This document shows, in pieces, positions 1 to 64,000 of a DNA stretch of 64,000 nucleotides. Origin of the DNA: an uncultured Flavobacteriales bacterium (GTDB taxonomy: Bacteria > Bacteroidota > Bacteroidia > Flavobacteriales_D > Sanyastnellaceae); NCBI GenBank assembly GCA_938085425.1, contig CALKGQ010000011.1:62001-126000 (forward strand), written 5' to 3'. The notes under the pieces were generated by a model. The model did no database searches and was not told the DNA's origin. It worked only from the letters and a program-made list of their open reading frames with translations. A program made the translations under genes and the position numbers. Each line of letters starts with the position of its first letter. Position 1 is the first letter of the stretch.

Positions 1-1359
1 CACCACATCCGCGGTTCCAGCAACATCCAGTCGTGTCAATTCGTTGGCAATGGCGGCCAGGTTGGCAGAGGGGTTGTGCCATTCCAAGTCCATTTGCAGG
101 GCCACCACCCGAAGGCTTTCCGTCACGTTCCCAAGGCTGTTCTCCGTGGGCCCGCTGTTTTGCGCGATCAAGCGTTCCTGGCCCTCGGGAATGGGGATGC
201 TTTGCAACAGCGATAGGGCTTTGTCAATGGTGGCGTCTTCCTTGGCAAAGCAGATGCGCACCGAAGGCTTGCACCGATTGCTGAAGGCGCTCATCGGAAT
301 GGTCGCCAAGCCATGGTCTCGGGTCCATCTTCTTGCCAAATCGTGGTCGTTCTCTCCTTCAAGCAAGTATTCGGAAACGTCCACGACTTGGAAGTAGCCC
401 CCTTCTGCAGGGGTCCACGTCAAAGCGGTGTCCGTCAAACCTGCCAACAGGCGATCGCGCTTTTCCTCATAAATGGGTCCAACCGTGTCCAAGTGCGCCC
501 GGGCCTCATCTGTTTCGAGATACGTGACCAAGGCTTGTTGGAAGGGTGCCCCGGTGGAGAACACGTCGTATTGATGCACCTTTCTCAATTCTGTTGTGAT
601 GGCCTTTGGAGCCGCCATCCAGCCAATCTTCCAGCCTGTGGCGTGGAAAAGCTTGCCAAAGCTCCCGGCCACCAATGTGCGGCCACGCAGCTTGGGGTGA
701 TTGGACGGCCGTGGGTCAGGTCGTCCGTCATGTACCATGGGTCCATACACTTCATCGCTGATCAGCCAAGCCGAGGTTCCTTCCATGGCGACGGCCAAGG
801 TGTCGAGCACCACTTCAGTGGTGACCATCCCTGTTGGGTTGTGCGGGCTGTTCAAAATGACAAGCCGTGTCCTGTGGTTGATGGCAGAGGCGAGGCCGTT
901 CGCATTCATTTCTCCGCGGTCATTCACAAGGGGCACTTTGACCACACGCGCATGCTGCAATTCGGCAACAGGCGCGTAGAGGTCGTAGCAGGGGTCCTGC
1001 ACCACCACCTCGTCGCCGGCTCGCAAGAGGGCGGTCATGGCTGCGAACAAAACACTGGAGGCGCCTGCGCCGATGGTGATTTCATCCTCAGGATCATAAC
1101 CCATCCCTTGGTGGTAGGAATGTGCGATCCACCCACGAAGGGCCGCATTCCCGGCCATGGGGGCATATTGGTTGTGGCCATTCTCCATGGCTTCTCGCGC
1201 CGCGTTTCGGAGGTCCTTTGGCGTTGCCAAATCTGGAAATCCCTGTGCCATGTTCAAGGCACCACAGGTTTTGGCCAAGGCACTCATTTCCGTGAAGATG
1301 GTGGTGCCCACGTTGGGCATTTTGGACGATGGGAGGCTGGGAAGTTCGCTTCGCTTCAT
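1..1359 (-). CDS. PLP aminotransferase (methionine/glutamine transaminase type) fused to nitrilase/omega-amidase; 3' end beyond window
   Basis: 453 residues are visible and the frame stays open to the left edge. Residues about 1-395 form a fold-type I aminotransferase: MAQGFPDL and QYAPMAGN near the N terminus, NSPHNPTG in the middle, and a GSFGKLFHATGWKIGW motif whose Lys (about residue 236) should bind PLP. This resembles YbdL/KAT-like methionine or glutamine transaminases. After a linker of about 25 residues the same frame continues from residue 417 with LRVVALQMDLEWHNPSANLA, which looks like the first strand and helix of a nitrilase-family omega-amidase (YafV/NIT2 type). Together the two activities would transaminate 2-oxo acids such as 2-oxo-4-methylthiobutyrate and then hydrolyse the alpha-ketoglutaramate formed from glutamine. 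The ATG overlaps the porZ stop as ATGA, so the genes are translationally coupled. The aminotransferase call is firm; the fusion rests on the first 37 residues of the second domain. Confidence 0.85.
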   Translation of the reverse strand, partial: MKRSELPSLPSSKMPNVGTTIFTEMSALAKTCGALNMAQGFPDLATPKDLRNAAREAMENGHNQYAPMAGNAALRGWIAHSYHQGMGYDPEDEITIGAGASSVLFAAMTALLRAGDEVVVQDPCYDLYAPVAELQHARVVKVPLVNDRGEMNANGLASAINHRTRLVILNSPHNPTGMVTTEVVLDTLAVAMEGTSAWLISDEVYGPMVHDGRPDPRPSNHPKLRGRTLVAGSFGKLFHATGWKIGWMAAPKAITTELRKVHQYDVFSTGAPFQQALVTYLETDEARAHLDTVGPIYEEKRDRLLAGLTDTALTWTPAEGGYFQVVDVSEYLLEGENDHDLARRWTRDHGLATIPMSAFSNRCKPSVRICFAKEDATIDKALSLLQSIPIPEGQERLIAQNSGPTENSLGNVTESLRVVALQMDLEWHNPSANLAAIANELTRLDVAGTADVV

Positions 1360-3782
1360 CGGAGGATGGCGAATTTGATCACAGCGCCTTTCTTGCCTTC
1401 ACTGTCCGTGGCAAAGGCCAAATACACGCCGTAAGGCGCGGGCTGTCCGTTTTCCATGACCCCATCCCATGTGGCCCGGCCACCATTGCTTTCCAGCACC
1501 TCGATGCGTTGGCCGGTGGCGTCGGTGATGTGAACTGTGCTGTTGAATGCCATGCCGTCAAACACAATCGGACCGGTGTGGTCTGCTCGGATGGGGTTGG
1601 GCATGACCCGGACGTTCTCCATTTCCCGGTCCCAGTTGGTGGCTTCGGCGCGGTAGGACACCAACCCCGTGGACGTGGCGATGTAGACTTCGCCTGAAGC
1701 GTAGTCCATTGCAATGTCTAGGATGTCGTTGGAAGGCAGGGGGCTGTTCTCGCGCGTGAAATGGTGGTCTGTTGTCAAGCCATCCGCAGAAAGCACGAAG
1801 ACCCCTGAGGATTGGGTGCCCAACCACTTTCGGTTTCCCGCATCGATGATGATGCTTTGGATGACTTCTGTTTCCAACAGGTACTGCAGGTTGCCATCTT
1901 GGGAGATCAAGATTTGACTGGCATTGATGTCGTCGTCAAATACGGAGGCGCTTTGGTAAAAGACCGCTGGCCCTTCGGCCGTGCCTACCCAAATTTCATT
2001 GTCCAGGTCTTCTTCCAAACAGAAAACGTCGTTGGAGGGCAATCCGCCTTGGCCAGTCTGAGAGGTGAGGATGGTCCATCTGTCGTCGGACGGCTCTCCT
2101 GGAGTGCCCGAAGGGTCGTATACGAGGACGCCATCTCCTCTCGGGAGGACCGCCCAAACGTACCCGTCGCGGGTGACCTCCACGTCACTGAACAAGAGGT
2201 TTTGGCCCTCGTCCCCCAGGTCCATGGCCACAGTGGAGCCGTCGGGCAGCATGACGTGAAGTGCGCCGCTGACCCATGGGTTGGTGAACCACAGATTGCC
2301 TGCACGGTCAAAGTCAATGCCTCCCACAGCCGAGCGGGGAGTGCCGCCCACAAGGGAGGTTTGCAGACTCGAATTCTCGGCATTCAGCACACGCACCACC
2401 TCTCCACCACGGAGTTCCACAAGCCCTTCCTCATAAGAGGAGAAAACCACATGACTGGGGTCTGTGGGGTCGATGCTGACATCCAAAATGTCCTTGATGC
2501 CTTGGATGTCATTCGTGCTTTCAGGCAGATCGGGCACGGACCATTCTTCGTCGCTGAATTGGAAGCAACCATCTGACCGGTACTGAGGCGTCCAAGAAGC
2601 ACTGACGGCCCCCGTGGCCACCCACAAGTTGTCGTTCCAACAATCCAAACGGCGCACCCTCGAGGTGGGCGGGCCATCGGGCCGATTGGTCCTGGTGGAG
2701 ACACTTGTTTCAGAGGGATGTGGGACCCAAGTGATCACCCCACCCACTCCACTGGCAAGCCATATCCTTCCCGAAGTGTCTCCTTGAAAACAAGCGAGGT
2801 CCCTCACGACGGCAAAACCGGGGAGGGGATTGTCGATGGCAATGGCCCCTCCTTGGCCATCGAATCCCCATGCTTGGCAGCACGACGCCAGCAACATGCC
2901 CTCTGTCCGTGATTCATCCCCATTCAAGATCCACGGTCCCACGGCCATCCCGCCAAAGGGCAAGCCCTCGGGATTCCAGCCTTCAAAGATCTCCCAAGGC
3001 CCTTCCCCTTGTCTCCTCCAAACCAAATCGTCCGCCTCCAAGGCATCTTGGCCCGCGGAGGTGACCATCCACCATGACCCCCCGTAGTTGCGCAGCCCGA
3101 TGACCCGGCCCAGATCTGGCGCACCAGACCATGGGGACCAGTTGCTGGGGTTGGCGAGGAACAAGTTGTCGCGCGGTGCGGCCAACACCCCCATTTCCGT
3201 CCCCACCAACCAAAGGTCCTCGTGGGCCACGATGCAGTAAGCTTCGACGGGAGCAGACGGAGGGGTCAGTGACCACGAATCCGCAATCTCTTGTTGGTCC
3301 AGATCCACGACCACGACCCCCACAGCGGTGGCGAGATAGGCCATGTTGCCAAAGACCTCGATGCTGTGAATGTTCTTGCTCCCTACAATCTGTGCAATCC
3401 GAAGGTCAGGGATGTTCAAGGTGCCAAAGTCGCTTTTCAAATCGATGCCCCCATCGCCATACCCTACGACCCATTGATCGCGGTCTGCATCGTAGGCGAC
3501 CGCGGATGGGTTGCCCTGGTTCAAGGCGGTCCCCTTCACCTGCCTTCTGACTTCATACGTCGAAGTGTCCACAGAGAAGAGGGCATACTCGGTGCGCGCC
3601 ACGACTTCATCTTGGGTCACCATCAACCCAATGGCCGCTCCGTAAGGAAAGTGGTCTCTCCAACTGGACACCTCGTATTGGGCCCAGGCATCGGCTGCCC
3701 CAATGTGGGCCAACAGGCACAAGACCAAGGGCAAGGTCTTGCAGCAGTGTTGCAAAAAGGATGAGGTCATGGCATGGAACAT
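1356..3782 (-). CDS. porZ: Type IX secretion system protein PorZ-like (beta-propeller protein)
   Basis: About 808 residues. An N-terminal signal peptide (hydrophobic LPLVLCLLAHIGAADAWAQ) is followed by two-component-regulator-type propeller repeats (many W-V/x-G-T, LWFTNP and IWVGTAEG blades). A C-terminal Ig-like sorting-type domain starts near VRVMPNPIRADHTGPIVF and contains TWDGVMENGQPAPYGVYL. Two propellers plus this C-terminal domain match PorZ of Porphyromonas gingivalis, a surface component of the type IX secretion attachment complex. I chose the ATG at 3782; the ATG at 3770 is equally possible, and the longer start at 3851 would overlap the preceding gene and precede the signal peptide. 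It lies between the AlbA_2 gene and the aminotransferase fusion, probably in one operon. Confidence 0.82.
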   Translation of the reverse strand: MFHAMTSSFLQHCCKTLPLVLCLLAHIGAADAWAQYEVSSWRDHFPYGAAIGLMVTQDEVVARTEYALFSVDTSTYEVRRQVKGTALNQGNPSAVAYDADRDQWVVGYGDGGIDLKSDFGTLNIPDLRIAQIVGSKNIHSIEVFGNMAYLATAVGVVVVDLDQQEIADSWSLTPPSAPVEAYCIVAHEDLWLVGTEMGVLAAPRDNLFLANPSNWSPWSGAPDLGRVIGLRNYGGSWWMVTSAGQDALEADDLVWRRQGEGPWEIFEGWNPEGLPFGGMAVGPWILNGDESRTEGMLLASCCQAWGFDGQGGAIAIDNPLPGFAVVRDLACFQGDTSGRIWLASGVGGVITWVPHPSETSVSTRTNRPDGPPTSRVRRLDCWNDNLWVATGAVSASWTPQYRSDGCFQFSDEEWSVPDLPESTNDIQGIKDILDVSIDPTDPSHVVFSSYEEGLVELRGGEVVRVLNAENSSLQTSLVGGTPRSAVGGIDFDRAGNLWFTNPWVSGALHVMLPDGSTVAMDLGDEGQNLLFSDVEVTRDGYVWAVLPRGDGVLVYDPSGTPGEPSDDRWTILTSQTGQGGLPSNDVFCLEEDLDNEIWVGTAEGPAVFYQSASVFDDDINASQILISQDGNLQYLLETEVIQSIIIDAGNRKWLGTQSSGVFVLSADGLTTDHHFTRENSPLPSNDILDIAMDYASGEVYIATSTGLVSYRAEATNWDREMENVRVMPNPIRADHTGPIVFDGMAFNSTVHITDATGQRIEVLESNGGRATWDGVMENGQPAPYGVYLAFATDSEGKKGAVIKFAILR

Positions 3783-3832
3783 CACGCAGCGAAGTTCGGG
3801 ATATTGTGTCGGGGTTGGTGGTGTGCTTGACC

Positions 3833-4543
3833 TCATCCTGCGTGCTTCCATCGAAAAGCCTCAGCACCTTCTGACTCCAACAGCCCCAGGGCTTCCTCAG
3901 AGGCAAGGCCATACCGATGGCCCTTTTTGCCATAGCTCGCTTCTACAATGCCCCAAACCGTCAACAATGCAAGCAAATCCTCGGTGTCCTCGAAGGACAG
4001 CCTGGTCGTCCGGGCCACTTGGGCAAACCGAAGTTCTTTTCCCTCTCGCCACTTTGTGAAGAGCCGACCGACATGCTCGTCGTATCGGAATTCGGATCGC
4101 TCCATCCTCATCTCGTATTGCCAAACCTTGACCATCACTGGAGAGGCTTTGTGGATGCGGTCTTGCTTCCTCAGGAAGGCATCCCACTTGCCGACAATGG
4201 GCTCTCCATTGGGGCTTCGCTGTTCGACAAAATGCGGTCGCTGTGGGCTTTTGGCAATGCGAACTTCCAAAACGCTGAAGTACTGATGCTTCCAAATCTG
4301 GGTTTCAAAATGAACCGATGGTGTGCAGTGCATTTCAGCGGCACACTGCATCATGTGAAACTCTTCTTCGACGTTGCACCCGGCAACTTCGCCGTTGTCG
4401 CGAACGCCAATCAACAGGCGGCCTCCATCTGAGTTGGCAAAAGCTGCAATGGTTTTGGCGATTTTGTGCGGGTCGTCGACCCGCAACTTGAAATCCTGAT
4501 GCAAGTGCTCTCCCTCCTCGATCATGCGCAGGATGTACGACAT
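3833..4543 (-). CDS. AlbA_2 (Schlafen-type) putative nucleic-acid-binding domain protein
   Basis: 236 residues. The N terminus (EGEHLHQDFKLRV, IAKTIAAFANSDGGRLLIG, VRDNGEVAG) is the AlbA_2 domain found in bacterial Schlafen-like proteins and DNA-binding regulators. The rest is helical and resembles a winged-helix tail (LRFAQVARTTRLSFEDTEDLLALLTVWGIVEASYGKKGHRYGLA), by which I mean residues of that region taken separately rather than a proven domain. The start at 4543 is preferred because it sits exactly 4 nt after a -7-like box and begins the conserved domain. It is first in a minus-strand cluster with porZ and diverges from the rimP operon. Its function is unknown; a link to type IX secretion is only contextual. 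Confidence 0.7.
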   Translation of the reverse strand: MSYILRMIEEGEHLHQDFKLRVDDPHKIAKTIAAFANSDGGRLLIGVRDNGEVAGCNVEEEFHMMQCAAEMHCTPSVHFETQIWKHQYFSVLEVRIAKSPQRPHFVEQRSPNGEPIVGKWDAFLRKQDRIHKASPVMVKVWQYEMRMERSEFRYDEHVGRLFTKWREGKELRFAQVARTTRLSFEDTEDLLALLTVWGIVEASYGKKGHRYGLASEEALGLLESEGAEAFRWKHAG

Positions 4544-4555
4544 GAAGTGAAGGTA
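4544..4555 (-). promoter_or_regulatory. -7-like box 4 nt before the AlbA_2 gene
   Basis: On the minus strand TACCTTCA (4555-4548) is followed by CTTC and then the ATG at 4543. It matches the Bacteroidota -7 consensus TAnnTTTG except at the last two bases. With a start site about 4-5 nt after the box, the transcript would begin at or next to the ATG and be leaderless. No clear -33 element is visible. Confidence 0.4.
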
Positions 4556-4576
4556 GTTCGGATGGGACAAATTGCG

Positions 4577-4584
4577 TACTTTTG
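4577..4584 (+). promoter_or_regulatory. -7 promoter box of the rimP-nusA-infB operon
   Basis: TACTTTTG matches TAnnTTTG exactly. It lies 98 nt upstream of the GTG proposed for rimP, in the short divergent region shared with the AlbA_2 gene. A transcript from here would include the leader hairpin at 4615-4636. The -33 element is not clear. Confidence 0.5.
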
Positions 4585-4611
4585 TACCGGAAAGACAAGA
4601 CGAAGAATACG

Positions 4612-4686
4612 ATGGAGGCCACGAGGCCTCTTTTTTGTCCCTGGAAAATGGGGTCGTCGACGTTGGACCACCAAGCACAGCCGTGA
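4612..4686 (+). CDS. Candidate leader ORF of the rimP operon (24 codons plus stop)
   Basis: ATG at 4612 opens a small frame starting MEATRPLFCPW. Its TGA (4684-4686) overlaps the proposed rimP GTG start (4683-4685) as GTGA. The terminator hairpin (4615-4630) covers its codons 2-7. Translation would unfold the hairpin and deliver ribosomes to rimP. No Shine-Dalgarno sequence is evident and there is no conservation evidence, so it may be fortuitous. Confidence 0.35.
   Translation: MEATRPLFCPWKMGSSTLDHQAQP
4615..4636 (+). terminator. Intrinsic terminator/attenuator in the rimP-nusA-infB leader
   Basis: GAGGCC-ACGA-GGCCTC is a perfect 6-bp GC-rich stem with a tetraloop followed by six T. It lies between the promoter box at 4577 and rimP, so it must be read through or relieved for operon expression. 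In E. coli the corresponding operon is autoregulated by NusA in its leader; an analogous attenuation here is an inference. Alternatively it ends a very short transcript. Confidence 0.6.
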
Positions 4687-5162
4687 TTCAGACAGAAGAC
4701 ATTCAAGCCCTCGCAGAGGAGTACCTCTTGGGAACTCCTGGGTTCCTCGTGGACATCATTGTCAACGATGGGAGCCAAATCCGTGTGATCGTCGACCACG
4801 ACGAGAACACGTCGATTGAATTCTGCATGGGTCTCAGCCGACACATCGAAGGGGCTTTGGACCGCGAGGTTCATGATTTTTCCTTGGATGTGACTTCTCC
4901 TGGTTTGGACCAACCCCTCAAGCTCCACCGGCAGTATGCCAAAAACGTGGGGCGGGAGGTTGCGGTCTTGCCGTTGGAGGGCGCCAAGATTGAAGGTCTG
5001 CTCACGCAGGTGGAAGAAACCCACTTTGTGGTCCAGACCCGAGAAAAGCGGCGCATCGAAGGGCGGAAAGCCAAGGCATGGTTCGAAGAGGACCACACCT
5101 TCGCCTACACCGATGTGCATTGGACCAAAGTGAGCATCTCGTTTAACAAACCACGGGCGTAA
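4683..5162 (+). CDS. rimP: Ribosome maturation factor RimP
   Basis: About 159 residues. RimP binds the 30S subunit and is needed for its maturation. The sequence shows the RimP N-terminal alpha/beta domain (FLVDIIVNDGSQIRVIVDHD, then IEFCMGLSRHIEGALD) and the characteristic DFSLDVTSPGLDQPLK motif, followed by a C-terminal SH3-like domain (NVGREVAVLPLEGAKIEG). I chose GTG at 4683 because the domain begins right after it and no in-frame ATG fits; TTG at 4635 is an alternative. It is first of three genes in the conserved rimP-nusA-infB order, and nusA follows after 20 nt. Confidence 0.9.
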   Translation: MIQTEDIQALAEEYLLGTPGFLVDIIVNDGSQIRVIVDHDENTSIEFCMGLSRHIEGALDREVHDFSLDVTSPGLDQPLKLHRQYAKNVGREVAVLPLEGAKIEGLLTQVEETHFVVQTREKRRIEGRKAKAWFEEDHTFAYTDVHWTKVSISFNKPRA

Positions 5163-5182
5163 GCCCCACAATCTGTGTCAAC

Positions 5183-6418
5183 ATGCAGTTGAACTTGCTG
5201 GAATCGTTTGCAGAATTCAAGGAATTCAAGAACGTCGACAAAGAAACATTGATGGCGATTTTGGAAGAAGTCTTCCGGAACATGATCATCAAGAAGTATG
5301 GGTCAGATGAAAATTTTGACATCATCATCAACCCGGAAAAGGGGGACTTGGAAATTTGGCGCAACCGCGAAATTGTCAAGGACGGCGAAGTCGAGGATGA
5401 AAACATAGAAGTCGCCTTGAGCGAGGCCCTGAAAGTGGAGGATGACTTTGAAGTGGGCGAGGAATTGTCCGAAGAAATCAAGCTCGAGAGTTTTGGCCGC
5501 CGGAACGTCTTGTCCCTTCGTCAAAACCTCGCAGGCCGCATCCTCGACATGGAGAAGGACGCATTGTACACCAAGTACAAGGAGCGCGTCGGGGAGGTGG
5601 TCACCGCCGAGGTGTACCAAATTTGGAAGCGTGAAATGCTGCTTGTGGACGACGAGGACAACGAGGTGGTCATGCCAAGGGAGCACCAGATTCCAGGGGA
5701 TTTCTTCAAAAAAGGAGACACGGTGAAGGCCGTTGTGGCGGCAGTGGAGTTGCGCAACAACACGCCGCGCATCATTTTGAGCAGAACGGCCCCCGAATTT
5801 TTGGAGCGCTTGTTCGAGATGGAGGTTCCAGAGATTTACGATGGCCTGATCACCATCAAAAAGATTGTCCGCTCCCCCGGTGAGCGCGCCAAAGTGGCGG
5901 TGGAGTCTTACGATGACCGCGTCGATCCGGTAGGGGCTTGCGTGGGGATGAAGGGTTCCCGCATCCACAGCATCGTCCGAGAATTGCGCAACGAGAACAT
6001 CGATGTCATCAACTTCACGGAAAACGAAGAGCTTTTGGTGCAACGTGCATTGAGTCCAGCCAAGATCACGTCCATGGCCCTTCACGGGGACACGGGCAAG
6101 GCGGAGGTGTATCTGAAGCCCGACCAAGTGAGTTTGGCCATCGGAAAAGGGGGAAACAACATCAAGCTCGCCGGCTTGCTGACAGGCTATGACATCGACG
6201 TCTACCGCGAGGACGATGAAGTCTCCGAAGATGTTGAATTGAAAGAGTTTTCAGACGAAATCGACGAGTGGATCCTCGACGAGTTTGTCAAAATCGGTTG
6301 CGACACGGCCCGTTCCGTCCTCAAGTTGGAGGAGGAAGACCTTGTCACACGCACCGACCTGGAGGCCGAGACCATTCGCGAGGTGATGTCCATTCTCAAA
6401 AAAGAACTGGACGCGTAA
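5183..6418 (+). CDS. nusA: Transcription termination/antitermination factor NusA
   Basis: 411 residues. It has the N-terminal RNA-polymerase-binding domain (LLESFAEFKEFKNVDKETLM), an S1 domain (VGEVVTAEVYQIWKREM...), then KH1 and KH2 (VGACVGMKGSRIHSIVREL and VSLAIGKGGNNIKLAGLLTG). It ends in a short acidic and helical tail with a helix-hairpin-helix-like segment (IGCDTARSVLKLEEEDL). It is shorter than E. coli NusA (495 aa) because it lacks the paired acidic repeats, as in many non-proteobacteria. It associates with RNA polymerase during elongation, pausing and termination, and it may act on its own leader terminator at 4615-4636 (inference). Confidence 0.95.
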   Translation: MQLNLLESFAEFKEFKNVDKETLMAILEEVFRNMIIKKYGSDENFDIIINPEKGDLEIWRNREIVKDGEVEDENIEVALSEALKVEDDFEVGEELSEEIKLESFGRRNVLSLRQNLAGRILDMEKDALYTKYKERVGEVVTAEVYQIWKREMLLVDDEDNEVVMPREHQIPGDFFKKGDTVKAVVAAVELRNNTPRIILSRTAPEFLERLFEMEVPEIYDGLITIKKIVRSPGERAKVAVESYDDRVDPVGACVGMKGSRIHSIVRELRNENIDVINFTENEELLVQRALSPAKITSMALHGDTGKAEVYLKPDQVSLAIGKGGNNIKLAGLLTGYDIDVYREDDEVSEDVELKEFSDEIDEWILDEFVKIGCDTARSVLKLEEEDLVTRTDLEAETIREVMSILKKELDA

Positions 6419-6506
6419 GAGTTTTCCACCTCTGCCCTTCAAAACCTCGTGCGAGGGATGAAGGATGGCGCTCCCCAATCCTTAATTTCACACCGAATTA
6501 CCCCCA

Positions 6507-9299
6507 ATGGCCGAATCAACCAAACCTGTACGCCTGAGCAAGGTCGCCCGTGAGTTCAACCTTGGCATGACCACCGTGGTTGACTTTTTGGCGTCCAAAG
6601 GCATCGAGGTCGAGGCCAAGCCCAACACCAAGCTTGACCCAGCCACGTATGCGCTGGTGCGGTCGAACTTCCAAGGAGACAAGGAGACCAAGCAAAAAGC
6701 ACAACGGAGCGCCACAGGCATCCAGGAGCGCGAGAGCATCACACTGGCCAGTGCCAAAAAGCGCACAGCTGTGAAGCAGGAGGAAGAAGAGCCAGAGATT
6801 GACCTCAGCCAATTCCGCAAGAGTGAGGCAGCCCCAGTGGTGAAGCGCACCAAGCCGGTGGAACCTACGCAGGTGCCACCATCTGCACCCGAGACGGCGG
6901 AAGTGGCCCCCAAGCCCGAGGCACCCGTTGCTCCAAAAGCAGCGGCGCCGGCTGCCGAGCCTGTGAAGCCTGCTGCTGCTGCAGCAGCAGCCAAGCCTGC
7001 CGAAAAGGGGGTGAAGGTGGTTGGAAAGGTGGACCTTGAAGCGCTGAAACCCAAGAAGAAGGCACCGGCCAAAGTCGAGGCAAAGAAGGAGGAGGCTGCG
7101 GCAAAAGCGCCCCCTGAGCCAGCGGTTGAAGCGTCGCAACCTGCTGCGCCTGCATCGCCGGCCAAACCAGCGGAGCCGGAAGTGGTTCGCGCGAAGGCAC
7201 AGAAGTTGACAGGCCCCACAGTGGTAGGCAAAATCGAATTGCCTGTCGAGCGCAAGAAGACTGCGAAGACAGGAGAGGATGGCAAGCGGAAGCGCGTGCG
7301 CGTCAAAAAAGTCGATGTGGCCAAGGCAGGAGGACCAGCCGGCCGCGCCGACACCAGAGGACGAGGCCGCCGAAACGAACCGAAGAAAGAAGTTTCCCAG
7401 GAGGACATCCAAAAGGAAATTCGCGCCACGCTCGCGAGGTTGAGCGGAGGCAAAAAGTCCAAGTCGTCCAAGTTGAGGAGGCAAAAGCGGGATGCCATTC
7501 AGCAGCGCCATGAGGAGAGCAATCTCCAGTCGCAGTTGGAAGAAAGCATCTTGAAGCTCACGGAGTTTGTGACCGTTGCCGAATTGGCGACCATGATGAA
7601 CCGAAGCGTGAACGACATCATCTCCGCCTGCATGACGCTGGGCATCATGGTGTCCATCAACCAGCGCTTGGATTCGGAGACCATCACCATCATTGCCGAG
7701 GAGTTTGGCTACGAAGTGGAATTCGTGAGCGCAGAGGTGGAAGAGGCCATCGCCATCGAGGAGGACGATGACACCGATTTGGAGGAACGTCCACCCATCG
7801 TCACAGTGATGGGCCACGTCGACCACGGAAAGACATCATTGCTTGATTTCGTCCGGAAAGCCAACGTCATTGCTGGCGAGGCCGGAGGCATCACGCAACA
7901 CATTGGTGCCTACGCCGTTGAATTGGATGGAGGGAAAAAGATCACATTCTTGGACACCCCTGGTCACGAAGCCTTTACGGCCATGCGTGCACGTGGCGCC
8001 CAAGTCACAGATTTGGCGATCATTGTCGTCGCAGCGGACGACCGTGTGATGCCCCAGACCAAGGAAGCCATCAACCACGCCCAGGCGGCAGAAATCCCTA
8101 TGATTTTCGCCATCAACAAAGTGGACCGCGACACGGCCAACCCAGACCGCATCAAACAGGAGTTGGCCGAGATGAACATCCTCGTGGAGGATTGGGGCGG
8201 CAAGTTTCAATGCCAAGAAATCTCTGCCAAGTTTGGCACCAACGTGGACCAACTTTTGGAGAAGGTCCTTTTGGAGTCGGAGTTGCTCGACCTTCAAGCC
8301 AACCCCGACAAGCGTGCCTTGGGCACCGTCGTGGAGAGCAGCTTGGACAAAGGACGCGGTTACGTCACCAATGTTTTGGTGGAGGCCGGCACGCTCAAAG
8401 TGGGAGACGCCATGCTTGCAGGCCAACACAGCGGCCGCGTCAAGGCGATGTTCAACGAGCGTGGCCAGCGCGTCGAAGAGGCGGGTCCAGCCACCCCGGT
8501 GTCTGTTCTTGGCTTTGATGGCGCCCCCAATGCAGGCGACAAGTTCAATGTGTTCGCGGACGAAAAAGACGCCAGGGCCATTGCCACAAAGCGACAACAA
8601 CTGCAGCGTGAGCAGGGCGTGAGGACCCAGAGAACAGTGACGCTTGAGGAACTCGGTCGACGCATCGAGGTGGGCGAGTTCAAGGAACTCAACCTCATCA
8701 TCAAGGGCGACGTGGACGGTTCCATCGAGGCGTTGAGCGATTCCTTGCAGAAGCTCTCCACGGAGAAGGTGCAGGTCAACATCATCCACAAAGCTGTGGG
8801 CCAGGTTTCGGACTCGGATGTTCTTCTCGCTTCAGCTTCCAATGCCATCGTGATTGGTTTCCAAGTGAGGCCGTCAGCTTCTGCACGAAAACTTGCGGAA
8901 CAAGAAGAGATTCAAATCAAGCTCTACTCCATCATCTACAAAGCCATCGAGGAGATGCGCGATGCGATGGAAGGCTTGCTCAGTGCCAAAATCGAGGAGA
9001 AGATTGTGGGTGCAGCGGAGATCCGCGAGACCTTCAAGATTTCCAAGGTGGGCACCATTGCGGGTTGCTTCGTGACAGAAGGCAAGATTTTGCGTTCGAG
9101 CAAGGTCCGCGTCATCCGCGAAGGGGTGGTGGTCTACACCGGTACTTTGGGCTCATTGAAGCGTTTCAAAGACGACGCGAAGGAGGTGGCCAAAGACTTC
9201 GAATGTGGTTTGAACATCGACCGCTTCAACGACATCAAAGTCGGTGACGTGGTGGAGGCCTACGAAGAGACAGAAGTCAAGCAAACGCTCGACGACTGA
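6507..9299 (+). CDS. infB: Translation initiation factor IF-2
   Basis: 930 residues. IF-2 is the GTPase that places initiator tRNA on the 30S subunit and promotes subunit joining. The N terminus carries a short IF2_N helix region ([20 protein letters not shown]). A low-complexity Ala/Pro/Lys/Glu linker (about residues 100-330) and a second IF2_N-like region follow. The G domain has [12 protein letters not shown] (G1), DTPGHEAFT (G3) and NKVD (G4), and is followed by the beta-barrel and C-terminal fMet-tRNA-binding domains. It is last in the rimP operon, 88 nt after nusA. Its stop lies 8 bp from that of the convergent SPOR gene, so no room remains for a dedicated terminator. Confidence 0.97.
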
Positions 9300-9307
9300 T
9301 CCTTTGC

Positions 9308-9898
9308 TCAATCAAGTGGCGGCAAGTCGATGGGGTTCTGGATGACCAGAGGATTGTTCCATCGCCCAATTTCCCCATCTCTTAAGGCCCGCTGTGCCGC
9401 CCAAGTGTCTCGGTAATTGCCCACCGTGACAGCGTAATTGGGCGCAATGGGCAGGAGTTGGCAAGCGACTTGGGGGTGGTCCTTGCGAAAGGCAGCGCGC
9501 ACGGCACGTGCATCCTGCAAGTTCCCAAAGTAAATCTGGATCCTCCAGCCCTGAAGCGGCGATGGGTCTGCCTTGTCCAATGAATCCAAGACGTGCAGGG
9601 TGTCAGGAAGGGACCATGTCCATGCTACGCCTTGAGGCTTTTCGCTTGGCAATGGAGAACCGGAATCCAAAAAAGAAATTTCCAAAACATGCAAGGAGTC
9701 GACCTCTGCCCCCCCCACGGCCGCGGGGCTGGTGGGTTGGTCTCCAGGCGTCATGTCCGTTCCTCCTTCAGGCCTGAACAAACCCTTCCACCATTGTCCA
9801 TCCGGGGAGGCGGCAATGCTGTCGGTTTGCGCATGGCAGGACGAGAGGGCCAAAAAGCCAGCCAGAAATGCTGTGAAATGGGAAGATCGAAGAAACAT
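9308..9898 (-). CDS. SPOR-domain lipoprotein
   Basis: 196 residues. The N terminus is a lipoprotein signal (FLAGFLALSSC, Cys as lipidation site). A Pro/Ser/Asp-rich linker follows, then a C-terminal SPOR domain (GWRIQIYFGNLQDARAVRAAF, later PNYAVTVGNYRDTWAAQRAL). SPOR domains bind denuded septal peptidoglycan, so a cell-envelope or division role is likely. The ATG at 9898 is chosen because it begins the signal peptide and lies 8 nt after a TATCTTTG box. The gene is convergent with infB and divergent from actA. Confidence 0.75.
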   Translation of the reverse strand: MFLRSSHFTAFLAGFLALSSCHAQTDSIAASPDGQWWKGLFRPEGGTDMTPGDQPTSPAAVGGAEVDSLHVLEISFLDSGSPLPSEKPQGVAWTWSLPDTLHVLDSLDKADPSPLQGWRIQIYFGNLQDARAVRAAFRKDHPQVACQLLPIAPNYAVTVGNYRDTWAAQRALRDGEIGRWNNPLVIQNPIDLPPLD

Positions 9899-9906
9899 GT
9901 TGGGGC

Positions 9907-9914
9907 CAAAGATA
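9907..9914 (-). promoter_or_regulatory. -7 box of the SPOR lipoprotein gene
   Basis: The minus strand reads TATCTTTG, an exact TAnnTTTG match, 8 nt before the ATG at 9898. This implies a 5' leader of only a few bases. Confidence 0.5.
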
Positions 9915-10055
9915 TTGGCACACCGGCTGGGTTTTTCAGGTGAAGTGCGAACAACTGTCAACGTCTTTTTCACCACTTGGGGAAGGGCTGGGAGACACGC
10001 CCACACCCCTGGAACGATTCTAAATGCCCATTGTTCATGACATTCCTGTGACTTG

Positions 10056-10088
10056 TTGCGGCGCACCCTGTGTTTGTCCTTATTTTTG
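10056..10088 (+). promoter_or_regulatory. Promoter of the actA-coxA respiratory operon
   Basis: TATTTTTG at 10081-10088 is an exact -7 match. A TTG at 10056-10058 lies 22 nt upstream as a possible -33 element. The ATG of actA follows 29 nt after the box. Eight downstream genes in one direction with gaps of at most about 34 nt suggest a single long transcript. Confidence 0.55.
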
Positions 10089-10117
10089 CGGACAAATTGA
10101 GAGGGTACTCAATCGAC

Positions 10118-11542
10118 ATGCGAAACAAGAATTTCCAGCGCCTAGGGCGTCTTTTAGGCACCACGCGCATCCTGACCATCGCCTCGTTGATGGTTGTGCA
10201 GAGTTTGTCTGCTCAATCCATTTGGGAAGACGGCGACGTAGACAACGGCCAAGCGCTGTTCAATGCGAATTGCGCCTCATGCCACCTTGTCACGGCTGAC
10301 GTGCTGGCAGCACCAGGCTTGGCAGGCATTGCCGACCGCTGGGGGTCCAGCGATGAGCTGCTCGTACAATGGATTCAAAACCCCCAAGGCGCGGCCGCCA
10401 CAGGGGATGGGTACATTCGGTCTTTGGTCGAGCGTTACGTCGGTACCTACGGATGGATGAGTGCCCAAGCAGTGTCGGCGGACGACGTTCGCGACATCAT
10501 GGCCTACGTCCAGAACCCGCCTGACGTGGATGTTGCGTCCACTTCGGACAACGGATGCATCAACATCGACGAACTCCCTGAAGAGAAAACCGAGGACAGC
10601 TCGACGTTGTGGTTTGTCATCCTCTTGGTGATGTTCCTGTTGATCGCCATGAGTGCCTCCGGAGTCAACCGCGGGTTGACCAATGCCATTCGAGAGCGCG
10701 AAGGGGAAAGCCAACTGGAGGACCTCGGTTACCTCGCCCGTCTGCGTGGCTGGGCTTGGAACAACATGGTCTTTGTCTCGGTTTTGGGACTCTTTCTTGT
10801 GGCGTTTGGCGTGGTGAAAGGGTACCAGGGCCTCATGGGCGTTGGTGTGTACGAAGGATATCTTCCTGAGCAGCCCGTCAAGTTCATCCACTCCGTTCAC
10901 GTCTGTGAGAACGAGGTTGATTGCAAGTACTGCCACCACAGTGCATACGAATCGAAGCATGCGGGCATCCCCAGCACCAACGTTTGCATGAATTGCCACA
11001 AGGCAGTGAAGAAGGGATCGCGCTACGGCGAAGTGGAAATTGGCAAGATTTACGCGGCGATTGGTTTTGACCCAGAAACGGGAACGTACTTCGACGGTGA
11101 AGGGAACAACGGACACTATGGACCGCAGGACAGCTTCAATGGTGAACCGATCAAGTGGAACAAGGTGCACAACCTTCCGGACCACGTCTACTTCAGCCAC
11201 CAGCAGCACGTTGTGGTGGGCGGCTTGCAATGCCAAAACTGCCATGGCGACGTCGAAACTTGGAGTGCGGGACGGATTGCCTCCGTGGACCACATCAACA
11301 CCCTCGTGGACAAATACCCCGGGCTGATTGAATTGAGCAAACCAACCTTGACCATGGGCTGGTGCATTGAGTGCCACAACAAGGCGTCGATTGATTTGGC
11401 GAGCAGTGCGTATTACGAAGAAATGCACGACCGCATGAAGGACGATGTCCGCGGCAACGAAGAATTGCGCCGGATTCTTGAGGATGAGAAAATCACGGTG
11501 AAAGAAATGGGGGGTTGGGAATGTTCCAAGTGCCATTACTAA
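10118..11542 (+). CDS. actA: Alternative complex III subunit ActA (multiheme cytochrome c)
   Basis: 474 residues. ACIII oxidises quinol and reduces cytochrome c or the oxidase directly, replacing bc1. Six CxxCH haem c motifs are visible: CASCH (about residue 51), CKYCH, CMNCH, CQNCH, CIECH and a C-terminal CSKCH. The first lies in a separate monohaem domain ahead of two membrane segments (STLWFVILLVMFLLIAMSA; MVFVSVLGLFLVAFGVVKG), and the other five form the ActA core. The ATG at 10118 begins a signal-like stretch (ILTIASLMVVQSLSAQ), and an earlier start would overlap the promoter. First gene of the act-cox operon. Confidence 0.92.
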   Translation: MRNKNFQRLGRLLGTTRILTIASLMVVQSLSAQSIWEDGDVDNGQALFNANCASCHLVTADVLAAPGLAGIADRWGSSDELLVQWIQNPQGAAATGDGYIRSLVERYVGTYGWMSAQAVSADDVRDIMAYVQNPPDVDVASTSDNGCINIDELPEEKTEDSSTLWFVILLVMFLLIAMSASGVNRGLTNAIREREGESQLEDLGYLARLRGWAWNNMVFVSVLGLFLVAFGVVKGYQGLMGVGVYEGYLPEQPVKFIHSVHVCENEVDCKYCHHSAYESKHAGIPSTNVCMNCHKAVKKGSRYGEVEIGKIYAAIGFDPETGTYFDGEGNNGHYGPQDSFNGEPIKWNKVHNLPDHVYFSHQQHVVVGGLQCQNCHGDVETWSAGRIASVDHINTLVDKYPGLIELSKPTLTMGWCIECHNKASIDLASSAYYEEMHDRMKDDVRGNEELRRILEDEKITVKEMGGWECSKCHY

Positions 11543-11576
11543 CCCTGACGAGCAACCACGACTGATTCGATTGAAT

Positions 11577-14500
11577 ATGGCGAACAACAAACGCTACTGG
11601 ACGGGACTCGATGATTTGCACCAAACGGAGGCTTTCCAAAACCTTCAAGGGCAAGAGTTCCCCCAACATCAAGCCATGGATGAGGCCCTCGGCGACGAGA
11701 GCTTGACCTCGGCAACCACAGGTCGCAGGGACTTTCTCAAGTTCATGGGATTCTCCTTGGCTGCAGCAACATTGGCTGCTTGCGAGACGCCTGTGGTCAA
11801 GAGCATTCCCTACACCAACAAACCTGAAGAGGTGACTCCGGGTGTGGCGAACTACTATGCCTCTACGTATTACAATGGCCAAGACTATGTGAACGTCATG
11901 GTCAAGACCCGGGAGGGCCGCCCCATTTTCATCAAAAGCAACACCTCCACAGGCGTGGGCCATGCGAATGTTCGCGTGAATGCCTCCGTCATGGGCCTTT
12001 ACGACAGTGCGCGCCTTCAGGGTCCGCATTTGGAGGGGTCGGGTTCGAGCTGGGACAAGGTCGACGCCAAGTTGGCACAGGCCATGGCCCAAGACGGCCG
12101 CAAAGTGGTCCTCACCAACACGGTGTTGAGCCCTTCATTGCAGCGTTCCATTGACACTTTTTGCCAGGTGCACGGTGCGGAGCATTTGCAGTTGGATGCC
12201 GTCAGCCACTCCGCCATTCGCGAGGCTGCCGAAGAGCACGTGGGCAGCAAAGGCTTCCCTGCGTTTGACTTCGCCTCCGCCAGCACCGTGGTGACCGTGG
12301 GGGCTGACTTCCTCGGCACTTGGGCCGATGCAGCCTACTACGCGTCAGAGTGGATCAAAGGACGCCAGCCTGAAAGCCGCGACATGTCCAAGTTGCACGC
12401 CTTTGAAACCGTCATGAGCATGACCGGTTCCAACGCAGACACCCGCACCATGGTGCGGCCTTCCGACCACGGAAAGGTGCTTGTGGCTTTGCATGGTGCC
12501 ATTGCGGGTACTGGCGAAACGGGTGGACTCGAGGGGCCGTTGTTGGTTGCTGTTCAAAACGCAGCAAAGGATTTGAAAGCTGCTGGACCCCGTGGATTGG
12601 TGGTCGCAGGAGTGAACGACTTGGATGCACAGCGCGTGGCCGCAGCCATCAACACAGCCCTAGGTGCCGATGGCACCACCGTCAAATACAACGGAGAAGG
12701 CTTGCTTGCTGGCGACGACAAAGCATTTGCTCAGCTTGTGGCAGACATGAACAAGGGTGATGTGGCGGCATTGATTTTGCACGGCACCAACCCAGCGTAC
12801 CACGCCGCCCAAAAGGATGCTTTCCGCACCGGCTTGGCGAAGGTGCCATTCAGCTTGAGCACGGCAGGTCTGGCGGACGAGTCCGCAGCGCGCTGCACGG
12901 CCATGGCTCCCGACCACCATTGGTTGGAAAGCTGGATGGACTTGCGCATCGGTGGCACCCGAATTGATTTGGGCCAACCGACCATTCAACCTCTTTTTGA
13001 CACCCGCGCGGCGGGCGAAAGCTTCATGGCATGGGCAGGTCAGGCTGTTTCTGGCTACGACCTCGTGCGTTTGACCCACAACCCCCGCTACACCAGTGCA
13101 GGGATGTACAACGATTCGGAATGGAACAGTGCGTTGCACGACGGCTTCTACATGACAGGAGGCGACATGCCGGACTCTGCAGTGGCCCTCGGCTTGGACA
13201 TTGCCCCTTCGATTGCTCGACTCAAGTCCATCAAAGGAGGTGGCATGGAGTTGGCGCTGTACCAAAAGCAAACCATGGGTTCTGGCGACCAAGCTGGCAA
13301 CCCCATGTTGCAAGAAACGCCCGACCCCATTTCCAAAGTGACGTGGGACAACTACGTGACCATGGCCCGCACGGACATGGAGTCGATGGGTTTGAACACT
13401 TACATCGCGCAACGCGACAAGGCGTCCGTTGTCAAGGTGACTGTGGACGGTGAGCCCATTGAATTGCCAGCCTTCATGCAGCCAGGCCAAACGCCGGGGA
13501 CGATTGGCATCGCTCTGGGGTATGGCCGAGGTGACGGTGGAGAGAACATTGGCAAGGCCGCCTATGCCACAGACGAAGATGGCGGGCACCTGCAAACAGG
13601 AGAGGGCAAACCCATGCCCATTGGCGCCAACGTATTTGGCTGGGCCACCATGCAAGACGGCACCCCGCGCTACGACGTCCACGACGTGACGGTTGAGGTG
13701 ACGGACAAGGAATACCCGCTTGCGGCCACCCAAATCCAAAACACTGTGATGGACCGCGGGTCGGTGGTGAAGGAGACCGACTACACGAGCTACCTCTCCG
13801 AGGCCGACAAGGCCAAAGGCCGTGCTTCGTGGAACAAAAACCATACGCTGGCCGTCCACGAGGATGTGAATGGTGACGGCATCATTGATGCTCAGGACAG
13901 CAAAAAGACCTCGGCCTTCGACTTGTGGAAGAGTCACCCTGTGGAAGGCATTGGCCACCGCTGGGGAATGACCATCGACTTGACGACATGCACTGGCTGC
14001 AGTGCCTGCGTGACGGCTTGTCACATTGAAAACAACGTGCCCGTGGTGGGCAAGGATGAGGTCCGACGCCACAGGGACATGCACTGGATGCGGATCGACA
14101 GGTACTACGCTTCAGACTGGTCCCAAGAACGCGGAGCAGAAGAGGGAGTGGGGGTGATCGCCTCCTACACGAAGATGGAAGACCCATCCGCCAATCCCCA
14201 GACGGTCCACATGCCCATGATGTGCCAGCATTGCAACCACGCTCCTTGCGAGACGGTTTGTCCAGTGGCGGCCACCACCCACAGCAATGAGGGTCTGAAC
14301 CAAATGACCTACAACCGATGCATCGGCACGCGTTACTGCGCGAACAACTGCCCCTACAAAGTGCGTCGATTCAACTGGTTCAACTACCAGGGCTATGCCA
14401 AGTTCCAGAACATCAACCCAAGTCAAGATTCACTCACCCGTTTGGTGTTGAATCCCGATGTCACGGTTCGTGCACGTGGAGTGATTGAAAAGTGCAGCAT

Positions 14501-14759
14501 GTGCGTTCAGCGCATTCAAGAGGGCAAGCTCAATGCCAAGAAAGCTGGTGCGCCAATCGTGGACGGCACTGTCGCTACCGCATGTGCAGAGGCCTGTCCC
14601 ACCCATGCCATTACGTTTGGTGACCTCAACGACGACCAGTCCAAGGTGCGCACCAACGCCAACAACAACCGTTCGTACCACGCCTTGGAAGAGGTGGGTG
14701 TCCAGCCCAACATCTTCTACATGACAAAGGTGCGCAACACTGAGTCCAACGAATCCTGA
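11577..14759 (+). CDS. actB: Alternative complex III subunit ActB (Mo-oxidoreductase-like plus iron-sulfur domain)
   Basis: 1060 residues. The N terminus has a twin-arginine signal (GRRDFLKFMGFSLAAATLAAC), whose final Cys may also be lipidated. Residues about 60-780 resemble a molybdopterin oxidoreductase that in this family lacks the cofactor. From about residue 800 there are ferredoxin-type clusters: CTGCSACVTACHIENN, CQHCNHAPCETVCPV, CIGTRYCANNCPYK and CSMCVQRI followed by ACPTHAI, fitting the three 4Fe-4S and one 3Fe-4S centres known for ActB. It accepts electrons from quinol and passes them to the ActA haems. The ATG at 11577 is used; 34 nt separate it from actA. Confidence 0.92.
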   Translation: MANNKRYWTGLDDLHQTEAFQNLQGQEFPQHQAMDEALGDESLTSATTGRRDFLKFMGFSLAAATLAACETPVVKSIPYTNKPEEVTPGVANYYASTYYNGQDYVNVMVKTREGRPIFIKSNTSTGVGHANVRVNASVMGLYDSARLQGPHLEGSGSSWDKVDAKLAQAMAQDGRKVVLTNTVLSPSLQRSIDTFCQVHGAEHLQLDAVSHSAIREAAEEHVGSKGFPAFDFASASTVVTVGADFLGTWADAAYYASEWIKGRQPESRDMSKLHAFETVMSMTGSNADTRTMVRPSDHGKVLVALHGAIAGTGETGGLEGPLLVAVQNAAKDLKAAGPRGLVVAGVNDLDAQRVAAAINTALGADGTTVKYNGEGLLAGDDKAFAQLVADMNKGDVAALILHGTNPAYHAAQKDAFRTGLAKVPFSLSTAGLADESAARCTAMAPDHHWLESWMDLRIGGTRIDLGQPTIQPLFDTRAAGESFMAWAGQAVSGYDLVRLTHNPRYTSAGMYNDSEWNSALHDGFYMTGGDMPDSAVALGLDIAPSIARLKSIKGGGMELALYQKQTMGSGDQAGNPMLQETPDPISKVTWDNYVTMARTDMESMGLNTYIAQRDKASVVKVTVDGEPIELPAFMQPGQTPGTIGIALGYGRGDGGENIGKAAYATDEDGGHLQTGEGKPMPIGANVFGWATMQDGTPRYDVHDVTVEVTDKEYPLAATQIQNTVMDRGSVVKETDYTSYLSEADKAKGRASWNKNHTLAVHEDVNGDGIIDAQDSKKTSAFDLWKSHPVEGIGHRWGMTIDLTTCTGCSACVTACHIENNVPVVGKDEVRRHRDMHWMRIDRYYASDWSQERGAEEGVGVIASYTKMEDPSANPQTVHMPMMCQHCNHAPCETVCPVAATTHSNEGLNQMTYNRCIGTRYCANNCPYKVRRFNWFNYQGYAKFQNINPSQDSLTRLVLNPDVTVRARGVIEKCSMCVQRIQEGKLNAKKAGAPIVDGTVATACAEACPTHAITFGDLNDDQSKVRTNANNNRSYHALEEVGVQPNIFYMTKVRNTESNES

Positions 14760-14769
14760 TCCCCTCGAG

Positions 14770-16146
14770 ATGCAGAGAGAAGCAGCCATTCGCGAACCCC
14801 TGATCCTAGGGCACAAAACCTACAAGGACATCACAGACGATGTGGTGGGCCCCATCATGGGACCTGCACCTTTGGGTTGGAAAATCATGATCACCATCTC
14901 CAGCCTGATCGCCGTGTACGGTGTCGGATGCATTCTGTACCTCCTCGGCACAGGAATTGGGGTTTGGGGGTTGAACAAGACAGTCGACTGGGCCTGGGAC
15001 ATCACCAACTTCGTGTGGTGGGTTGGGATCGGTCACGCAGGGACGCTGATTTCAGCGGTTCTCTTGCTGTTCCGCCAAAAATGGAGGATGGCCATCAACC
15101 GCTCGGCGGAGGCGATGACCATTTTCGCGGTCATCATGGCCGCGGTGTTCCCCGGCATTCACATGGGCCGCATTTGGGTGAGCTACTGGGTGCTGCCATT
15201 GCCCAACCAGTTTGGGTCCCTTTGGGTCAACTTCAACAGCCCGCTTCTGTGGGATGTCTTTGCGATTTCCACGTATTTCTCAGTGTCGTTGGTGTTCTGG
15301 TACATAGGGTTGATTCCTGATTTTGCCACCATCCGTGACCGCGTCACGGGACCTTGGCAAAAGCGGGTGTACAGCTTCCTCAGTTTTGGCTGGTCAGGAC
15401 GTGCGAAGCACTGGACCCGTTTTGAAGAGGTGAGCTTGGTTTTGGCGGGCATTGCGACACCTCTTGTGTTCTCGGTGCACTCCATCGTCTCGATGGACTT
15501 CGCCACATCGGTCATCCCTGGATGGCACACGACGATTTTCCCACCTTACTTCGTCTCGGGGGCAGTGTTCTCAGGATTTGCCATGGTGCAAACGCTCCTG
15601 CTGATCATGCGGAAGGGCATGAAGCTGGAGAACTACATCCACGTCAAGCACGTGGAATACATGAACATTGTGATCATCGTGACGGGTTCCATTGTGGGCG
15701 TGGCCTACCTCACCGAGCTCTTCATCTCGTGGTACAGCGGTGTGGAGTATGAGAGCTATGCCTTCATCAACCGTGCCAGTGGCCCATACAGCTGGGCCTA
15801 CTGGATCATGATGTCCTGCAATGTGATCAGCCCACAATTGTATTGGTTCAAGAAAATCCGGCGAAGCCTTGTGGCCACTTTTGTCTTGAGCATCGTGGTG
15901 AACATTGGCATGTGGTTCGAGCGGTACGTCATCATCGTTACCTCGCTTCACAGGGACTATCTGCCCTCCAGCTGGGGCGAATTCCATGCGACGTCGATTG
16001 ACATTGGCATTTTCATTGGCACCATTGGGATCTTCTTGACACTGTTTCTTGGTTTTGCAAGGTTCTTCCCGGTGCTGGCCTTGAACGAACTGAAGACCAT
16101 CCTCAAGTCCAGCGGAGAGTCGTACAAAAACGAGCAAGCAAAATGA
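14770..16146 (+). CDS. actC: Alternative complex III subunit ActC (NrfD-like membrane protein)
   Basis: 458 residues, about ten transmembrane helices (IMITISSLIAVYGVGCILYL, LISAVLLLF, MTIFAVIMAAVFPGIHMG and others). It is an NrfD/PsrC-family integral membrane subunit that forms a quinol-binding site and probably a proton path in ACIII. It starts 10 nt after actB, and its stop overlaps actD as ATGA. Length and position match ActC in the conserved act gene order. Confidence 0.92.
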   Translation: MQREAAIREPLILGHKTYKDITDDVVGPIMGPAPLGWKIMITISSLIAVYGVGCILYLLGTGIGVWGLNKTVDWAWDITNFVWWVGIGHAGTLISAVLLLFRQKWRMAINRSAEAMTIFAVIMAAVFPGIHMGRIWVSYWVLPLPNQFGSLWVNFNSPLLWDVFAISTYFSVSLVFWYIGLIPDFATIRDRVTGPWQKRVYSFLSFGWSGRAKHWTRFEEVSLVLAGIATPLVFSVHSIVSMDFATSVIPGWHTTIFPPYFVSGAVFSGFAMVQTLLLIMRKGMKLENYIHVKHVEYMNIVIIVTGSIVGVAYLTELFISWYSGVEYESYAFINRASGPYSWAYWIMMSCNVISPQLYWFKKIRRSLVATFVLSIVVNIGMWFERYVIIVTSLHRDYLPSSWGEFHATSIDIGIFIGTIGIFLTLFLGFARFFPVLALNELKTILKSSGESYKNEQAK

Positions 16147-16670
16147 GCAAGATTTTCCACGTCATGTATGACGACGATGCCGTTTTGATGACGGCCGCCA
16201 AAGACCTCGTGGGTCAGGGTGTGCGCGTGAAGGATGTGTTCTCTCCTTTCCCCGTGCACGGCATCGATCCCGTCATTGGCATCAAGCGCACGCGTTTGGC
16301 CATTTGTTCTTTCATGTTCGCGATGACAGGCACCTCCTTGGCGCTCCTGGGCATGTGGTATTTCATGATCTCGGACTGGCCCATGAACATTGGAGGAAAG
16401 CCCAGTTTTTCCTTGATTGAGAATGTCATGGCGTTCATTCCTGTCACCTTTGAATTCTCCGTGTTGTGCGGGGCGCACGGGATGGCCATCACCTACTTGT
16501 TGAGGAATGGGACGCTGCCGGGAATGCCTGCAACCAACCCCGACCCGCGCACCACAGACGACAAGTTCGTCATGGAGATCACCACCGACAACAACAGCAT
16601 GTCATCCGATGAATTGGAATCTGCCATACGCGGAACGGACATGATTGAACTCAGCATCAAAGACGCCTAA
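16143..16670 (+). CDS. actD: Alternative complex III subunit ActD (DUF3341)
   Basis: 175 residues. A soluble N-terminal domain (FHVMYDDDAVLMTAAKDLVG) is followed by two membrane helices (ICSFMFAMTGTSLALLGMWY and VMAFIPVTFEFSVLCGAHGM) and a cytoplasmic tail with a conserved TDDKFVMEI segment. This is the DUF3341 structure of ActD, a peripheral and membrane-anchored subunit of ACIII. It is translationally coupled to actC (ATGA) and lies 3 nt before actE. Confidence 0.9.
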   Translation: MSKIFHVMYDDDAVLMTAAKDLVGQGVRVKDVFSPFPVHGIDPVIGIKRTRLAICSFMFAMTGTSLALLGMWYFMISDWPMNIGGKPSFSLIENVMAFIPVTFEFSVLCGAHGMAITYLLRNGTLPGMPATNPDPRTTDDKFVMEITTDNNSMSSDELESAIRGTDMIELSIKDA

Positions 16671-16673
16671 GCC

Positions 16674-17357
16674 ATGTCAAAGCGCTGGAACCCCATCGTC
16701 CCGATTGCTGCCTTTGTGGTGGCAATGTCCGGGTGTGTCACGGACGAAAACAGTCCGGGACTCGAGTACATGCCCGACATGTACCGCTCTCCTGCCGTAG
16801 AGGCCTATGTGGACTACGGCATGGACCCCTACTATGTCACAGAGGAGGTCGCCGTGGGCCAGCGCAACACGCAGAGTGCGCGGAAGCCTGTGGCAGGCAC
16901 CATTCCCTTTGTTGGGGCGAACAAAGCGTTTGGCCTTCCATACGCCTACCCCAACACCCCTGAAGGATACGAAGCCGCTGGAATGGAGCTTGCAAGCCCA
17001 CTCAGCACCACCAAGGCACACATTGAGGCAGGCATGGAGATTTACGTGCAGATGTGCACCCAGTGTCACGGAGAAGAAGGGAAGGGCGACGGGGCATTGT
17101 CCCGCAATGGCCACATCGCAGGCATCCCCTCCTATTCGGACAAACTCAAGGACTTGCCCATGGGCAAGATGTACCACACGTTGACCTATGGAAAGGGATT
17201 GATGGGCTCGCATGCCTCTCAGCTCTCCCAAAAGGACAGATGGCTGGTCATTGAGTACATCAAGGTCTTGCAACAAGGCGGTGAAATGCCTGAGTTTGAC
17301 GAATCGGGCAACGTGGTTGAATCGGCGGCAGATGGCGCCATGGCAATGAACAACTGA
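16674..17357 (+). CDS. actE: Alternative complex III subunit ActE (monohaem cytochrome c lipoprotein)
   Basis: 227 residues. A lipoprotein signal (IAAFVVAMSGC) leads to a periplasmic domain with one CTQCHGEEGKGDG haem c site near residue 128 and a distal Met (MGKMYHTLTYGKGLMG) typical of cytochrome c class I. In ACIII, ActE carries the haem thought to pass electrons onward to the oxidase. It lies between actD and actF with 3- and 2-nt gaps. Confidence 0.92.
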   Translation: MSKRWNPIVPIAAFVVAMSGCVTDENSPGLEYMPDMYRSPAVEAYVDYGMDPYYVTEEVAVGQRNTQSARKPVAGTIPFVGANKAFGLPYAYPNTPEGYEAAGMELASPLSTTKAHIEAGMEIYVQMCTQCHGEEGKGDGALSRNGHIAGIPSYSDKLKDLPMGKMYHTLTYGKGLMGSHASQLSQKDRWLVIEYIKVLQQGGEMPEFDESGNVVESAADGAMAMNN

Positions 17358-17359
17358 TC

Positions 17360-18616
17360 ATGGAATTCAAATTTGAAGGACGGCTCAAGCTCGTGACCCA
17401 GGTCTTGATGGCTGTGGGTGTCGTCGCGCTCGTGGGTGGATTTCTCACCGACACCAGTGACCACCACAACCGGTGGTGGGCCAACTTGCTCATCAACGGG
17501 TTCTTTTACTTCAGCATGGCCTTGGCCGCGCTTTTCTTTTATGCCCTTCAATACGCCACAGAGAGTGGATGGTCAGCCGTATTGAAACGATGGTTTGAGG
17601 CCTTGTGGGGCTTTTTGCCTTGGGGTGCAGCTGTGATTGTGGTGGTGTTGCTGGCAGGAAAATTTCATGCCCATCACCTCTACCACTGGATGGACCACAC
17701 CCTCTACCACGAATACATGGTGGAACACGGGGACCACGTGCATTACGTCGATGAGATGGAGGAAGGGGCTGTGCTCAACCCCAACTTTGACCACGTCATC
17801 GCAGGCAAGAAGGCCTATTTCTCGGACGCATTCTTTTGGATTCGCACGCTGGTGTACATCGCGACGTTCTTGTTGTTCGCGCGCATGTTCAGAAAGTGGT
17901 CGTTGCTCGAAGACGAGGCCCCCAGCTTGGACTTGCACTACAAGCAATACAAAAGGGGGGCTGTGTTCTTGGTGGTGTTTGCCGTCTTCTCGTCGACGCT
18001 TTCATGGGATTGGATCATGTCCATTGACACCCACTGGTTCAGCACACTGTTTGGCTGGTATGTCTTCAGCGGCATGTGGGTGAGCTTCATGATTTTCACC
18101 AATGTGAGCATGCTTTGGTTGCGCAGCCAAGGCTACTTCAAAGAGGTCAACGAGAGCCACATGCACGATTTGGGCAAGTGGATGTTTGCCATTTCCATGT
18201 TGTGGAGCTACCTCTGGTTGAGTCAATTCCTCCTGATTTGGTACTCCAACATCCCGGAGGAAGTCACGTATTACATGAGCCGTGTGCTCGGGGATTACAA
18301 GGTGCCTTTCTTGGCCATGTTCTTTGTGAATTTTGCCGTGCCTTTCTATGTGTTGCTTGCCCGTGATGCCAAACGCAACCCGCGCTTTGTCATTCCCGTG
18401 GCCATCCTCATCTTCATCGCCCACTTCGTGGACGTGTACTTGCTGATCGTTCCCGGAACAATGTTTGACCATAATCAATTTGGTTTCTTTGAGGTTGGAA
18501 TGTTTCTGGGCTTCCTGGGGCTCTTCATGAACCGGACGTTTGCCACCTTGGCAAAGGCGCCGCTCATCAGCAAGAATCACCCCATGCTTCAGGAGAGCAT
18601 GGAACTCCATTACTGA
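17360..18616 (+). CDS. actF: Alternative complex III subunit ActF (NrfD-like membrane protein)
   Basis: 418 residues, about ten membrane helices, related to ActC (QVLMAVGVVALVGGFLTD, IVVVVLLAGKF, then DWIMSIDTHWFSTLFGWYVF). It carries a His-rich stretch (FHAHHLYHWMDHTLYHEYM) between helices. ActF is the second NrfD-like subunit of ACIII. It starts 2 nt after actE and is followed after 21 nt by coxB, which supports the ACIII-aa3 supercomplex arrangement known from Flavobacterium johnsoniae. Confidence 0.9.
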   Translation: MEFKFEGRLKLVTQVLMAVGVVALVGGFLTDTSDHHNRWWANLLINGFFYFSMALAALFFYALQYATESGWSAVLKRWFEALWGFLPWGAAVIVVVLLAGKFHAHHLYHWMDHTLYHEYMVEHGDHVHYVDEMEEGAVLNPNFDHVIAGKKAYFSDAFFWIRTLVYIATFLLFARMFRKWSLLEDEAPSLDLHYKQYKRGAVFLVVFAVFSSTLSWDWIMSIDTHWFSTLFGWYVFSGMWVSFMIFTNVSMLWLRSQGYFKEVNESHMHDLGKWMFAISMLWSYLWLSQFLLIWYSNIPEEVTYYMSRVLGDYKVPFLAMFFVNFAVPFYVLLARDAKRNPRFVIPVAILIFIAHFVDVYLLIVPGTMFDHNQFGFFEVGMFLGFLGLFMNRTFATLAKAPLISKNHPMLQESMELHY

Positions 18617-18637
18617 TTTAGACAATAGACCATCCAC

Positions 18638-20137
18638 ATGAAACTCATCACGCTTCTCGTCGTCATTGCTGGTGTCATCGCGCTGGCCCAGTTGGCCAAA
18701 GTTGGCCAGTTGACGTCTTTGATCCGGAACAAGAAAGAGGAGGACATCAGCGAGGCTGATTCCCGCCTCAACGGAGGATTGTTCATTGCCTTCATGGCTG
18801 CTTTCTACGGCGGCTTCATTTGGTTGTTGATCCGTTACGGCGACTACAACCCACCTGCAGCCTCCGCGCATGGTGAGTCCTACGACACGTTGATGAACTT
18901 CAACATGTACATCATCATTGCGGTTTTCTTTTTGGTGAACACGGCACTTTTTGCGTTTGCCAACAAGTACAAGTACAGCAAGGACCGCAAGGCGACCTTC
19001 TTCGCCCATGACAACCGCCTCGAGTTGATTTGGACGGTGATCCCTTCCATCGTCTTGGCGGTCATCATCATTTTCGGTTTGCGGACGTGGAACGAAATGA
19101 CTGGCGAAGCGTCAGAGGACTCCCTCCGCGTGGAGCTCTACTCCAAGCAATTTGATTGGACGGCGCGTTACGCCGGAGCGGATGGAGAATTTGGTCTGGC
19201 CAATTACAACCTCATCACGCCGACAAATCCACTTGGCATTGTGACCCAAGGTGGCGTGTCGGAAGCGCTGGTGGGCATCGAAGACCAAATTGCTTCGTTG
19301 GAGAGTGAATTGTCCCACGAGCGAGGGCGCTTGTTGGCGGCGAAAGCTGAGTTGGAAGAAGAACTCCACGGCGATCATGGTCACGGTCACGACGACCATG
19401 GCCACGACGACCATGGCCACGACGACCACGGCCACGACGACCATGGCCACGACGACCATGGCCACGACGACCATGGCCACGACGACCACGGCCATGACGA
19501 CCACGGCCACGACGACCACGGCATGTCCGAAGCGCGCAAGGCCAACCTTGAGGCCCAATTGCACGACGTCATGGAGATGTTGGAAAGCGACAAGGTGGTG
19601 GTGTTGTCCAATGCCGCAGCCGAAGCCAAAGAAGACAAGTTGCACCGTTTGAAGCGCCACCGCCAGCGCATCCTGGAAGTCAAGCCATTTGACTACGAAG
19701 GAGGCATTGCCGCGTGGGACGCAGGTGCGGATGACAAGATCATGAAAGGAGAATTCCACTTGCCCGTGGGCCGCGAGGTGGAATTTGTGTTCCGTTCGCG
19801 CGATGTCATCCACAGCGCATTCATGCCACACTTTAGGGCCCAGATGAACTCTGTGCCAGGGGTGCCGACGCGCTTCAAAATGACGCCTACAATCACCACG
19901 GACAGCATGAGGACCATTCTGGACGATCCAGACTTCAGTTACGTTCTGCTCTGCAACAAAGTCTGCGGCGCGGCGCACTTCAACATGCAAATGTCCATTG
20001 TCATTGAATCCGAGGAGGAATACAATGCTTGGATGGAATCGCAAGAGGAGTTTTTGGCCGAAAAGCCCAACGCCGTGGATGAGAATGCACGTGCCGAGGC
20101 GCCACAATTTGAAACCGAAGAATCTGCAACACTCTAA
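18638..20137 (+). CDS. coxB: Cytochrome c oxidase subunit II (CuA) with His-rich insertion
   Basis: 499 residues. Several N-terminal hydrophobic helices (residues about 1-165) are followed by a periplasmic cupredoxin domain. The CuA loop CNKVCGAAHFNMQM supplies two Cys, His and Met; the usual Glu of CxExC is Lys, but that position ligates through its backbone. There is no fused cytochrome c, so this is aa3-type. Residues about 200-350 are an insertion between the first cupredoxin strands: a predicted coiled coil, nine GHDDH-type repeats (about 247-294), then a second helical segment. Subunit II of related Bacteroidota has only a short loop at this point. The gene is between actF and coxA (2 nt from the latter). 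Confidence 0.92.
   Translation: MKLITLLVVIAGVIALAQLAKVGQLTSLIRNKKEEDISEADSRLNGGLFIAFMAAFYGGFIWLLIRYGDYNPPAASAHGESYDTLMNFNMYIIIAVFFLVNTALFAFANKYKYSKDRKATFFAHDNRLELIWTVIPSIVLAVIIIFGLRTWNEMTGEASEDSLRVELYSKQFDWTARYAGADGEFGLANYNLITPTNPLGIVTQGGVSEALVGIEDQIASLESELSHERGRLLAAKAELEEELHGDHGHGHDDHGHDDHGHDDHGHDDHGHDDHGHDDHGHDDHGHDDHGHDDHGMSEARKANLEAQLHDVMEMLESDKVVVLSNAAAEAKEDKLHRLKRHRQRILEVKPFDYEGGIAAWDAGADDKIMKGEFHLPVGREVEFVFRSRDVIHSAFMPHFRAQMNSVPGVPTRFKMTPTITTDSMRTILDDPDFSYVLLCNKVCGAAHFNMQMSIVIESEEEYNAWMESQEEFLAEKPNAVDENARAEAPQFETEESATL
19376..19522 (+). repeat. 15-bp in-frame tandem repeat (nine copies) inside coxB
   Basis: The unit GGCCACGACGACCAT, with CAC/CAT and GGT variation, occurs nine times and encodes Gly-His-Asp-Asp-His. 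The near-identity of copies suggests recent expansion by slippage, so copy number may vary between strains. The reverse strand also reads open through the array as an artefact of the repeat. Confidence 0.9.
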
Positions 20138-20139
20138 CC

Positions 20140-21894
20140 ATGGCTGAACACGCACATCACGAAGAGAGCTTCATTTCGAAGTACATCTTCAGCCAAGATC
20201 ACAAGATGATCTCCAAGCAGTTTTTGGTCACTGCCATGGCCATGGGCATCGTGGCGGTGATGCTCTCTGTCTTCTTCCGCCTGCAATTGGGTTGGCCAGG
20301 AGAGAGTTTTGCCATTCTGGAAACGTTCTTGGGCAAATGGGCCCCCGGAGGGGTGTTGGACCGAAACGCATACCTGGCGCTCGTGACCATTCACGGGACG
20401 ATCATGGTGTTCTTCGTCCTGACAGGAGGTTTGTCAGGTACGTTCTCCAATCTTTTGATTCCACTGCAGATTGGTGCCCGTGACATGGCGTCGGGGTTCC
20501 TGAACATGCTGAGCTACTGGTTCTTTGCCGTGTCCAGCGTGATCATGATTTTCTCCCTCTTTGTCGAGGGAGGCGCAGCTTCTGGTGGTTGGACGGTGTA
20601 CCCTCCGCTCAGCGCATTGCCGCAGGCGATGCCGGGTTCGGGCATGGGCATGACCCTCTGGCTGATTTCCATGACGCTTTTTGTGGTGAGTTCATTGCTC
20701 GGTGGATTGAACTATGTCGTAACGGTCATCAACTTGAGGACCAAAGGCATGAGCATGACGCGCTTGCCCTTGACCATCTGGGCGTTCTTGGTGACGGCGA
20801 TTCTTGGGGTGCTTTCTTTCCCTGTCTTGGTGTCCGCCGTTGTGCTGTTGCTCATGGACCGCTCCATGGGAACCGCGTTTTACCTGAGTGACATCTTCAT
20901 TGGAGGCGAAGCCCTCGATGTGACCGGTGGAAGCCCCATTCTTTACCAGCACTTGTTCTGGTTCTTGGGTCACCCTGAGGTGTACATCGTGCTCTTGCCA
21001 GCACTGGGCATCAGTTCGGAGGTGATTGCCACCAACTCGCGCAAGCCCATTTTTGGGTACAAGGCCATGATTGGTTCCATCCTCGGCATTGGGTTTTTGA
21101 GCTTCATTGTCTGGGGTCACCACATGTTTGTGACTGGCATGAACCCCTTCTTGGGATCTGTGTTTGTTTTCACAACGCTTTTGATTGCCATCCCCTCTGC
21201 GGTGAAGGCCTTCAACTACATCACCACCCTTTGGAAGGGCAACCTGCGGTTCACGCCAGCCATGCTGTTCAGCATTGGTTTGGTGAGCACCTTTGTGACA
21301 GGGGGATTGACAGGCATCATTTTGGCGGACTCGGCACTTGACGTGAATGTGCACGACACGTATTTCGTGGTCGCACACTTCCACATCGTGATGGGCATGA
21401 GTGCGATTTTTGGCATGCTTGCCGGAGTCTACCATTGGTTCCCCAAAATGTTTGGGCGGATGATGAACAACAAACTCGGCTACGTGCACTTCTGGACCAC
21501 ATTGGTGGCCGGGTACGGTGTGTTCTTCCCCATGCACTTTGTAGGACTGGCAGGTGCACCGCGTCGTTATTACGATTACAGTGCCTTTGAGTACCTCGAC
21601 TTTGTCATGGACTTGCAACCCATCATCTCTACTTTTGCCATCATCGGCGCGGTGGGGCAGCTGCCTTTCTTGTGGAACTTCTTCTACAGCATTTTCCGTG
21701 GCCAGGTGGCGACTGAAAACCCATGGAAGTCGAACACGTTGGAGTGGACCACACCGGTCAAGCACGTCCATGGCAACTGGCCTGGTGCACTGCCTGAGGT
21801 CCACCGTTGGGCGTATGATTACAGCAACCCAGACTTTGAGGAAGATTTTGTTCCTCAAATCGTTCCGCTGAAAGCTGGCGAAACAGCCCACTGA
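20140..21894 (+). CDS. coxA: Cytochrome c oxidase subunit I (aa3, A-type)
   Basis: 584 residues, twelve or more membrane helices. It carries the haem-copper signature: HPEVYIVLLPALG (CuB His and the cross-linked Tyr), WGHHMFVTGMNP (CuB His pair) and VHDTYFVVAHFHIVMG (haem a3 and a His ligands). It reduces O2 to water while pumping protons. Last gene of the act-cox operon, with an intrinsic terminator directly behind it. No subunit III or IV gene is present here, so these must lie elsewhere in the genome. Confidence 0.96.
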   Translation: MAEHAHHEESFISKYIFSQDHKMISKQFLVTAMAMGIVAVMLSVFFRLQLGWPGESFAILETFLGKWAPGGVLDRNAYLALVTIHGTIMVFFVLTGGLSGTFSNLLIPLQIGARDMASGFLNMLSYWFFAVSSVIMIFSLFVEGGAASGGWTVYPPLSALPQAMPGSGMGMTLWLISMTLFVVSSLLGGLNYVVTVINLRTKGMSMTRLPLTIWAFLVTAILGVLSFPVLVSAVVLLLMDRSMGTAFYLSDIFIGGEALDVTGGSPILYQHLFWFLGHPEVYIVLLPALGISSEVIATNSRKPIFGYKAMIGSILGIGFLSFIVWGHHMFVTGMNPFLGSVFVFTTLLIAIPSAVKAFNYITTLWKGNLRFTPAMLFSIGLVSTFVTGGLTGIILADSALDVNVHDTYFVVAHFHIVMGMSAIFGMLAGVYHWFPKMFGRMMNNKLGYVHFWTTLVAGYGVFFPMHFVGLAGAPRRYYDYSAFEYLDFVMDLQPIISTFAIIGAVGQLPFLWNFFYSIFRGQVATENPWKSNTLEWTTPVKHVHGNWPGALPEVHRWAYDYSNPDFEEDFVPQIVPLKAGETAH

Positions 21895-21926
21895 TTTTTG
21901 CGGGTCCATTTGTGAATGGTCCGTTT

Positions 21927-21958
21927 GAAAAGCCCTCACTTTGGTGGGGGCTTTTTGT
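21927..21958 (+). terminator. Intrinsic terminator of the act-cox operon
   Basis: AGCCCTCAC-TTTG-GTGGGGGCT (21931-21952) forms a 9-bp stem with one G-T wobble and is followed by TTTTTG. It lies about 35 bases after the coxA stop and before the ruvB promoter box. Confidence 0.8.
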
Positions 21959-21971
21959 TGCCCGGAGATGC

Positions 21972-21979
21972 TACCTTAG
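21972..21979 (+). promoter_or_regulatory. -7-like box of ruvB
   Basis: TACCTTAG (consensus TAnnTTTG, one mismatch) ends 6 nt before the ruvB ATG and follows the act-cox terminator, so ruvB is probably transcribed independently with almost no leader. Confidence 0.4.
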
Positions 21980-21985
21980 TCTTCC

Positions 21986-23020
21986 ATGGGTGAAGAAGAA
22001 GAATTCGACGTAAGAGGAGAAGCCGAGCAGGCGTCCGATGGCGACATGGACCGCGTGCTTCGACCTGCGCAATTTGAAGATTTCACCGGCCAGCGTGCAG
22101 CCATGGACAACCTTCAAGTGTTTGTCCAGGCCGCACGGCAGCGTCAAGAAGCGTTGGACCATGTTTTGTTGCATGGACCTCCCGGTTTGGGGAAGACGAC
22201 CTTGGCCAACATTGTTGCCAACGAGATGGGGGTGGCCATTCGCACCACCTCTGGACCCGTTTTGGACAAGCCTGGTGACCTCGCGGGTTTGTTGACAAGC
22301 CTCGACCCCAATGATGTCCTGTTCATTGATGAGATTCATCGTCTTTCCCCTGTGGTGGAGGAGTACTTGTACAGTGCGATGGAAGACTACAGGATTGACT
22401 TGGTCATCGACACCGGTCCCAATGCACGCACTGTGCAAATTGACTTGAACCCTTTCACATTGGTGGGTGCCACCACGCGTTCGGGCTTGCTTACGGCACC
22501 CTTGCGGGCACGGTTTGGGATCAATTTGAGGCTGCACTATTACGATTCCAAGACCCTCACGGACATTGTGGAGCGATCAGCTGGCATTTTGGACATCGAG
22601 ATTGATCCCGCGGCAGCTTTTGAGATCGCGTCGCGAAGCCGAGGGACACCTCGAATCAGCAACGCACTCTTGCGGAGGGTGAGGGATTTTGCCCAAGTCA
22701 AAGGCACTGGAAACATCGATCTGGAGGTCACTGCGTACGCGTTGGATGCCCTTCAAGTCGACAAAAAGGGATTGGATGATATGGACAACAGGATTTTGTC
22801 GGCCATCATCGACAAATTCAAAGGAGGTCCTGTCGGGGCCAATACGTTGGCCACGGCCATCGGCGAAAATGCCGGGACCATTGAGGAGGTGTACGAACCC
22901 TACTTGATCCAGGAGGGACTGCTCGTGCGCACCCCGCGGGGGCGACAAGCCACCCCTGAGGCCTACAAGCACCTTGGCCGTAAACCTTCTGCAGGCTCAG
23001 CAGAGTTGTTTGGGTCCTGA
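21986..23020 (+). CDS. ruvB: Holliday junction branch migration helicase RuvB
   Basis: 344 residues. RuvB is the AAA+ motor that, with RuvA, drives branch migration at Holliday junctions. It shows an [12 protein letters not shown] start, Walker [12 protein letters not shown], Walker B FIDEIHRL, sensor [18 protein letters not shown] and a C-terminal winged helix ([18 protein letters not shown]). Length is normal for the family. No ruvA lies next to it; queG follows after 2 nt and is probably cotranscribed. Confidence 0.97.
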
Positions 23021-23022
23021 GG

Positions 23023-23985
23023 ATGGGGAAATCAAGTCATCAAGCTTCGGAACGCTCGGCATGGATCAAGCGCAAAGCGCAAGAACTTGGTTTTTCATCT
23101 GTGGGGGTGTCTGTGGCCGCAGAGTTGACCCAAGAGGCACCTCGGCTGGAAGCTTGGCTCAAGAAGGGCATGCATGGAGAAATGGCTTACATGGAGGGAA
23201 ACTTCGACAAGCGTTTGGATCCCCGAAAGCTGTTGCCGGGGACCAAGTCCGTGGTGAGCCTGTTGTTCAATTACCACAACCCTGACAAGCCTGCCGACCC
23301 CAAGGCGCCCAAGGTGGCGCAGTATGCCTATGGGGAAGATTATCACTTTGTGTTGAAGTGGAAGCTGAAGGAGCTGCTGAAATGGATGCGGGCGGAATGG
23401 GGGGATGTGGCGGGAAGGGTGTATGTGGATTCTGCGCCCATCATGGAACGGGCTTGGGCTGAGCGTTCTGGGTTGGGTTGGATTGGAAAGCACAGCCTGC
23501 TCCTCAACAAGAACGAAGGGAGTTACTTCTTTTTGGCGGAAATGATGTTGGACCTTGAGCTTGAGCCCGATGGTCCTGTCACTGACCATTGCGGCTCTTG
23601 CACGAGATGCTTGGATGCCTGTCCCACTGGTGCCATTGTCAAGCCTTACGTGGTGGATGGCAGCAAGTGCATCAGCTATTTCACCATAGAATTGCGTGGG
23701 GCCATACCGGAACCTGTTGGGGCCCATATGGACCAGTGGATGTTTGGTTGCGACATCTGCCAGGAGGTTTGCCCATGGAACCGCCATGCCTCCCCCACCA
23801 CAGAACCAAGGTTCGCCCCACACCCAAGGCTCTTGGACATGACCCAAAGCGACTGGGTGGATTTGACAGAGGACGTGTTTCGGGAAGTGTTCAAGGACAG
23901 TGCCGTCAAGCGCACGGGATTGGTTGGATTGAAGAGGAACATCTCCTTGCTCCAGCGTTCGGCATCAAAAAAGCCTCCACAGTGA
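23023..23985 (+). CDS. queG: Epoxyqueuosine reductase QueG
   Basis: 320 residues. QueG uses cobalamin and two 4Fe-4S clusters to reduce epoxyqueuosine to queuosine in the wobble position of GUN tRNAs. Visible are the N-terminal DUF1730 domain (ELGFSSVGVS, then GTKSVVSLLFNYH and WAERSGLGWIGKHSLL) and the cluster motifs CGSCTRCLDACPTGAI and CDICQEVCPWN. The C terminus is short relative to forms with a HEAT-like extension. It lies 2 nt after ruvB. A YhhQ-type queuosine-precursor transporter occurs in the same window (39550-40290). Confidence 0.95.
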   Translation: MGKSSHQASERSAWIKRKAQELGFSSVGVSVAAELTQEAPRLEAWLKKGMHGEMAYMEGNFDKRLDPRKLLPGTKSVVSLLFNYHNPDKPADPKAPKVAQYAYGEDYHFVLKWKLKELLKWMRAEWGDVAGRVYVDSAPIMERAWAERSGLGWIGKHSLLLNKNEGSYFFLAEMMLDLELEPDGPVTDHCGSCTRCLDACPTGAIVKPYVVDGSKCISYFTIELRGAIPEPVGAHMDQWMFGCDICQEVCPWNRHASPTTEPRFAPHPRLLDMTQSDWVDLTEDVFREVFKDSAVKRTGLVGLKRNISLLQRSASKKPPQ

Positions 23986-24052
23986 AGGGAAGACTTTGAC
24001 TTTCAACTTGGGGGTTTGGTCAACCCAGCTGCGCCGCAGCAAAGGTGGAGGC
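23967..24052 (-). terminator. Possible branched terminator of the 67-aa gene
   Basis: On the minus strand GCCTCCAC (24052-24045) can pair with GTGGAGGC (23980-23973), which is followed by six T. An inner GCTGCG-G-CGCAGC palindrome (24040-24028) lies in between. The outer stem spans a long loop and overlaps both convergent coding ends, so support is modest. Confidence 0.3.
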
Positions 24053-24223
24053 AATGATCCCAGCATAGGGCCGACCAAAAGAGGCGATGGCCCATCGCTT
24101 CAGCTCCAGGGCCTCCTTTTGAGGTAGCCACAAAAAGCTCTTCTTCAGTTCTTTCGCAAACAAGGCCCTGTCAAAGCTGGCGCGGCTCAAGACGTTCTTG
24201 CAAAATTCGAGGGTTTTGTTCAT
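24020..24223 (-). CDS. Small conserved-looking hypothetical protein (67 aa)
   Basis: 67 residues starting MNKTLEFCKNVLSRASFD and containing LFAKELKKSFLWLPQKEALELKRW, predicted all helical, soluble, with one Cys and no signal peptide. It resembles short uncharacterised Bacteroidota proteins of similar length by memory only. The start at 24223 fits this pattern; a longer frame would add 16 unlikely residues. It stands alone, convergent with queG. No function can be given. Confidence 0.55.
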   Translation of the reverse strand: MNKTLEFCKNVLSRASFDRALFAKELKKSFLWLPQKEALELKRWAIASFGRPYAGIIASTFAAAQLG

Positions 24224-24329
24224 GACTGTGGGGTTCAGTGCAATTACGTTGGTGATGGTTCTTGTTCCCAAACGTGGAGTGCCAACAAATGGAAAACGTG
24301 GGCTCCCCTGCCTTAGCTAGGGTGTGACC

Positions 24330-24337
24330 TACCTTTG
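24330..24337 (+). promoter_or_regulatory. -7 box of trhO
   Basis: TACCTTTG is an exact consensus match 7 nt before the ATG at 24345. The intervening bases are CGGAGGA, which could act as a Shine-Dalgarno sequence only if transcription starts within the box; otherwise the mRNA is nearly leaderless. Confidence 0.5.
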
Positions 24338-24344
24338 CGGAGGA

Positions 24345-25379
24345 ATGAAGAGTCTCCACAACAAAGAGGATCGACGGGTCTTGTTCGAGCGCATGCAAGC
24401 TGATGAGCGTCCAAGAACGACCATGAGTTTCTACCGTTACGTTCACTTGGAGGACCCAGAGGCCACGAGGGATGAACTCTATGCGGTCTGGTCAGAAATG
24501 GAGGTGTTGGGGCGCACGTATGTGGCCCACGAAGGCATCAACGCACAAATTTCGGTGCCCTCGGAACGCTTGGCTGACTTCAAAGCCCACGTGGACGCAC
24601 TTGGCTGGTTGCCTGAATTGAGGCTCAACATTGCGGTCGAGCAGGGGAAGAGCTTCTTCAAACTGATCGTTCGCGTGAAGGACAAGATCGTCGCCGACGG
24701 CCTCCACGACGGGACGTTTGACGTGACCGATTGTGGCACCCACCTCAAGGCGGAGGAATTCAATCACCTTACGGACAAGGAGGACACCATTCTCGTGGAC
24801 ATGAGGAATGCCTATGAGAGTGAAGTCGGACATTTCGAGGGCGCGATTTGTCCTGATGTGGAGACATTCAGAGAGGAGATTGCATTGGTCGAAGACATGC
24901 TGGAGTCTCAAAAAGAGGCGAACATTGTCATGTATTGCACGGGCGGCATCCGTTGCGAAAAGGCGAGTGCCTATCTGAAACACAAGGGGTTCCCCAACGT
25001 GCACCAATTGGAAGGTGGCATCATTGAGTACACACGCCAGGCGAAGGAGAAAGGCCTTCGCAACAAATTCATCGGCAAGAACTTTGTCTTTGACGAACGT
25101 TTGTCGGAGCGCATTTCAGACGACGTCATCGCCCATTGCCACACTTGCAATGCTTCTTGTGACGACCACCTCAACTGCGCCAACCCCACGTGCAACGTGC
25201 TCATGATCCAGTGCGAAGCGTGTCGGGCCAAGTGGCAAGAAACTTGCGGCAGTGAATGTTTGGACTTTGTCAACTTGCCCGAGGAACGGCAAAAGGAGCT
25301 TCGCAAGGGAACCAAGGCCACGGGTGGCTTCAAGCGTTCTCAGGCCGCCGATGGGGCTAGCCCAAAAAGTCCGAAGTGA
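24345..25379 (+). CDS. trhO: tRNA uridine 5-hydroxylase TrhO (rhodanese family, YceA-like)
   Basis: 344 residues. TrhO makes 5-hydroxyuridine at tRNA position 34 using O2. It has an N-terminal ferredoxin-like domain (YVAHEGINAQISVPSE), the central rhodanese domain with active-site loop MYCTGGIRCEKASAYL, and a C-terminal Cys-rich segment (CHTCNASCDDHLNCANPTC, QCEACRAKW) typical of the YceA group. The ATG at 24345 is chosen over an upstream GTG because the latter lies in the promoter box. The last 23 bp overlap the end of the convergent hydrolase gene. Confidence 0.9.
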   Translation: MKSLHNKEDRRVLFERMQADERPRTTMSFYRYVHLEDPEATRDELYAVWSEMEVLGRTYVAHEGINAQISVPSERLADFKAHVDALGWLPELRLNIAVEQGKSFFKLIVRVKDKIVADGLHDGTFDVTDCGTHLKAEEFNHLTDKEDTILVDMRNAYESEVGHFEGAICPDVETFREEIALVEDMLESQKEANIVMYCTGGIRCEKASAYLKHKGFPNVHQLEGGIIEYTRQAKEKGLRNKFIGKNFVFDERLSERISDDVIAHCHTCNASCDDHLNCANPTCNVLMIQCEACRAKWQETCGSECLDFVNLPEERQKELRKGTKATGGFKRSQAADGASPKSPK

Positions 25380-26142
25380 CGGCATAGAATTCTTCGGGAG
25401 CCTGGGCGTGAAGCCAATGGCCAGCCCCTGAAATGACGTGGTCGTCCATGTGGAGGAAATGTTCTTCCAACCTCTCGAGATCGTCTTCTCCTACATAGTC
25501 GCTTTCGCTGCCTCGGATGAAGAGCGCGGGGAGCGTGTTCATGCTCAGGTCGATGCTGCCAACGACTTCCTCTAGGGATTGCTGCAAGACAGGAACATTG
25601 AAGCGCCAGGAGAACCCGCCTTCCTTTTGTCGATGGAGGCCCTTCATCAAAAAGGGCACCAGCACCGGGTCGGACCCCAGCTGACTGGCAAGTTGGTCGC
25701 TCACCTCTTCGCGGGTGGCGGCCTGTTGTGGTCGGACGTCCCGCAAGGCGTCGAAGATGGGCCCATGGTGTGGCGTGTAGGCGCGGGCAGCGATGTCTGC
25801 CACTACGAGTTTTTCCATTCTGTCTGGATGGTCCTGTGACAATTGCAGCACCGTTTTCCCACCCATGCTGTGGCCCAGAAAGCAGGCTTTGGCAATGTGG
25901 TTTTGGTCGAGGAAGCGCACGACATCTGCAGCCATGGCGGGGTAAGAATGTTCGGGATGATGGGGGCTCCGTCCATGGTTTCTGGCATCGAGGAGCCAAA
26001 CGTGGTGGGATTCAGCGTACCGTTTGCCCAATGTTTGCCAGTTGTCGCTGCTTCCCAAGAGGCCATGCAGAATGACCAGATGCCGGTCCACCCTAGGTTC
26101 GAGGCATGGAATGGAGCGGGCGTGGAGGGTCAAGTCGGACAT
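25357..26142 (-). CDS. Alpha/beta-hydrolase fold protein (YbfF-like esterase)
   Basis: 261 residues. Motifs are the oxyanion strand LVILHGLLGSSDNW, DARNHGRSPH, the nucleophile elbow FLGHSMGGKTVLQL (Ser) and a late GAGHWLHAQAPEEF (His). This is the YbfF-type acyl-CoA/ester hydrolase architecture; the substrate is unknown. The ATG at 26142 is 13 nt after the pdxJ stop, so the two probably share an mRNA, although no functional link is evident. The 3' end overlaps trhO tail to tail by 23 bp. Confidence 0.8.
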   Translation of the reverse strand: MSDLTLHARSIPCLEPRVDRHLVILHGLLGSSDNWQTLGKRYAESHHVWLLDARNHGRSPHHPEHSYPAMAADVVRFLDQNHIAKACFLGHSMGGKTVLQLSQDHPDRMEKLVVADIAARAYTPHHGPIFDALRDVRPQQAATREEVSDQLASQLGSDPVLVPFLMKGLHRQKEGGFSWRFNVPVLQQSLEEVVGSIDLSMNTLPALFIRGSESDYVGEDDLERLEEHFLHMDDHVISGAGHWLHAQAPEEFYAVTSDFLG

Positions 26143-26155
26143 GGTACGACGGCCG

Positions 26156-26878
26156 TCAAGGTTGTGGTGCAAGGCAGGCCTTGTATTGCTTAACAGCCTG
26201 AGCCAAACCCAAATACAGCGCATCTGAAATCAGGGCGTGGCCAATGCTGACTTCTGCAAGGGGATTCACGGCAGAGGCGAAATCGGATAAATTGGTCAGG
26301 TTCAGATCGTGTCCAGCATTCACCCCCAAGCCTGCTTGTTCAGCCCTACGCGCAGCGTCCGCAAAGGGTGCAGCGGCTGAGGCCCCCATCGCTGGGTGGG
26401 CGCGCGCATACGATTCGGTGTACAACTCAATGCGCTGGGCCCCCACCTTGGCCGCAGCCTCGATCTCCCGAGGGTCTGTCTCCATGAACAGGGAGGTCCG
26501 AATGCCACACCCGTGAAATTGCGCGAGCACATCTTGCAGCATCTCCGCATGTCCGGTGACGCGCCATCCAGCATTGCTTGTGAGTACGTCAGGGGGGTCG
26601 GGGACCAAAGTGACCTGGGCAGGACGCAGGTCGCAGACAAGTTGGACAAAATCGTCTGAGGGGTAGCCTTCGATGTTGAATTCCGTCTGCACCACCTCCT
26701 TCAATGCCCTGACATCCGCGTAGGTGATGTGCCTTGCATCGGGCCTTGGATGGACGGTGATGCCGTCGGCACCAAACCCTTCGATGCGCATGGCGGCCTG
26801 CACCACATCGGGTTCTTGCCCTCCTCTGGCATTGCGCAGGGTGGCGATTTTGTTCACGTTGACGCTGAGCCTTGTCAT
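26156..26878 (-). CDS. pdxJ: Pyridoxine 5'-phosphate synthase PdxJ
   Basis: 240 residues. PdxJ condenses 3-amino-2-oxopropyl phosphate with deoxyxylulose 5-phosphate to make pyridoxine 5'-phosphate. It shows LSVNVNKIATLRNARGG, GADGITVHPRPDARHI, FNIEGYP, VTLVPDPPDVLTSN, ELYTESYA and VNAGHDLNLTNL, all typical of the TIM-barrel PdxJ family. TACTTTCG on the minus strand (26907-26900) is a plausible -7 box 21 nt upstream. It is divergent from the CBS-nadK cluster. Confidence 0.96.
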   Translation of the reverse strand: MTRLSVNVNKIATLRNARGGQEPDVVQAAMRIEGFGADGITVHPRPDARHITYADVRALKEVVQTEFNIEGYPSDDFVQLVCDLRPAQVTLVPDPPDVLTSNAGWRVTGHAEMLQDVLAQFHGCGIRTSLFMETDPREIEAAAKVGAQRIELYTESYARAHPAMGASAAAPFADAARRAEQAGLGVNAGHDLNLTNLSDFASAVNPLAEVSIGHALISDALYLGLAQAVKQYKACLAPQP

Positions 26879-26881
26879 CCT

Positions 26882-26907
26882 TACCTTTGGGTAACCACGC
26901 GAAAGTA
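26882..26907. promoter_or_regulatory. Divergent promoter boxes, pdxJ versus CBS-nadK operon
   Basis: Plus strand: TACCTTTG (26882-26889), exact -7 consensus, 22 nt before the ATG at 26912. Minus strand: TACTTTCG (26907-26900), one mismatch, 21 nt before pdxJ. The two overlap the same 33-bp gap, so polymerase binding may be mutually exclusive. Confidence 0.45.
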
Positions 26908-26911
26908 CGCC

Positions 26912-27562
26912 ATGCGCGCCCAGAGAATCTTAAACATGGACCTTCCGGTCCTTGCGTTGACCGACCAGGTCTCCCGCGCCCTTGAAGTCATGGACGAATT
27001 CAAAGTCATGCACCTCCCCGTCGTGGAAGAAGACGTCTACAAAGGGACGGTTTCTGAAGCACAGCTTTTGGAATTGGATGCCTCCGCACTCATTGCGGAA
27101 GCGCCTCTCTCGGAGGAATCCATTGGCATGGAGCTTCACTTGTACGATGTGGTGGCACGCATGGGGTGGTCCGATGTGGACGTGCTTCCGGTCGTGCACG
27201 AAGGTTTGTACCGCGGTGCGGTGGACCGTGCTGCCGTGCTCCGGTTTTTGGCCAAAAGGGCCGGGTGGGGCTTCCCTGGAAGCACCATTGTGCTGGAACT
27301 CTTGCCCAAAGACCTCAGCCCTGGGGAATTGTTCCGCATTGTGGAAGTCGACGGTGCGCAAGTGACGAGCTACAATGTTGCCGCTGTGGAAAACAGCGAA
27401 TTGCTTGAGGTCACCTTCAAGGTGAACACAGAAGAAATTGAATCCTTGTTGTCCTCCCTGCAGCGACACGAGTACACGGTCCAAAGCTTTTACAACGCAC
27501 CGGAACTGGAGGATGAAATGAGGGCGCGTTTTGACGCTTTCATGAAATACCTCGAACCCTGA
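26912..27562 (+). CDS. CBS-domain-pair protein preceding nadK
   Basis: 216 residues. Two CBS motifs (LALTDQVSRALEVMDEFKVMHLPVVEED and a second ending VDVLPVVHEGLYRG, read as separate segments) are followed by an ACT-like C-terminal domain (GSTIVLELLPKDLSPGELFRI). CBS pairs usually sense adenosyl ligands. The gene sits 7 nt before nadK, a pairing seen widely in Bacteroidota, so a role connected with nucleotide sensing is plausible but unproven. The start may instead be the ATG at 26936, where the conserved domain begins. Confidence 0.8.
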   Translation: MRAQRILNMDLPVLALTDQVSRALEVMDEFKVMHLPVVEEDVYKGTVSEAQLLELDASALIAEAPLSEESIGMELHLYDVVARMGWSDVDVLPVVHEGLYRGAVDRAAVLRFLAKRAGWGFPGSTIVLELLPKDLSPGELFRIVEVDGAQVTSYNVAAVENSELLEVTFKVNTEEIESLLSSLQRHEYTVQSFYNAPELEDEMRARFDAFMKYLEP

Positions 27563-27569
27563 CGTCATC

Positions 27570-28451
27570 ATGCGCATAGCCATTTTTGGAAAGGCGGTTT
27601 CGCCCAGCGATGCCGAAGCACTTCGACTTGCCATGGCCCGGGTCCTTCAACTTGACCCTGAGCCTTGGATCAGTCAGCCATATTTGGCCGCCTTGAGCGA
27701 CCATTTGAGTGTGCCCAACGCTTTCGTGCCTTTCGAGGGTGAAGTGCCCGAGGGAACGGAGGTATTGTTGGCCTTTGGAGGGGATGGAACGGTGCTGGAG
27801 GCGGCCACGATGGTGCGAAGGGGGAGGATCCCCATTCTCGGGGTCAACACCGGGAGGTTGGGCTTTCTCAGCAATGTCTCCATGGAGGAGTTTGACTTGG
27901 CCATGGATGCCCTGGTGGCGGGAACGACATGGGAAGAAGAACGCGCTCTTTTGCAGGTTCATGCAGAGGGCATGGGGCCAGGATTTGGGGAGTTTCCCTT
28001 TGCGTTGAATGAAGTCGTGATCCACAAGCGGGACACCGCGAGCATGGTGGTGGTGGACGTGCACCGCGGTGACACGTTTGTCAACACGTATTGGGCAGAT
28101 GGCTTGCTTGTCAGCACCCCCACGGGATCCACAGCCTACTCCCTGAGTGCGGGAGGCCCCATCATGCACCCCGCATCCGATGCTGTGATTGTCACGCCTG
28201 TGGCCCCACACAACCTGAACGACCGACCCTTGGTCGTGCCGCTGGATGGCGAAATCACCTTGGTGGCCGATGGCCGTGACGCCCAATTTTTGTTGAGCAT
28301 GGACAGCCGGTCTTTTCCCTTGGAGCCCAAACAAGAGGTGCGCATACGCCCCGCAGATTTCAAGATTCGTTTGATCAACCTTGAGCACCAAGACTTTTTT
28401 TCCACGGTTCGTCAGAAAATGCATTGGGGACTTGACCCCCGGGAACGCTGA
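27570..28451 (+). CDS. nadK: NAD kinase
   Basis: 293 residues. NadK phosphorylates NAD to NADP using ATP. It has the catalytic FGGDGTVLEAATM motif, NTGRLGFLSN, the NE(V/L) segment ALNEVVIHKRDTASM and the TPTGSTAYSLSAGGPI substrate-binding motif. Length is normal. It follows the CBS gene by 7 nt. Confidence 0.96.
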   Translation: MRIAIFGKAVSPSDAEALRLAMARVLQLDPEPWISQPYLAALSDHLSVPNAFVPFEGEVPEGTEVLLAFGGDGTVLEAATMVRRGRIPILGVNTGRLGFLSNVSMEEFDLAMDALVAGTTWEEERALLQVHAEGMGPGFGEFPFALNEVVIHKRDTASMVVVDVHRGDTFVNTYWADGLLVSTPTGSTAYSLSAGGPIMHPASDAVIVTPVAPHNLNDRPLVVPLDGEITLVADGRDAQFLLSMDSRSFPLEPKQEVRIRPADFKIRLINLEHQDFFSTVRQKMHWGLDPRER

Positions 28452-28469
28452 TTTCCACGCAATCCCACG

Positions 28470-28477
28470 TATTTTCG
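28470..28477 (+). promoter_or_regulatory. -7-like box ahead of the porG-like gene
   Basis: TATTTTCG (one mismatch to TAnnTTTG) lies 15 nt before the ATG at 28493. An internal promoter could give porG-uppS-bamA-skp expression separate from nadK. Confidence 0.35.
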
Positions 28478-28492
28478 TGCGTTGAACATTCC

Positions 28493-29368
28493 ATGGTCCG
28501 CACCCGATTCCATTTCTCCAATGCCCCCTTGTGGGTTTTCACTGCACTCCTCTCCCTGTGGAGCCTCGATGCGGACGCGCAAAGGAACCGTCGAGGCGCG
28601 AGCAAAGAGCTCGGCGTCCAGTTGGGCACCATGTGGTACACCGGAGACCTGAACCCAGGGAATCTGTTCCGTTCCGTCTCGCATGTGGCGCGCGGTGGCT
28701 TCTACCGGCACAATTTGAACACCAGGATTTCGTTTCGGGGACAATTCTTGCAGGGGCGGATCGAGTCTTGGGATGCCGATCATCCCAACGGCTGGCAACA
28801 GCAGCGGAATTTGCATTTCCGCAATGAAATCCGTGAATATTCTTTCTGCACGGAACTCAACTACCGCGACCACGCCGTGGGCAACCCCAAACGGCAATTG
28901 GTCCCCTTTCTTTTTGGAGGACTGGCGGTGTACACGCACGACCCAGAAGGGCAGGATGCCTATGGCAATTGGCAACCTCTTCAGCCCATGGGTACGGAAG
29001 GCCAAGGCTGGTTTGAGGACGTGGAGAATTATTTGACTTGGGGTGTGGCCATTCCTTATGGCCTCGGCTTCAAAGGAAACCTGGGTTCCGGCATGTCCAT
29101 CCAAATGGAATGGGGCGCGCGCAAAGTTTGGACCGACCACCTTGACGACGTCAGCACGGTGTACATGGACCCCGCACTTTTGCGGGAGGCGAGGGGGCAA
29201 ATTGCGGTGCAGTTTGCGGACCGCACTTTGGACCGGGAATTGCCCCCCGGGCAGTCCCTCGAAGGCCTGCAACGAGGGGATCCCGGGCGCAATGACCGCT
29301 ACGGTTATTTTTTGCTCTCTTTGGGTTTTCGCGTCAGCAAAAAAGCCACAACTTGCTGGGAGCAATGA
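28493..29368 (+). CDS. porG: PorG-like outer membrane protein (DUF6089), type IX secretion
   Basis: 291 residues. A signal peptide (VFTALLSLWSLDADAQ) is followed by a beta-rich domain starting ELGVQLGTMWYTGDLNP, with alternating hydrophobic strands ending in YGYFLLSLGFRVSKK, consistent with a small outer-membrane beta-barrel. This arrangement, directly upstream of uppS and bamA, is characteristic of the DUF6089/PorG family of Bacteroidota, in which PorG contacts the PorK/N ring of the type IX secretion system. Its stop overlaps the uppS start as ATGA. Confidence 0.75.
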   Translation: MVRTRFHFSNAPLWVFTALLSLWSLDADAQRNRRGASKELGVQLGTMWYTGDLNPGNLFRSVSHVARGGFYRHNLNTRISFRGQFLQGRIESWDADHPNGWQQQRNLHFRNEIREYSFCTELNYRDHAVGNPKRQLVPFLFGGLAVYTHDPEGQDAYGNWQPLQPMGTEGQGWFEDVENYLTWGVAIPYGLGFKGNLGSGMSIQMEWGARKVWTDHLDDVSTVYMDPALLREARGQIAVQFADRTLDRELPPGQSLEGLQRGDPGRNDRYGYFLLSLGFRVSKKATTCWEQ

Positions 29369-30141
29369 CCACACCAAATTCACACCCCAATGAGGCCCGT
29401 CAGCGCACCCTTCGTGCGGCTGGGATCGACCCCAATCGCGTGCCTGAGCATGTGGCGGTCATCATGGATGGCAATGGCCGTTGGGCCAAAAGACGGGGTG
29501 AGGAACGGGTGTTTGGCCATGCCCATGGCGTGGAGTCGGTGCGGGCCACAGTGGAGGCTGCCCTCGAGAGTGGCGTTCGGTTTTTGACGCTTTACGCCTT
29601 CAGCACAGAGAATTGGAACCGTCCCAAAGACGAGGTGGACGCCTTGATGGACCTTTTGGTGCAAACCTTGGTCCAAGAGGCGATGGAGTTGGGGAGCAAG
29701 GGGGTGCGCCTTCGGGCCATTGGCGACGTCGATTCCTTGCCCAAGGCTTGTCAGGAACAACTGGAACGGGTGAAGGAAGGACCAGAAGGAGAGGTGCATT
29801 TGGACCTTGTTTTGGCCTTGAGCTACAGTGCGAAGTGGGAGATGGTGGAAGCCATTCGTTCCATGATGAATGACGACTTGACGCCGGAGCAAATCTTGCC
29901 CAGCACCATCGATGGGTACTTGCAGACAGCAGATTTGCCTGATCCAGAACTGATGATTCGGACTTCGGGTGAGCACCGGATCAGCAATTTCATGCTTTGG
30001 CAATTGGCTTACGCAGAGCTGCACTTCACCTCGGTGCTTTGGCCCGATTTCCGGATGTCGCATTTCTTTGACGCCATTCGAGATTTTCAAAACAGAGAGC
30101 GTCGGTTTGGCGCCCTTCCTCAATCGACGAAGACCTCATGA
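29365..30141 (+). CDS. uppS: Isoprenyl transferase (undecaprenyl diphosphate synthase)
   Basis: 258 residues. UppS elongates farnesyl diphosphate with cis isoprene units to the C55 carrier for peptidoglycan and O-antigen. Motifs: HVAVIMDGNGRWAKRRG (catalytic Asp), FGHAHGVESV, LTLYAFSTENWNRP and the late RTSGEHRISNFMLWQLAYAE with FTSVLWPDF. The ATG at 29365 overlaps the porG stop, and the stop overlaps the bamA ATG, so three genes are translationally coupled. Confidence 0.97.
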   Translation: MTTPNSHPNEARQRTLRAAGIDPNRVPEHVAVIMDGNGRWAKRRGEERVFGHAHGVESVRATVEAALESGVRFLTLYAFSTENWNRPKDEVDALMDLLVQTLVQEAMELGSKGVRLRAIGDVDSLPKACQEQLERVKEGPEGEVHLDLVLALSYSAKWEMVEAIRSMMNDDLTPEQILPSTIDGYLQTADLPDPELMIRTSGEHRISNFMLWQLAYAELHFTSVLWPDFRMSHFFDAIRDFQNRERRFGALPQSTKTS

Positions 30142-32678
30142 AGGCGTTGAAACTTTGGATGTTGTGCGCCATGTGTTGGGTCGGGGCCACGTCCCACTCC
30201 ATTGCACAGGAGGACCTGATTGATTTGGGATTGACCACCAACTACCGAATTGCGGGGCTGACGGTTTTGGGAGCGGAGCACACAGATGTGCAGGCCATCA
30301 AGTTGTTCAGTTCGTTGCAAGTGGGCCAAGAAATTGACATTCCCGGGGAGGCTTTGCGCAGGGCGATCACGGGTTTGTGGGCACAAGATTTGTTTGCAGA
30401 CATCCAGTTGGAAGTGGCGGAAGTACGGGAAAGAGACGTGTACTTGGTGATTCGGGTCCAAGAGCTCCCTCGGTTGACACGCTATAGCATCACCGGGGTG
30501 AACCGATCTGAACAAGAGACGGTGAAGGGGAAAATCGATCTTTTGACCGGCAGGATCTTGGACGACAATGTCCTTGCGGTGGCGACCAAACGCATCCGCG
30601 ACCACTACGTGGAGAAGGGCTTTTTGGATGTGGCCATTTCCATGGAGCAGCAGCCAGACACATTGTTTGCCAATGGCGCCCGTTTGCGCATTGCCGTCGA
30701 AAAGGGAGACCGCGTCAAGATTGACGACATCACCTTCCACGGTGCCACGGCCTTCGCTCCTGAGGAATTGTCCAGGAAGCTGAAGGAGACCAAACCCCGT
30801 CGCTGGTGGCGTTTCTACAAGCCGTCCAAGTACCTCGAGTCGTCCTTCCAAACCGACCTCCAAGGGGTGGTGAACTTTTACCACGGCAAGGGATACCGCA
30901 ATGCACGTGTTTTACGTGACAGTTTGAGCCGAGGAGCAGACGGCCAGGTGCATCTCGATGTGTTCATGGAGGAAGGCATGCCGTTCTATTTTGGCGACAT
31001 CACCTTCACAGGCAACACCAAATACCGAACCACCCAATTGGACAGCTTGCTGGACATCCAGCGAGGGGAGGTGTTCAGTCTGGAGCGTTTGGAAACGAGG
31101 GTTTTCATGGACCCCAAAGGATTGGACTTGAGCTCCCTTTACCAAGACGACGGCTACCTGACCTTCCAGGCCAGGCCCATTGAGAAAAGGGTGGAAGGCG
31201 ACACCATCGACATTGAGGTCCGAATGATGGAGGGCCAACAATTCAGGATTGGCCGGGTGGTGGTGCAAGGCAACGCCAAGACCAATGACCACGTCGTGTA
31301 CCGGGAAATCCGCACCCGCCCTGGCGACCTCTTCAGCCGAACAGACATCATCCGGACACAAAGGGAACTTTCCCAGCTGGGGTACTTCAACCCCGAGGCC
31401 TTTGGCATCAACCCCATCCAGCATCCCGAAGACGGCACGGTCGACATTGAATACACCGTCGAGGAAAAGCCTTCGGACCAAATCGAATTGAGTGGTGGCT
31501 GGGGAGGAGGTCGTGTGGTTGGAACCTTGGGCGTCAGCTTCACGAATTTTGCCGCGTCGAAGATGTTCAAGCGCGGTGCATGGAAGCCGATCCCCACGGG
31601 GGACGGGCAGCGCGTGTCGTTGCGGGCGCAATCCAACGGACTGTTCTTCCAGAGCTACAACTTCAGTTTCACAGAGCCATGGCTCGGGGGAAAGAAGCCC
31701 AACTCGCTCAGCTTCAGCGTATGGCGATCCATCCAGAGCAATGGCCAGCCAAAGAGAATCGACGGTGAGATCAATGAAGGCCGCCAATCGTTGGAGATCA
31801 CCGGGGCACAGCTTGGGCTTGGGCAACGCTGGAAAAAGCCAGACGATTGGTTTGTGTTCCAGACCTCGTTGTCTTACCAACACTTCAACCTGAACGAATT
31901 TGGCTCGTTCTTCAGTTTCACCAATGGCCGCGCGAACAACTTGGCCTTGACGGCCGTCATTGGAAGAAATTCAGTCAGCGACCCCATTTTCCCTACATGG
32001 GGTTCCAATGTGGAGGTGAGTGTCAAGGCCACTCCGCCATACAGCGTGTTCCGTCCAGACAACTTTTACGAGAACCTGGATGGCTCTTCGGTGGATGACC
32101 AGACGAGGTACCGCTGGGTGGAATACCACAAGTGGAAGGTCAAAGCCGAGTGGTACACTCCCTTGACCCAGAGCAGGGGGGAGAACCCCAAGAGTTTGGT
32201 GCTTCGGACCTCTGCAGGGGTGGGCATGATTGGGCAATACAACCGACGTGCCGGATTGAGTCCCTTTGAGCGTTTTTACTTGGGGGGAGTCTTCTTGAGT
32301 GGATTCGTGTTGGACGGCCGAGAAATCTTGAACCTTCGGGGCTACGATGACTTGAGCTTGACGGCTCCAGACCGCAACACGGGCGCGCCTGTGGTGGCCA
32401 AGTACGGCGCGGAACTTCGTTATCCCTTGAGCACGAACCCTAGTGCGACCATCTACACCTTGGCTTTTTTGGAAGGTGGAAATACTTGGGAAGATCCTCG
32501 TGCGTTCAATCCATTCCAAGTCTACCGATCGGCGGGCGTGGGACTGCGTATTTTCCTTCCCATGTTTGGCCTTCTGGGCCTGGACTATGGATGGAGGTTG
32601 GACGAAGTGGAATCCATCCCCAACATGGACCGCTCGCAGTTCCATTTCTCCATTGGCATGAACATGGGCGAGCTCTGA
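30138..32678 (+). CDS. bamA: Outer membrane assembly factor BamA
   Basis: 846 residues. A signal peptide (MLCAMCWVGATSHSIAQ) precedes five POTRA domains (residues about 35-430) and a 16-strand Omp85 barrel. The barrel includes the family motif region near LSPFERFYLGGVFLSGF and ends GLDYGWRLDEVESIPNMDRS...HFSIGMNM. BamA inserts outer membrane proteins. It overlaps uppS by 4 bp and is followed by two Skp/OmpH genes, the usual envelope-biogenesis order in Bacteroidota. Confidence 0.95.
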   Translation: MKALKLWMLCAMCWVGATSHSIAQEDLIDLGLTTNYRIAGLTVLGAEHTDVQAIKLFSSLQVGQEIDIPGEALRRAITGLWAQDLFADIQLEVAEVRERDVYLVIRVQELPRLTRYSITGVNRSEQETVKGKIDLLTGRILDDNVLAVATKRIRDHYVEKGFLDVAISMEQQPDTLFANGARLRIAVEKGDRVKIDDITFHGATAFAPEELSRKLKETKPRRWWRFYKPSKYLESSFQTDLQGVVNFYHGKGYRNARVLRDSLSRGADGQVHLDVFMEEGMPFYFGDITFTGNTKYRTTQLDSLLDIQRGEVFSLERLETRVFMDPKGLDLSSLYQDDGYLTFQARPIEKRVEGDTIDIEVRMMEGQQFRIGRVVVQGNAKTNDHVVYREIRTRPGDLFSRTDIIRTQRELSQLGYFNPEAFGINPIQHPEDGTVDIEYTVEEKPSDQIELSGGWGGGRVVGTLGVSFTNFAASKMFKRGAWKPIPTGDGQRVSLRAQSNGLFFQSYNFSFTEPWLGGKKPNSLSFSVWRSIQSNGQPKRIDGEINEGRQSLEITGAQLGLGQRWKKPDDWFVFQTSLSYQHFNLNEFGSFFSFTNGRANNLALTAVIGRNSVSDPIFPTWGSNVEVSVKATPPYSVFRPDNFYENLDGSSVDDQTRYRWVEYHKWKVKAEWYTPLTQSRGENPKSLVLRTSAGVGMIGQYNRRAGLSPFERFYLGGVFLSGFVLDGREILNLRGYDDLSLTAPDRNTGAPVVAKYGAELRYPLSTNPSATIYTLAFLEGGNTWEDPRAFNPFQVYRSAGVGLRIFLPMFGLLGLDYGWRLDEVESIPNMDRSQFHFSIGMNMGEL

Positions 32679-32718
32679 ACTTCATTCATGAAGACCACAC
32701 AATGACAAGACTTTTGAC

Positions 32719-33429
32719 ATGACACCACTCCCGATCACCTTTCGCCAGTTGATGGCGCCTTGCATTTTGTTCCTGTTGGCCCTTGCCCTTTCTCCCAGCG
32801 CCAATGCCCAAAAATTTGCCTACATCGACTCTGAATATGTGCTGCTGCACATGCCGGAATATGCCACTGCCCAAACCGAGTTGAACAACTATGCCATCGA
32901 ATGGCAGGCAGACATCGAGTCCAAGCTGGAAGCAGCCGATCGCCTCGAAGTGGCCTACCGCGCCGAGCGGGTCTTGTTGACCGCAGAAATGCGGGTGAAG
33001 CGGGAGGATGGGATTTCCAAAAAGCGTGCAGAGGCCAAGGAAATGCAAAAGCAAAAGTTTGGGGTGGAAGGGGAGCTCTTTCAGAAGCGACAGGAGTTGA
33101 TCGAGCCCATTCAGCAGCAGCTTTTTGAGTCTCTGAAGGACATCGCGTCAGGGAGTGGATACATGGTGATCTTCGACAAGAGCAACCAAAGCAACATGCT
33201 GTACACCAACCCCAAGTACGACATCTCTGACCGCCTCATCAAGAAGTTGGGCTATGTTCCAGGTGAAACGGTGGCCCCCGAGGAGGACAAGAACGACAAG
33301 GGCGGCGACAACATCATGGACCGCGGCCGAGATGCCGTCAACGGCGCCAAAAATGACGCGAGAGGCAGGATGAACAACGCCGTCCAAGGCGCCCGAGGTG
33401 GCGTGACAGCTCCCAAAGGCAAGAATTGA
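32719..33429 (+). CDS. OmpH/Skp family periplasmic chaperone, with basic tail
   Basis: 236 residues. Signal peptide (ILFLLALALSPSANAQ), then the OmpH signature FAYIDSEYVLLHMPEYATAQ, a long charged coiled coil (residues about 50-140) and a closing beta strand (GYMVIFDKSNQSNMLY). The C-terminal 60 residues are an unusual Gly/Asn/Arg/Lys-rich extension (GARGGVTAPKGKN at the end) not needed for the Skp fold. It binds unfolded outer membrane proteins for BamA. It is the first of two tandem paralogues. Confidence 0.85.
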   Translation: MTPLPITFRQLMAPCILFLLALALSPSANAQKFAYIDSEYVLLHMPEYATAQTELNNYAIEWQADIESKLEAADRLEVAYRAERVLLTAEMRVKREDGISKKRAEAKEMQKQKFGVEGELFQKRQELIEPIQQQLFESLKDIASGSGYMVIFDKSNQSNMLYTNPKYDISDRLIKKLGYVPGETVAPEEDKNDKGGDNIMDRGRDAVNGAKNDARGRMNNAVQGARGGVTAPKGKN

Positions 33430-33509
33430 AAAAATCCCTGAATCCATGTCCCTCTGAGGACCGAGATGCAACAACATTGAACGACCTTTCCCCTCTGAAA
33501 AGAAATCCC

Positions 33510-34004
33510 ATGAAACACATTTTCCTTTTGGCCGTTTTGGCCTCCGCAAGTTTGACCGATGCAGTGGCCCAAAAGTTTGGCCACCTCGACGCACAAGAGA
33601 TCTTGTTGACCTTGCCTGAGCGCGCAGAGGCGCAAGCATCCATCGAGTCGGCCGCCGGTGAGTACGAATCGGAAGTCACCCGCATGCAGGGTGAATTGGA
33701 GACGAAATTTGCGGACTACCAGGCCAAGGCACAGACATGGCCCGATGCCATTCGTCAGCAAAAGGAGCGCGAATTGCAACAACTGGACCAGGGACTCCAG
33801 GAGTTTGGGGCCACCATCCAAAACGACCTGGCCCAAATGGAGCAACAGTTGCTCGCACCCATGATCGAACGCGTACGCAAGGCCATCGAAGAGGTCGGTG
33901 CGCAGCATGGGTTCACGTACATTTTTGACACGAGCACAGGGGTGACCTTGTACAACGGTGGAGAAGACGTCAGCAGCTTGGTGAAGACCAAGCTGGGCAT
34001 GTAA
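33510..34004 (+). CDS. skp: OmpH/Skp family periplasmic chaperone
   Basis: 164 residues. Signal peptide (IFLLAVLASASLTDAVAQ), start KFGHLDAQEILLTLPERAEA, coiled-coil arms and closing strand GFTYIFDTSTGVTLYNGG, the typical OmpH/Skp layout without the tail of its neighbour. The ATG at 33510 is chosen because the signal peptide begins there; an upstream TTG overlaps the end of the first skp gene. It is followed by murI after 21 nt. Confidence 0.88.
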   Translation: MKHIFLLAVLASASLTDAVAQKFGHLDAQEILLTLPERAEAQASIESAAGEYESEVTRMQGELETKFADYQAKAQTWPDAIRQQKERELQQLDQGLQEFGATIQNDLAQMEQQLLAPMIERVRKAIEEVGAQHGFTYIFDTSTGVTLYNGGEDVSSLVKTKLGM

Positions 34005-34025
34005 GGCCCCCAAACGGGAAAGCAC

Positions 34026-34856
34026 ATGGACGCTCCCATTGGCATTTTTGATTCGGGCATTGGTGGTTTGACCATCGCCAAGGCCCTTGTAGAACGGCTC
34101 CCTCGGGAGTCGTTGTACTATGTGGGCGACACGGCCCACATGCCCTATGGCGACAAGAGTCCGGAGCGATTGAATGCCTACGCTTCTGGCATTGCCCAGC
34201 GCCTGACCCAGGCAGGCTGCAAAGCTTTGGTGGTCGCCTGCAATTCAGCATCGAGCAATGCCTTGGATGCCGTGCGCAAGGTGGCGGGTCCGAACGTGCC
34301 GGTGATTGGTGTGGTGGAGCCAGTGGTGCAATGGGCCCAGGCGCATCATCCGCAAGGGACTTTGTCCTTGATTGGGACGAGGGCAACCGTTCAAAGTGGG
34401 GTCTACCAAACACGAATGAAGGCCCATGGGCTCGCCTTGCGGACACGGGCCACGCCGCTTTTGGCGAGCGCCATCGAGGAGGGCTTCCACAATGGCACCA
34501 TTCCCGAGGCCGTGGTGAAGGCTTATTTCGCAGATGGGTGGGCGCAAGACACAGATGGGCTGGTCTTGGCGTGCACGCATTACCCTCTCGCCATGTCGCT
34601 CATCCAAGCCCAACTGCCCCCCGCCATGCCGATTTTGGATGCGCCTTCCATCGTGGCAAAAGAGGTCGCACGCGTCCTTTCTGACCAACACCTTTTGTCT
34701 GTCGGTGAGGCAACCTCCCATCGTTTTGAGGTCACGGATTGGACGCGCTCTTTCGCAGATGGTGCCTCCCATATCATGGGCAGCAGCATCGATCTGGTGC
34801 AAGTCGAATGGTCCGAGTCTTATGGCTCGCCAGGCGATTGGAACCAAGAAGCGTAG
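34026..34856 (+). CDS. murI: Glutamate racemase
   Basis: 276 residues. MurI makes D-glutamate for peptidoglycan. It has the conserved start IGIFDSGIGGLTIAKAL, the first catalytic Cys in VVACNSASSNALDAV and the second in LACTHYPL, about 115 residues apart. It ends the porG-uppS-bamA-skp-skp-murI cluster. Its last 37 bp overlap the 3' end of the convergent carbonic anhydrase-like gene. Confidence 0.96.
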   Translation: MDAPIGIFDSGIGGLTIAKALVERLPRESLYYVGDTAHMPYGDKSPERLNAYASGIAQRLTQAGCKALVVACNSASSNALDAVRKVAGPNVPVIGVVEPVVQWAQAHHPQGTLSLIGTRATVQSGVYQTRMKAHGLALRTRATPLLASAIEEGFHNGTIPEAVVKAYFADGWAQDTDGLVLACTHYPLAMSLIQAQLPPAMPILDAPSIVAKEVARVLSDQHLLSVGEATSHRFEVTDWTRSFADGASHIMGSSIDLVQVEWSESYGSPGDWNQEA

Positions 34857-35344
34857 TCCACGTACCGGGCTGCAGTTTGGGCCAAATGGTCGCGCAGTTC
34901 TGGACTGACTTTGCCCTTGCATCGGGCGGGCACCCCAGCCCAAAGCTCTCCCTCCCCAACCACCGTATGCGCCAACACCACAGCGCCTGCTGCGACTACT
35001 GCAGCTGGACCAATGACGGCATGGTCCATGACCGTGGCCCCCATGCCCACAAGTGCTCCCTTCTTCACATGGGCACCATGCACAATCGCATTGTGCCCGA
35101 TGCTCACATCGTCCTCCAACACCGTTTGACTTTGCTCAAACGTCCCGTGGACCACGGCGCCATCTTGGATGTTCACACGCTGTCCCACCTCAATCGGGGA
35201 GACGTCGCCACGCACCACTGCCTGAAACCAAACGGTGCTGGATGCGCCAAGGGCGACATCCCCTACGACCGTCGCATTGGGTGCGAGCCATACAGAGGCA
35301 TGCACGACGGGGCGTTTTCCACGGACGGACAAGATGGTGGCCAT
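34820..35344 (-). CDS. Gamma-class carbonic anhydrase-like hexapeptide protein
   Basis: 174 residues of left-handed beta-helix hexapeptide repeats (VWLAPNATVVGDVALGASST, VRGDVSPIEVGQRVNIQDGA, VSIGHNAIVHGAHVKKGALV). Metal-site histidines appear in VVHGT, IGHNAIVHG. It belongs to the YrdA/CaiE/gamma carbonic anhydrase family; whether it hydrates CO2 is unknown. The ATG at 35344 begins the conserved MATILSVRGKRPVVH; longer frames would read into the upstream ComM gene. Confidence 0.82.
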   Translation of the reverse strand: MATILSVRGKRPVVHASVWLAPNATVVGDVALGASSTVWFQAVVRGDVSPIEVGQRVNIQDGAVVHGTFEQSQTVLEDDVSIGHNAIVHGAHVKKGALVGMGATVMDHAVIGPAAVVAAGAVVLAHTVVGEGELWAGVPARCKGKVSPELRDHLAQTAARYVDYASWFQSPGEP

Positions 35345-35364
35345 GGGCGGAAGATACGTCGTGG

Positions 35365-36807
35365 TCAAAGGGATTCGGCTTGAGGCGACCACCAGCCTTT
35401 GCGGTTCATCCACATCACCTCGTGTGCCTGGAAGACATCCTCCGGGAGAACATAGCCATGACCGTCCCTCCATTCGCAATGGCCCTCCGACAGTCGCCTG
35501 AGGTGCCCCTTCAACCGTCGGCTTGTCGTGTCCATTTGGCCGCAGTCTTGGGCCGCCAATTCGGCATCTTCTGACCATGCGAGGGCCTTCGTCCCTTCGC
35601 CTCTTTGCTGCACCCAGGCCCGACACTCTGCCCAGGTTTTTTTGCATTCGGAGCTGTCGTTTCCAATGTCCAGTTGGACTGGGAACCTCTCAAGGAGTGG
35701 AGCCGTCAGTCGCTTGCGGTAAGCCCGCAACTCTGATGGTTGACAAATGCAATGCTGGGTGGCTTGGCCGCATGGGCAAAGGTTGGTGGCTGCAACAATC
35801 CAAGGTTGTGATGTCCAAACAGCAGCCCCGTCGGCCCTGTGCAATTCAAGCCGGCCTGTTTCCATGATGTGGCGGAGGGATTCGCGTGCCGGTTTGGGCC
35901 ACTCCGAGAACTCGTCCAAAAACAGAATGCCACCGTCCGCCAGGGCCCAGGCTCCAGGCCTTGGCTGTCCTTGCCGCCACGACCCCAACAGTCCAGCCAT
36001 GCCCCCCGCAGGATGCGGGGAGAGGAAGGGAACCGACGAATGGGGTGGTGGAGGCGTCGGAAGGAGTCCTCGGCAAGCCCTTGCCAGCGAGGACTTTCCC
36101 ATGCCAGGCCCGCCAGACATCAAGACAGGAATGCGCTTTTTGGCAGCAATGGACAGCCATTTTTTGGCCTTGCCTTCGCCCTCCAGGTTGCGCCAATGCC
36201 CCTCCTCGATTTTCGGGCTTGACTTTGCGCCAAGGCTTTCCGGTTTTTGTTGCCGAGCGGATGCACTCCTCCAGGCCCTCCATTGGTCCATCACCTGCAG
36301 AAGGTTCTTGACACCGTGAACGGAACCATCCAGTTGGGGCATGGCATGGGCTTTTGCCAACCAGTCAGTCGGGGCAACAAAGACCTTGACCTCCTGTGGG
36401 GTTGGTGCTTTGGCAGGAAAAGCCGGAGTTGGGATTTGGGATAGACCAGCTTTGTGGGGAAGGTGAAGGTTGCCGGCCAAATCAAGGCAACCCGTCGAGG
36501 CGCACTCCGACAAGTCTTCGGCAGGCAATTGGCCTTGGATGGCCAGCATGAGAAGGGCCACCGGGACATCGAGGTGCACCAGGTCCTCCGGACGGCAAGC
36601 CGGGTGAAAATGCAGGGTCAGGGACTTGCCTGGCCAAGGACATCCAGCTTGTTTGATGCCTGAACGGACCCTGGCCAAACAGGCCATCAATGCGGCGTAG
36701 CTGGTGCCAGAGGCCCGAAGCACCGCTCCGGCTTCTGCACGCGCCTCCAATTGAACCCACGGATGTTCAGGCCTCGTCGGAACGAAGCCCCATGTACGAA
36801 CCAACAT
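35365..36807 (-). CDS. Divergent YifB/ComM-family magnesium-chelatase-like ATPase
   Basis: 480 residues. The central AAA+ module has Walker A MSGGPGMGKSSLAR, Walker B GGILFLDEFSEW and the family's LRHIMETGRLELHRADG. A Cys-rich NLCPCGQATQHCICQ segment and a C-terminal Mg-chelatase domain follow. ComM is a hexameric helicase that promotes branch migration in natural transformation. The N-terminal domain is highly divergent: the usual GLPDxAVKES block is missing, and residues 1-115 show only scattered similarity (LHFHPACRPEDLVHLDVPVA). The ATG at 36807 lies just after gmhA, suggesting cotranscription. Confidence 0.75.
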   Translation of the reverse strand: MLVRTWGFVPTRPEHPWVQLEARAEAGAVLRASGTSYAALMACLARVRSGIKQAGCPWPGKSLTLHFHPACRPEDLVHLDVPVALLMLAIQGQLPAEDLSECASTGCLDLAGNLHLPHKAGLSQIPTPAFPAKAPTPQEVKVFVAPTDWLAKAHAMPQLDGSVHGVKNLLQVMDQWRAWRSASARQQKPESLGAKSSPKIEEGHWRNLEGEGKAKKWLSIAAKKRIPVLMSGGPGMGKSSLARACRGLLPTPPPPHSSVPFLSPHPAGGMAGLLGSWRQGQPRPGAWALADGGILFLDEFSEWPKPARESLRHIMETGRLELHRADGAAVWTSQPWIVAATNLCPCGQATQHCICQPSELRAYRKRLTAPLLERFPVQLDIGNDSSECKKTWAECRAWVQQRGEGTKALAWSEDAELAAQDCGQMDTTSRRLKGHLRRLSEGHCEWRDGHGYVLPEDVFQAHEVMWMNRKGWWSPQAESL

Positions 36808-36816
36808 GGAAATCAA

Positions 36817-37404
36817 TCAGACGAGCTCGTGCTCAATGGCGTCGATCCAGCTGTGGATGCAGCGGATGTGCACTTCTTGGATCCGGTCGGCAAAGCCTGA
36901 CCACGGGACAGACACATCGATGTCTGCCAAATCTCCCAAGGCTCCCCCTCCGTTCCCTGTCAAGGACAACACGTGCATGCCAAGCTCCTTGGCCTTGCGG
37001 GCCGCTTGCAGAACATTCTGGGAATTCCCACTTGTGCTGATGCACACCAACACGTCACCAGGTTTTCCAAGGGCTTGGGTTTGGCGGGAGAACACCTGGT
37101 CAAAACCATAGTCGTTGCCAATGCATGTCAGGGCCGATGCATCGGACATGGCCAATGCAGCAAAAGGGGGGCGATCCTCGCGGTATTTGCCACTCAGTTC
37201 CTCTGCCATGTGCATGGCGTCGCACATCGAACCTCCATTGCCACAAGTCAGGATTTTGTGCCCAGACCCAAGGGCCTCCACAAGCAGCTCGGCCCCTTGC
37301 TGCATCGCCTCCAAGAAGGCCTTGTCGCCTAGCAATTGTTGGGCCAATTGGGCGCTCTCCTCGAAATGTTGCTGGATTCGTTTCATGGGGTCATGGATTG
37401 TCAT
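36817..37404 (-). CDS. gmhA: SIS-domain sedoheptulose-7-phosphate isomerase
   Basis: 195 residues. GmhA converts sedoheptulose 7-phosphate to glycero-manno-heptose 7-phosphate for LPS heptose. It shows CGNGGSMCDAMHMAEELSG, CISTSGNSQNVLQAA and the closing QEVHIRCIHSWIDAIE motif. Length matches the family. It precedes the ComM gene with 9 nt between the stop and the ATG at 36807. No other heptose genes are nearby. Confidence 0.9.
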   Translation of the reverse strand: MTIHDPMKRIQQHFEESAQLAQQLLGDKAFLEAMQQGAELLVEALGSGHKILTCGNGGSMCDAMHMAEELSGKYREDRPPFAALAMSDASALTCIGNDYGFDQVFSRQTQALGKPGDVLVCISTSGNSQNVLQAARKAKELGMHVLSLTGNGGGALGDLADIDVSVPWSGFADRIQEVHIRCIHSWIDAIEHELV

Positions 37405-37466
37405 GCATCAAATGTCCTGCCTTCTATGGCGCCAAAGTTGCGGACTTGATTGCCGTGGCCTTTGGC

Positions 37467-39479
37467 TCAATGAACGAATGAGGAAAGTCCGTCACGCAGG
37501 AAGTCAACAAACAATTCGGCATCGGGATCGTACCCGGCACTGCCACCAATTTGATCCCCGTCGTGGTCCATCATGACGTAGAAAGGTTGTGCATTCCGGT
37601 CGAATTCGGAGGCCTGCAAATAGGACCATTTGTTGCCAATGGTTCGGATGCGAAAATCCTTGCCACCGTATTGCTCGAGACGATGCTCTTCTTCTGGGAG
37701 TTCCGTTCGGTCGTCGACATACAAGGACACCAGCACCACTTCTTCTGTGAGCAATTGTGCCACCTCTGGGTCGGACCAAACCTGTTCCTCCATCTTTCGG
37801 CAATTGACGCATGCCCACCCCGTGAAGTCGAGGAGCATGGGCTTGCCTTCCGCGCGGGCCGCCGCGAGGCCTTCTTCGTAATCGTCAAACCTGGCCTCGA
37901 CATGGCCTTGATGGCCGCCGCCAGCCATGCCACCACCGCCACCTTGCCATTCACTGTAAAAGGTGGGAGGAGGGAACCCGCTGATCAATTTGACAGGGGC
38001 ACCCCACATTCCTGGGAAGAGGTAAATGCCCAACATGAAAAAGGCCATGCCCAGCGAAAAACGAAACACACCAATCCGCTCCACCTTGCTGTCGTGTGGC
38101 AGGGTGAACCAACCAAAGAGATAGAAGGCAATGGCCAAGCTCACGGCAATCCAAATGGCGATGAAGAGCTCCCGTTGCAGCAGACCCAATTGCAAGACGA
38201 GGTCAGCATTGCTCAGGAACTTGAAGGCAAATCCGATTTCGAGAAGCCCCAAAACGACCTTCACACTGTTGAGCCAACCGCCGCTTTGCGGAAGGCTGTT
38301 GAGCCATCCTGGGAAAGCAGAAAACAGGCCAAACGGCAACGCCAATGCAGAGGAGAAGCCCAGCATCACGGCGGTGGGAGCGGCAAAGGAGCCGTTGGCG
38401 GCACCTGCAAGGGCAGACCCGACCAACGGACCGGTGCAGGAGAACGAGACAATGGCGAGGGTGGCCGCCATGAAGAAAATGCCTACGATGCCCCCTCGGT
38501 CCGACGCTTGGTCAGCCTTGTTGGCCCAGCTGGAGGGCAATTGGATTTCAAAGGCGCCCAAGAAGCTCGCGCCAAAGACCAAAAGCAGCAAGAAAAGAAA
38601 CACATTGAAGAAGGGGTCCGTGGAAATCACATTGAGAACATCCACCCCAAAAAAGGCCGTCAGAGCCAACCCCAACCCCGTGTAAATGAAGATGATGAAT
38701 GCCCCATAAATGAGGGCATTTCTGATCCCTTCGGCCCGTGTCTTGGATTGCTTGGTGAAGAAGCTCACCGTCATAGGAATCATGGGGAACACGCAAGGTG
38801 TCAGCAAGGCGGCAAGTCCCAGGCCAAAGCCCAGCAAAAAGGTCCAAAGCAATCCCTCTTCCTTTTCTTCCTCTCCGGTCGTTTCACCATCACCCGCTCC
38901 GTGATCTCCTTCTGCATGAGGGCAGAGGTGTTGGGAGGGGGGGCAGTAATCGGGTCGTGCCGAGGAAATGTCGGTCACGGACAAGGCGAAAGGAATTTCT
39001 TCGGGCGGCAGGCACATGCTCGCATCGCACACCATGAACAAGACGTAGCCCTTGAGGCTGTCGCCATCTTGTGTTTGGCTCAGGTCCAAGGTTTGTCGCC
39101 AATAGACTTCCTCTTCAAAGAACTTCAAGTCCATCATGAAATTGGGATCGTACTCCATGATGGGGTCGCACTCCTTCACCTCCCCTTGCAAGGCCACTTG
39201 TTCAGGGAACGACCACTCAAACATGGTGGGCACAGGACCTTCGTTGGGGTCGTTGTCTTGGCTGTAGATGTGCCAACAAGGGTCCACGGAGGCGTGCATC
39301 ACTAGGTCTTGCAACCCCTCTGTCTCGCTGTTCACGAGGGAGAACTCCCAAGACACCGGATCTTCGATTTGGCCAAAAGAAGGGGTCCACAGGACAAGCG
39401 CGCAAAGGGCAATGGCCCAAGATGCCAAGCGCGTCGGCAACACATCAAAAGAAGGGGTCGGGATGAAAGGAGAAGTCAT
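37467..39479 (-). CDS. dsbD: Thiol:disulfide interchange protein DsbD
   Basis: 670 residues. Signal peptide (LASWAIALCALVLWTPSFGQ), N-terminal DsbD alpha domain with Cys pair in FMVCDASMCLPPEE, a linker rich in Glu/Gly, and eight membrane helices with the redox cysteines in LLTPCVFPMIP and VSFSCTGPLVG. The C-terminal thioredoxin domain has DFTGWACVNCRKME. It moves reducing equivalents from cytoplasmic thioredoxin to periplasmic partners, including cytochrome c maturation, which the c-type haems of ActA and ActE need. The ATG at 39479 begins the exported form. Confidence 0.93.
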   Translation of the reverse strand: MTSPFIPTPSFDVLPTRLASWAIALCALVLWTPSFGQIEDPVSWEFSLVNSETEGLQDLVMHASVDPCWHIYSQDNDPNEGPVPTMFEWSFPEQVALQGEVKECDPIMEYDPNFMMDLKFFEEEVYWRQTLDLSQTQDGDSLKGYVLFMVCDASMCLPPEEIPFALSVTDISSARPDYCPPSQHLCPHAEGDHGAGDGETTGEEEKEEGLLWTFLLGFGLGLAALLTPCVFPMIPMTVSFFTKQSKTRAEGIRNALIYGAFIIFIYTGLGLALTAFFGVDVLNVISTDPFFNVFLFLLLLVFGASFLGAFEIQLPSSWANKADQASDRGGIVGIFFMAATLAIVSFSCTGPLVGSALAGAANGSFAAPTAVMLGFSSALALPFGLFSAFPGWLNSLPQSGGWLNSVKVVLGLLEIGFAFKFLSNADLVLQLGLLQRELFIAIWIAVSLAIAFYLFGWFTLPHDSKVERIGVFRFSLGMAFFMLGIYLFPGMWGAPVKLISGFPPPTFYSEWQGGGGGMAGGGHQGHVEARFDDYEEGLAAARAEGKPMLLDFTGWACVNCRKMEEQVWSDPEVAQLLTEEVVLVSLYVDDRTELPEEEHRLEQYGGKDFRIRTIGNKWSYLQASEFDRNAQPFYVMMDHDGDQIGGSAGYDPDAELFVDFLRDGLSSFVH

Positions 39480-39500
39480 GAGAGGGGATCTGTAGTGTGG

Positions 39501-39508
39501 CAAAGATA
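39501..39508 (-). promoter_or_regulatory. -7 box of dsbD
   Basis: The minus strand reads TATCTTTG, an exact consensus match, 21 nt before the ATG at 39479 and between the YhhQ stop and dsbD. This indicates a separate transcript for dsbD. Confidence 0.5.
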
Positions 39509-39549
39509 CCGAGTGACGAAAGAGGACGGATTTCAACGCCCACAAAACC

Positions 39550-40290
39550 TCACAATTCAATTTCCTGGCCGGGCTCGAGTTGGAACACACGACGCATCCA
39601 GCCCACCCCGAGGTAGACCAAAGGGGTGTCCAAAGCGGCCACCAGAGACTTGAAGACCACTCCGTTCAAGAAGAGCACGCCCAGCCTCTCCCAAGGCAAT
39701 TCACCCACCGCACAAAGCAGAAGAAGGACCGTCAGGGTGTCCAACACTTGGGAGGGAATGGTCGACAAGTTGTTGCGCAGCCAAAGGTGTTTTCCTTGGG
39801 TCTGTCTTTTCCAGAAATGGAAGAAGCGGACGTCGATGAATTGGGCCAAAAGGTAGGCGGCCATGGAGGCCCCTACGGCCACCGCTGTTTGACCAAAGAC
39901 ATGCGCAAATTCTCCATCGGTCACAGGGGACCATGCGGCCGCGGAGGTTTGGCCTGCAACGCTTACAATGGCCAGGGTGACCACCGAGGCAAGAAGGCCA
40001 GAGAGCACCACGAGGTTCGCCTTCCTTGGTCCAAAGATTTCACTGATGATGTCCGTGACAAGAAAGGTCAAGGGATAGGCAAGAAGGCCCACGCTTTGCT
40101 CAAAAGAGAGTCCCCATCCTTCGAACAAAAAGAACTTCCGGAACACGAGGTTGCAAGTCACCAAGCACGCCACAAAAACTGCGGCAAGCATCAAGTAGGT
40201 CAAGAGCGCCCGGTCCCTTGCGGCTCCCTCCAGCACGCGGGCAGGGGGCAGGGTCGATGCCGTCGAATGGGGTGCAGGTGTTGTGCTCAT
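39550..40290 (-). CDS. Queuosine precursor transporter (YhhQ family)
   Basis: 246 residues, six to seven membrane helices. Visible are YLMLAAVFVACLVTCNLV, AYPLTFLVTDIISEIFG, the YhhQ-type LRNNLSTIPSQVLDTLTVLL and a final GVVFKSLVAALDTPLVYL. The family imports queuine or preQ0/preQ1. It overlaps tilS by 4 bp (ATGA) and lies in the lpd-pabB-tilS-yhhQ run. With queG in the same window, the organism appears to make or salvage queuosine. Confidence 0.87.
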   Translation of the reverse strand: MSTTPAPHSTASTLPPARVLEGAARDRALLTYLMLAAVFVACLVTCNLVFRKFFLFEGWGLSFEQSVGLLAYPLTFLVTDIISEIFGPRKANLVVLSGLLASVVTLAIVSVAGQTSAAAWSPVTDGEFAHVFGQTAVAVGASMAAYLLAQFIDVRFFHFWKRQTQGKHLWLRNNLSTIPSQVLDTLTVLLLLCAVGELPWERLGVLFLNGVVFKSLVAALDTPLVYLGVGWMRRVFQLEPGQEIEL

Positions 40291-41690
40291 GCGTCAGAAG
40301 TGAGGGGTTGGACGTGTTCAAGATGGAACCAAGCCCCCGGTTCGGCGGTGGCTTCAGAGGTGTCCAGCCGGGCATGTTCTGACAACTTCAGTCCGCCGAC
40401 CCAAAGGATGCATTGGTCGGAGGTGCGTTCCAAGACGCGAACCTCTGTCCGCAAGTGATGTGGGACCTTGGCTTGGGTCAAGACGTCCGAGATTTTGGAC
40501 TGGCCTTGCATGCCAAGGGGTTGGATGCGATCGCCCGCTCTCCACGTTCTCCATTGCAACGGGAACCACGATCTCGGAATCCAGCACGCGTCGAGAGGGG
40601 TTTGTCCTGGGTCTTGCGGGCGTGCGCCCACTGACCATGCGAGAGACAGTGCTTGGGACGGGCCTGAACGGGGACCCGTCCCCAGGCCTTCAACTTCAAT
40701 GCCTTCTCCCCGCCAAGCCAATGCCAATGCCGGCGCGGTGTCCTCCTTTTGGGGCGACAAGACTTGCCAGCACAAGTGGTCCCGCTCGAGGACCATGCGG
40801 CCGCCAAGGTGCGAGACCAAAGCGCCGACTTGGTGTGCATCCGTGGCGAGGTCCAGCGCTTGATCGGCGAGTGCTTGGCCCCAACCAGAGGTGCGCAAAA
40901 ACGCACGCAGTGCCTCTCTGGCCCAGGCGTCCGTTCGAAGCACCTCCAAAGACCATTGGTTTGCTTTGGGTTGGGCCCGCTGTGCCGCTTCATCGAGAAG
41001 AGGGGCCATCATCAGCGACAGCTCCTGCATCCGCGCGCTCAATTGCACCAGGTGGGCTGCGGTGCCTGGGCGGATGTCTTCCAAAAGGGGAAGCACCTCG
41101 TGTCGGATTCGGTTTCGTGCGTACTTGTCAGCGGTGTTGCTCTCGTCCTCCCGCCAAGGCCAACACGAGGTTTGGGCAAGTGCAACCAGTTCTCTCTTCT
41201 GGAATGAAAGAAGGGGCCTGACCCAATGGCCAGTCCGCAACGACATGCCTGTCAGGGTCCACGGTGTTCTGCTGCGCATTGCCTGAAGAAGCCAGGTCTC
41301 TGCTTGGTCGTCCGCATGATGACCGGTCAAGATGGCCGAGGCGCCATGCGACTTGCGCAGCGTCTCCAACCACGCCATACGCTGCTTTCTGGCCTCACCC
41401 TGGAAGCCTTGCTCACCCTGCGCCAGCGCTTCGGGATCCAAGTGAAGCACCTCACAAGTCCAGTTCCGTTCCTCGCACCAAGCCTCCACTGCTTGTTGGT
41501 CGAGATCGCTGGCCGCTCCGCGGGCGTGGTGGTTCACGTGCCCCACGATGACGTTTCTTCCCAATGCATGGAGCATGTGCAACAGCACGGTGGAATCCAC
41601 GCCGCCACTGGCGGCAACCACCAGCCGTTCCTGCTCGCCCACCCCAGCCTCTGCAAGCGATTGGGCAAGATGTTGGATCCACTTATTCAT
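40287..41690 (-). CDS. tilS: tRNA(Ile)-lysidine synthetase
   Basis: 467 residues. TilS attaches lysine to C34 of the CAU-anticodon tRNA(Ile) so it reads AUA. The N-terminal PP-loop ATPase motif is VVAASGGVDSTVLLHML; VNHHARGAASD and ILTGHHADDQAETWLLQ follow. A C-terminal substrate-binding domain ends near TEVRVLERTSDQCILWVGG. The ATG at 41690 overlaps pabB by 8 bp, and the stop overlaps yhhQ. Confidence 0.94.
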   Translation of the reverse strand: MNKWIQHLAQSLAEAGVGEQERLVVAASGGVDSTVLLHMLHALGRNVIVGHVNHHARGAASDLDQQAVEAWCEERNWTCEVLHLDPEALAQGEQGFQGEARKQRMAWLETLRKSHGASAILTGHHADDQAETWLLQAMRSRTPWTLTGMSLRTGHWVRPLLSFQKRELVALAQTSCWPWREDESNTADKYARNRIRHEVLPLLEDIRPGTAAHLVQLSARMQELSLMMAPLLDEAAQRAQPKANQWSLEVLRTDAWAREALRAFLRTSGWGQALADQALDLATDAHQVGALVSHLGGRMVLERDHLCWQVLSPQKEDTAPALALAWRGEGIEVEGLGTGPRSGPSQALSLAWSVGARPQDPGQTPLDACWIPRSWFPLQWRTWRAGDRIQPLGMQGQSKISDVLTQAKVPHHLRTEVRVLERTSDQCILWVGGLKLSEHARLDTSEATAEPGAWFHLEHVQPLTSDA

Positions 41691-42981
41691 GGCCCATGCA
41701 AGTTCTCAAGGCATGGATTTTGAGCAAGCACTCTTCGTGTTCCTCCTCTCCTTGGGCCAAAAGGGTCAAAGCTCCTCCCACCGTGGCATCCACGCGACCC
41801 GTGTCGGCGCGGTGGAGCAAGCTGCGGATGACCACGTTCATGTCGAAGTCGCCCTGTCCGTCGATGTAGCCAATGGTGCCGCTGTAGACCCCACGTTGCA
41901 CCCCTTCGATGCGGGAAATGTGGTCCATGGCACTGCGCTTGGGGGCCCCTGTCATCGACCCCATGGGGAAGGTGGCTTGCATCACCTCCAGTGGCGTGAC
42001 CTCTTTGCGCAACGTGCAGGACACAGTGCTGATCATTTGGTGCACGGTGGAAAAGGTGTGCAGCCCAAACAATTCCTCCACTTCCACGGAGTTGGGCGCA
42101 GCGACGCGGCTGAGGTCGTTCCGAACAAGGTCCACAATCATGACGTTTTCCGCCCGCTCTTTTTCGCTCGTACCGAGGCGTTCACGCAGGGCTTTGTCCC
42201 GTACTGGATCCTTGTCTCGCTTGGCCGTTCCTTTGATGGGCTGGCTCGTCAGTTTGCTGCCTCGCCGTTCCAAAAAACGCTCTGGGCTTGCGCAGAGGAC
42301 GCGGTGGTCTCCCGCTTGAACATAGGCTGAATGGGGGGCCTTGGTTTCCTTCGCCAGCCGTTCAAACAACGTCCAGCTTGCTGAGCCTGGTGCCTGACCC
42401 ACCCAAGGCATGCACAGGTTCATCTCATAGATGTCTCCGCGCTGAAGGGCCTTTTGGACGGCGTCGAACTTCTTCAAGTAGGTGGCTTTGTCCCAACTCG
42501 GGGCCAAGGGGATCCACCCTTCTCTTGAGATCACCCCTTCGGGTTCAACGATGGGGCCGTTCAAAGCGTCAAGCACATCTACCACCATGTCTGCATCCTC
42601 CCCAACGACAACTTGAGGTTCTCGTTCTCCTGCGGCCCACTCCAACACCACCTCTGGCTCCCACCAATGAAGGACGGGCCATCCACCCGGGTGCGGAGGC
42701 ACCAATTCTTGGTGCTGTTCTTTGTGGCTGGGGGGGGCTCCGGCATGGCGATGCATGTCGTACCCAATCCATCCCATGGACCACCGACCGCGTTGTGTGG
42801 CGTCTTTGGTCAACCCTTCCCACAGGCGCCAATCGCCTGGCTTGGGTTGTTCCACGCAAATGGACTTGGCAGACCCTACCCCTAGCAAGGCGCGGCCTTC
42901 GAGGCGCTCGTCCCACAACAAGGCCACGTGCTTGTGACGGTTCACCAGCTCGGACAAATGGGGCAATGGGCGCACAGTCAT
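41683..42981 (-). CDS. pabB: Aminodeoxychorismate synthase component I
   Basis: 432 residues of the chorismate-utilising family. The C-terminal domain carries DIYEMNLCMPW, the PIKGTAKR motif (Lys is diagnostic of PabB rather than the Ala of TrpE), ERAENVMIVDLVRNDLSR, FPMGSMTGAPK and SGTIGYIDGQGDFDMNVVIR. It makes 4-amino-4-deoxychorismate for folate; a glutaminase partner (PabA) is not in the window. The N terminus is only weakly conserved. It starts 9 nt after the lpd stop. Confidence 0.9.
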   Translation of the reverse strand: MTVRPLPHLSELVNRHKHVALLWDERLEGRALLGVGSAKSICVEQPKPGDWRLWEGLTKDATQRGRWSMGWIGYDMHRHAGAPPSHKEQHQELVPPHPGGWPVLHWWEPEVVLEWAAGEREPQVVVGEDADMVVDVLDALNGPIVEPEGVISREGWIPLAPSWDKATYLKKFDAVQKALQRGDIYEMNLCMPWVGQAPGSASWTLFERLAKETKAPHSAYVQAGDHRVLCASPERFLERRGSKLTSQPIKGTAKRDKDPVRDKALRERLGTSEKERAENVMIVDLVRNDLSRVAAPNSVEVEELFGLHTFSTVHQMISTVSCTLRKEVTPLEVMQATFPMGSMTGAPKRSAMDHISRIEGVQRGVYSGTIGYIDGQGDFDMNVVIRSLLHRADTGRVDATVGGALTLLAQGEEEHEECLLKIHALRTCMGHE

Positions 42982-42990
42982 GCGCTCAAG

Positions 42991-44394
42991 TTAGATGTGC
43001 AAGGCGCGGTCGTCCGTGGCCGCAAGGGCCGCTTCTTTGATCGCTTCTGTGAAGGTGGGGTGGGCATGGCTCATCCGGGAAATGTCCTCGGCACTGGCAC
43101 GGAATTCCATGGCCACGACGGCCTCTGCAATCATGTCGGCTGCACGAGGACCACACATATGGACCCCCAAGATCTCGTCGGTCTCTTGGTGCGCAAGCAC
43201 TTTGACCAGGCCGTCGGTGTCCATGCTGGCCCTGGCGCGGCCGCTGGCCTTGAAAGGAAAGCTTCCGCTCTTGTAGGTCACGCCGTCTGCCTTGAGTTGT
43301 TCCTCTGTGGCACCGACCCCTGCCACCTCCGGCCAAGTGTAGACCACATTGGGAATGAGGTTGTAATCGATGTGCGGATGTTGACCAGCAATGGTCTCCG
43401 CGGCGAAGACCCCTTCCTCCTCTGCCTTGTGCGCAAGCATGGCACCTCGGACCACGTCGCCAATGGCATAAATGTGCCCCACGGAAGTTCTCATGTTGGC
43501 GTCGACTTCGATGCGGCCTCGGTCGTCTGTGGCCAGGCCCACAGCGGCCAGGTTCAAACCTTCGGTGTAAGCTTTGCGGCCGACACTGACCAAGCAGTAT
43601 TCCGCTTTGAACGTCACTTCATCTCCCTTGGCATTGTCTGCCTTCACTGTGACACTTCTTCCCGTTGCCGTGACTTCTTTGACCCCATGCTTGAGGTGAA
43701 ATTTGACCCCAAGCTTCTTCATGGAGCGCATCAGTTCCTTGCCCATGGAACGGTCCATGGTGGGGATGATGCTGTTGGCGTATTCGACGACGTGCACCTC
43801 CGTGCCCAACCTGCCATAGACAGAACCGAGCTCCAGTCCAATGACCCCTCCGCCGATGACGACCATGGACTTGGGCAATTTGGGGAGACTCAGTGCCTCT
43901 GTGCTGGTGATGACGCGTTTCTTGTCCACTTCGAGGAAAGGCAAGGTGCTGGGCTTGGACCCTGTGGCGACGATCACATGCTTCGCCCCAATGTGGAGGG
44001 CATCTCCTTTTTCCGGGGACACGGAGATGGTGTGGGCATCCACGAAGGCCCCCATGCCATGGTGGACGTCGATGTTGTTCTTTTTCATCAAGAACTGGAT
44101 GCCTTCTGTGGTCTGCGACACCACCTCTCCTTTCCTGGCAATCATCTGCGGGAAGTCGATGCCCAACTTGCCCACCTCGATGCCATGCGTGGCGAATTGC
44201 TCTTTGGCCTGATGGTAGTGTTCGGAGCTGTCCAAAAGTGCCTTGGAAGGGATGCAGCCCACGTTCAAGCAGGTGCCTCCCAGGGAGGCATATTTCTCCA
44301 CCAAAGCGGTACGCAACCCCAACTGTGAGGCACGAATGGCGGCAACATAGCCCCCTGGCCCGCTTCCGATGACAACGACGTCGTAGGTTTCCAT
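42991..44394 (-). CDS. lpd: Dihydrolipoyl dehydrogenase (E3)
   Basis: 467 residues. FAD-binding start YDVVVIGSGPGGYVAAIRA, the redox-active disulfide GGTCLNVGCIPSKALLDS, an NAD-binding GGGVIGLELGSVYGRLG, and the C-terminal interface with the His-Glu pair in MSHAHPTFTEAI. It reoxidises the lipoyl groups of 2-oxo acid dehydrogenases. E1 and E2 of the 2-oxoglutarate complex are at 48984-53023, so it probably serves that complex. The ATG at 44394 is 4 nt after an exact -7 box, suggesting a leaderless mRNA. Confidence 0.96.
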   Translation of the reverse strand: METYDVVVIGSGPGGYVAAIRASQLGLRTALVEKYASLGGTCLNVGCIPSKALLDSSEHYHQAKEQFATHGIEVGKLGIDFPQMIARKGEVVSQTTEGIQFLMKKNNIDVHHGMGAFVDAHTISVSPEKGDALHIGAKHVIVATGSKPSTLPFLEVDKKRVITSTEALSLPKLPKSMVVIGGGVIGLELGSVYGRLGTEVHVVEYANSIIPTMDRSMGKELMRSMKKLGVKFHLKHGVKEVTATGRSVTVKADNAKGDEVTFKAEYCLVSVGRKAYTEGLNLAAVGLATDDRGRIEVDANMRTSVGHIYAIGDVVRGAMLAHKAEEEGVFAAETIAGQHPHIDYNLIPNVVYTWPEVAGVGATEEQLKADGVTYKSGSFPFKASGRARASMDTDGLVKVLAHQETDEILGVHMCGPRAADMIAEAVVAMEFRASAEDISRMSHAHPTFTEAIKEAALAATDDRALHI

Positions 44395-44406
44395 GCAGCA
44401 AAGGTA
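44395..44406 (-). promoter_or_regulatory. -7 box 4 nt before lpd
   Basis: Minus strand TACCTTTG (44406-44399) is followed by CTGC and then ATG. It matches the consensus perfectly, and the short distance implies transcription starting at or beside the start codon. Confidence 0.6.
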
Positions 44407-44456
44407 GCACCCCCTTGGGGCAACACGTCGTGGCTTGTTGTTTCTTTGCACCTCCC

Positions 44457-46961
44457 ATGTGGTTTCGCATCGCTTCCTTTCTCATCCGTCATCGTCTCCC
44501 CGCTGTGGTGGCGTTGTTTGCAGCGACCCTGTTCATGGGGGCCCAGATTCCGCATCTGAAAATGCAGTACAAATACGGTGGTCTCCTTCCTCAGGACGAT
44601 CCATCGGAGGTCGCACATGCGCGGTTTTTGGACTCCTTTGGGGCGGAGGGCAACGTGCTGTTGGTGGGCATTGAAGACCCGCGCATCCGCACGGGAGAGG
44701 GGTTGCAAGCTTGGCATGACCTGGCAGAAAGCATCCGAGCCCTTCGGGTGACGGTCGACGGTGCTCCTGCTGTGATCATCGACTCTGTGTTTGCTTTGAG
44801 CAATGCATTTGAGGTGGTGAAACACCCCACGCTGAAGCAATTTGTGTTGTCGCCCGTGGCCCCAGATGTGGTGGACCCACCCGTTGGGGCCCTTCCATTG
44901 TCAGATGCCCGGGCGGACAGCATCGTGAACAAAGTGCGCACCCTGCCCTTCTACGATGGACTGCTGTACAATCCCGACAACGACGCCACATTGATGATGG
45001 TGGTGTTCAACCACGACATGCTCAATTCAGCCCAAAGGGGGACGGTTGTCGAAGACATTGTGGAGTTGACCGATGCTTGGTCCGAGTCCCATGGCATCGT
45101 CACCCATTTGAGTGGGCTGCCCTACATCCGGATTTCCATCACCAACAAAGTCAAAGGAGAAATTGGCTATTTCATTGCTGCGGCCCTCTTGGTCACAGCG
45201 ATTCTGTTGCTCTTGTTTTTCAGAAACTTGGCCGTGGTGGGCGTGTGCCTCACGGTGGTGGCAGTGGGGGTGACTTGGGCCTTGGGGTCCATCGCTTTGT
45301 TCGACTTCAAAGTCAGCCTCCTCATGTCGTTGATCCCTCCCCTGAGCATTGTCATTGGGGTGCCCAACTGCATTTATTTGGTCAACAAATACCAGGCAGA
45401 GTACAAGCGACACGGCAACAAAATGATGGCGCTTCAGCGCATGGTCACCAAAGTGGGGAACGCAACCCTTCTGACCAATGCCACCACGGCCTTTGGATTT
45501 GCGACGTTCATTTTCACGCACAGCCCGGTGCTCATCGAATTTGGTGTGGTTGCTGCCATCAACATCATGGTGGCGTTTGCCATCAGCATCATTTTGATCC
45601 CGGCCCTCTTCACTTGGTTGCCTGCCCCCACGGAACGTCATTTGACGCATTTGGACCGACTGTGGGTGGAAAGGGTGGTGGGCACCTTTGTGCAAACCGT
45701 TCAGTTTGGGAGAACCAGGGTGTACTTGTTGACCCTTGTGGTGGTGGCCTTGAGCAGTTGGGGGATGACCAGGATGCAGACCACCGGCAACATCGTGGAC
45801 GACTTGCCAGAGGAGGACAGGGTGCTGACCGACTTGACTTGGTTGGAGGATCGGTTCCGAGGGGTGATGCCCTTCGAGGTGCTGATCGATGCGGGCAAAC
45901 CTGGACAGATCTTGAATGCGTCCAACCTTCGAAGGATCGAGAGGTTCCAAAACTTGCTCCAATCGTACCCTGAGTTTTCGCGGAGTTTGAGTGCGGTGGA
46001 TGCGGTGAAGTTTGGGGTGCAAGCGTTCTATGGCGGCGACCCCGAGCGTTACAGGCTTCCGTCCCGTCAAGAGCGCTCTTTCATGGCGCCCTATTTCCGA
46101 GGCAGCGAGTCGGCTGCGGCGGACATAGACGATGCCAATGCAGTGACCTCCAATTTTGTGGACTCGTCCCGAACGGTGACGCGAATCTCCGCCAACATGG
46201 CCGACGTGGGGACGTTGGAAATGGAAACGTTGATGTCGGAATTGCAGCCCCGGATGGACAGCATTTTCCCGCCAGAGCGGTTCGACATGACCATCACCGG
46301 AACGAGCATCGTCTTCTTGAAGGGCACGAACTACTTGGTCAAGAATTTGGCGATTTCCATGACGCTGGCCATCTTGGTGATTGCCTTGGTCATGGCCCTC
46401 CTGTTCAAGAGCGCGCGCATGGTGGGCATCGCCCTTGTCCCCAACTTGCTGCCCCTTCTTTTCACTGCCGGTGTGATGGGTTGGACAGGCATCCCCATCA
46501 AACCCTCGACGATTTTGGTGTTTTCTGTGGCCTTCGGCATTTCTGTGGACGACACCATCCATTTCCTTGCCAAATACCGCCAGGAATTGCAGGCGAATGG
46601 ATGGAACATTCGACAAGCTGTGCTGGCCGCCGTCCGCGAAACCGGGGTCAGCATGATGTACACTTCAATTGTGCTGTTCTTTGGCTTCTTGATGTTTGCA
46701 ATGAGTGAATTTGATGGCACGCGCTCCTTGGGAATTTTGGTGTCTGTCACCCTGCTGGTCGCCATGTTCACGAACTTGATGTTGCTGCCCTCCTTGCTGA
46801 TGAGCTTTGCCCAGTTTGTCACCACCAAAACCTTCAGTGAGCCGTTCATCGATTTGTTGGACGAAGAGGACGATTTGGCAGTGGAGGCTTTGCAAGTCCA
46901 AAAGGGGCTGAGCCCGGGCAAGGGGGAAGAAAAGCATGCCGATTTGCGGGGTCGTTCCTGA
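44457..46961 (+). CDS. RND/MMPL-superfamily membrane transporter
   Basis: 834 residues with the RND repeat: a first helix, a periplasmic loop (about residues 30-225), a six-helix block with a sterol-sensing-like core (ALLVTAILLLLFFRN, SLIPPLSIVIGVPNCIYLVN), a second loop and a second block (ILVFSVAFGISVDDTIHFLA). It fits the MMPL-type exporters of lipids or hydrophobic compounds; the substrate is unknown. No membrane-fusion or outer-membrane partner lies alongside. The ATG at 44457 follows a weak TTTCTTTG box by 8 nt. Confidence 0.85.
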   Translation: MWFRIASFLIRHRLPAVVALFAATLFMGAQIPHLKMQYKYGGLLPQDDPSEVAHARFLDSFGAEGNVLLVGIEDPRIRTGEGLQAWHDLAESIRALRVTVDGAPAVIIDSVFALSNAFEVVKHPTLKQFVLSPVAPDVVDPPVGALPLSDARADSIVNKVRTLPFYDGLLYNPDNDATLMMVVFNHDMLNSAQRGTVVEDIVELTDAWSESHGIVTHLSGLPYIRISITNKVKGEIGYFIAAALLVTAILLLLFFRNLAVVGVCLTVVAVGVTWALGSIALFDFKVSLLMSLIPPLSIVIGVPNCIYLVNKYQAEYKRHGNKMMALQRMVTKVGNATLLTNATTAFGFATFIFTHSPVLIEFGVVAAINIMVAFAISIILIPALFTWLPAPTERHLTHLDRLWVERVVGTFVQTVQFGRTRVYLLTLVVVALSSWGMTRMQTTGNIVDDLPEEDRVLTDLTWLEDRFRGVMPFEVLIDAGKPGQILNASNLRRIERFQNLLQSYPEFSRSLSAVDAVKFGVQAFYGGDPERYRLPSRQERSFMAPYFRGSESAAADIDDANAVTSNFVDSSRTVTRISANMADVGTLEMETLMSELQPRMDSIFPPERFDMTITGTSIVFLKGTNYLVKNLAISMTLAILVIALVMALLFKSARMVGIALVPNLLPLLFTAGVMGWTGIPIKPSTILVFSVAFGISVDDTIHFLAKYRQELQANGWNIRQAVLAAVRETGVSMMYTSIVLFFGFLMFAMSEFDGTRSLGILVSVTLLVAMFTNLMLLPSLLMSFAQFVTTKTFSEPFIDLLDEEDDLAVEALQVQKGLSPGKGEEKHADLRGRS

Positions 46962-46976
46962 CCAAAATGGGGCGCG

Positions 46977-46988
46977 TATCTTGGCCCC
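46977..46988 (+). promoter_or_regulatory. -7-like box 4 nt before rmlA
   Basis: TATCTTGG (one mismatch to TAnnTTTG) is followed by CCCC and the ATG at 46989, the same 4-nt spacing seen at lpd, mreB and two other genes. Confidence 0.4.
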
Positions 46989-47858
46989 ATGAAAGGAATT
47001 GTTCTTGCCGGCGGAAGCGGCACGCGGCTTTGGCCCTTGACCAAGGCGGTCAGCAAGCAATTGATGCCTGTGTACGACAAGCCGATGATCTACCATCCGC
47101 TGTCCACCCTCATGATTGCAGGGATACGAGAAATCCTCATCATCACCACCCCTGAAGACAGTGCGTCGTTCCAGCGGCTTCTTGGCGATGGCAGCGCATT
47201 GGGGTGTTCGTTTTCGTACAAGGTCCAGGAGGTGCCCAACGGACTGGCACAGGCCTTTGTGATTGGGAAAGAGTTCATTGGGCAGGACAAGGTGGCCTTG
47301 GTGCTTGGCGACAACATTTTTTACGGCAGAAGCTTTGGCCGCACCCTTCGCGCCCACACCGATCCAGATGGGGCCATTGTGTTTGCCTACTATGTCAGCG
47401 ATCCTGAACGCTATGGGGTGGTGGACTTCGATGCGGATGGCAAGGTCCAAAGCTTGGAGGAAAAGCCGGACCATCCCAAGTCCAATTACGCTGTGCCAGG
47501 GCTTTACTTTTATGACAACCACGTGGTGGACATCGCCGAGGGCCTCGCGCCCAGTGCGCGTGGGGAGTATGAAATCACGGATGTCAACAAGGCCTATTTG
47601 GAGGCGGGGAAGCTGCAAGTGGGTGTCCTCGATCGTGGCATGGCCTGGTTGGACACAGGCACGCACGCCTCACTGATGCAGGCCTCCCAATTCGTGCAAG
47701 TCATCGAGGACCGTCAAGGTTTGAAAATTGGTTGTTTGGAAGAAATTGCCTGGCGCATGGGGTTCATTGACGACGAGGCCTTGGAAGCGTTGGCCCAGCC
47801 ATTGCTCAAAAGTGGGTATGGGACCTATTTGTTGGAGCAACTGAAGCGCGGCCGTTGA
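46989..47858 (+). CDS. rmlA: Glucose-1-phosphate thymidylyltransferase
   Basis: 289 residues. RmlA joins glucose 1-phosphate to dTTP, the first step to dTDP-rhamnose and other dTDP-sugars. Motifs: [64 protein letters not shown] and [12 protein letters not shown]. Length is normal. The other rml genes are absent here, so it is a stand-alone copy. Confidence 0.96.
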
Positions 47859-47912
47859 GGCTTTTTGTCCTGAGCATCGAACCATTTCCATCTGCACCCT
47901 ATTCTCTCTAGC

Positions 47913-48911
47913 ATGAGCACCTCTTCCCGCGAATCGCAATGGCGTGAGGCCTTGCAAGAACGCCTGACCGCATTCCTTGGCCACCACCCTACGGCTTCTG
48001 CAGACGGCCTCTATGACCCCATTCATTACTTGATGTCACTCGGGGGCAAACGCATTCGTCCTGTCCTCGCCTTGGCCGCTTGTGAAGCCGAGGGTGGACG
48101 GATGGAAGAGGCCATGCCGGCCGCCATGGCCATCGAGCTTTTTCACAACTTCACCTTGATGCACGACGACATCATGGACGAGGCGCCTTTGCGTCGAGGC
48201 CAGCCTACCGTGCACAAGCGGTGGTCGGAGAATGCGGCCATCCTTTCGGGCGACGCCATGTACACGCTAGCGCTGACGGCCCTGGAGACCGTTCCGTCGC
48301 ACGCCCTTCCAGCGGCATTGTCGATGTTCAATGCCACGGCACGGGAAGTTTGTGAGGGCCAACAAAGTGACATGGCCTTTGAGACCCGTGATGCGGTGGC
48401 AGTGCCCGAGTACATGGAGATGATCCGCTTGAAAACGTCCGTCCTCTTGGCGGCTTCCGCCGCCATGGGCGCCATGTGCGCAGGGTCTTCCAACGAGCGT
48501 GTGAAGTCGTGGTACAGCTTTGGCCTCAACATTGGTTTGGCCTTTCAGATCCAAGACGATTTGTTGGACACCTTCGGAGAGAGCGGGGCCACGGGGAAGC
48601 AAGTTGGAGGGGACATTCTTGCCGACAAGAAAACGTTGTTGTGGCTTACCACCATGGAGCAAGAGGCTGGCAGAGACATTCTGAACCATTGGTCGCAAGT
48701 TCCCTCGCCCACCACACAGGAGGAAATGAACTCGAAAATAGAAGCCGTCAGGCACGCGATGGTTGCAGCTGGGGCGGACAAGAAAGCCCAAGAACGCATG
48801 GCCACCCATGCGGAGAAGGCCTTGAATTCACTCTCAGAATTGGGGCTGTCTGGTGCCGACGCTGGGTGGTTCGAAGCCCTCGCAGAACACGTTGTGTCAA
48901 GGACCCACTGA
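47913..48911 (+). CDS. Polyprenyl (farnesyl/geranylgeranyl) diphosphate synthase
   Basis: 332 residues of the trans-prenyltransferase family. Visible are GGKRIRPVLALAACE, the first Asp-rich motif LMHDDIMDEAPLRRGQPTVH and the second FQIQDDLLDTFGE with a following KTLLWL. The residues ahead of the first DDxxD suggest a short-chain product (C15-C20), but chain length cannot be fixed by eye. It may supply the allylic primer for UppS or for menaquinone. It lies between rmlA and odhA. Confidence 0.9.
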   Translation: MSTSSRESQWREALQERLTAFLGHHPTASADGLYDPIHYLMSLGGKRIRPVLALAACEAEGGRMEEAMPAAMAIELFHNFTLMHDDIMDEAPLRRGQPTVHKRWSENAAILSGDAMYTLALTALETVPSHALPAALSMFNATAREVCEGQQSDMAFETRDAVAVPEYMEMIRLKTSVLLAASAAMGAMCAGSSNERVKSWYSFGLNIGLAFQIQDDLLDTFGESGATGKQVGGDILADKKTLLWLTTMEQEAGRDILNHWSQVPSPTTQEEMNSKIEAVRHAMVAAGADKKAQERMATHAEKALNSLSELGLSGADAGWFEALAEHVVSRTH

Positions 48912-48952
48912 TTCCCATCCTTTCGATAAGGTCAGTCCGGTCGGAGAGGCTT

Positions 48953-48960
48953 ACCTTTAC
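48953..48960 (+). promoter_or_regulatory. -7-like box of odhA
   Basis: TACCTTTA (one mismatch) lies 23 nt before the odhA ATG. A small GGCG-CAAAA-CGCC hairpin occupies the short leader. Confidence 0.4.
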
Positions 48961-48983
48961 TGGCGCAAAACGCCTACGTCCTC

Positions 48984-51701
48984 ATGGACCCACTTTCTTT
49001 TTTGAGCAATGCCGAACCCGGTGCGCTCGATGCCATGTACGCCCGCTACCTGCAGGACCCCGAGTCGGTGGACCACTCGTGGCGACTTTTTTTTGCAGGG
49101 TTTGATTTGAGCCGTGCCCAATACGGCGAAGATGCAGCTTCCCCTGCGACCCTCAAGGAATTCAAAGTCATCGACTTGATCCATGGCTACCGCACCAGTG
49201 GTCACCTGTTCACGCAAACCAATCCCGTACGTGCAAGACGGACGTACTTGCCCACCTTGGCGTTGGAACATTTTGGTTTGGGCGATGGGGATTTGGATAC
49301 AGTGTTCCAAGCAGGCAGTGAGGTGGGGCTGGGCGCGGCGAAATTGCGCGACATCGTGGCGCATCTTGAGGCCACGTATTGCCACTCCATTGGCATGGAG
49401 TACATGTACATCCGCGAACCTGAACGCCTCGATTGGATCCGCGACCGCATCGAGCTGGCGAACCGTCCGAGGCTGGATGCCGAGGCGAGGAAGCACGTGC
49501 TCAAGAAAATAAGTCAAGCCACCCTGTTCGAGGAGTTCCTGCAGAAGAAATTTGTGGGACAAAAGCGCTTTTCGTTGGAAGGCGGAGAGTCCCTGATTCC
49601 AGCGTTGGACGCCCTCATTGAGCTTGGCACAACCCAGGGAGTGAAGGAGGTGGTCATAGGGATGGCCCACCGCGGGCGGTTGAGCACCCTGGCCCACATC
49701 ATGGGCAAACCTTATGCCCACATCTTGAGCGAATTTGAAGGGAAGGCCTACGATGGCGATGGATTGTTCGATGGCGATGTGAAATATCATTTGGGCTATT
49801 CCCAAAAGCAAAAGGCCGATTCGGGGCAAGAAGTGACCATCACGCTGGCGCCCAACCCCTCTCATTTGGAGGCAGTTGACCCTGTGGTCGAAGGCATCGC
49901 AAGGGCACGCATCGATGCCATGGGAGGAGAGGAAGCATGTGTGCTTCCCATTTTGATCCATGGGGACGCTGCCATTGCCGGCCAAGGTGTGGTCTACGAG
50001 TTGGCCCAGATGGCTGGGCTTGACGGCTACCGAACAGGAGGGACGGTCCACATTGTGGTGAACAACCAAATTGGCTTCACCACGAACTATCTCGATGCCC
50101 GCACCTCGACTTATTGCACCGATGTGGCGAAAGTCACCCAAGCCCTGGTGTTTCATGTCAATGCCGACGATGTAGAAGCGGTGGTGCAGGTCATGAAAAT
50201 CGCCCTCGAGTACAGACAAACCTTCCACAGGGACGTCTTCATTGACTTGTTGGGTTACAGAAAATATGGGCACAACGAAGGGGATGAACCCAAGTTCACC
50301 CAGCCACAACTTTACAAGGCCATCGCCGCGCATCCTTCGCCACGTGAAACCTACTTGGCCAAGCTCTTGCAGGACGGAACGGTCACCGCAGAAGAGGCTG
50401 AAGCTTTGAAGGCTTCTTTGGTGCAAGCAATGGAAGACGGTTTTGAGGAGGCAAAGTCCATGGAGCTTTCTGTGGTGGACGATTTCTTGAGCGATCTCTG
50501 GGAAGCTTACCGCCCGGCAAAAGACCACGAGCTGACCAGTTCTCCCAAGACAGGGGTGCCCAGCAAGAAGCTGGTGGCCCTGGCGGAGCGCATGAACACC
50601 CTGCCTGAGGGCCCCAATTTCTTCCGCAAAGTCAAGAAGCTCAAGCGCGACCGTTTGGCGATGTTGGAGCGGGATGAATTGGATTGGGCCATGGGGGAGA
50701 AGCTCGCCTACGCCACCTTGTTGGAAGAAGGGCATCCTGTGCGGATCTCTGGACAAGATGTTGAGCGTGGGACTTTCTCCCACCGCCATGCCGTGGTGAA
50801 AACGGAGGACAGCGAAGAAGAATGGATCATGCTCAACGAGCTGAGCAAGGGCCAAGCAAAGTTGCAGGTCTACAACAGCCTTCTGTCCGAATACGCTGTC
50901 AGTGGTTTTGAATACGGCTACTCGTTTGCCCAGCCCAATGGTTTGACCATTTGGGAGGCCCAGTTTGGGGACTTCAACAATGGGGCACAAATCATGTGGG
51001 ATCAATTTCTCACTGCGGGCGAGGACAAGTGGCGCACCATGAATGGACTGACGTTGCTCCTGCCACATGGATACGAGGGAATGGGTTCGGAGCACAGCAG
51101 TGGACGCCTTGAACGCTTTTTGCAGATGTGTTCCGGAGACAACATTGTTGTGGCGAATTGCACCACCCCGGCGAACATGTTCCACTTGCTGCGGCGCCAG
51201 GTGCACAGGCCTTTCCGGAAGCCATTGGTGGTGTTCACGCCCAAGAAACTCCTCCGTTACCCCAAAGCCGTTTCTTCGATTCAAGCCTTCAGCAAAGGAG
51301 GTTTTCTCGAGGTGGTGGACGATGCCCAAGCTGCAGATGGAGCAGAGATTGTCGTCCTGTGCTCTGGCAAGGTGTACTATGACCTGCTCGAGAAGTTTGG
51401 CGACAAGGTCCCCAAGAATTTGGCCTTGGTGCGACTTGAACAGCTTCATCCCTTTCCTGCCCAAGCCGTGTCCGATGTGCTTTCCCGCCACGGCAAGCCC
51501 AAGATGGTTTGGCTCCAGGAAGAGCCACGCAACATGGGCGGGTGGACGTTTGTCCGCGAGCAAATGGACTTGAACGGTTGGGGCGACCTGTCGTTCGTGG
51601 GACGGGAAGCAAGCGCGAGTCCTGCTTCGGGTTCTCCTGCGGTGCACCAACAACGACACGATGCCCTTCTTGATGAAGTGGTGGCCATGGCCCAATTTTG
51701 A
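48984..51701 (+). CDS. odhA: 2-oxoglutarate dehydrogenase E1 component
   Basis: 905 residues. The thiamine-dependent E1 decarboxylates 2-oxoglutarate and passes succinyl to the E2 lipoyl group. It has the typical N-terminal segment (SFLSNAEPGALDAMYARYLQ and VDHSWRLFFAGF), HRGRLSTLAHIMGKP, the cofactor-binding HGDAAIAGQGVVYE, GYRTGGTVHIVVNNQIGFTT, and a C-terminal transketolase region with LPHGYEGMGSEHSSGR and WLQEEPRNMGGW. It is followed after 29 nt by odhB; E3 (lpd) is at 42991-44394. Confidence 0.97.
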   Translation: MDPLSFLSNAEPGALDAMYARYLQDPESVDHSWRLFFAGFDLSRAQYGEDAASPATLKEFKVIDLIHGYRTSGHLFTQTNPVRARRTYLPTLALEHFGLGDGDLDTVFQAGSEVGLGAAKLRDIVAHLEATYCHSIGMEYMYIREPERLDWIRDRIELANRPRLDAEARKHVLKKISQATLFEEFLQKKFVGQKRFSLEGGESLIPALDALIELGTTQGVKEVVIGMAHRGRLSTLAHIMGKPYAHILSEFEGKAYDGDGLFDGDVKYHLGYSQKQKADSGQEVTITLAPNPSHLEAVDPVVEGIARARIDAMGGEEACVLPILIHGDAAIAGQGVVYELAQMAGLDGYRTGGTVHIVVNNQIGFTTNYLDARTSTYCTDVAKVTQALVFHVNADDVEAVVQVMKIALEYRQTFHRDVFIDLLGYRKYGHNEGDEPKFTQPQLYKAIAAHPSPRETYLAKLLQDGTVTAEEAEALKASLVQAMEDGFEEAKSMELSVVDDFLSDLWEAYRPAKDHELTSSPKTGVPSKKLVALAERMNTLPEGPNFFRKVKKLKRDRLAMLERDELDWAMGEKLAYATLLEEGHPVRISGQDVERGTFSHRHAVVKTEDSEEEWIMLNELSKGQAKLQVYNSLLSEYAVSGFEYGYSFAQPNGLTIWEAQFGDFNNGAQIMWDQFLTAGEDKWRTMNGLTLLLPHGYEGMGSEHSSGRLERFLQMCSGDNIVVANCTTPANMFHLLRRQVHRPFRKPLVVFTPKKLLRYPKAVSSIQAFSKGGFLEVVDDAQAADGAEIVVLCSGKVYYDLLEKFGDKVPKNLALVRLEQLHPFPAQAVSDVLSRHGKPKMVWLQEEPRNMGGWTFVREQMDLNGWGDLSFVGREASASPASGSPAVHQQRHDALLDEVVAMAQF

Positions 51702-51730
51702 CCTAACCTGACCCTAAGAACCTTTACCTC

Positions 51731-53023
51731 ATGCCGATTCTGGAAATGAAAGTCCCCAGCCCTGGGGAGAGCATCTCGGAAGTGGAGATCGCTGCTTGGC
51801 TTGTGTCCGATGGCGACTACGTTGAAAAAGACCAGGCCATTGCGGAAGTGGATTCCGACAAAGCCACGTTGGAATTGCCGGCGGAAGCTGCAGGCATCAT
51901 CACCTTGAAGTCTGAAGAAGGAGATGTTGTGGAAGTGGGAGGAGTTTGTTGTTTGATCGACACCGATGCCCAACGGCCCGAAGGAACCGCAGCTCCAGCG
52001 CCAGCCGCTGCGCCAGCTGCTGCGCCGGCTCCGGCCGAGGCTCCGGCCCCGAGTCCCGCCCCCGCCCCCGCCCCTGCTCCCATTGCCACACCTGCCCCTG
52101 TGGCCTCCAACAAGGGAAGCCATGTGGAGGGTCATGCATCTCCTGCCGCAAGAAAAGCCATGGCAGATGCCGGACTTCCCGCGGGCTCCATCCAAGGCAC
52201 AGGGCGTGAAGGCCGAGTGCTCAAACAAGATGTGTTGGCCGCATTGGCCCAGGGATTCGATGCATCGAATGTGCGGTCCGGGTGGACTGGAAGCCGAGAG
52301 ACGCGACGTGAGAAGATGAGCATGCTGCGCCGCAAGGTGGCAGAACGCTTGGTGTCCGTCAAGAATGAAACGGCAATGTTGACCACCTTCAACGAAGTGG
52401 ACATGAAGCCCGTGATGGATTTGCGCAAGAAGCACAAAGAAGCCTTCAAGAAGGAATTCGGCGTGGGCTTGGGTTTCATGGGTTTCTTCACCAAGGCAGT
52501 GACCACGGCGTTGGCGGAATTCCCAGCCATCAACGCCCAGATCGATGGCAAAGAGCTCATCCTGCATGACTATGCGGACATCTGCATCGCCGTGAGTTCA
52601 CCCAAGGGACTTATGGTTCCCGTGGTGCGGAATGCTGAAACGCTGAGTTTGGCAGAGATTGAAGCAGAAATCAAGCGCTTGGCCATCCGTGCACGCGACG
52701 GAGAGTTGACGATTGATGAAATGCAGGGAGGTACCTTCACCATCACCAACGGTGGGGTGTTTGGCTCCATGCTTTCTACCCCCATCATCAATCCGCCTCA
52801 AAGTGCGATTTTGGGGATGCACAACATCGTCGAACGCCCCGTGGCCATCCACGGGAAGGTGGAGATTCGACCCATCATGTACGTCGCTTTGAGCTACGAC
52901 CACCGCATTGTCGATGGGAAGGAAAGCGTGGGCTTCCTCTACATGATCAAGGAGATGATTGAAAACCCAGAGCGCATGCTCTTTGGTGGCAAGACCCCAA
53001 CAGAGGTCCTGCTGGGCCTTTGA
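51731..53023 (+). CDS. odhB: Dihydrolipoamide succinyltransferase (E2 of 2-oxoglutarate dehydrogenase)
   Basis: 430 residues. A lipoyl domain with the lipoylated Lys in [15 protein letters not shown] is followed by an Ala/Pro linker (residues about 83-125). A peripheral-subunit-binding domain ([20 protein letters not shown]) and the catalytic acyltransferase core, with the active-site motif [13 protein letters not shown], complete it. It transfers succinyl groups to CoA. It is paired with odhA. Its stop lies 18 bp from that of the convergent moeZ-like gene. Confidence 0.96.
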
Positions 53024-53041
53024 CAGCTGGTTGCTGGCGTC

Positions 53042-54205
53042 TCAGTACCTCGCCAAGGAAGAATCAACTTGGGCCTGCCACTCAAGGATTCCGCCCGTGA
53101 GGTTGAGCAAATTGTCGTAGCCATGTTCATCTTCCAACTGTCGAATGGCTTTGGCACTCCTGACACCTGAACGGCAATGGACCACCACGGGTCGGTCCCT
53201 TGGGATACGTGAGGTGCTTTCAGTGACCGAGGCCAAGGGGATGAGTTCACCTCCCATCTGAGCGATGCCGTATTCATAGGGCTCTCTGACATCAATGAGC
53301 ACATGCTCTTTGCCAGATTCTTGCCAGGATTTGAAGGTCTCCACGCTCAGGGCGTTGACCTCGCGTTCTTGGCTTGAAGGCACACCAATGCCACAGAACT
53401 GATCGTAGTCAATCAATTCGCTTTGCGTGGGGTTGGATCCGTTCAACGGATTTTTAGGGTCTTTCCGGATTTTCATGGTCCGGGTCGAGAACCCTGTGGC
53501 ATCGAACAGAAACAACCGACCACTCAAGGTGTCGCCAAGTCCCACGATGACCTTGATGACTTCAAGCGCCTGCAGCGAGCCCAGGATGCCAGGGAGCACC
53601 CCAATGACACCTCCCTCGGCACAGCTTGGCACGAGGCCAGGGGGTGGTGGACTGGGAAACAGGTCGCGGTAATTGGGGCCACGGGTGCCGTCGGGCAACA
53701 GTTCGTTGAACACGGATGCCTGTCCTTCAAATCGGTAAATGCTGGCGTACACGTTCACCTTGTCCTCCAAGACGCAGGCATCATTCACCAGATACCGCGT
53801 GGGGAAATTGTCTGTGCCATCGGCCACAACATCATAGGCACGCACCAATTCGCGGGCATTGGCACTGGTGAATTTGGTGTTGTGCACCTCCAATGTGATG
53901 TGTGGATTCAACGAGGCCAAACGCTCTTTCGCTGCGACGGCTTTCGCCACCCCCACCGACTCCACCCCAAACAACACTTGTCGCTGGAGGTTGCTGGCAT
54001 CCACGGTGTCGAAGTCGACAATGCCAATCCTTCCAACGCCTGCGGCGGCCAAGTAAAGGAGAAGTGGAGAGCCAAGACCTCCTGAACCGATGACCAAAAC
54101 ACTTGAGCCTTTCAGCTTGCGTTGTCCGTCGATGTTGAATTCCGGGATGATGAGGTGCCTGCTGTAGCGCTCGAGCTCCTCTTTGTTGAATTGAATCTGT
54201 TCCAT
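53042..54205 (-). CDS. E1-like adenylyltransferase with C-terminal rhodanese domain (MoeZ/MoeB-R type)
   Basis: 387 residues. Residues about 1-260 are a ThiF/MoeB fold: RYSRHLIIPEFNIDGQRKL, the nucleotide loop VIGSGGLGSPLLLYLA, and VADGTDNFPTRYLVNDA. Residues about 285-387 are a rhodanese domain with active Cys in VVVHCRSGVRSAKAIRQ. It would adenylate a ubiquitin-like carrier C terminus and sulfurate it to a thiocarboxylate. The usual structural zinc cysteines are missing (NYRDLF and KDPKNP replace the CxxC pairs). The ATG at 54205 lies 7 nt after the carrier gene. Last gene of the sulfur operon. Confidence 0.85.
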   Translation of the reverse strand: MEQIQFNKEELERYSRHLIIPEFNIDGQRKLKGSSVLVIGSGGLGSPLLLYLAAAGVGRIGIVDFDTVDASNLQRQVLFGVESVGVAKAVAAKERLASLNPHITLEVHNTKFTSANARELVRAYDVVADGTDNFPTRYLVNDACVLEDKVNVYASIYRFEGQASVFNELLPDGTRGPNYRDLFPSPPPPGLVPSCAEGGVIGVLPGILGSLQALEVIKVIVGLGDTLSGRLFLFDATGFSTRTMKIRKDPKNPLNGSNPTQSELIDYDQFCGIGVPSSQEREVNALSVETFKSWQESGKEHVLIDVREPYEYGIAQMGGELIPLASVTESTSRIPRDRPVVVHCRSGVRSAKAIRQLEDEHGYDNLLNLTGGILEWQAQVDSSLARY

Positions 54206-54212
54206 GGCAATG

Positions 54213-54494
54213 TCAAAAACCGCAGCCGCCTGCAATCGCAGGGATGATGCTGACTTCGTCAGAGGAGTTCAATGGGGTCCCTTCGCCTTGCAAGGCATGA
54301 ATGTCTTCGTCTCCCACGTAGACGCGGATGAAGCTGCGCAAGGTTCCTGATTCGTCAAAGAGGTGAGGCTGGAGTCCAGGGTGCTGTTCAGCAAGTCCTT
54401 TCAGCAAGGACCCAACGGTGGCGGCTTCTTGGGCAAAGGTGCTTTGACCTTCAGTGAATTTGCGAAGCGGGGTGGGAATGATGAGTTGTGCCAT
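54213..54494 (-). CDS. Ubiquitin-like sulfur carrier (CysO/ThiS/MoaD type) with C-terminal CGF extension
   Basis: 93 residues of the beta-grasp MoaD/ThiS fold (LIIPTPLRKFTEGQ start, FIRVYVGDEDIHAL, DEVSIIPAIAGG). Active carriers end in Gly-Gly; here the frame continues as GGCGF before the TGA, so three residues must be removed before adenylation. The gene immediately upstream encodes a JAMM protease that could do this, as QbsD does for QbsE (which ends in Cys-Phe) in thioquinolobactin synthesis. The ATG at 54494 is used; the E1-like gene follows. Confidence 0.87.
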   Translation of the reverse strand: MAQLIIPTPLRKFTEGQSTFAQEAATVGSLLKGLAEQHPGLQPHLFDESGTLRSFIRVYVGDEDIHALQGEGTPLNSSDEVSIIPAIAGGCGF

Positions 54495-54505
54495 GTGGAT
54501 AGGAT

Positions 54506-54967
54506 TCAAATGTGTTGGGGCTTCACCCTCCATTTGGCAGGGAGGTGAAGGATGGTTTCTTCGGAAAATTGTCGTTGGTTGTCCAACTGCCAGCTGCGCA
54601 CGTGGTGTGTGCCTTCTGGCTGCACGCTGACGATGATGTAACTGAAAAACGGAAGCGCCACGGCCAAGTCGTGCTCGCTTGGAATTGCTGGATGGAGCGG
54701 GTGGCTGTGGTACACGCCAAGAAGGGTCATCCCTGTCTTTGCCGCATGGCGTTCAGCGCGCATGTAGTCGAGGTCGGAGATCAAGAACCTTCTTCTCTGG
54801 TCGCCTTCTTTGCGGTTCTCAACCGCTGTGGAGGCCAAAATCCGGCGTTCTCCACCTTCTTCATGGCCATAAAAAAAGCCACAACATTCGTTGGGGAAAG
54901 CGCGCTCGGCATCTTTTGTCATTGCCAGGAGGGCGTCTTGCCCAAGGTTCATTGGGAGAAACATCAT
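54506..54967 (-). CDS. JAMM/MPN+ metalloprotease (Mec+/QbsD-like)
   Basis: 153 residues. The zinc motif is complete: Glu27 in FPNECCGFFYG, His87 and His89 in VYHSHPLHP, Ser97 and Asp100 in IPSEHD. Prokaryotic JAMM proteases of this size act on ubiquitin-like sulfur carriers, either freeing cysteine from a CysO-cysteine adduct (Mec+ of Mycobacterium) or trimming a masked C terminus (QbsD). Either or both roles fit this operon. The ATG at 54967 or 54964 overlaps the cysM stop (ATGATGA), giving translational coupling. Confidence 0.88.
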   Translation of the reverse strand: MMFLPMNLGQDALLAMTKDAERAFPNECCGFFYGHEEGGERRILASTAVENRKEGDQRRRFLISDLDYMRAERHAAKTGMTLLGVYHSHPLHPAIPSEHDLAVALPFFSYIIVSVQPEGTHHVRSWQLDNQRQFSEETILHLPAKWRVKPQHI

Positions 54968-55896
54968 GGCAGAAGTTGCTGGATCACTTCACTGTACTTG
55001 CCCGCATCGTCGGCGAGGACGGTCACAATGACCCCCTCTTCCAATTCTTGGGCCAATTGGGCAGCTCCGGCGAGGTTGGCGGCGGAAGACGGACTGACGA
55101 GCAGCCCTTCTTGACGGGCCACTTTTTTCAGCATCTTGTAGCTCGCTTGTGTGGAAACTGGTCGGGTTTGGTCGGGGACCGTAGCGTCAAAAATGGCAGG
55201 TACTTTGGCCGTTTCCAGATGCTTCCAACCTTCCAAGCCGTGCAAAGCGGTTTCGGGCTGGAGCGCAACCAATTCGATGTTTGCGTTGCATTCTTTCAGC
55301 CGCCTCCCTGTGCCAGTGAAGGTGCCAGTGGTCCCCAATCCCGCAACAAAATGCGTCACCTTGCGATGGGTTTCCTCCCAAATTTCTACACCCGTGTGGT
55401 GGTAATGCGCCTGCCAGTTGGCGTCGTTGCCGTACTGGTCCACGTAATGGTAAAGGTCGGGCTGCTTCAGGGCCATTTCCTTGGCCACCTCTTGCGCCCC
55501 GTCTGTGCTTTCGAATGGGCTCGTCAGCACCAAATCCACGCCAAGGGACCGCAGGATGTGTTTGCGTTCTTTGGAGGCATTTTCTGGCACACACAAGGTC
55601 ACAGGGATGCCACATGCTGCAGCGAAGATGGCGTAGGCGATGCCTGTGTTTCCCGATGAGGCATCGAGAAGCCTGCGGCCACGCAGCGCTCCTGAAGCTG
55701 CGGCGTTCCAAAGCATGTTGTAGGCGGGACGGGCTTTGACACTTCCGCCCAATTGCTGCCATTCCAACTTTGCAAGGATCTGCACCTTTGGATTGGCGCT
55801 CAGGGAGTCCATCCGGTACAAGGGCGTTTGGCCCACATGCCAGCGCAGTTCATCCAGCTTGGCAAGTCGGGTGTCGAGGATTGGAGTGGTCATCAT
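54964..55896 (-). CDS. cysM: PLP-dependent cysteine synthase (CysM-like)
   Basis: 310 residues. The PLP Lys is Lys54 in LGGSVKARPAYNM; SSGNTGIAYAIFAAACGIP binds the substrate carboxylate and GLGTTGTFTGTGRRL the PLP phosphate. The RPAYNM context and a later DQTRPVS segment (Arg about 245) resemble M. tuberculosis CysM, which prefers O-phosphoserine and takes sulfur from CysO thiocarboxylate; that alignment was made by eye. Co-location with a carrier, JAMM protease and E1/rhodanese protein supports thiocarboxylate-dependent cysteine synthesis. Preceded by a Cys-codon leader and terminator. ATG at 55896 or 55893. Confidence 0.9.
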   Translation of the reverse strand: MMTTPILDTRLAKLDELRWHVGQTPLYRMDSLSANPKVQILAKLEWQQLGGSVKARPAYNMLWNAAASGALRGRRLLDASSGNTGIAYAIFAAACGIPVTLCVPENASKERKHILRSLGVDLVLTSPFESTDGAQEVAKEMALKQPDLYHYVDQYGNDANWQAHYHHTGVEIWEETHRKVTHFVAGLGTTGTFTGTGRRLKECNANIELVALQPETALHGLEGWKHLETAKVPAIFDATVPDQTRPVSTQASYKMLKKVARQEGLLVSPSSAANLAGAAQLAQELEEGVIVTVLADDAGKYSEVIQQLLP

Positions 55897-55904
55897 AGAG
55901 GTAC

Positions 55905-55937
55905 AAAAAAGAAGCCCCCGTTACGAACGGAGGCTTC
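55905..55937 (-). terminator. Intrinsic terminator in the cysM operon leader
   Basis: The minus-strand RNA forms a 12-bp stem, GAAGCCTCCGTT paired with AACGGGGGCTTC (one G-U wobble, 3-nt CGT loop), followed directly by U6 (55910-55905). It lies between the Cys-rich leader ORF and the cysM ATG, only 8 nt from the latter, so it controls readthrough into the operon. Confidence 0.88.
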
Positions 55938-55990
55938 CTGAGGTTGCGATTTCAAAGGGAAATCATTCGCGCATGTGCAGGAGGCTCCGT
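55927..55990 (-). promoter_or_regulatory. Antiterminator helix of the cysteine attenuator
   Basis: ACGGAG and TCCTG (55990-55978, inside the leader ORF) can pair with CAGGA and CTCCGT (55940-55927), giving two stems of 5 and 6 bp around a small internal loop. The 3' arm consumes the 5' arm of the terminator (55937-55926), so the two structures exclude each other. The 5' arm begins 8 nt after the last of four Cys codons. This is the expected geometry for release by a ribosome stalled on Cys codons. Confidence 0.7.
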
Positions 55991-56034
55991 GAAGGGAGAC
56001 AACAGCAACACCATGCATTGGGTCGAATGATCAT
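55963..56034 (-). CDS. Cysteine-rich leader peptide (23 aa, four consecutive Cys codons)
   Basis: ATG at 56034 opens a 23-codon frame that begins MIIRPNAWCCCC and stops with TGA at 55965-55963. The Cys run is TGT TGC TGT TGT (56010-55999). Cys is rare in proteins, so four in a row in a short frame placed between a promoter and an attenuator strongly suggests a sensor of charged tRNA(Cys). The ATG is 4 nt after a -7-like box, implying a leaderless mRNA, as for the polycysteine attenuator ORFs described in mycobacteria. The peptide itself probably has no function. Confidence 0.8.
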   Translation of the reverse strand: MIIRPNAWCCCCLPSRSLLHMRE

Positions 56035-56038
56035 GTCT

Positions 56039-56069
56039 TGAAGATAGGCCACCGTTGCGACGTGCGCAA
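56039..56069 (-). promoter_or_regulatory. Promoter of the cysteine leader and cysM operon
   Basis: Minus strand: TTG (56069-56067), 20-nt spacer, then TATCTTCA (56046-56039), AGAC, and the leader ATG at 56034. The -7 box has TAnnTT but differs from the consensus in the last two bases. It lies in the gap after the rodA stop at 56101. Confidence 0.5.
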
Positions 56070-56100
56070 GCTTTTTAGAGACAACCGGATCTTTGGGTCC

Positions 56101-57420
56101 TCAGCGCAAGACCACAAACCGTTCGGCATCGAGCCTGAGAAGAATGCCCAAGAGAAGGGTGAATCCCATCAGAGAAGACCCGCCATAGCTGAAGAATGGC
56201 AGGGGAATGCCAATGACCGGGGCAAGTCCCAACACCATGCCCACGTTGACCAGAAAGTGAAGGAACAAGATGCTGGCCACGGCGTAGGCATAGATTCGGG
56301 TGTAGGCGGAACGTTGTCGTTCTGCCAGGTGAAGCACACGGAGGATCAGAAAGACAAAGAGCAACACCACACCTGAACTGCCTAAAAACCCCCATTCTTC
56401 GCCCACAGTGCAAAAGATGAAATCGGTCTCTTGTTCTGGGACGAAGCCATAGGCCGTCATCGGGCCTTGGGCCCAGCCTCTGCCAGTCCATCCTCCAGAA
56501 CCGATGGCAGCCTTGGCATGCCGAATGTTGTAGTCGGCGTCGGGGTTGTCTACGTCAATGCCAAAGAGGACGTGGATCCGCTCCCGCTGGTGCTTCTTCA
56601 AAACGTTCTCCATCCCGAGGTGAAGACCCACGGAAAACACCATGCCACCCAAGAGCAAGAGTGCACCCCATCTGGTGGCCGTACGTCGCTTTCTGGGCAA
56701 GGTGGCGGCACGGGCGATGGCCACAGTGGTGGCGCCCAGGGAGGCCAAGGCAAAGAGGTACCACCAAAAGCCAGATCCTTCGCCCAAAAAGGGGTACCAG
56801 CTCTCCGAGGCGCCGAACAGGATGGTCAAAACAGCGAGCACGATTCCTCCCACCCCAACGAGCAGCACGTTGCCACTCAGGCCCTCCCGGTACAGCACAA
56901 ACACGAAACCCCCGAAGACCAGCACCGTCCCGGCATCGGGTTGAAGCAAAATCAAGCCCGCCGGCATGGCGATGAGGGCCAAGGTTTGAAGTCGCGTGGC
57001 CATGGTTCGCCATGGCCGGCCATCTCGACTCAAGAACCAGGCGAGCATGAGGGCTGTGGCCGTTTTGGCAAATTCACTCGGTTGGATGCCAAAACTGCCC
57101 ACCCCAAACCACGACCGGGCCCCTCCAACCTTCTTCCCGACCACCAAAACTGCCATCAACATCAACAACACCAGTGCGTAATGAAGCACAGAAGTCCGAA
57201 TGTAGAATTCTCCCTCCACCGCCAAAAGCCCCACCATCAAGACCGAGCAGACCCCCATCCAAATCAATTGCTTGCCCGCCTTTCCGCCCAAGTCCCAGAC
57301 GACCTCAGCTTCTGCGGTCGCACTGACGATGTTCAACCATCCAAGCACAACAAGCAGCACCATCGTGAGCAATGTGGGCCAGTCCAAACGGGACAAGATG
57401 TTCAATGCGCGGCTGCTCAT
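56101..57420 (-). CDS. rodA: SEDS peptidoglycan polymerase RodA
   Basis: 439 residues, about ten membrane helices. Family motifs include ARSWFGVGSFGIQPSEFAK, LLQPDAGTVLVF and the terminal PLPFFSYGGSSLMGFTLLLG. RodA polymerises glycan strands with its partner PBP2 during elongation. Its ATG overlaps the mrdA stop (ATGA), and it ends the mreBCD-mrdA-rodA cluster. An extended periplasmic loop (AATLPRKRRTATRWG to ERIHVLFGIDVDNPDADYN) lies in the middle. Confidence 0.94.
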   Translation of the reverse strand: MSSRALNILSRLDWPTLLTMVLLVVLGWLNIVSATAEAEVVWDLGGKAGKQLIWMGVCSVLMVGLLAVEGEFYIRTSVLHYALVLLMLMAVLVVGKKVGGARSWFGVGSFGIQPSEFAKTATALMLAWFLSRDGRPWRTMATRLQTLALIAMPAGLILLQPDAGTVLVFGGFVFVLYREGLSGNVLLVGVGGIVLAVLTILFGASESWYPFLGEGSGFWWYLFALASLGATTVAIARAATLPRKRRTATRWGALLLLGGMVFSVGLHLGMENVLKKHQRERIHVLFGIDVDNPDADYNIRHAKAAIGSGGWTGRGWAQGPMTAYGFVPEQETDFIFCTVGEEWGFLGSSGVVLLFVFLILRVLHLAERQRSAYTRIYAYAVASILFLHFLVNVGMVLGLAPVIGIPLPFFSYGGSSLMGFTLLLGILLRLDAERFVVLR

Positions 57421-59261
57421 TGGGCAGGTGTGTCAGGCTCAAAATCTGGGTCCAGAGGGTAGGTGGCCCCCAAGATTTTTGACTCGCGCTCGCGGGTTTG
57501 AATGTCTCCTTGGAGGTATTGCTCCACCAAAAGTCCTGCAATGGGCGCGGCCCACTCTCCACCTGCTCCTGCATTTTCAACGTATACACTCAAGGCAATT
57601 TGCGGTTCTTCGCGGGGTGCAAACGCCATGAACACGCTGTGGTCTGCACGGCCAGGGTTTTGGACGGTTCCTGTTTTTCCGCAAGTGGTGATCCCACGGG
57701 TGTAGGCCATCCGTCCTGTGCCCGATCGGTCTTCAATGACACGTTGCATGGCATCGAGAACGGGCTCAAAGTGATGTTCGTCGACCCCCACCTCACGTCG
57801 CTGTTGAAGTTCCTCAGGCTTTCCCTTGCCACCAATGTCCCGCACCAGGTGAGGTTCCATGTACCATCCCCGGTTCGCCATGATGGCGGCAAGGTTCGCC
57901 ATGTGCATGGGGGTCGTCAGCAGCTCACCTTCGCCAATGCTGATGGAGTAGATGGTTCGGAACGTCCAATGCCTGCGTCCATAGATGTTGTTGTAATAGG
58001 TGGAGTCTGGGACCAAACCAGCCCTTGTTCCAGGAACGTGCCCTCCCAAGTTGCTGCCAAATCCAAAATCTTTGATCCTGTTGGTCCACCAGCCCATGCC
58101 CAGGCGGGCGTTGTCGAATTTGTCGAGTTTGGGGTGCTGGTTGACCATGCGCCTCATCACATCATAGAAGTAGGGGTTGCAGCTGTGCACGATCGCACGT
58201 CGCAGGTCGTCCTGGGTGTGGGCCCCGTGGCAACCGATGACGTCCCTGTTGCAGACGATGTGGGTCCGAGGGGAGATGACCCCTTGTTGAAGTCCAATCA
58301 ATCCTTGCACCATTTTGAAAATGGACCCGGGGCGGTAGGTGCCTCGAACTGCGCGGTTGTAGAGCGGCTTCCAAGGATGTTTGGCCAAACTGTCGTAGGC
58401 CGCACCACGGCTCGTTCCTGTCAAAAGGTTCCCATTGTAGGATGGTGCTGAAACAAAGGCAAGGATTTCTCCAGTGGCGGGCTCAATGGCCACCACAGCG
58501 CCTCGCTTGCCCTCCATCAATTGCTCGGCATAGCGTTGGAGTTCAGCGTCCAGGGTCAGGGTCAAGTCGGCCCCAGGTTGCGGCATGGAATCCAGTTCAG
58601 AGAGGGTGCTTCGGACGTTGTTGCGGACGTCAACAAGGTGGTGCCGCAGACCTGGGATGCCGCGAAGGTCATTTTCGTGAAGACCTTCGAGCCCCGACTT
58701 GCCTTTGTAGTCGCCCAAACGGTACCGCGCATCTTTGTTCATGTCCTGTCGGTCCACTTCCCGGTATTCGCCCATGATCTGACTGGCGATGCCGTGGACG
58801 TTTTCACGGACCGGCTTGGTGCGAATGGACAGCCCAGGGTAGTTCCAGAGTTCGGCACTGAGTGCGGCGTATTCTTTCGCATTCAATTGCCGGAGCAATG
58901 GAGAGGCCTTGTATCTGGAGTACCGCCTTGCTTTGGACAGCCGGCGGTCCAAATCTTCTCGCTCCACTTTCAAAAGCATGGCCAGCGCATTGGTGTCGAC
59001 GTCTGCGAGTTTGCGAGGAACGACCATCAAATCGTAGCTCGGGACATTGCTCACCCACAATTCACCGTTCCTGTCCAAACATAGGCCCCTGGGAGGTTGA
59101 AGCACCTCCTGCTCCTCTGTCAGTCGTTCAGCCCTGTCTTTGTATTCGTGGGTGGTGACTTGCATTTGAAACAAGCGGATCACAAACACCAATCCTACGG
59201 CGAGGACCGTTGCCCCCACAATGCGTTGTCTGCCGGCGAGCTGAGATCGGTTCAACTCCAC
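57417..59261 (-). CDS. mrdA: Penicillin-binding protein 2 (class B transpeptidase)
   Basis: 614 residues. A single N-terminal membrane anchor (IVGATVLAVGLVFVIRLFQM) is followed by the PBP dimerisation domain. The transpeptidase domain has the SxxK motif in YRPGSIFKMVQG, SxN in VHSCNPYFYD and KTG in TCGKTGTVQNPG. It cross-links peptidoglycan with RodA during elongation. No ATG suits; GTG at 59261, overlapping the mreD stop, gives the normal length. Cluster position mreD-mrdA-rodA is canonical. Confidence 0.93.
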   Translation of the reverse strand: MELNRSQLAGRQRIVGATVLAVGLVFVIRLFQMQVTTHEYKDRAERLTEEQEVLQPPRGLCLDRNGELWVSNVPSYDLMVVPRKLADVDTNALAMLLKVEREDLDRRLSKARRYSRYKASPLLRQLNAKEYAALSAELWNYPGLSIRTKPVRENVHGIASQIMGEYREVDRQDMNKDARYRLGDYKGKSGLEGLHENDLRGIPGLRHHLVDVRNNVRSTLSELDSMPQPGADLTLTLDAELQRYAEQLMEGKRGAVVAIEPATGEILAFVSAPSYNGNLLTGTSRGAAYDSLAKHPWKPLYNRAVRGTYRPGSIFKMVQGLIGLQQGVISPRTHIVCNRDVIGCHGAHTQDDLRRAIVHSCNPYFYDVMRRMVNQHPKLDKFDNARLGMGWWTNRIKDFGFGSNLGGHVPGTRAGLVPDSTYYNNIYGRRHWTFRTIYSISIGEGELLTTPMHMANLAAIMANRGWYMEPHLVRDIGGKGKPEELQQRREVGVDEHHFEPVLDAMQRVIEDRSGTGRMAYTRGITTCGKTGTVQNPGRADHSVFMAFAPREEPQIALSVYVENAGAGGEWAAPIAGLLVEQYLQGDIQTRERESKILGATYPLDPDFEPDTPAQ

Positions 59262-59797
59262 GGGTAGGCACTGACTTTCCTGCCACCGTCTCGGTGGGGC
59301 CGATTCAACAATCCTTGCAAGAGCATGAACGCCCCCACATTGAGGGCGGTTGAAGTCACGGTTTGGGCCAAGGTCCGACCCATCATGCTCCAACCATTTT
59401 GAAGGCCAAACATCACAAGCCAGTACAATGCCACCCCAAGGGCGACGAAGATGGCATAGGGCCCCCAGCCATCTTGATGCGGATCCATCACGTGCCCCTG
59501 CCGAAGGCCTGCACGCGATTCCATGGCAGAAGTCAAGGCTGGATAGGCCATCCCCAAGGTGACGGAGGCCGCAAGGTGCATGCCCCCTGTGAAGGAGACC
59601 AAGTCAATGCACGCACCTGTGGTGGCGGCGACCAAGAGGTAGGCCATGGGCGACCACCCCACGGGCATGCGCAAGAGGCCATACAAATGAACGGCAAGCA
59701 GACCATATCCTCCCCAGAAGATGCCAAACCGAAAGACCAGAACCTGTCCGATCACCGCCCAAAAGAGCGTCCACAGCAAAGGTCCAAGTACGGTCAT
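59252..59797 (-). CDS. mreD: Rod shape-determining protein MreD
   Basis: 181 residues with five to six membrane helices (LLWTLFWAVIGQVLVFRFGI, YLLVAATTGACIDLVSFTGG, YAIFVALGVALYWLVMFG). The sequence is weakly conserved, as usual for MreD, and the call rests on topology and position between mreC and mrdA. The ATG at 59797 overlaps the mreC stop (ATGA). Confidence 0.85.
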   Translation of the reverse strand: MTVLGPLLWTLFWAVIGQVLVFRFGIFWGGYGLLAVHLYGLLRMPVGWSPMAYLLVAATTGACIDLVSFTGGMHLAASVTLGMAYPALTSAMESRAGLRQGHVMDPHQDGWGPYAIFVALGVALYWLVMFGLQNGWSMMGRTLAQTVTSTALNVGAFMLLQGLLNRPHRDGGRKVSAYPWS

Positions 59798-60594
59798 GGT
59801 GCAGTAGGAGATGAAGGGTTGGACAAACTGTCGATTCGGGCAGTCCGCGCCGACTGAAGCCAAGTCACATGACGTGCCGACAGGTACTGCGCGCCAAGGG
59901 CGATCACCACCGTTTGGAATTCATCGGCTTCGTTGCCTTCTACATCGGCGACCACGCCAACAGGGATGTCTGGGGGAAAGACACCGTCGTAGCCGGTGGT
60001 GGTCACGGTATCTCCTGGCAACACCAATTGGGCACGTGGCATGTCGAGCACCTCCGCCAACTCGACCGATCCTTTTCTGGAAACGAGCCTTCCTGCAGCG
60101 CCTTGGTTCCCCATTCTCACGCTCCATTGCGCCTTGGGGTGCGCCAGGGTCAGCACCAAGCTTTCATGGGCAGTGGTGTCGACCACCTTCCCTGCGGCAT
60201 GGCCCAGGGACACAATGCCTGCGCCAGGGGCAAGGCCGTCACGTCCCCCTCGGTCGAGGACCATCCATGGCGATTGTCCCCATCCGGGGCTTCGCAACAC
60301 CCTTGCTCTGTTGGTCTGCCAACAAGCTTGTTCTCCTCCCCTGAGCGCCTCGATGTCTGCCCGAAGGCGCACATTCTCCGCCATGACCAAGCGGTTCGTC
60401 TCTGAAAGCTGGGCCCAATCGGTGGCATTCCCCAGGGCATTCATCCAAGAACCGGTGAACCACATCGACCATTGTGCCATGGCGGTGCGGTGATGGCTGT
60501 AGGTGGTGTTCATCCAAAACAACGCCACTCCCCAACACGCCAGAAAGAACAGCCAGCGTTGGGTGCGTGCGAGAAGGTCCAGGAGATTTCGCAC
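59794..60594 (-). CDS. mreC: Rod shape-determining protein MreC
   Basis: 266 residues. One N-terminal membrane helix (WLFFLACWGVALFWMN), a short coiled coil (TNRLVMAENVRLRADIEALR) and a periplasmic beta-barrel domain with DRGGRDGLAPGAGIVS and the GDTVTTTGYDGVFPPDIPVG motif typical of MreC. It links cytoplasmic MreB to the RodA-PBP2 synthase. It starts 10 nt after mreB. Confidence 0.92.
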   Translation of the reverse strand: MRNLLDLLARTQRWLFFLACWGVALFWMNTTYSHHRTAMAQWSMWFTGSWMNALGNATDWAQLSETNRLVMAENVRLRADIEALRGGEQACWQTNRARVLRSPGWGQSPWMVLDRGGRDGLAPGAGIVSLGHAAGKVVDTTAHESLVLTLAHPKAQWSVRMGNQGAAGRLVSRKGSVELAEVLDMPRAQLVLPGDTVTTTGYDGVFPPDIPVGVVADVEGNEADEFQTVVIALGAQYLSARHVTWLQSARTARIDSLSNPSSPTAP

Positions 60595-60604
60595 GGCCGA
60601 TGGA

Positions 60605-61630
60605 TCAGTTGCGCATCAAAAAGGGGAAGCGATCGATGTTCTTCAAGGCAATGGCGGTGCCTTTGGCCACGGCGTGCAGAGGGTCATCTGCCACGTGCAC
60701 AGGCAACTTGGTCTTGAGTGAAATGCGCTTGTCCAAGCCACGGAGTTGGGCCCCGCCCCCTGCCAAGTAGATGCCAGTTTTGAAGATGTCCGCCGAGAGT
60801 TCAGGCGGGGTGTTCTCCAAGGCGCTGTGGATGCTTTCTTCAATTTTGCTGATGCTCTTGTCCAAGGCTCCCGCAATCTCTGAGTAGGTCACCACAATTT
60901 CCTTGGGGATGCCCGTCATCAAATCCCGTCCATGGACCGCATAGTCTTCAGGAGGGTTGACCAGTTCGGTCAACGCAGAGCCCACGGCAATCTTGATTTG
61001 CTCCGCTGTGCGCTCTCCGATGAGAATGTTGTGCTGGCGACGCATGTATTCCTCAATGTCGTGGGTGAATTCATCTCCTGCAACCCGGATGTTGGTGTCG
61101 GTCACGATGCCACCCAATGCAATCACAGCAATCTCAGAGGTCCCCCCTCCGATGTCCACAATCATGTTGCCCATGGGTTCTTCGACGTCGATGCCGATGC
61201 CGATGGCGGCTGCCATGGGCTCGTGGATGAGGTAGACCTCCTTGCCGCCGGCATGCTCTGCGCTGTCTTTCACAGCCCGTTTCTCGACATCGGTGATGCC
61301 CGAGGGGATGCAGATGACCATGCGCAACGACGGGTTGAACCAAGACTTGCGCCCCGAGATCAGCTTGATCATGCCTTTGATCATCTGTTCGGCGGATTCA
61401 AAATCCGCGATCACGCCATCCTTGAGCGGACGAATCGTCTCGATGTTTTTGTGCGTCTTTCCGTGCATCTGTTGGGCCAAACGCCCAATCGCGACGACGT
61501 TGCCTGTCATACGGTCTTTGGCCACGATGGAAGGCTCGTCCACCACCACCTTGTCTTGGTAGTAGATGATGGTGTTGGCCGTGCCCAAATCCATGGCAAT
61601 CTCCTGCGTGAAAAAATCAAACAATCCCAT
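60605..61630 (-). CDS. mreB: Rod shape-determining protein MreB (bacterial actin)
   Basis: 341 residues. Actin-fold motifs: MDLGTANTIIYYQDKVVVDE (phosphate 1), VDIGGGTSEIAVIALGG (phosphate 2) and YLAGGGAQLRGLDKRI (adenosine). MreB filaments guide elongation-specific wall synthesis, so a rod-shaped cell is expected. First gene of mreBCD-mrdA-rodA. Its ATG lies 4 nt after a -7-like box. Confidence 0.97.
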   Translation of the reverse strand: MGLFDFFTQEIAMDLGTANTIIYYQDKVVVDEPSIVAKDRMTGNVVAIGRLAQQMHGKTHKNIETIRPLKDGVIADFESAEQMIKGMIKLISGRKSWFNPSLRMVICIPSGITDVEKRAVKDSAEHAGGKEVYLIHEPMAAAIGIGIDVEEPMGNMIVDIGGGTSEIAVIALGGIVTDTNIRVAGDEFTHDIEEYMRRQHNILIGERTAEQIKIAVGSALTELVNPPEDYAVHGRDLMTGIPKEIVVTYSEIAGALDKSISKIEESIHSALENTPPELSADIFKTGIYLAGGGAQLRGLDKRISLKTKLPVHVADDPLHAVAKGTAIALKNIDRFPFLMRN

Positions 61631-61642
61631 TGTCTAAAGGTA
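61631..61642 (-). promoter_or_regulatory. -7-like box 4 nt before mreB
   Basis: Minus strand TACCTTTA (61642-61635) is followed by GACA and the ATG. One mismatch to TAnnTTTG; spacing matches lpd and suggests a leaderless mre operon transcript. The remaining gap up to purH (61643-61751) shows only a weak TCACA-TGTGA inverted repeat. Confidence 0.45.
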
Positions 61643-61751
61643 GAAGCGTACCCCGCTCTTCCCGCACCAATCAAGGCGAAAGTGGGTGGATGGTTGATAA
61701 GTTGCATTTTGCCTCTTTTCCACCCAAAAGGCCCTCACAAAACCTGTGAAA

Positions 61752-63290
61752 TTAGTGCCGGAAGTGGCGCACCCCTGTGGTGTACATCGACAACCCTCTT
61801 GCGTTGCACGCGACTACGCTCTTCTCGTCGTTGATGGAGCCACCCGGCTGAATCACCGCCAACACGCCAGCATCTGCAGCGAGCTCCACACAATCTGGGA
61901 AGGGAAAAAATGCGTCAGACGCCATGCTGGATCCATTCAAGTCAAATCCAAATCGCTTGGCCTTTTCCACGGCTTGGTTCAATGCGTCCACTCGGCTTGT
62001 TTGACCTGTGCCACTTGCAAGCAGTTGTCCATCCTTGGCGAAAACCACGGTGTTCGACTTCGTGTGCTTGACCAATTTGAGCGCAAAGAGCAGATCCTCT
62101 GCACATTCCGGCCGTTGCTGCGCGGTGGCACATGTCCAGTGGGCCGCCTCCTCCATGGCGTTGTCGCGTTCTTGGACCAAGTAGCCGTTGAGTGCGGAAC
62201 GCACGGTGGACTTGGGCAAATCCCCGGGCTGTTGTTCGAGAAGGATGCGGTTTTTCTTTTGCGAAAGCACAGCAAAGGCGTCTGCCTCAAATTGGGGCGC
62301 GATGACCACCTCGCAAAACAATTCATGGATGCGACGCGCTGTGGCCACATCGATGGGCCGGTTGGCGATCAGCACGCCACCAAAAGCACTCGTGGGGTCA
62401 CCTGCAAGGGCATCGATGTAGGCTTGCTCTAGCGTCTCCCGGGTGGCGCACCCGCAAGCATTGTTGTGCTTCAGGATGGCAAAGGTGGGCGCGTTGTCTT
62501 GGAACTCGTTCATCAGCTGGACAGCAGCGTCGACGTCCAACAGGTTGTTGTACGACAGAGCCTTGCCGTGAAGTGGCTTCAGAAGTCCATCCAGGTCCCC
62601 AAAGAATTGGCCTTTTTGGTGTGGATTTTCACCGTAGCGCAGCGACCGTCCGTCGGGCGCGCTCAGGTTCAACACCTCCACACTGCCCCCTTGGAGGTCT
62701 TCTCCGCTCAGGTGAGCGTGGATCATGGTGTCGTAATGCGAGCTGACCCGGAAACCTCGCGCCGCCAATTGCTTTCGTTCTTCCAGTGAAGTTTCACCGT
62801 CGCGCTTCAGAATGTCGACGAGGGTCCCGTAATCGTTCATGGAGGGCACCACCACAACGTCTTGGAAGTTTTTGGCGGCGCCGCGGATCAAGGCGATGCC
62901 ACCAATGTCGATTTTTTCGACAATGTCTTCCTCTGGCGCTCCACTCGCCACTGTGGCTTCAAAAGGATACAGATCCACCACGACCAGGTCGATGTTGGGC
63001 AGGTCGTATTGGGCCATTTGGGCTTGGTCTCCTTCGTGGTCCCTTCGGTTCAAGATGCCGCCAAACACCTTGGGGTGCAAGGTTTTGACACGTCCGCCAA
63101 GGATGGAAGGGTAGTCTGTCACCTGTTCGACAGGCACCACCTCTGCACCAAGAGCTTCGATGGCTGCCTGGGTGCCGCCCGTGGAATAAATGGTGGCCCC
63201 AATGCGCTGGAGTTCTTTGACGATGGGTGCGAGCCCCTCCTTGTGGTAGACAGAGATCAAGGCAGATTGGATGCGTCGCGTCGTGGACAT
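61752..63290 (-). CDS. purH: Bifunctional AICAR transformylase/IMP cyclohydrolase
   Basis: 512 residues. PurH carries out the last two steps of de novo IMP synthesis. The N-terminal cyclohydrolase domain has ALISVYHKEGLAPIVKEL, YSTGGTQAAIEALG and GGRVKTLHPKVFGGILNRRD. The C-terminal transformylase domain has LKHNNACGCATRETLEQAY, SAFGGVLIANRPID and DAFFPFPDCVELAADAGV. The ATG at 63290 gives the usual length. Transcribed away from the permease gene. Confidence 0.97.
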   Translation of the reverse strand: MSTTRRIQSALISVYHKEGLAPIVKELQRIGATIYSTGGTQAAIEALGAEVVPVEQVTDYPSILGGRVKTLHPKVFGGILNRRDHEGDQAQMAQYDLPNIDLVVVDLYPFEATVASGAPEEDIVEKIDIGGIALIRGAAKNFQDVVVVPSMNDYGTLVDILKRDGETSLEERKQLAARGFRVSSHYDTMIHAHLSGEDLQGGSVEVLNLSAPDGRSLRYGENPHQKGQFFGDLDGLLKPLHGKALSYNNLLDVDAAVQLMNEFQDNAPTFAILKHNNACGCATRETLEQAYIDALAGDPTSAFGGVLIANRPIDVATARRIHELFCEVVIAPQFEADAFAVLSQKKNRILLEQQPGDLPKSTVRSALNGYLVQERDNAMEEAAHWTCATAQQRPECAEDLLFALKLVKHTKSNTVVFAKDGQLLASGTGQTSRVDALNQAVEKAKRFGFDLNGSSMASDAFFPFPDCVELAADAGVLAVIQPGGSINDEKSVVACNARGLSMYTTGVRHFRH

Positions 63291-63317
63291 GGGCAAAGGA
63301 TAGAGGATTGGAAGCCG

Positions 63318-63325
63318 CAAATCTA
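63318..63325 (-). promoter_or_regulatory. -7 box of purH
   Basis: Minus strand TAGATTTG, an exact TAnnTTTG match, 27 nt before the purH ATG, in the 80-bp gap shared with the divergent permease gene. Confidence 0.45.
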
Positions 63326-63370
63326 CAACGCGCAATGTGGATTCTAAGGCCTTCGGTGTAGCTTCGTCTC

Positions 63371-64000
63371 ATGTTGTGGCTCCGCTTGTTACGAGAGAGT
63401 TTGTCCTTTGCTTGGCAAGCCATTTGGACGCACCGGCTGCGCACTTTTTTGAGCCTGCTCGGGGTCATGGTGGGCATTTTTGTCATCAGTGCGGTCTTCA
63501 CCGTGGTGGACTCTTTGGAAACAGAGCTTCGCGACACCTTCAACATGCTGGACGACGATGTTTTGTTCGTCACCAAATGGCCTTGGTCGGCAGGCGAGGA
63601 TTACCCATGGTGGAAATATGTCCAGCGCAGGCCACCTACAGAGCGTGACTTGGAGCTTTTGATGCCGCGGTTGACCCTTGCCTCCGCTGGAATGTACCAG
63701 TCAAAAACCTTCTTGGATGCCGAGGCGGGCAACAACAGGATGCAAGGTGTGGTGGTGGGCGCAGGCTCACATGGATACGATCAGGTGATCAGCTTGAACA
63801 TTGTGCATGGCCGCTACTTCTCACCGAGTGAAAGTGCGGCAGGCCGACCTGTGGCGGTGATCGGCCATGAGGTTGCCAATCAGTTGTTTGGGCGTTCCGA
63901 AGTCGTTGGCCAAACCCTCAAGGTCCGGGGCATCCGCATGGAAGTCATCGGCGTGCTTGCGCAGGAAGGCGAGAGCATCGTGTCCACGGGTCTTGATGAA
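63371..64000 (+). CDS. MacB/FtsX-type ABC transporter permease (5' part, continues beyond window)
   Basis: 210 residues are visible. An N-terminal segment (LSFAWQAIWTHRLRTFLSLL) leads into the first membrane helix (GVMVGIFVISAVFTVVDSL), followed by a MacB-type periplasmic core domain with HGRYFSPSESAAGRPVAVIG and VANQLFGRSEVVGQTLKVRG, both typical. The later helices lie outside the window. It probably belongs to a tripartite or lipoprotein-type export system; the substrate is unknown. Confidence 0.85.
   Translation, partial: MLWLRLLRESLSFAWQAIWTHRLRTFLSLLGVMVGIFVISAVFTVVDSLETELRDTFNMLDDDVLFVTKWPWSAGEDYPWWKYVQRRPPTERDLELLMPRLTLASAGMYQSKTFLDAEAGNNRMQGVVVGAGSHGYDQVISLNIVHGRYFSPSESAAGRPVAVIGHEVANQLFGRSEVVGQTLKVRGIRMEVIGVLAQEGESIVSTGLDE

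Follow-up and report, generated by a model that had tools for sequence, protein, structure and literature searches.

The CuA-bearing subunit II (CoxB) of the aa3 oxidase encoded in the 64,000-nucleotide stretch analysed here (the window) is a variant of a known enzyme subunit with recently expanded repeats. On the basis of structure prediction, it most likely extends a rigid helical stalk out of its cupredoxin (CuA) domain, ending in a flexible tip composed of His, Asp and Gly. The tip lies on the periplasmic side, outside the inner membrane, as follows from its attachment to the CuA domain. Fixed on CoxB across a large clade and found again in two other families, the His-rich tip is a candidate, open to test, for a metal supply or buffer built into the oxidase, and no description of a His-rich CoxB was found in the open-access literature searched.

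The protein is a true CoxB, since the CuA ligands, a COX2_TM match, the cupredoxin domain and a neighbouring gene for subunit I are all present. The transmembrane model COX2_TM (PF02790) matched with 55.4 bits (cut-off 22.8), and the Pfam COX2 model for the periplasmic domain scored 20.8 bits, slightly below its cut-off of 22. A Foldseek search with the predicted structure returned many cytochrome oxidase subunit II structures (probability 1.00, best E value 3.7e-10), and residues H392, C439, C443, H447 and M450 were unchanged across the alignment of 64 homologues. The genes follow the order multihaem cytochrome c, iron-sulfur subunit, NrfD, ActD, mono-haem cytochrome c, ActF-like, coxB and coxA, which is an ACIII operon followed by the two oxidase genes (Table 1). 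The ActF-like gene (17360-18613) gave no Pfam match and was named from its position and its membrane-protein appearance. A second, insert-free copy of CoxB was considered and rejected for the window genome (2.07 Mb, 97.8% complete), where a single CoxB match was obtained.

Table 1. Positions in the window of the oxidase locus and of the parts of the CoxB arm.
Feature	Position	Strand	Basis
ACIII genes: NrfD-type membrane subunit, ActD, mono-haem cytochrome c (ActE-like), ActF-like	14770..18616	+	Pfam NrfD, ActD, Cytochrome_CBB3
coxB (CuA subunit II of aa3 oxidase)	18638..20137	+	ORF, 499 aa; COX2_TM match; Foldseek
Predicted arm helix 1 (residues 204-226), equivalent to first helix of old hairpin	19247..19315	+	AlphaFold2, block pLDDT about 94-95; compare L024 helix 204-231
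Predicted arm helix 2 (residues 229-247), clade-specific extension	19322..19378	+	AlphaFold2; missing in two-helix model of L024
Predicted disordered His/Asp/Gly tip (residues 248-297)	19379..19528	+	AlphaFold2, pLDDT <50 at 248-266 and 270-293; composition
Nine tandem 15-bp units, each HDDHG	19388..19522	+	Tandem Repeats Finder; unit read-out
Predicted arm helix 3 (residues 298-316), clade-specific extension	19529..19585	+	AlphaFold2
Predicted arm helix 4 (residues 325-346), equivalent to second helix of old hairpin (KLxRLKRHxQRI)	19610..19675	+	AlphaFold2; consensus conserved in alignment A1; compare L024 helix 236-257
CuA ligand region: H392, then C439-x3-C443-x3-H447-x2-M450	19811..19987	+	Invariant in 64-sequence alignment
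coxA (oxidase subunit I)	20140..21894	+	Pfam COX1, 461 bits

The window CoxB is about 150 residues longer than its short-loop homologues, and the loop between the motifs QFDW and DVIHS spans 214 residues, 26 of them His. In the AlphaFold2 model (64-sequence alignment, mean pLDDT 82), strands at residues 163-170 and 173-178 precede the arm and the remaining strands begin at 367 (the first at 367-370), placing the arm after the second cupredoxin strand. Averaged over ten-residue blocks, pLDDT was mostly 93-97 in the helices and 42-45 in the tip, where 21 of 51 residues are His. The sequence-only reading had proposed a large insert with helical flanks between early cupredoxin strands, and both points were borne out by the strand positions and by the confident helices on either side of the tip. 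For comparison, a His-less relative (L024, modelled from alignment A2) was predicted to have two helices only, at 204-231 and 236-257, and no low-confidence tip. The outer helix pair of the window arm was accordingly equated with an old hairpin, and the inner pair together with the tip with an added part. The supposition of a single insertion thus gives way to an old hairpin bearing a newer His-rich tip and an extra helix pair, and the short loop that had been expected in related proteins was not what the family members carried: those read have at least the two-helix hairpin.

The age of the two layers was deduced from CoxBs at loci collected in searches at family, order and class level and for named genomes. 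A two-helix hairpin at the arm site is old in Flavobacteriales and one subclade, whose members are mostly uncultured, gained the second helix pair and the tip; an insert gained whole as one recent event was rejected, because the hairpin is order-wide. In Bacteroidia from other orders (L184-L189) the loop is short and lacks the hairpin. The maximum number of His per 30 residues in measurable loops was 6-13 in 61 CoxBs and 0-2 in 33, with none between. Direct reading of the sequences in family f1, to which the window belongs, showed the tip in ten genera (g1, g2, g4, g5, g9, g10, g12, g14, g15 and g16) and its absence in six (g3, g8, g11, g19, g20 and g21), with further f1 genera counted as tip-less from frame length only. 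A tip at the equivalent spot was also present outside f1, in L110 (family f6, same order) and in L179 and L180 (family f26, another order).

The number of origins was addressed in a tree built from CoxB core columns with the loop left out. The His label changed three times in this tree, compared with a mean of 30.8 for shuffled labels, and the starred branches force at least two changes. All 58 tip-bearing f1 rows fell into two clades with no tip-less row inside either (58 of 58 subclade CoxBs in the tree bear the tip), and these two clades and the tip-less f1 clade join in an unresolved fork. L110 and the f26 pair both have long branches, which makes a third origin probable and not proven. 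The His-rich tip thus had no fewer than two origins, and probably three.

The tip of the window CoxB is dominated by the repeat array, which Tandem Repeats Finder scored at 235 (15-bp unit, 95% matches, 9.0 copies, a copy number that comes from a short-contig assembly and is hence uncertain), well ahead of every other array in the window. Each of the nine units encodes HDDHG, and their five base differences from the consensus are all synonymous third-position changes in His codons. With 13 His in 30 residues, the repeat is the His peak among the open frames of the window, the runner-up being a short 85-codon frame with 10. When the window genome (G000) was scanned for a DNA pattern of the H-x-H-x-x-H-x-H type, only the coxB array was returned, and in the other genomes scanned the matches lay in coxB or in AtpB or lipoprotein tails. 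The near-identical units, together with the different units of other species, agree with the recent expansion that had been proposed from the sequence, and the suggested copy-number variation has its counterpart in a tip length that differs between species.

An assembly artefact or a broken gene as the explanation for the tip is extremely improbable. Contigs do end or hold N inside the His-rich tip in G032, G083, L005 and L144, and short-read copy numbers are unreliable. The frame and the CuA ligands of the window gene are intact, however, the tip is present in every subclade member, and a His-tip CoxB was found both in a 4.1-Mb single-contig genome (G021/L008) and in a 2-contig genome (G079/L050). 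The latter two show that assembly error does not account for the feature, and as an explanation of its existence an artefact is refuted.

Across species, the tips measure 16-109 residues and contain 24-50% His (median 36%), and their sequences are dissimilar. Pooled, they consist of 34.7% His, the commonest residue, 22.8% Asp, 16.5% Gly, 7.9% Ala and 5.5% Glu, with no Cys. The arrays within them have units of 15 bp x 9 in the window, 24 bp x 9.3 (L082), 9 bp x 7.3 (L076), 51 bp x 2.9 (L089), 63 bp x 2.1 (L071) and 15 bp x 3.5 (L040), the unit of L001 also being 15 bp; the arrays of L076, L001/L040, L082, L089 and L071 show 95-100% matches. Because the units differ between species, the expansions are deduced to have been separate while the composition was kept. 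It is the repeat sequence alone that is recent, the feature itself being old and conserved. The tips of family f26 (G303 and G343) are rich in His yet show hardly any evident repetition, and slippage is therefore not the sole route to this composition. The CoxB tip is in this respect a good natural case of a composition kept under turnover of its repeat sequence, and recurrence together with kept composition suggests that the His are put to use.

The main rival to such a use treats the tip as a low-complexity spacer that is tolerated at the exposed end of the hairpin, where slippage in CAY/GAY/GGN codons adds and removes units and the His are unused. This possibility is a serious one, although we judge it clearly less than even. 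It is favoured by the free variation of repeat units and length between close species and by the predicted disorder of the tip; in addition, the five synonymous differences between units may reflect few mutational events and are thus weak evidence for selection. In a diverged 51-bp repeat (L011/L035), inspected by eye, His was conserved no better than Gly, an observation given no weight in this comparison. Against a mere spacer, His is a rare amino acid, yet every tip-bearing CoxB of the f1 clades has at least 6 His per 30 residues, and two other families have His-rich tips at the equivalent place. His is not enriched in other expanded loops (L070, L176-L178), and so the place itself does not dictate the composition.

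The reading that we tentatively prefer, while granting it somewhat less than an even chance, is that the tip buffers or collects metal (Cu or Zn) with low affinity on the CuA subunit. Fixed to the oxidase itself, such a fast-exchange buffer would raise the local Cu close to where CuA is loaded by Sco-type chaperones; alternatively, it might keep Zn and surplus Cu loosely bound. The sharp separation of CoxBs into two His classes without intermediates speaks for a metal buffer. On the other side, the tips share no conserved site motif, composition alone being conserved, and HH is depleted in them, with His spacings of 3 and 5 over-represented, largely as a result of HDDHG-type units. The stalk may also place the tip far from CuA, which counts against the buffer. 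Metal binding had already been suggested by the sequence-only reading and is plausible, given that His is the commonest residue of the pooled tips and that tips recur in other families, with Cu, Zn or Fe as the candidate metal. We infer metal binding by the tip in vivo, and likewise the metal's identity and its transfer to CuA, and a copper reserve for CuA, as was suggested, is possible.

The supply of copper was examined in the relatives, all 60 of which have Sco domains, while none of the 60 matched the models for PCuAC (PF04314) or Cox11/CtaG (PF04442). A Pfam scan of CoxB likewise gave no PCuAC match. A specific tie between the tip and loss of PCuAC or Cox11 was rejected, the absence being order-wide with or without a tip. 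Sco and PCuAC proteins are credited with the loading of CuA in bacteria, although the arrangement varies widely (PMC6696091), and this variability makes an in-cis helper reasonable. In genomes with Sco domains and no PCuAC or Cox11 matches, the candidate tip bears on the copper route to CuA. The fullest form of the idea is an oxidase with its own metal reservoir, in which a stalked tip, evolved repeatedly as described above, would store Cu (or Zn), feed or protect CuA and do in cis some of what a separate periplasmic chaperone otherwise does; this we regard as unlikely. As a separate observation, a single open frame of the window genome (G000:C32:3045-4013) joins two SCO1-SenC domains, with equivalents in g4, g9, g10, g13 and g14 (about 410-460 codons), and the same pair forms two neighbouring genes in other family members.

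Other His-rich segments were noted in these genomes. AtpB (ATP synthase subunit a) has a His-rich N-terminal tail after a likely signal peptide in L210 (G013), L218 (G029) and L209 (G025), independently of the CoxB tip, and a small putative lipoprotein with a GCW motif has HDHDHE-type tails in L190 (G028) and L191 (G021). Since such segments occur even alongside a tip-less CoxB, His enrichment is possibly a general trait of periplasmic tails, which weakens a CuA-specific story. A further reading, that the tip buffers protons or pH locally on the periplasmic side of the proton pump, is very unlikely: His side chains do titrate near neutral pH and the AtpB tails of this family are probably periplasmic as well, but there is no clear need for a proton store on the exit side of the pump, and AtpB tails and CoxB tips are not always found together, G029 having the former and lacking the latter.

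The tips are also strongly acidic (Asp plus Glu about 28%, almost no Lys or Arg), and the donor genes lie directly upstream of coxB. These data would suit a docking tether whose acidity steers a cytochrome c domain, from ActA/ActE or from a soluble cytochrome c, towards the CuA domain, the His being incidental or pH-tuning, a role that we consider improbable. The acidity alone does not explain 35% His. In the ActF-like proteins (window 17360-18613 and L001-L143), the loop on the P side that follows HHLYHWMD has 56-60 residues and is His-rich in most tip-bearing f1 species, compared with 39 residues in the tip-less f1 species where it could be delimited; in family f4 it has 68-72 residues. Co-evolution of this loop with the CoxB arm is possible from these sequences, and the longer loop would favour a tether. 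The correspondence is broken, however, by L060 and L129, which have a tip and a shorter ActF loop, and by f4, which has the long loop without a tip. Moreover, the ACIII-oxidase supercomplex of F. johnsoniae is held through oxidase subunit III according to a review (PMC8361435), which counts against the tether and leaves the contact with ACIII proposed in the sequence-only reading without support.

The window CoxB can be placed among known systems by a series of likenesses. With cytochrome c oxidase subunit II (CoxB/CtaC) in general, the window protein shares the transmembrane part, the cupredoxin fold and the CuA ligands, and it differs from the usual form in its additional N-terminal helices and in the helical arm, ending in a His-rich tip, that is set between early cupredoxin strands. 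The Flavobacteriales CoxB with a plain hairpin (L024) has the insertion site and the outer helices in common with it, whereas the second helix pair, the disordered tip and the His enrichment are added in the window CoxB. The PCuAC chaperones are comparable in the proposed supply of Cu to CuA, but they are separate proteins, cupredoxin-like in fold, whose Met/His site is defined (PMC6696091), and CoxB has no match to such a domain. A further parallel is with the periplasmic His-rich loops of ZnuA and PA4063, which lack order in the metal-free state and contribute to Zn binding or are regarded as Zn collectors (PMC8561739). The CoxB tip is likewise predicted to be disordered and is His/Asp-rich, extracytoplasmic and set within a loop of a folded domain, and with 21 His in 51 residues at pLDDT <50 it has the high His content of a disordered extracytoplasmic loop that marks this class. 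ZnuA and PA4063 are Zn trafficking proteins with measured binding, whereas the CoxB tip belongs to a respiratory enzyme. A loop of this class would be expected beside a high-affinity site or transporter that it feeds; the CoxB tip is on the same protein as CuA, with a predicted stalk that possibly holds it far off.

Follow-up and report, generated by a model that had tools for sequence, protein, structure and literature searches.

The window analysed here, a 64,000-nt stretch of contig CALKGQ010000011.1 from an uncultured Flavobacteriales bacterium, carries on its minus strand the gene order cysM-mec-cysO-moeZ (Table 1), which family matches predict to be a cysteine-synthesis set, in agreement with the target operon assumed in the first-pass annotation. 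In mycobacteria, CysO, CysM, Mec and MoeZ make cysteine from a protein-bound thiocarboxylate. A search of 51 family genomes, the source genome included, yielded no cysE above the curated cut-off, an absence that would be compatible with an O-phosphoserine route. The CysO-like carriers of the window and its relatives mostly end in IPAIAGG with 0–8 residues beyond it (GGCGF in the window) and hence probably need processing, perhaps by the JAMM protease; some CysO homologues are apparently fused to an E1-like protein. The source genome has a PAPS-reductase-family match and no match to the NIR_SIR sulfite reductase family (PF01077).

Ahead of cysM lie promoter-like elements, a short ORF with a Cys run and three RNA pairings, here termed protector, antiterminator and terminator. 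The promoter-like pair (TTG, 20 nt, box), the 23-codon ORF and the four Cys codons are located exactly where the first-pass annotation had placed them. Its antiterminator helix, with a 5' arm starting 8 nt past the Cys run, was likewise recovered, with a duplex energy of -17.2 kcal/mol. The terminator it had described is present together with the U tract, but the stem is slightly longer than the 12 bp originally given. This terminator has a folding energy of -21.4 kcal/mol (z -4.7 versus shuffles) and was the sole terminator-like site on the minus strand in a scan of the region; the whole leader folds more stably than 200 of 200 shuffles (z -3.7).

Table 1. Features of the cysM leader and operon in the window, and poly-Cys leader or Cys-run ORF regions of two Cytophagales
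Feature	Coordinates	Strand	Basis
-33 promoter element, TTG	56069-56067	minus	sequence; 20 nt ahead of -7 box
-7 promoter box, TATCTTCA	56046-56039	minus	4/6 consensus positions of TAnnTTTG
Leader ORF, 23 codons plus stop, MIIRPNAWCCCCLPSRSLLHMRE	56034-55963	minus	sequence and relatives; probably leaderless
Protector 5' arm, ATCATTCG	56031-56024	minus	folding; own-partner pairing in relatives
Sensor, four consecutive Cys codons, TGT TGC TGT TGT	56010-55999	minus	sequence
Antiterminator 5' arm, ACGGAGCCTCCTG	55990-55978	minus	duplex energy, partner permutation, folding
Protector 3' arm, CGAATGAT	55969-55962	minus	folding; own-partner pairing in relatives
Antiterminator 3' arm, overlaps terminator 5' arm	55940-55927	minus	duplex energy, permutation, folding
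Intrinsic terminator, 14-bp stem (55939-55909) plus T tract	55939-55905	minus	folding, scan, relatives
cysM-like PLP enzyme (cysteine synthase family), first operon gene	55896-54964	minus	family matches
mec-like JAMM protease	54967-54506	minus	family match
cysO-like ThiS/MoaD-family sulfur carrier	54533-54213	minus	family matches
moeZ-like ThiF adenylyltransferase with rhodanese domain	54235-53042	minus	family matches
Poly-Cys leader region, Flexithrix dorotheae	L234:1420-1777		
Poly-Cys leader and Cys-run ORF regions, Splendidivirga corallicola	L230:1650-1840 and 3400-3610		

Taken by itself, a run of four Cys codons is not unusual in the source genome, where 24 such TGY runs compare with 43 for the reversed control pattern. 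Of these 24, the run in the window alone belongs to a short ORF that begins with ATG and has a terminator behind it; several other candidates that were inspected lie inside longer reading frames. Despite the ordinary genomic counts, a chance run is ruled out by this context and by the conservation of the leader upstream of cysM in relatives. There, the leaders are short ORFs with 3–8 consecutive Cys codons. For 69 of 75 runs, the Cys frame extends back without interruption to an ATG that typically precedes the run by 8 codons; the corresponding counts in the two alternative frames are 3 and 20. Cys codon usage within the runs is mixed (TGT:TGC = 288:110) and run length changes by whole codons, so that selection appears to act on cysteine rather than on a DNA repeat. 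The peptide sequence outside the run varies freely from locus to locus.

The first-pass annotation had proposed a search of related Bacteroidota for Cys-run ORFs ahead of cysM/JAMM operons. We gathered 110 loci around cysM relatives, most of which retain the order cysM-mec-cysO-moeZ, and the result was clear-cut: 83 of the 92 rows in the window's clade of the CysM tree have at least one poly-Cys leader (one in 49 rows, two or more in 34), while 7 have none and 2 offer too little upstream sequence. By record titles, this clade spans Flavobacteriales, Saprospiraceae, Chitinophagaceae, Cytophagales and Balneolaceae. None of the six rows outside the clade has a poly-Cys leader, and in one of these outgroup rows (L025) cysE adjoins cysM. 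One operon-carrying contig (L034, NZGD01000088.1), titled Rhodopirellula sp. MED697, groups among Bacteroidota on the CysM tree and is probably mis-binned. Short ORFs with four or more consecutive Cys codons are concentrated in front of cysM, with 74 in 43.5 kb of upstream sequence versus 17 in the remaining 1,438 strand-kb. All 17 are on the same strand, farther upstream of cysM, in several loci separated from it by an extra gene. Such a gene is positioned between leader and cysM in L008, L011, L012, L014, L053, L106, L107 and L108. When translated, the intervening genes of L011, L014, L106, L107 and L108 were 1-Cys peroxiredoxin-like (two were Pfam-checked), an arrangement that would tie cysteine supply to peroxide defence; in L022 the intervening gene encodes an EamA transporter. 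L021 and L092 have siroheme-synthase-like genes directly upstream of cysM, where no leader was found. A strict sequence pattern, too narrow to survey the phylum, matched 4 of 396 phylum genomes, with one clear match, upstream of cysM.

A terminator follows nearly every leader of the relatives, usually 44–83 nt past the Cys run, and a comparison of 11 close relatives revealed compensatory changes in its stem. The stretch just after the Cys run pairs with the terminator 5' arm better than dinucleotide shuffles do (mean z -2.36 over 94 units, p < 0.05 in 58); this set included one non-leader run (L003) removed afterwards. Since MAFFT columns put the window's antiterminator arm out of register with those of relatives, this helix was assessed not by alignment pair counts but by comparing duplex energies between own and foreign partners. 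The antiterminator arm paired better with its own terminator than with foreign ones (93 units, permutation z -15.2, with related loci counted as units). As the own partner outperforms those of other loci, the arm covaries with the terminator, bearing out the expectation of covarying stems in the first-pass annotation. By the same comparison, likewise with related loci as units, the protector, which joins the start of the ORF with its end, also covaries (84 units, z -8.7). The antiterminator arm starts at a median of 11 nt past the last Cys codon in relatives and can always be reached by a ribosome at the stop codon.

Five Balneolales leaders (L062, L068, L075, L091, and L105), situated about 120–220 nt upstream of cysM, have ORFs ending at or soon after the Cys run, and no clear T-tract terminator was found in them by eye or by scan. 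The ORF is followed by a hairpin, for example GTTACCGG...CCGGTAAC, and by stretches rich in C and poor in G. These leaders possibly represent a Rho-dependent version.

The arrangement is that of a ribosome-mediated transcription attenuator sensing charged tRNA-Cys, a reading to which we assign a probability of about 0.9. With cysteine plentiful, the ribosome would pass the Cys codons, reach the stop codon and cover the antiterminator 5' arm, such that the terminator forms and cysM-mec-cysO-moeZ stays untranscribed. With cysteine scarce, we infer that the ribosome would stall on the Cys codons and break the protector pairing; the arm 8 nt downstream would remain accessible and pair with the terminator 5' arm, allowing polymerase readthrough. 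Position-specific folding reproduced the two ribosome positions invoked in the first-pass annotation: whichever of the four Cys codons the ribosome occupied, the antiterminator was obtained as long as the terminator 3' arm was not yet made (-18.7 to -21.7 kcal/mol), while with a ribosome at the stop codon the terminator alone can form. For the full-length leader without translation, the most stable fold combines the protector hairpin with the terminator. Until polymerase has added the terminator 3' arm, the lowest-energy fold of the ribosome-free window leader is the antiterminator, so that shut-off without translation would depend on kinetics.

Ribosome loading on this leader would probably be immediate. 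In Flavobacterium psychrophilum, the -7 box TAnnTTTG is given as spanning positions -12 to -5 in a transcriptome study (PMC9723704). The window's box, an imperfect match to this consensus, ends 4 nt ahead of the leader ATG, which places the predicted +1 on the A of the ATG; close relatives have TTTG 19–20 nt ahead of their -7 box. Among 68 first leaders of relatives, 19 have a box matching at least 5 of 6 positions that ends 4–5 nt before an in-frame ATG, compared with a mean of 2.2 and a maximum of 7 in 2000 shuffles. This spacing indicates that the first leader is probably leaderless in the relatives, and the box position predicts the same for the window. Transcription would begin on the leader ATG itself or no more than a few bases away from it. 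Such a start is notable because leaderless mRNAs or those with 5' UTRs below 10 nt make up only about 4–6% in two Bacteroidota transcriptomes (PMC9723704, PMC7366714). A palindrome-like sequence, TTGCGCACGTCGCAA, overlaps the -33 element (56055-56069) and is not evident in close relatives; it could be an operator or a chance occurrence.

Other explanations of the poly-Cys ORFs have to be weighed against transcription attenuation. Canestrari is said to have described, in 2020, leaderless poly-Cys leader ORFs of mycobacterial cys operons, and here, too, a stall at the Cys run might act on translation by exposing the cysM start region, termination playing a minor role. This possibility draws on the actinobacterial precedent: Cys-run leader ORFs of actinobacterial cys operons were reported without terminators (Seliverstov 2005, PMC1262725), and passages of a further study describe mycobacterial poly-Cys leaders as leaderless, cysteine-responsive, and translational in output (PMC13236596). 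The Bacteroidota leaders share with them a short poly-Cys ORF before cysteine-synthesis genes, and leaderless initiation is predicted for the Bacteroidota leaders. Unlike the mycobacterial leaders as portrayed in those passages, they have a strong, conserved intrinsic terminator whose 5' arm covaries with an antiterminator, and for this reason we do not place them in the mycobacterial family. Moreover, about 10 nt separate the end of the window terminator from cysM, so that a separate sequestering hairpin would have little room. We therefore consider mainly translational control improbable. The mycobacterial Cys-codon attenuators mentioned in the first-pass annotation hold as poly-Cys leaders, but no terminator was found in them.

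The conservation of the ORFs, with up to eight Cys in a run, might also be taken to mean that they encode functional small proteins, e.g., metal- or thiol-binding ones, with the terminator being constitutive. We regard this as still less probable, as the peptides are free to differ outside the Cys run while spacing and RNA pairings are retained, and as the ORFs are essentially confined to the front of the cysM operon. The strong structure of the window leader would suit a riboswitch or another RNA switch independent of translation as well. Yet Rfam returned no family at gathering score for the window or six relatives, the best sub-threshold match being Phe_leader (RF01859; 22.8 bits versus a cut-off of 55), itself an amino-acid leader, and the kept frame, Cys run and ribosome-scale spacing match translation rather than an aptamer, rendering this explanation highly improbable.

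In about one third of the operons, a second Cys leader follows the first, and as a rule each of the two is paired with a separate terminator. Well-supported branches of the CysM tree force the tandem state to change at least 8 times; judged from this tree, the tandem arrangement was gained or lost many times. Poly-Cys leaders also precede sulfite reductase in the cultured Cytophagales Flexithrix dorotheae and Splendidivirga corallicola (Table 1). In the latter, a ferredoxin/Cys-Met enzyme pair is additionally preceded by a Cys-run ORF, with no terminator detected there. Another Cytophagales locus (L256) carries a tandem leader pair ahead of sulfite reductase on its minus strand, and three more (L259, L263, and L264) have short CCC ORFs plus terminator-like sites near sulfite reductase. 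These leaders point to a possible cysteine regulon. Most of the other long TGY runs inspected across 18 carrier genomes sit within long reading frames, and PAPS-reductase and cysE-like loci of the window's family have no poly-Cys leader with a terminator within 1.5-kb flanks. A small Cys-rich ORF in L210 (about 800-950; MNDCCKCCNTKSCEPCSGCQCCCCCCQAY...), which lacks a terminator, is metallothionein-like and not leader-like. That a Bacteroidota cysteine regulon is run by leaderless poly-Cys attenuators, repeatedly doubled for one signal, appears to us an evenly balanced proposition. If true, a transcript beginning with the leader AUG would allow a ribosome to load directly behind the polymerase, and two same-signal attenuators in series would make a tighter switch. 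With the probable leaderless start, the common tandem leaders, the covarying protector and the sulfite reductase leaders, none of which featured in the first-pass annotation, its attenuation interpretation is supported in a broader form than originally stated.

Ribosome-mediated attenuators of the trp/his/phe type are best described in Proteobacteria. The present leaders resemble them in that a short leader ORF contains a regulatory codon run, the RNA can form protector, antiterminator and terminator helices, and the genes behind the leader serve to synthesize the amino acid being sensed. They differ in that the signal would be cysteine, the ORF is probably leaderless, the leaders are often doubled and the hosts are Bacteroidota; nor did the window or six relatives match Phe_leader or other Rfam leader families by covariance model at gathering score. 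Two leader ORFs on one leader RNA are known from Salmonella mgtCBR, where the tandem attenuators answer different signals, ATP and proline (PMC3641672), unlike the present pairs, in which both ORFs have Cys runs. Before their own Firmicutes case, Naville and Gautheret (2010) were aware of leader-peptide systems in Proteobacteria and Actinobacteria alone, and attenuation was surveyed across bacteria by Lopatovskaya et al. (2010), as cited in PMC4833913. Within the phylum of the window, leader-peptide attenuation was suggested for amino-acid operons of F. psychrophilum (PMC9723704) and in general terms for Bacteroides thetaiotaomicron (PMC7366714), with no cysteine case in the main-text passages of either study. 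As in the first-pass annotation, which knew of no Bacteroidota case, we found no earlier cysteine attenuator of this phylum in the literature, subscription journals being mostly outside the scope of the search. While the kind of regulator itself is known, a cysteine-specific, intrinsic-terminator, often tandem and probably leaderless attenuator appears to be new.

Attenuation of the trp type requires tight coupling of transcription and translation, and translation in Bacteroidota is mostly initiated without Shine-Dalgarno sequences. Our analysis suggests that this type of attenuation operates in such bacteria as well, and it provides a concrete, testable regulator of cysteine synthesis in a phylum whose sulfur control is little studied. 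The poly-Cys leaders of Actinobacteria and Bacteroidota are seemingly two solutions to one problem, with output at different stages. The repeated gain or loss of tandem leaders for the same signal may serve as a natural experiment on serial attenuation, and poly-Cys leaders, unannotated as they are, can flag genes of cysteine metabolism.
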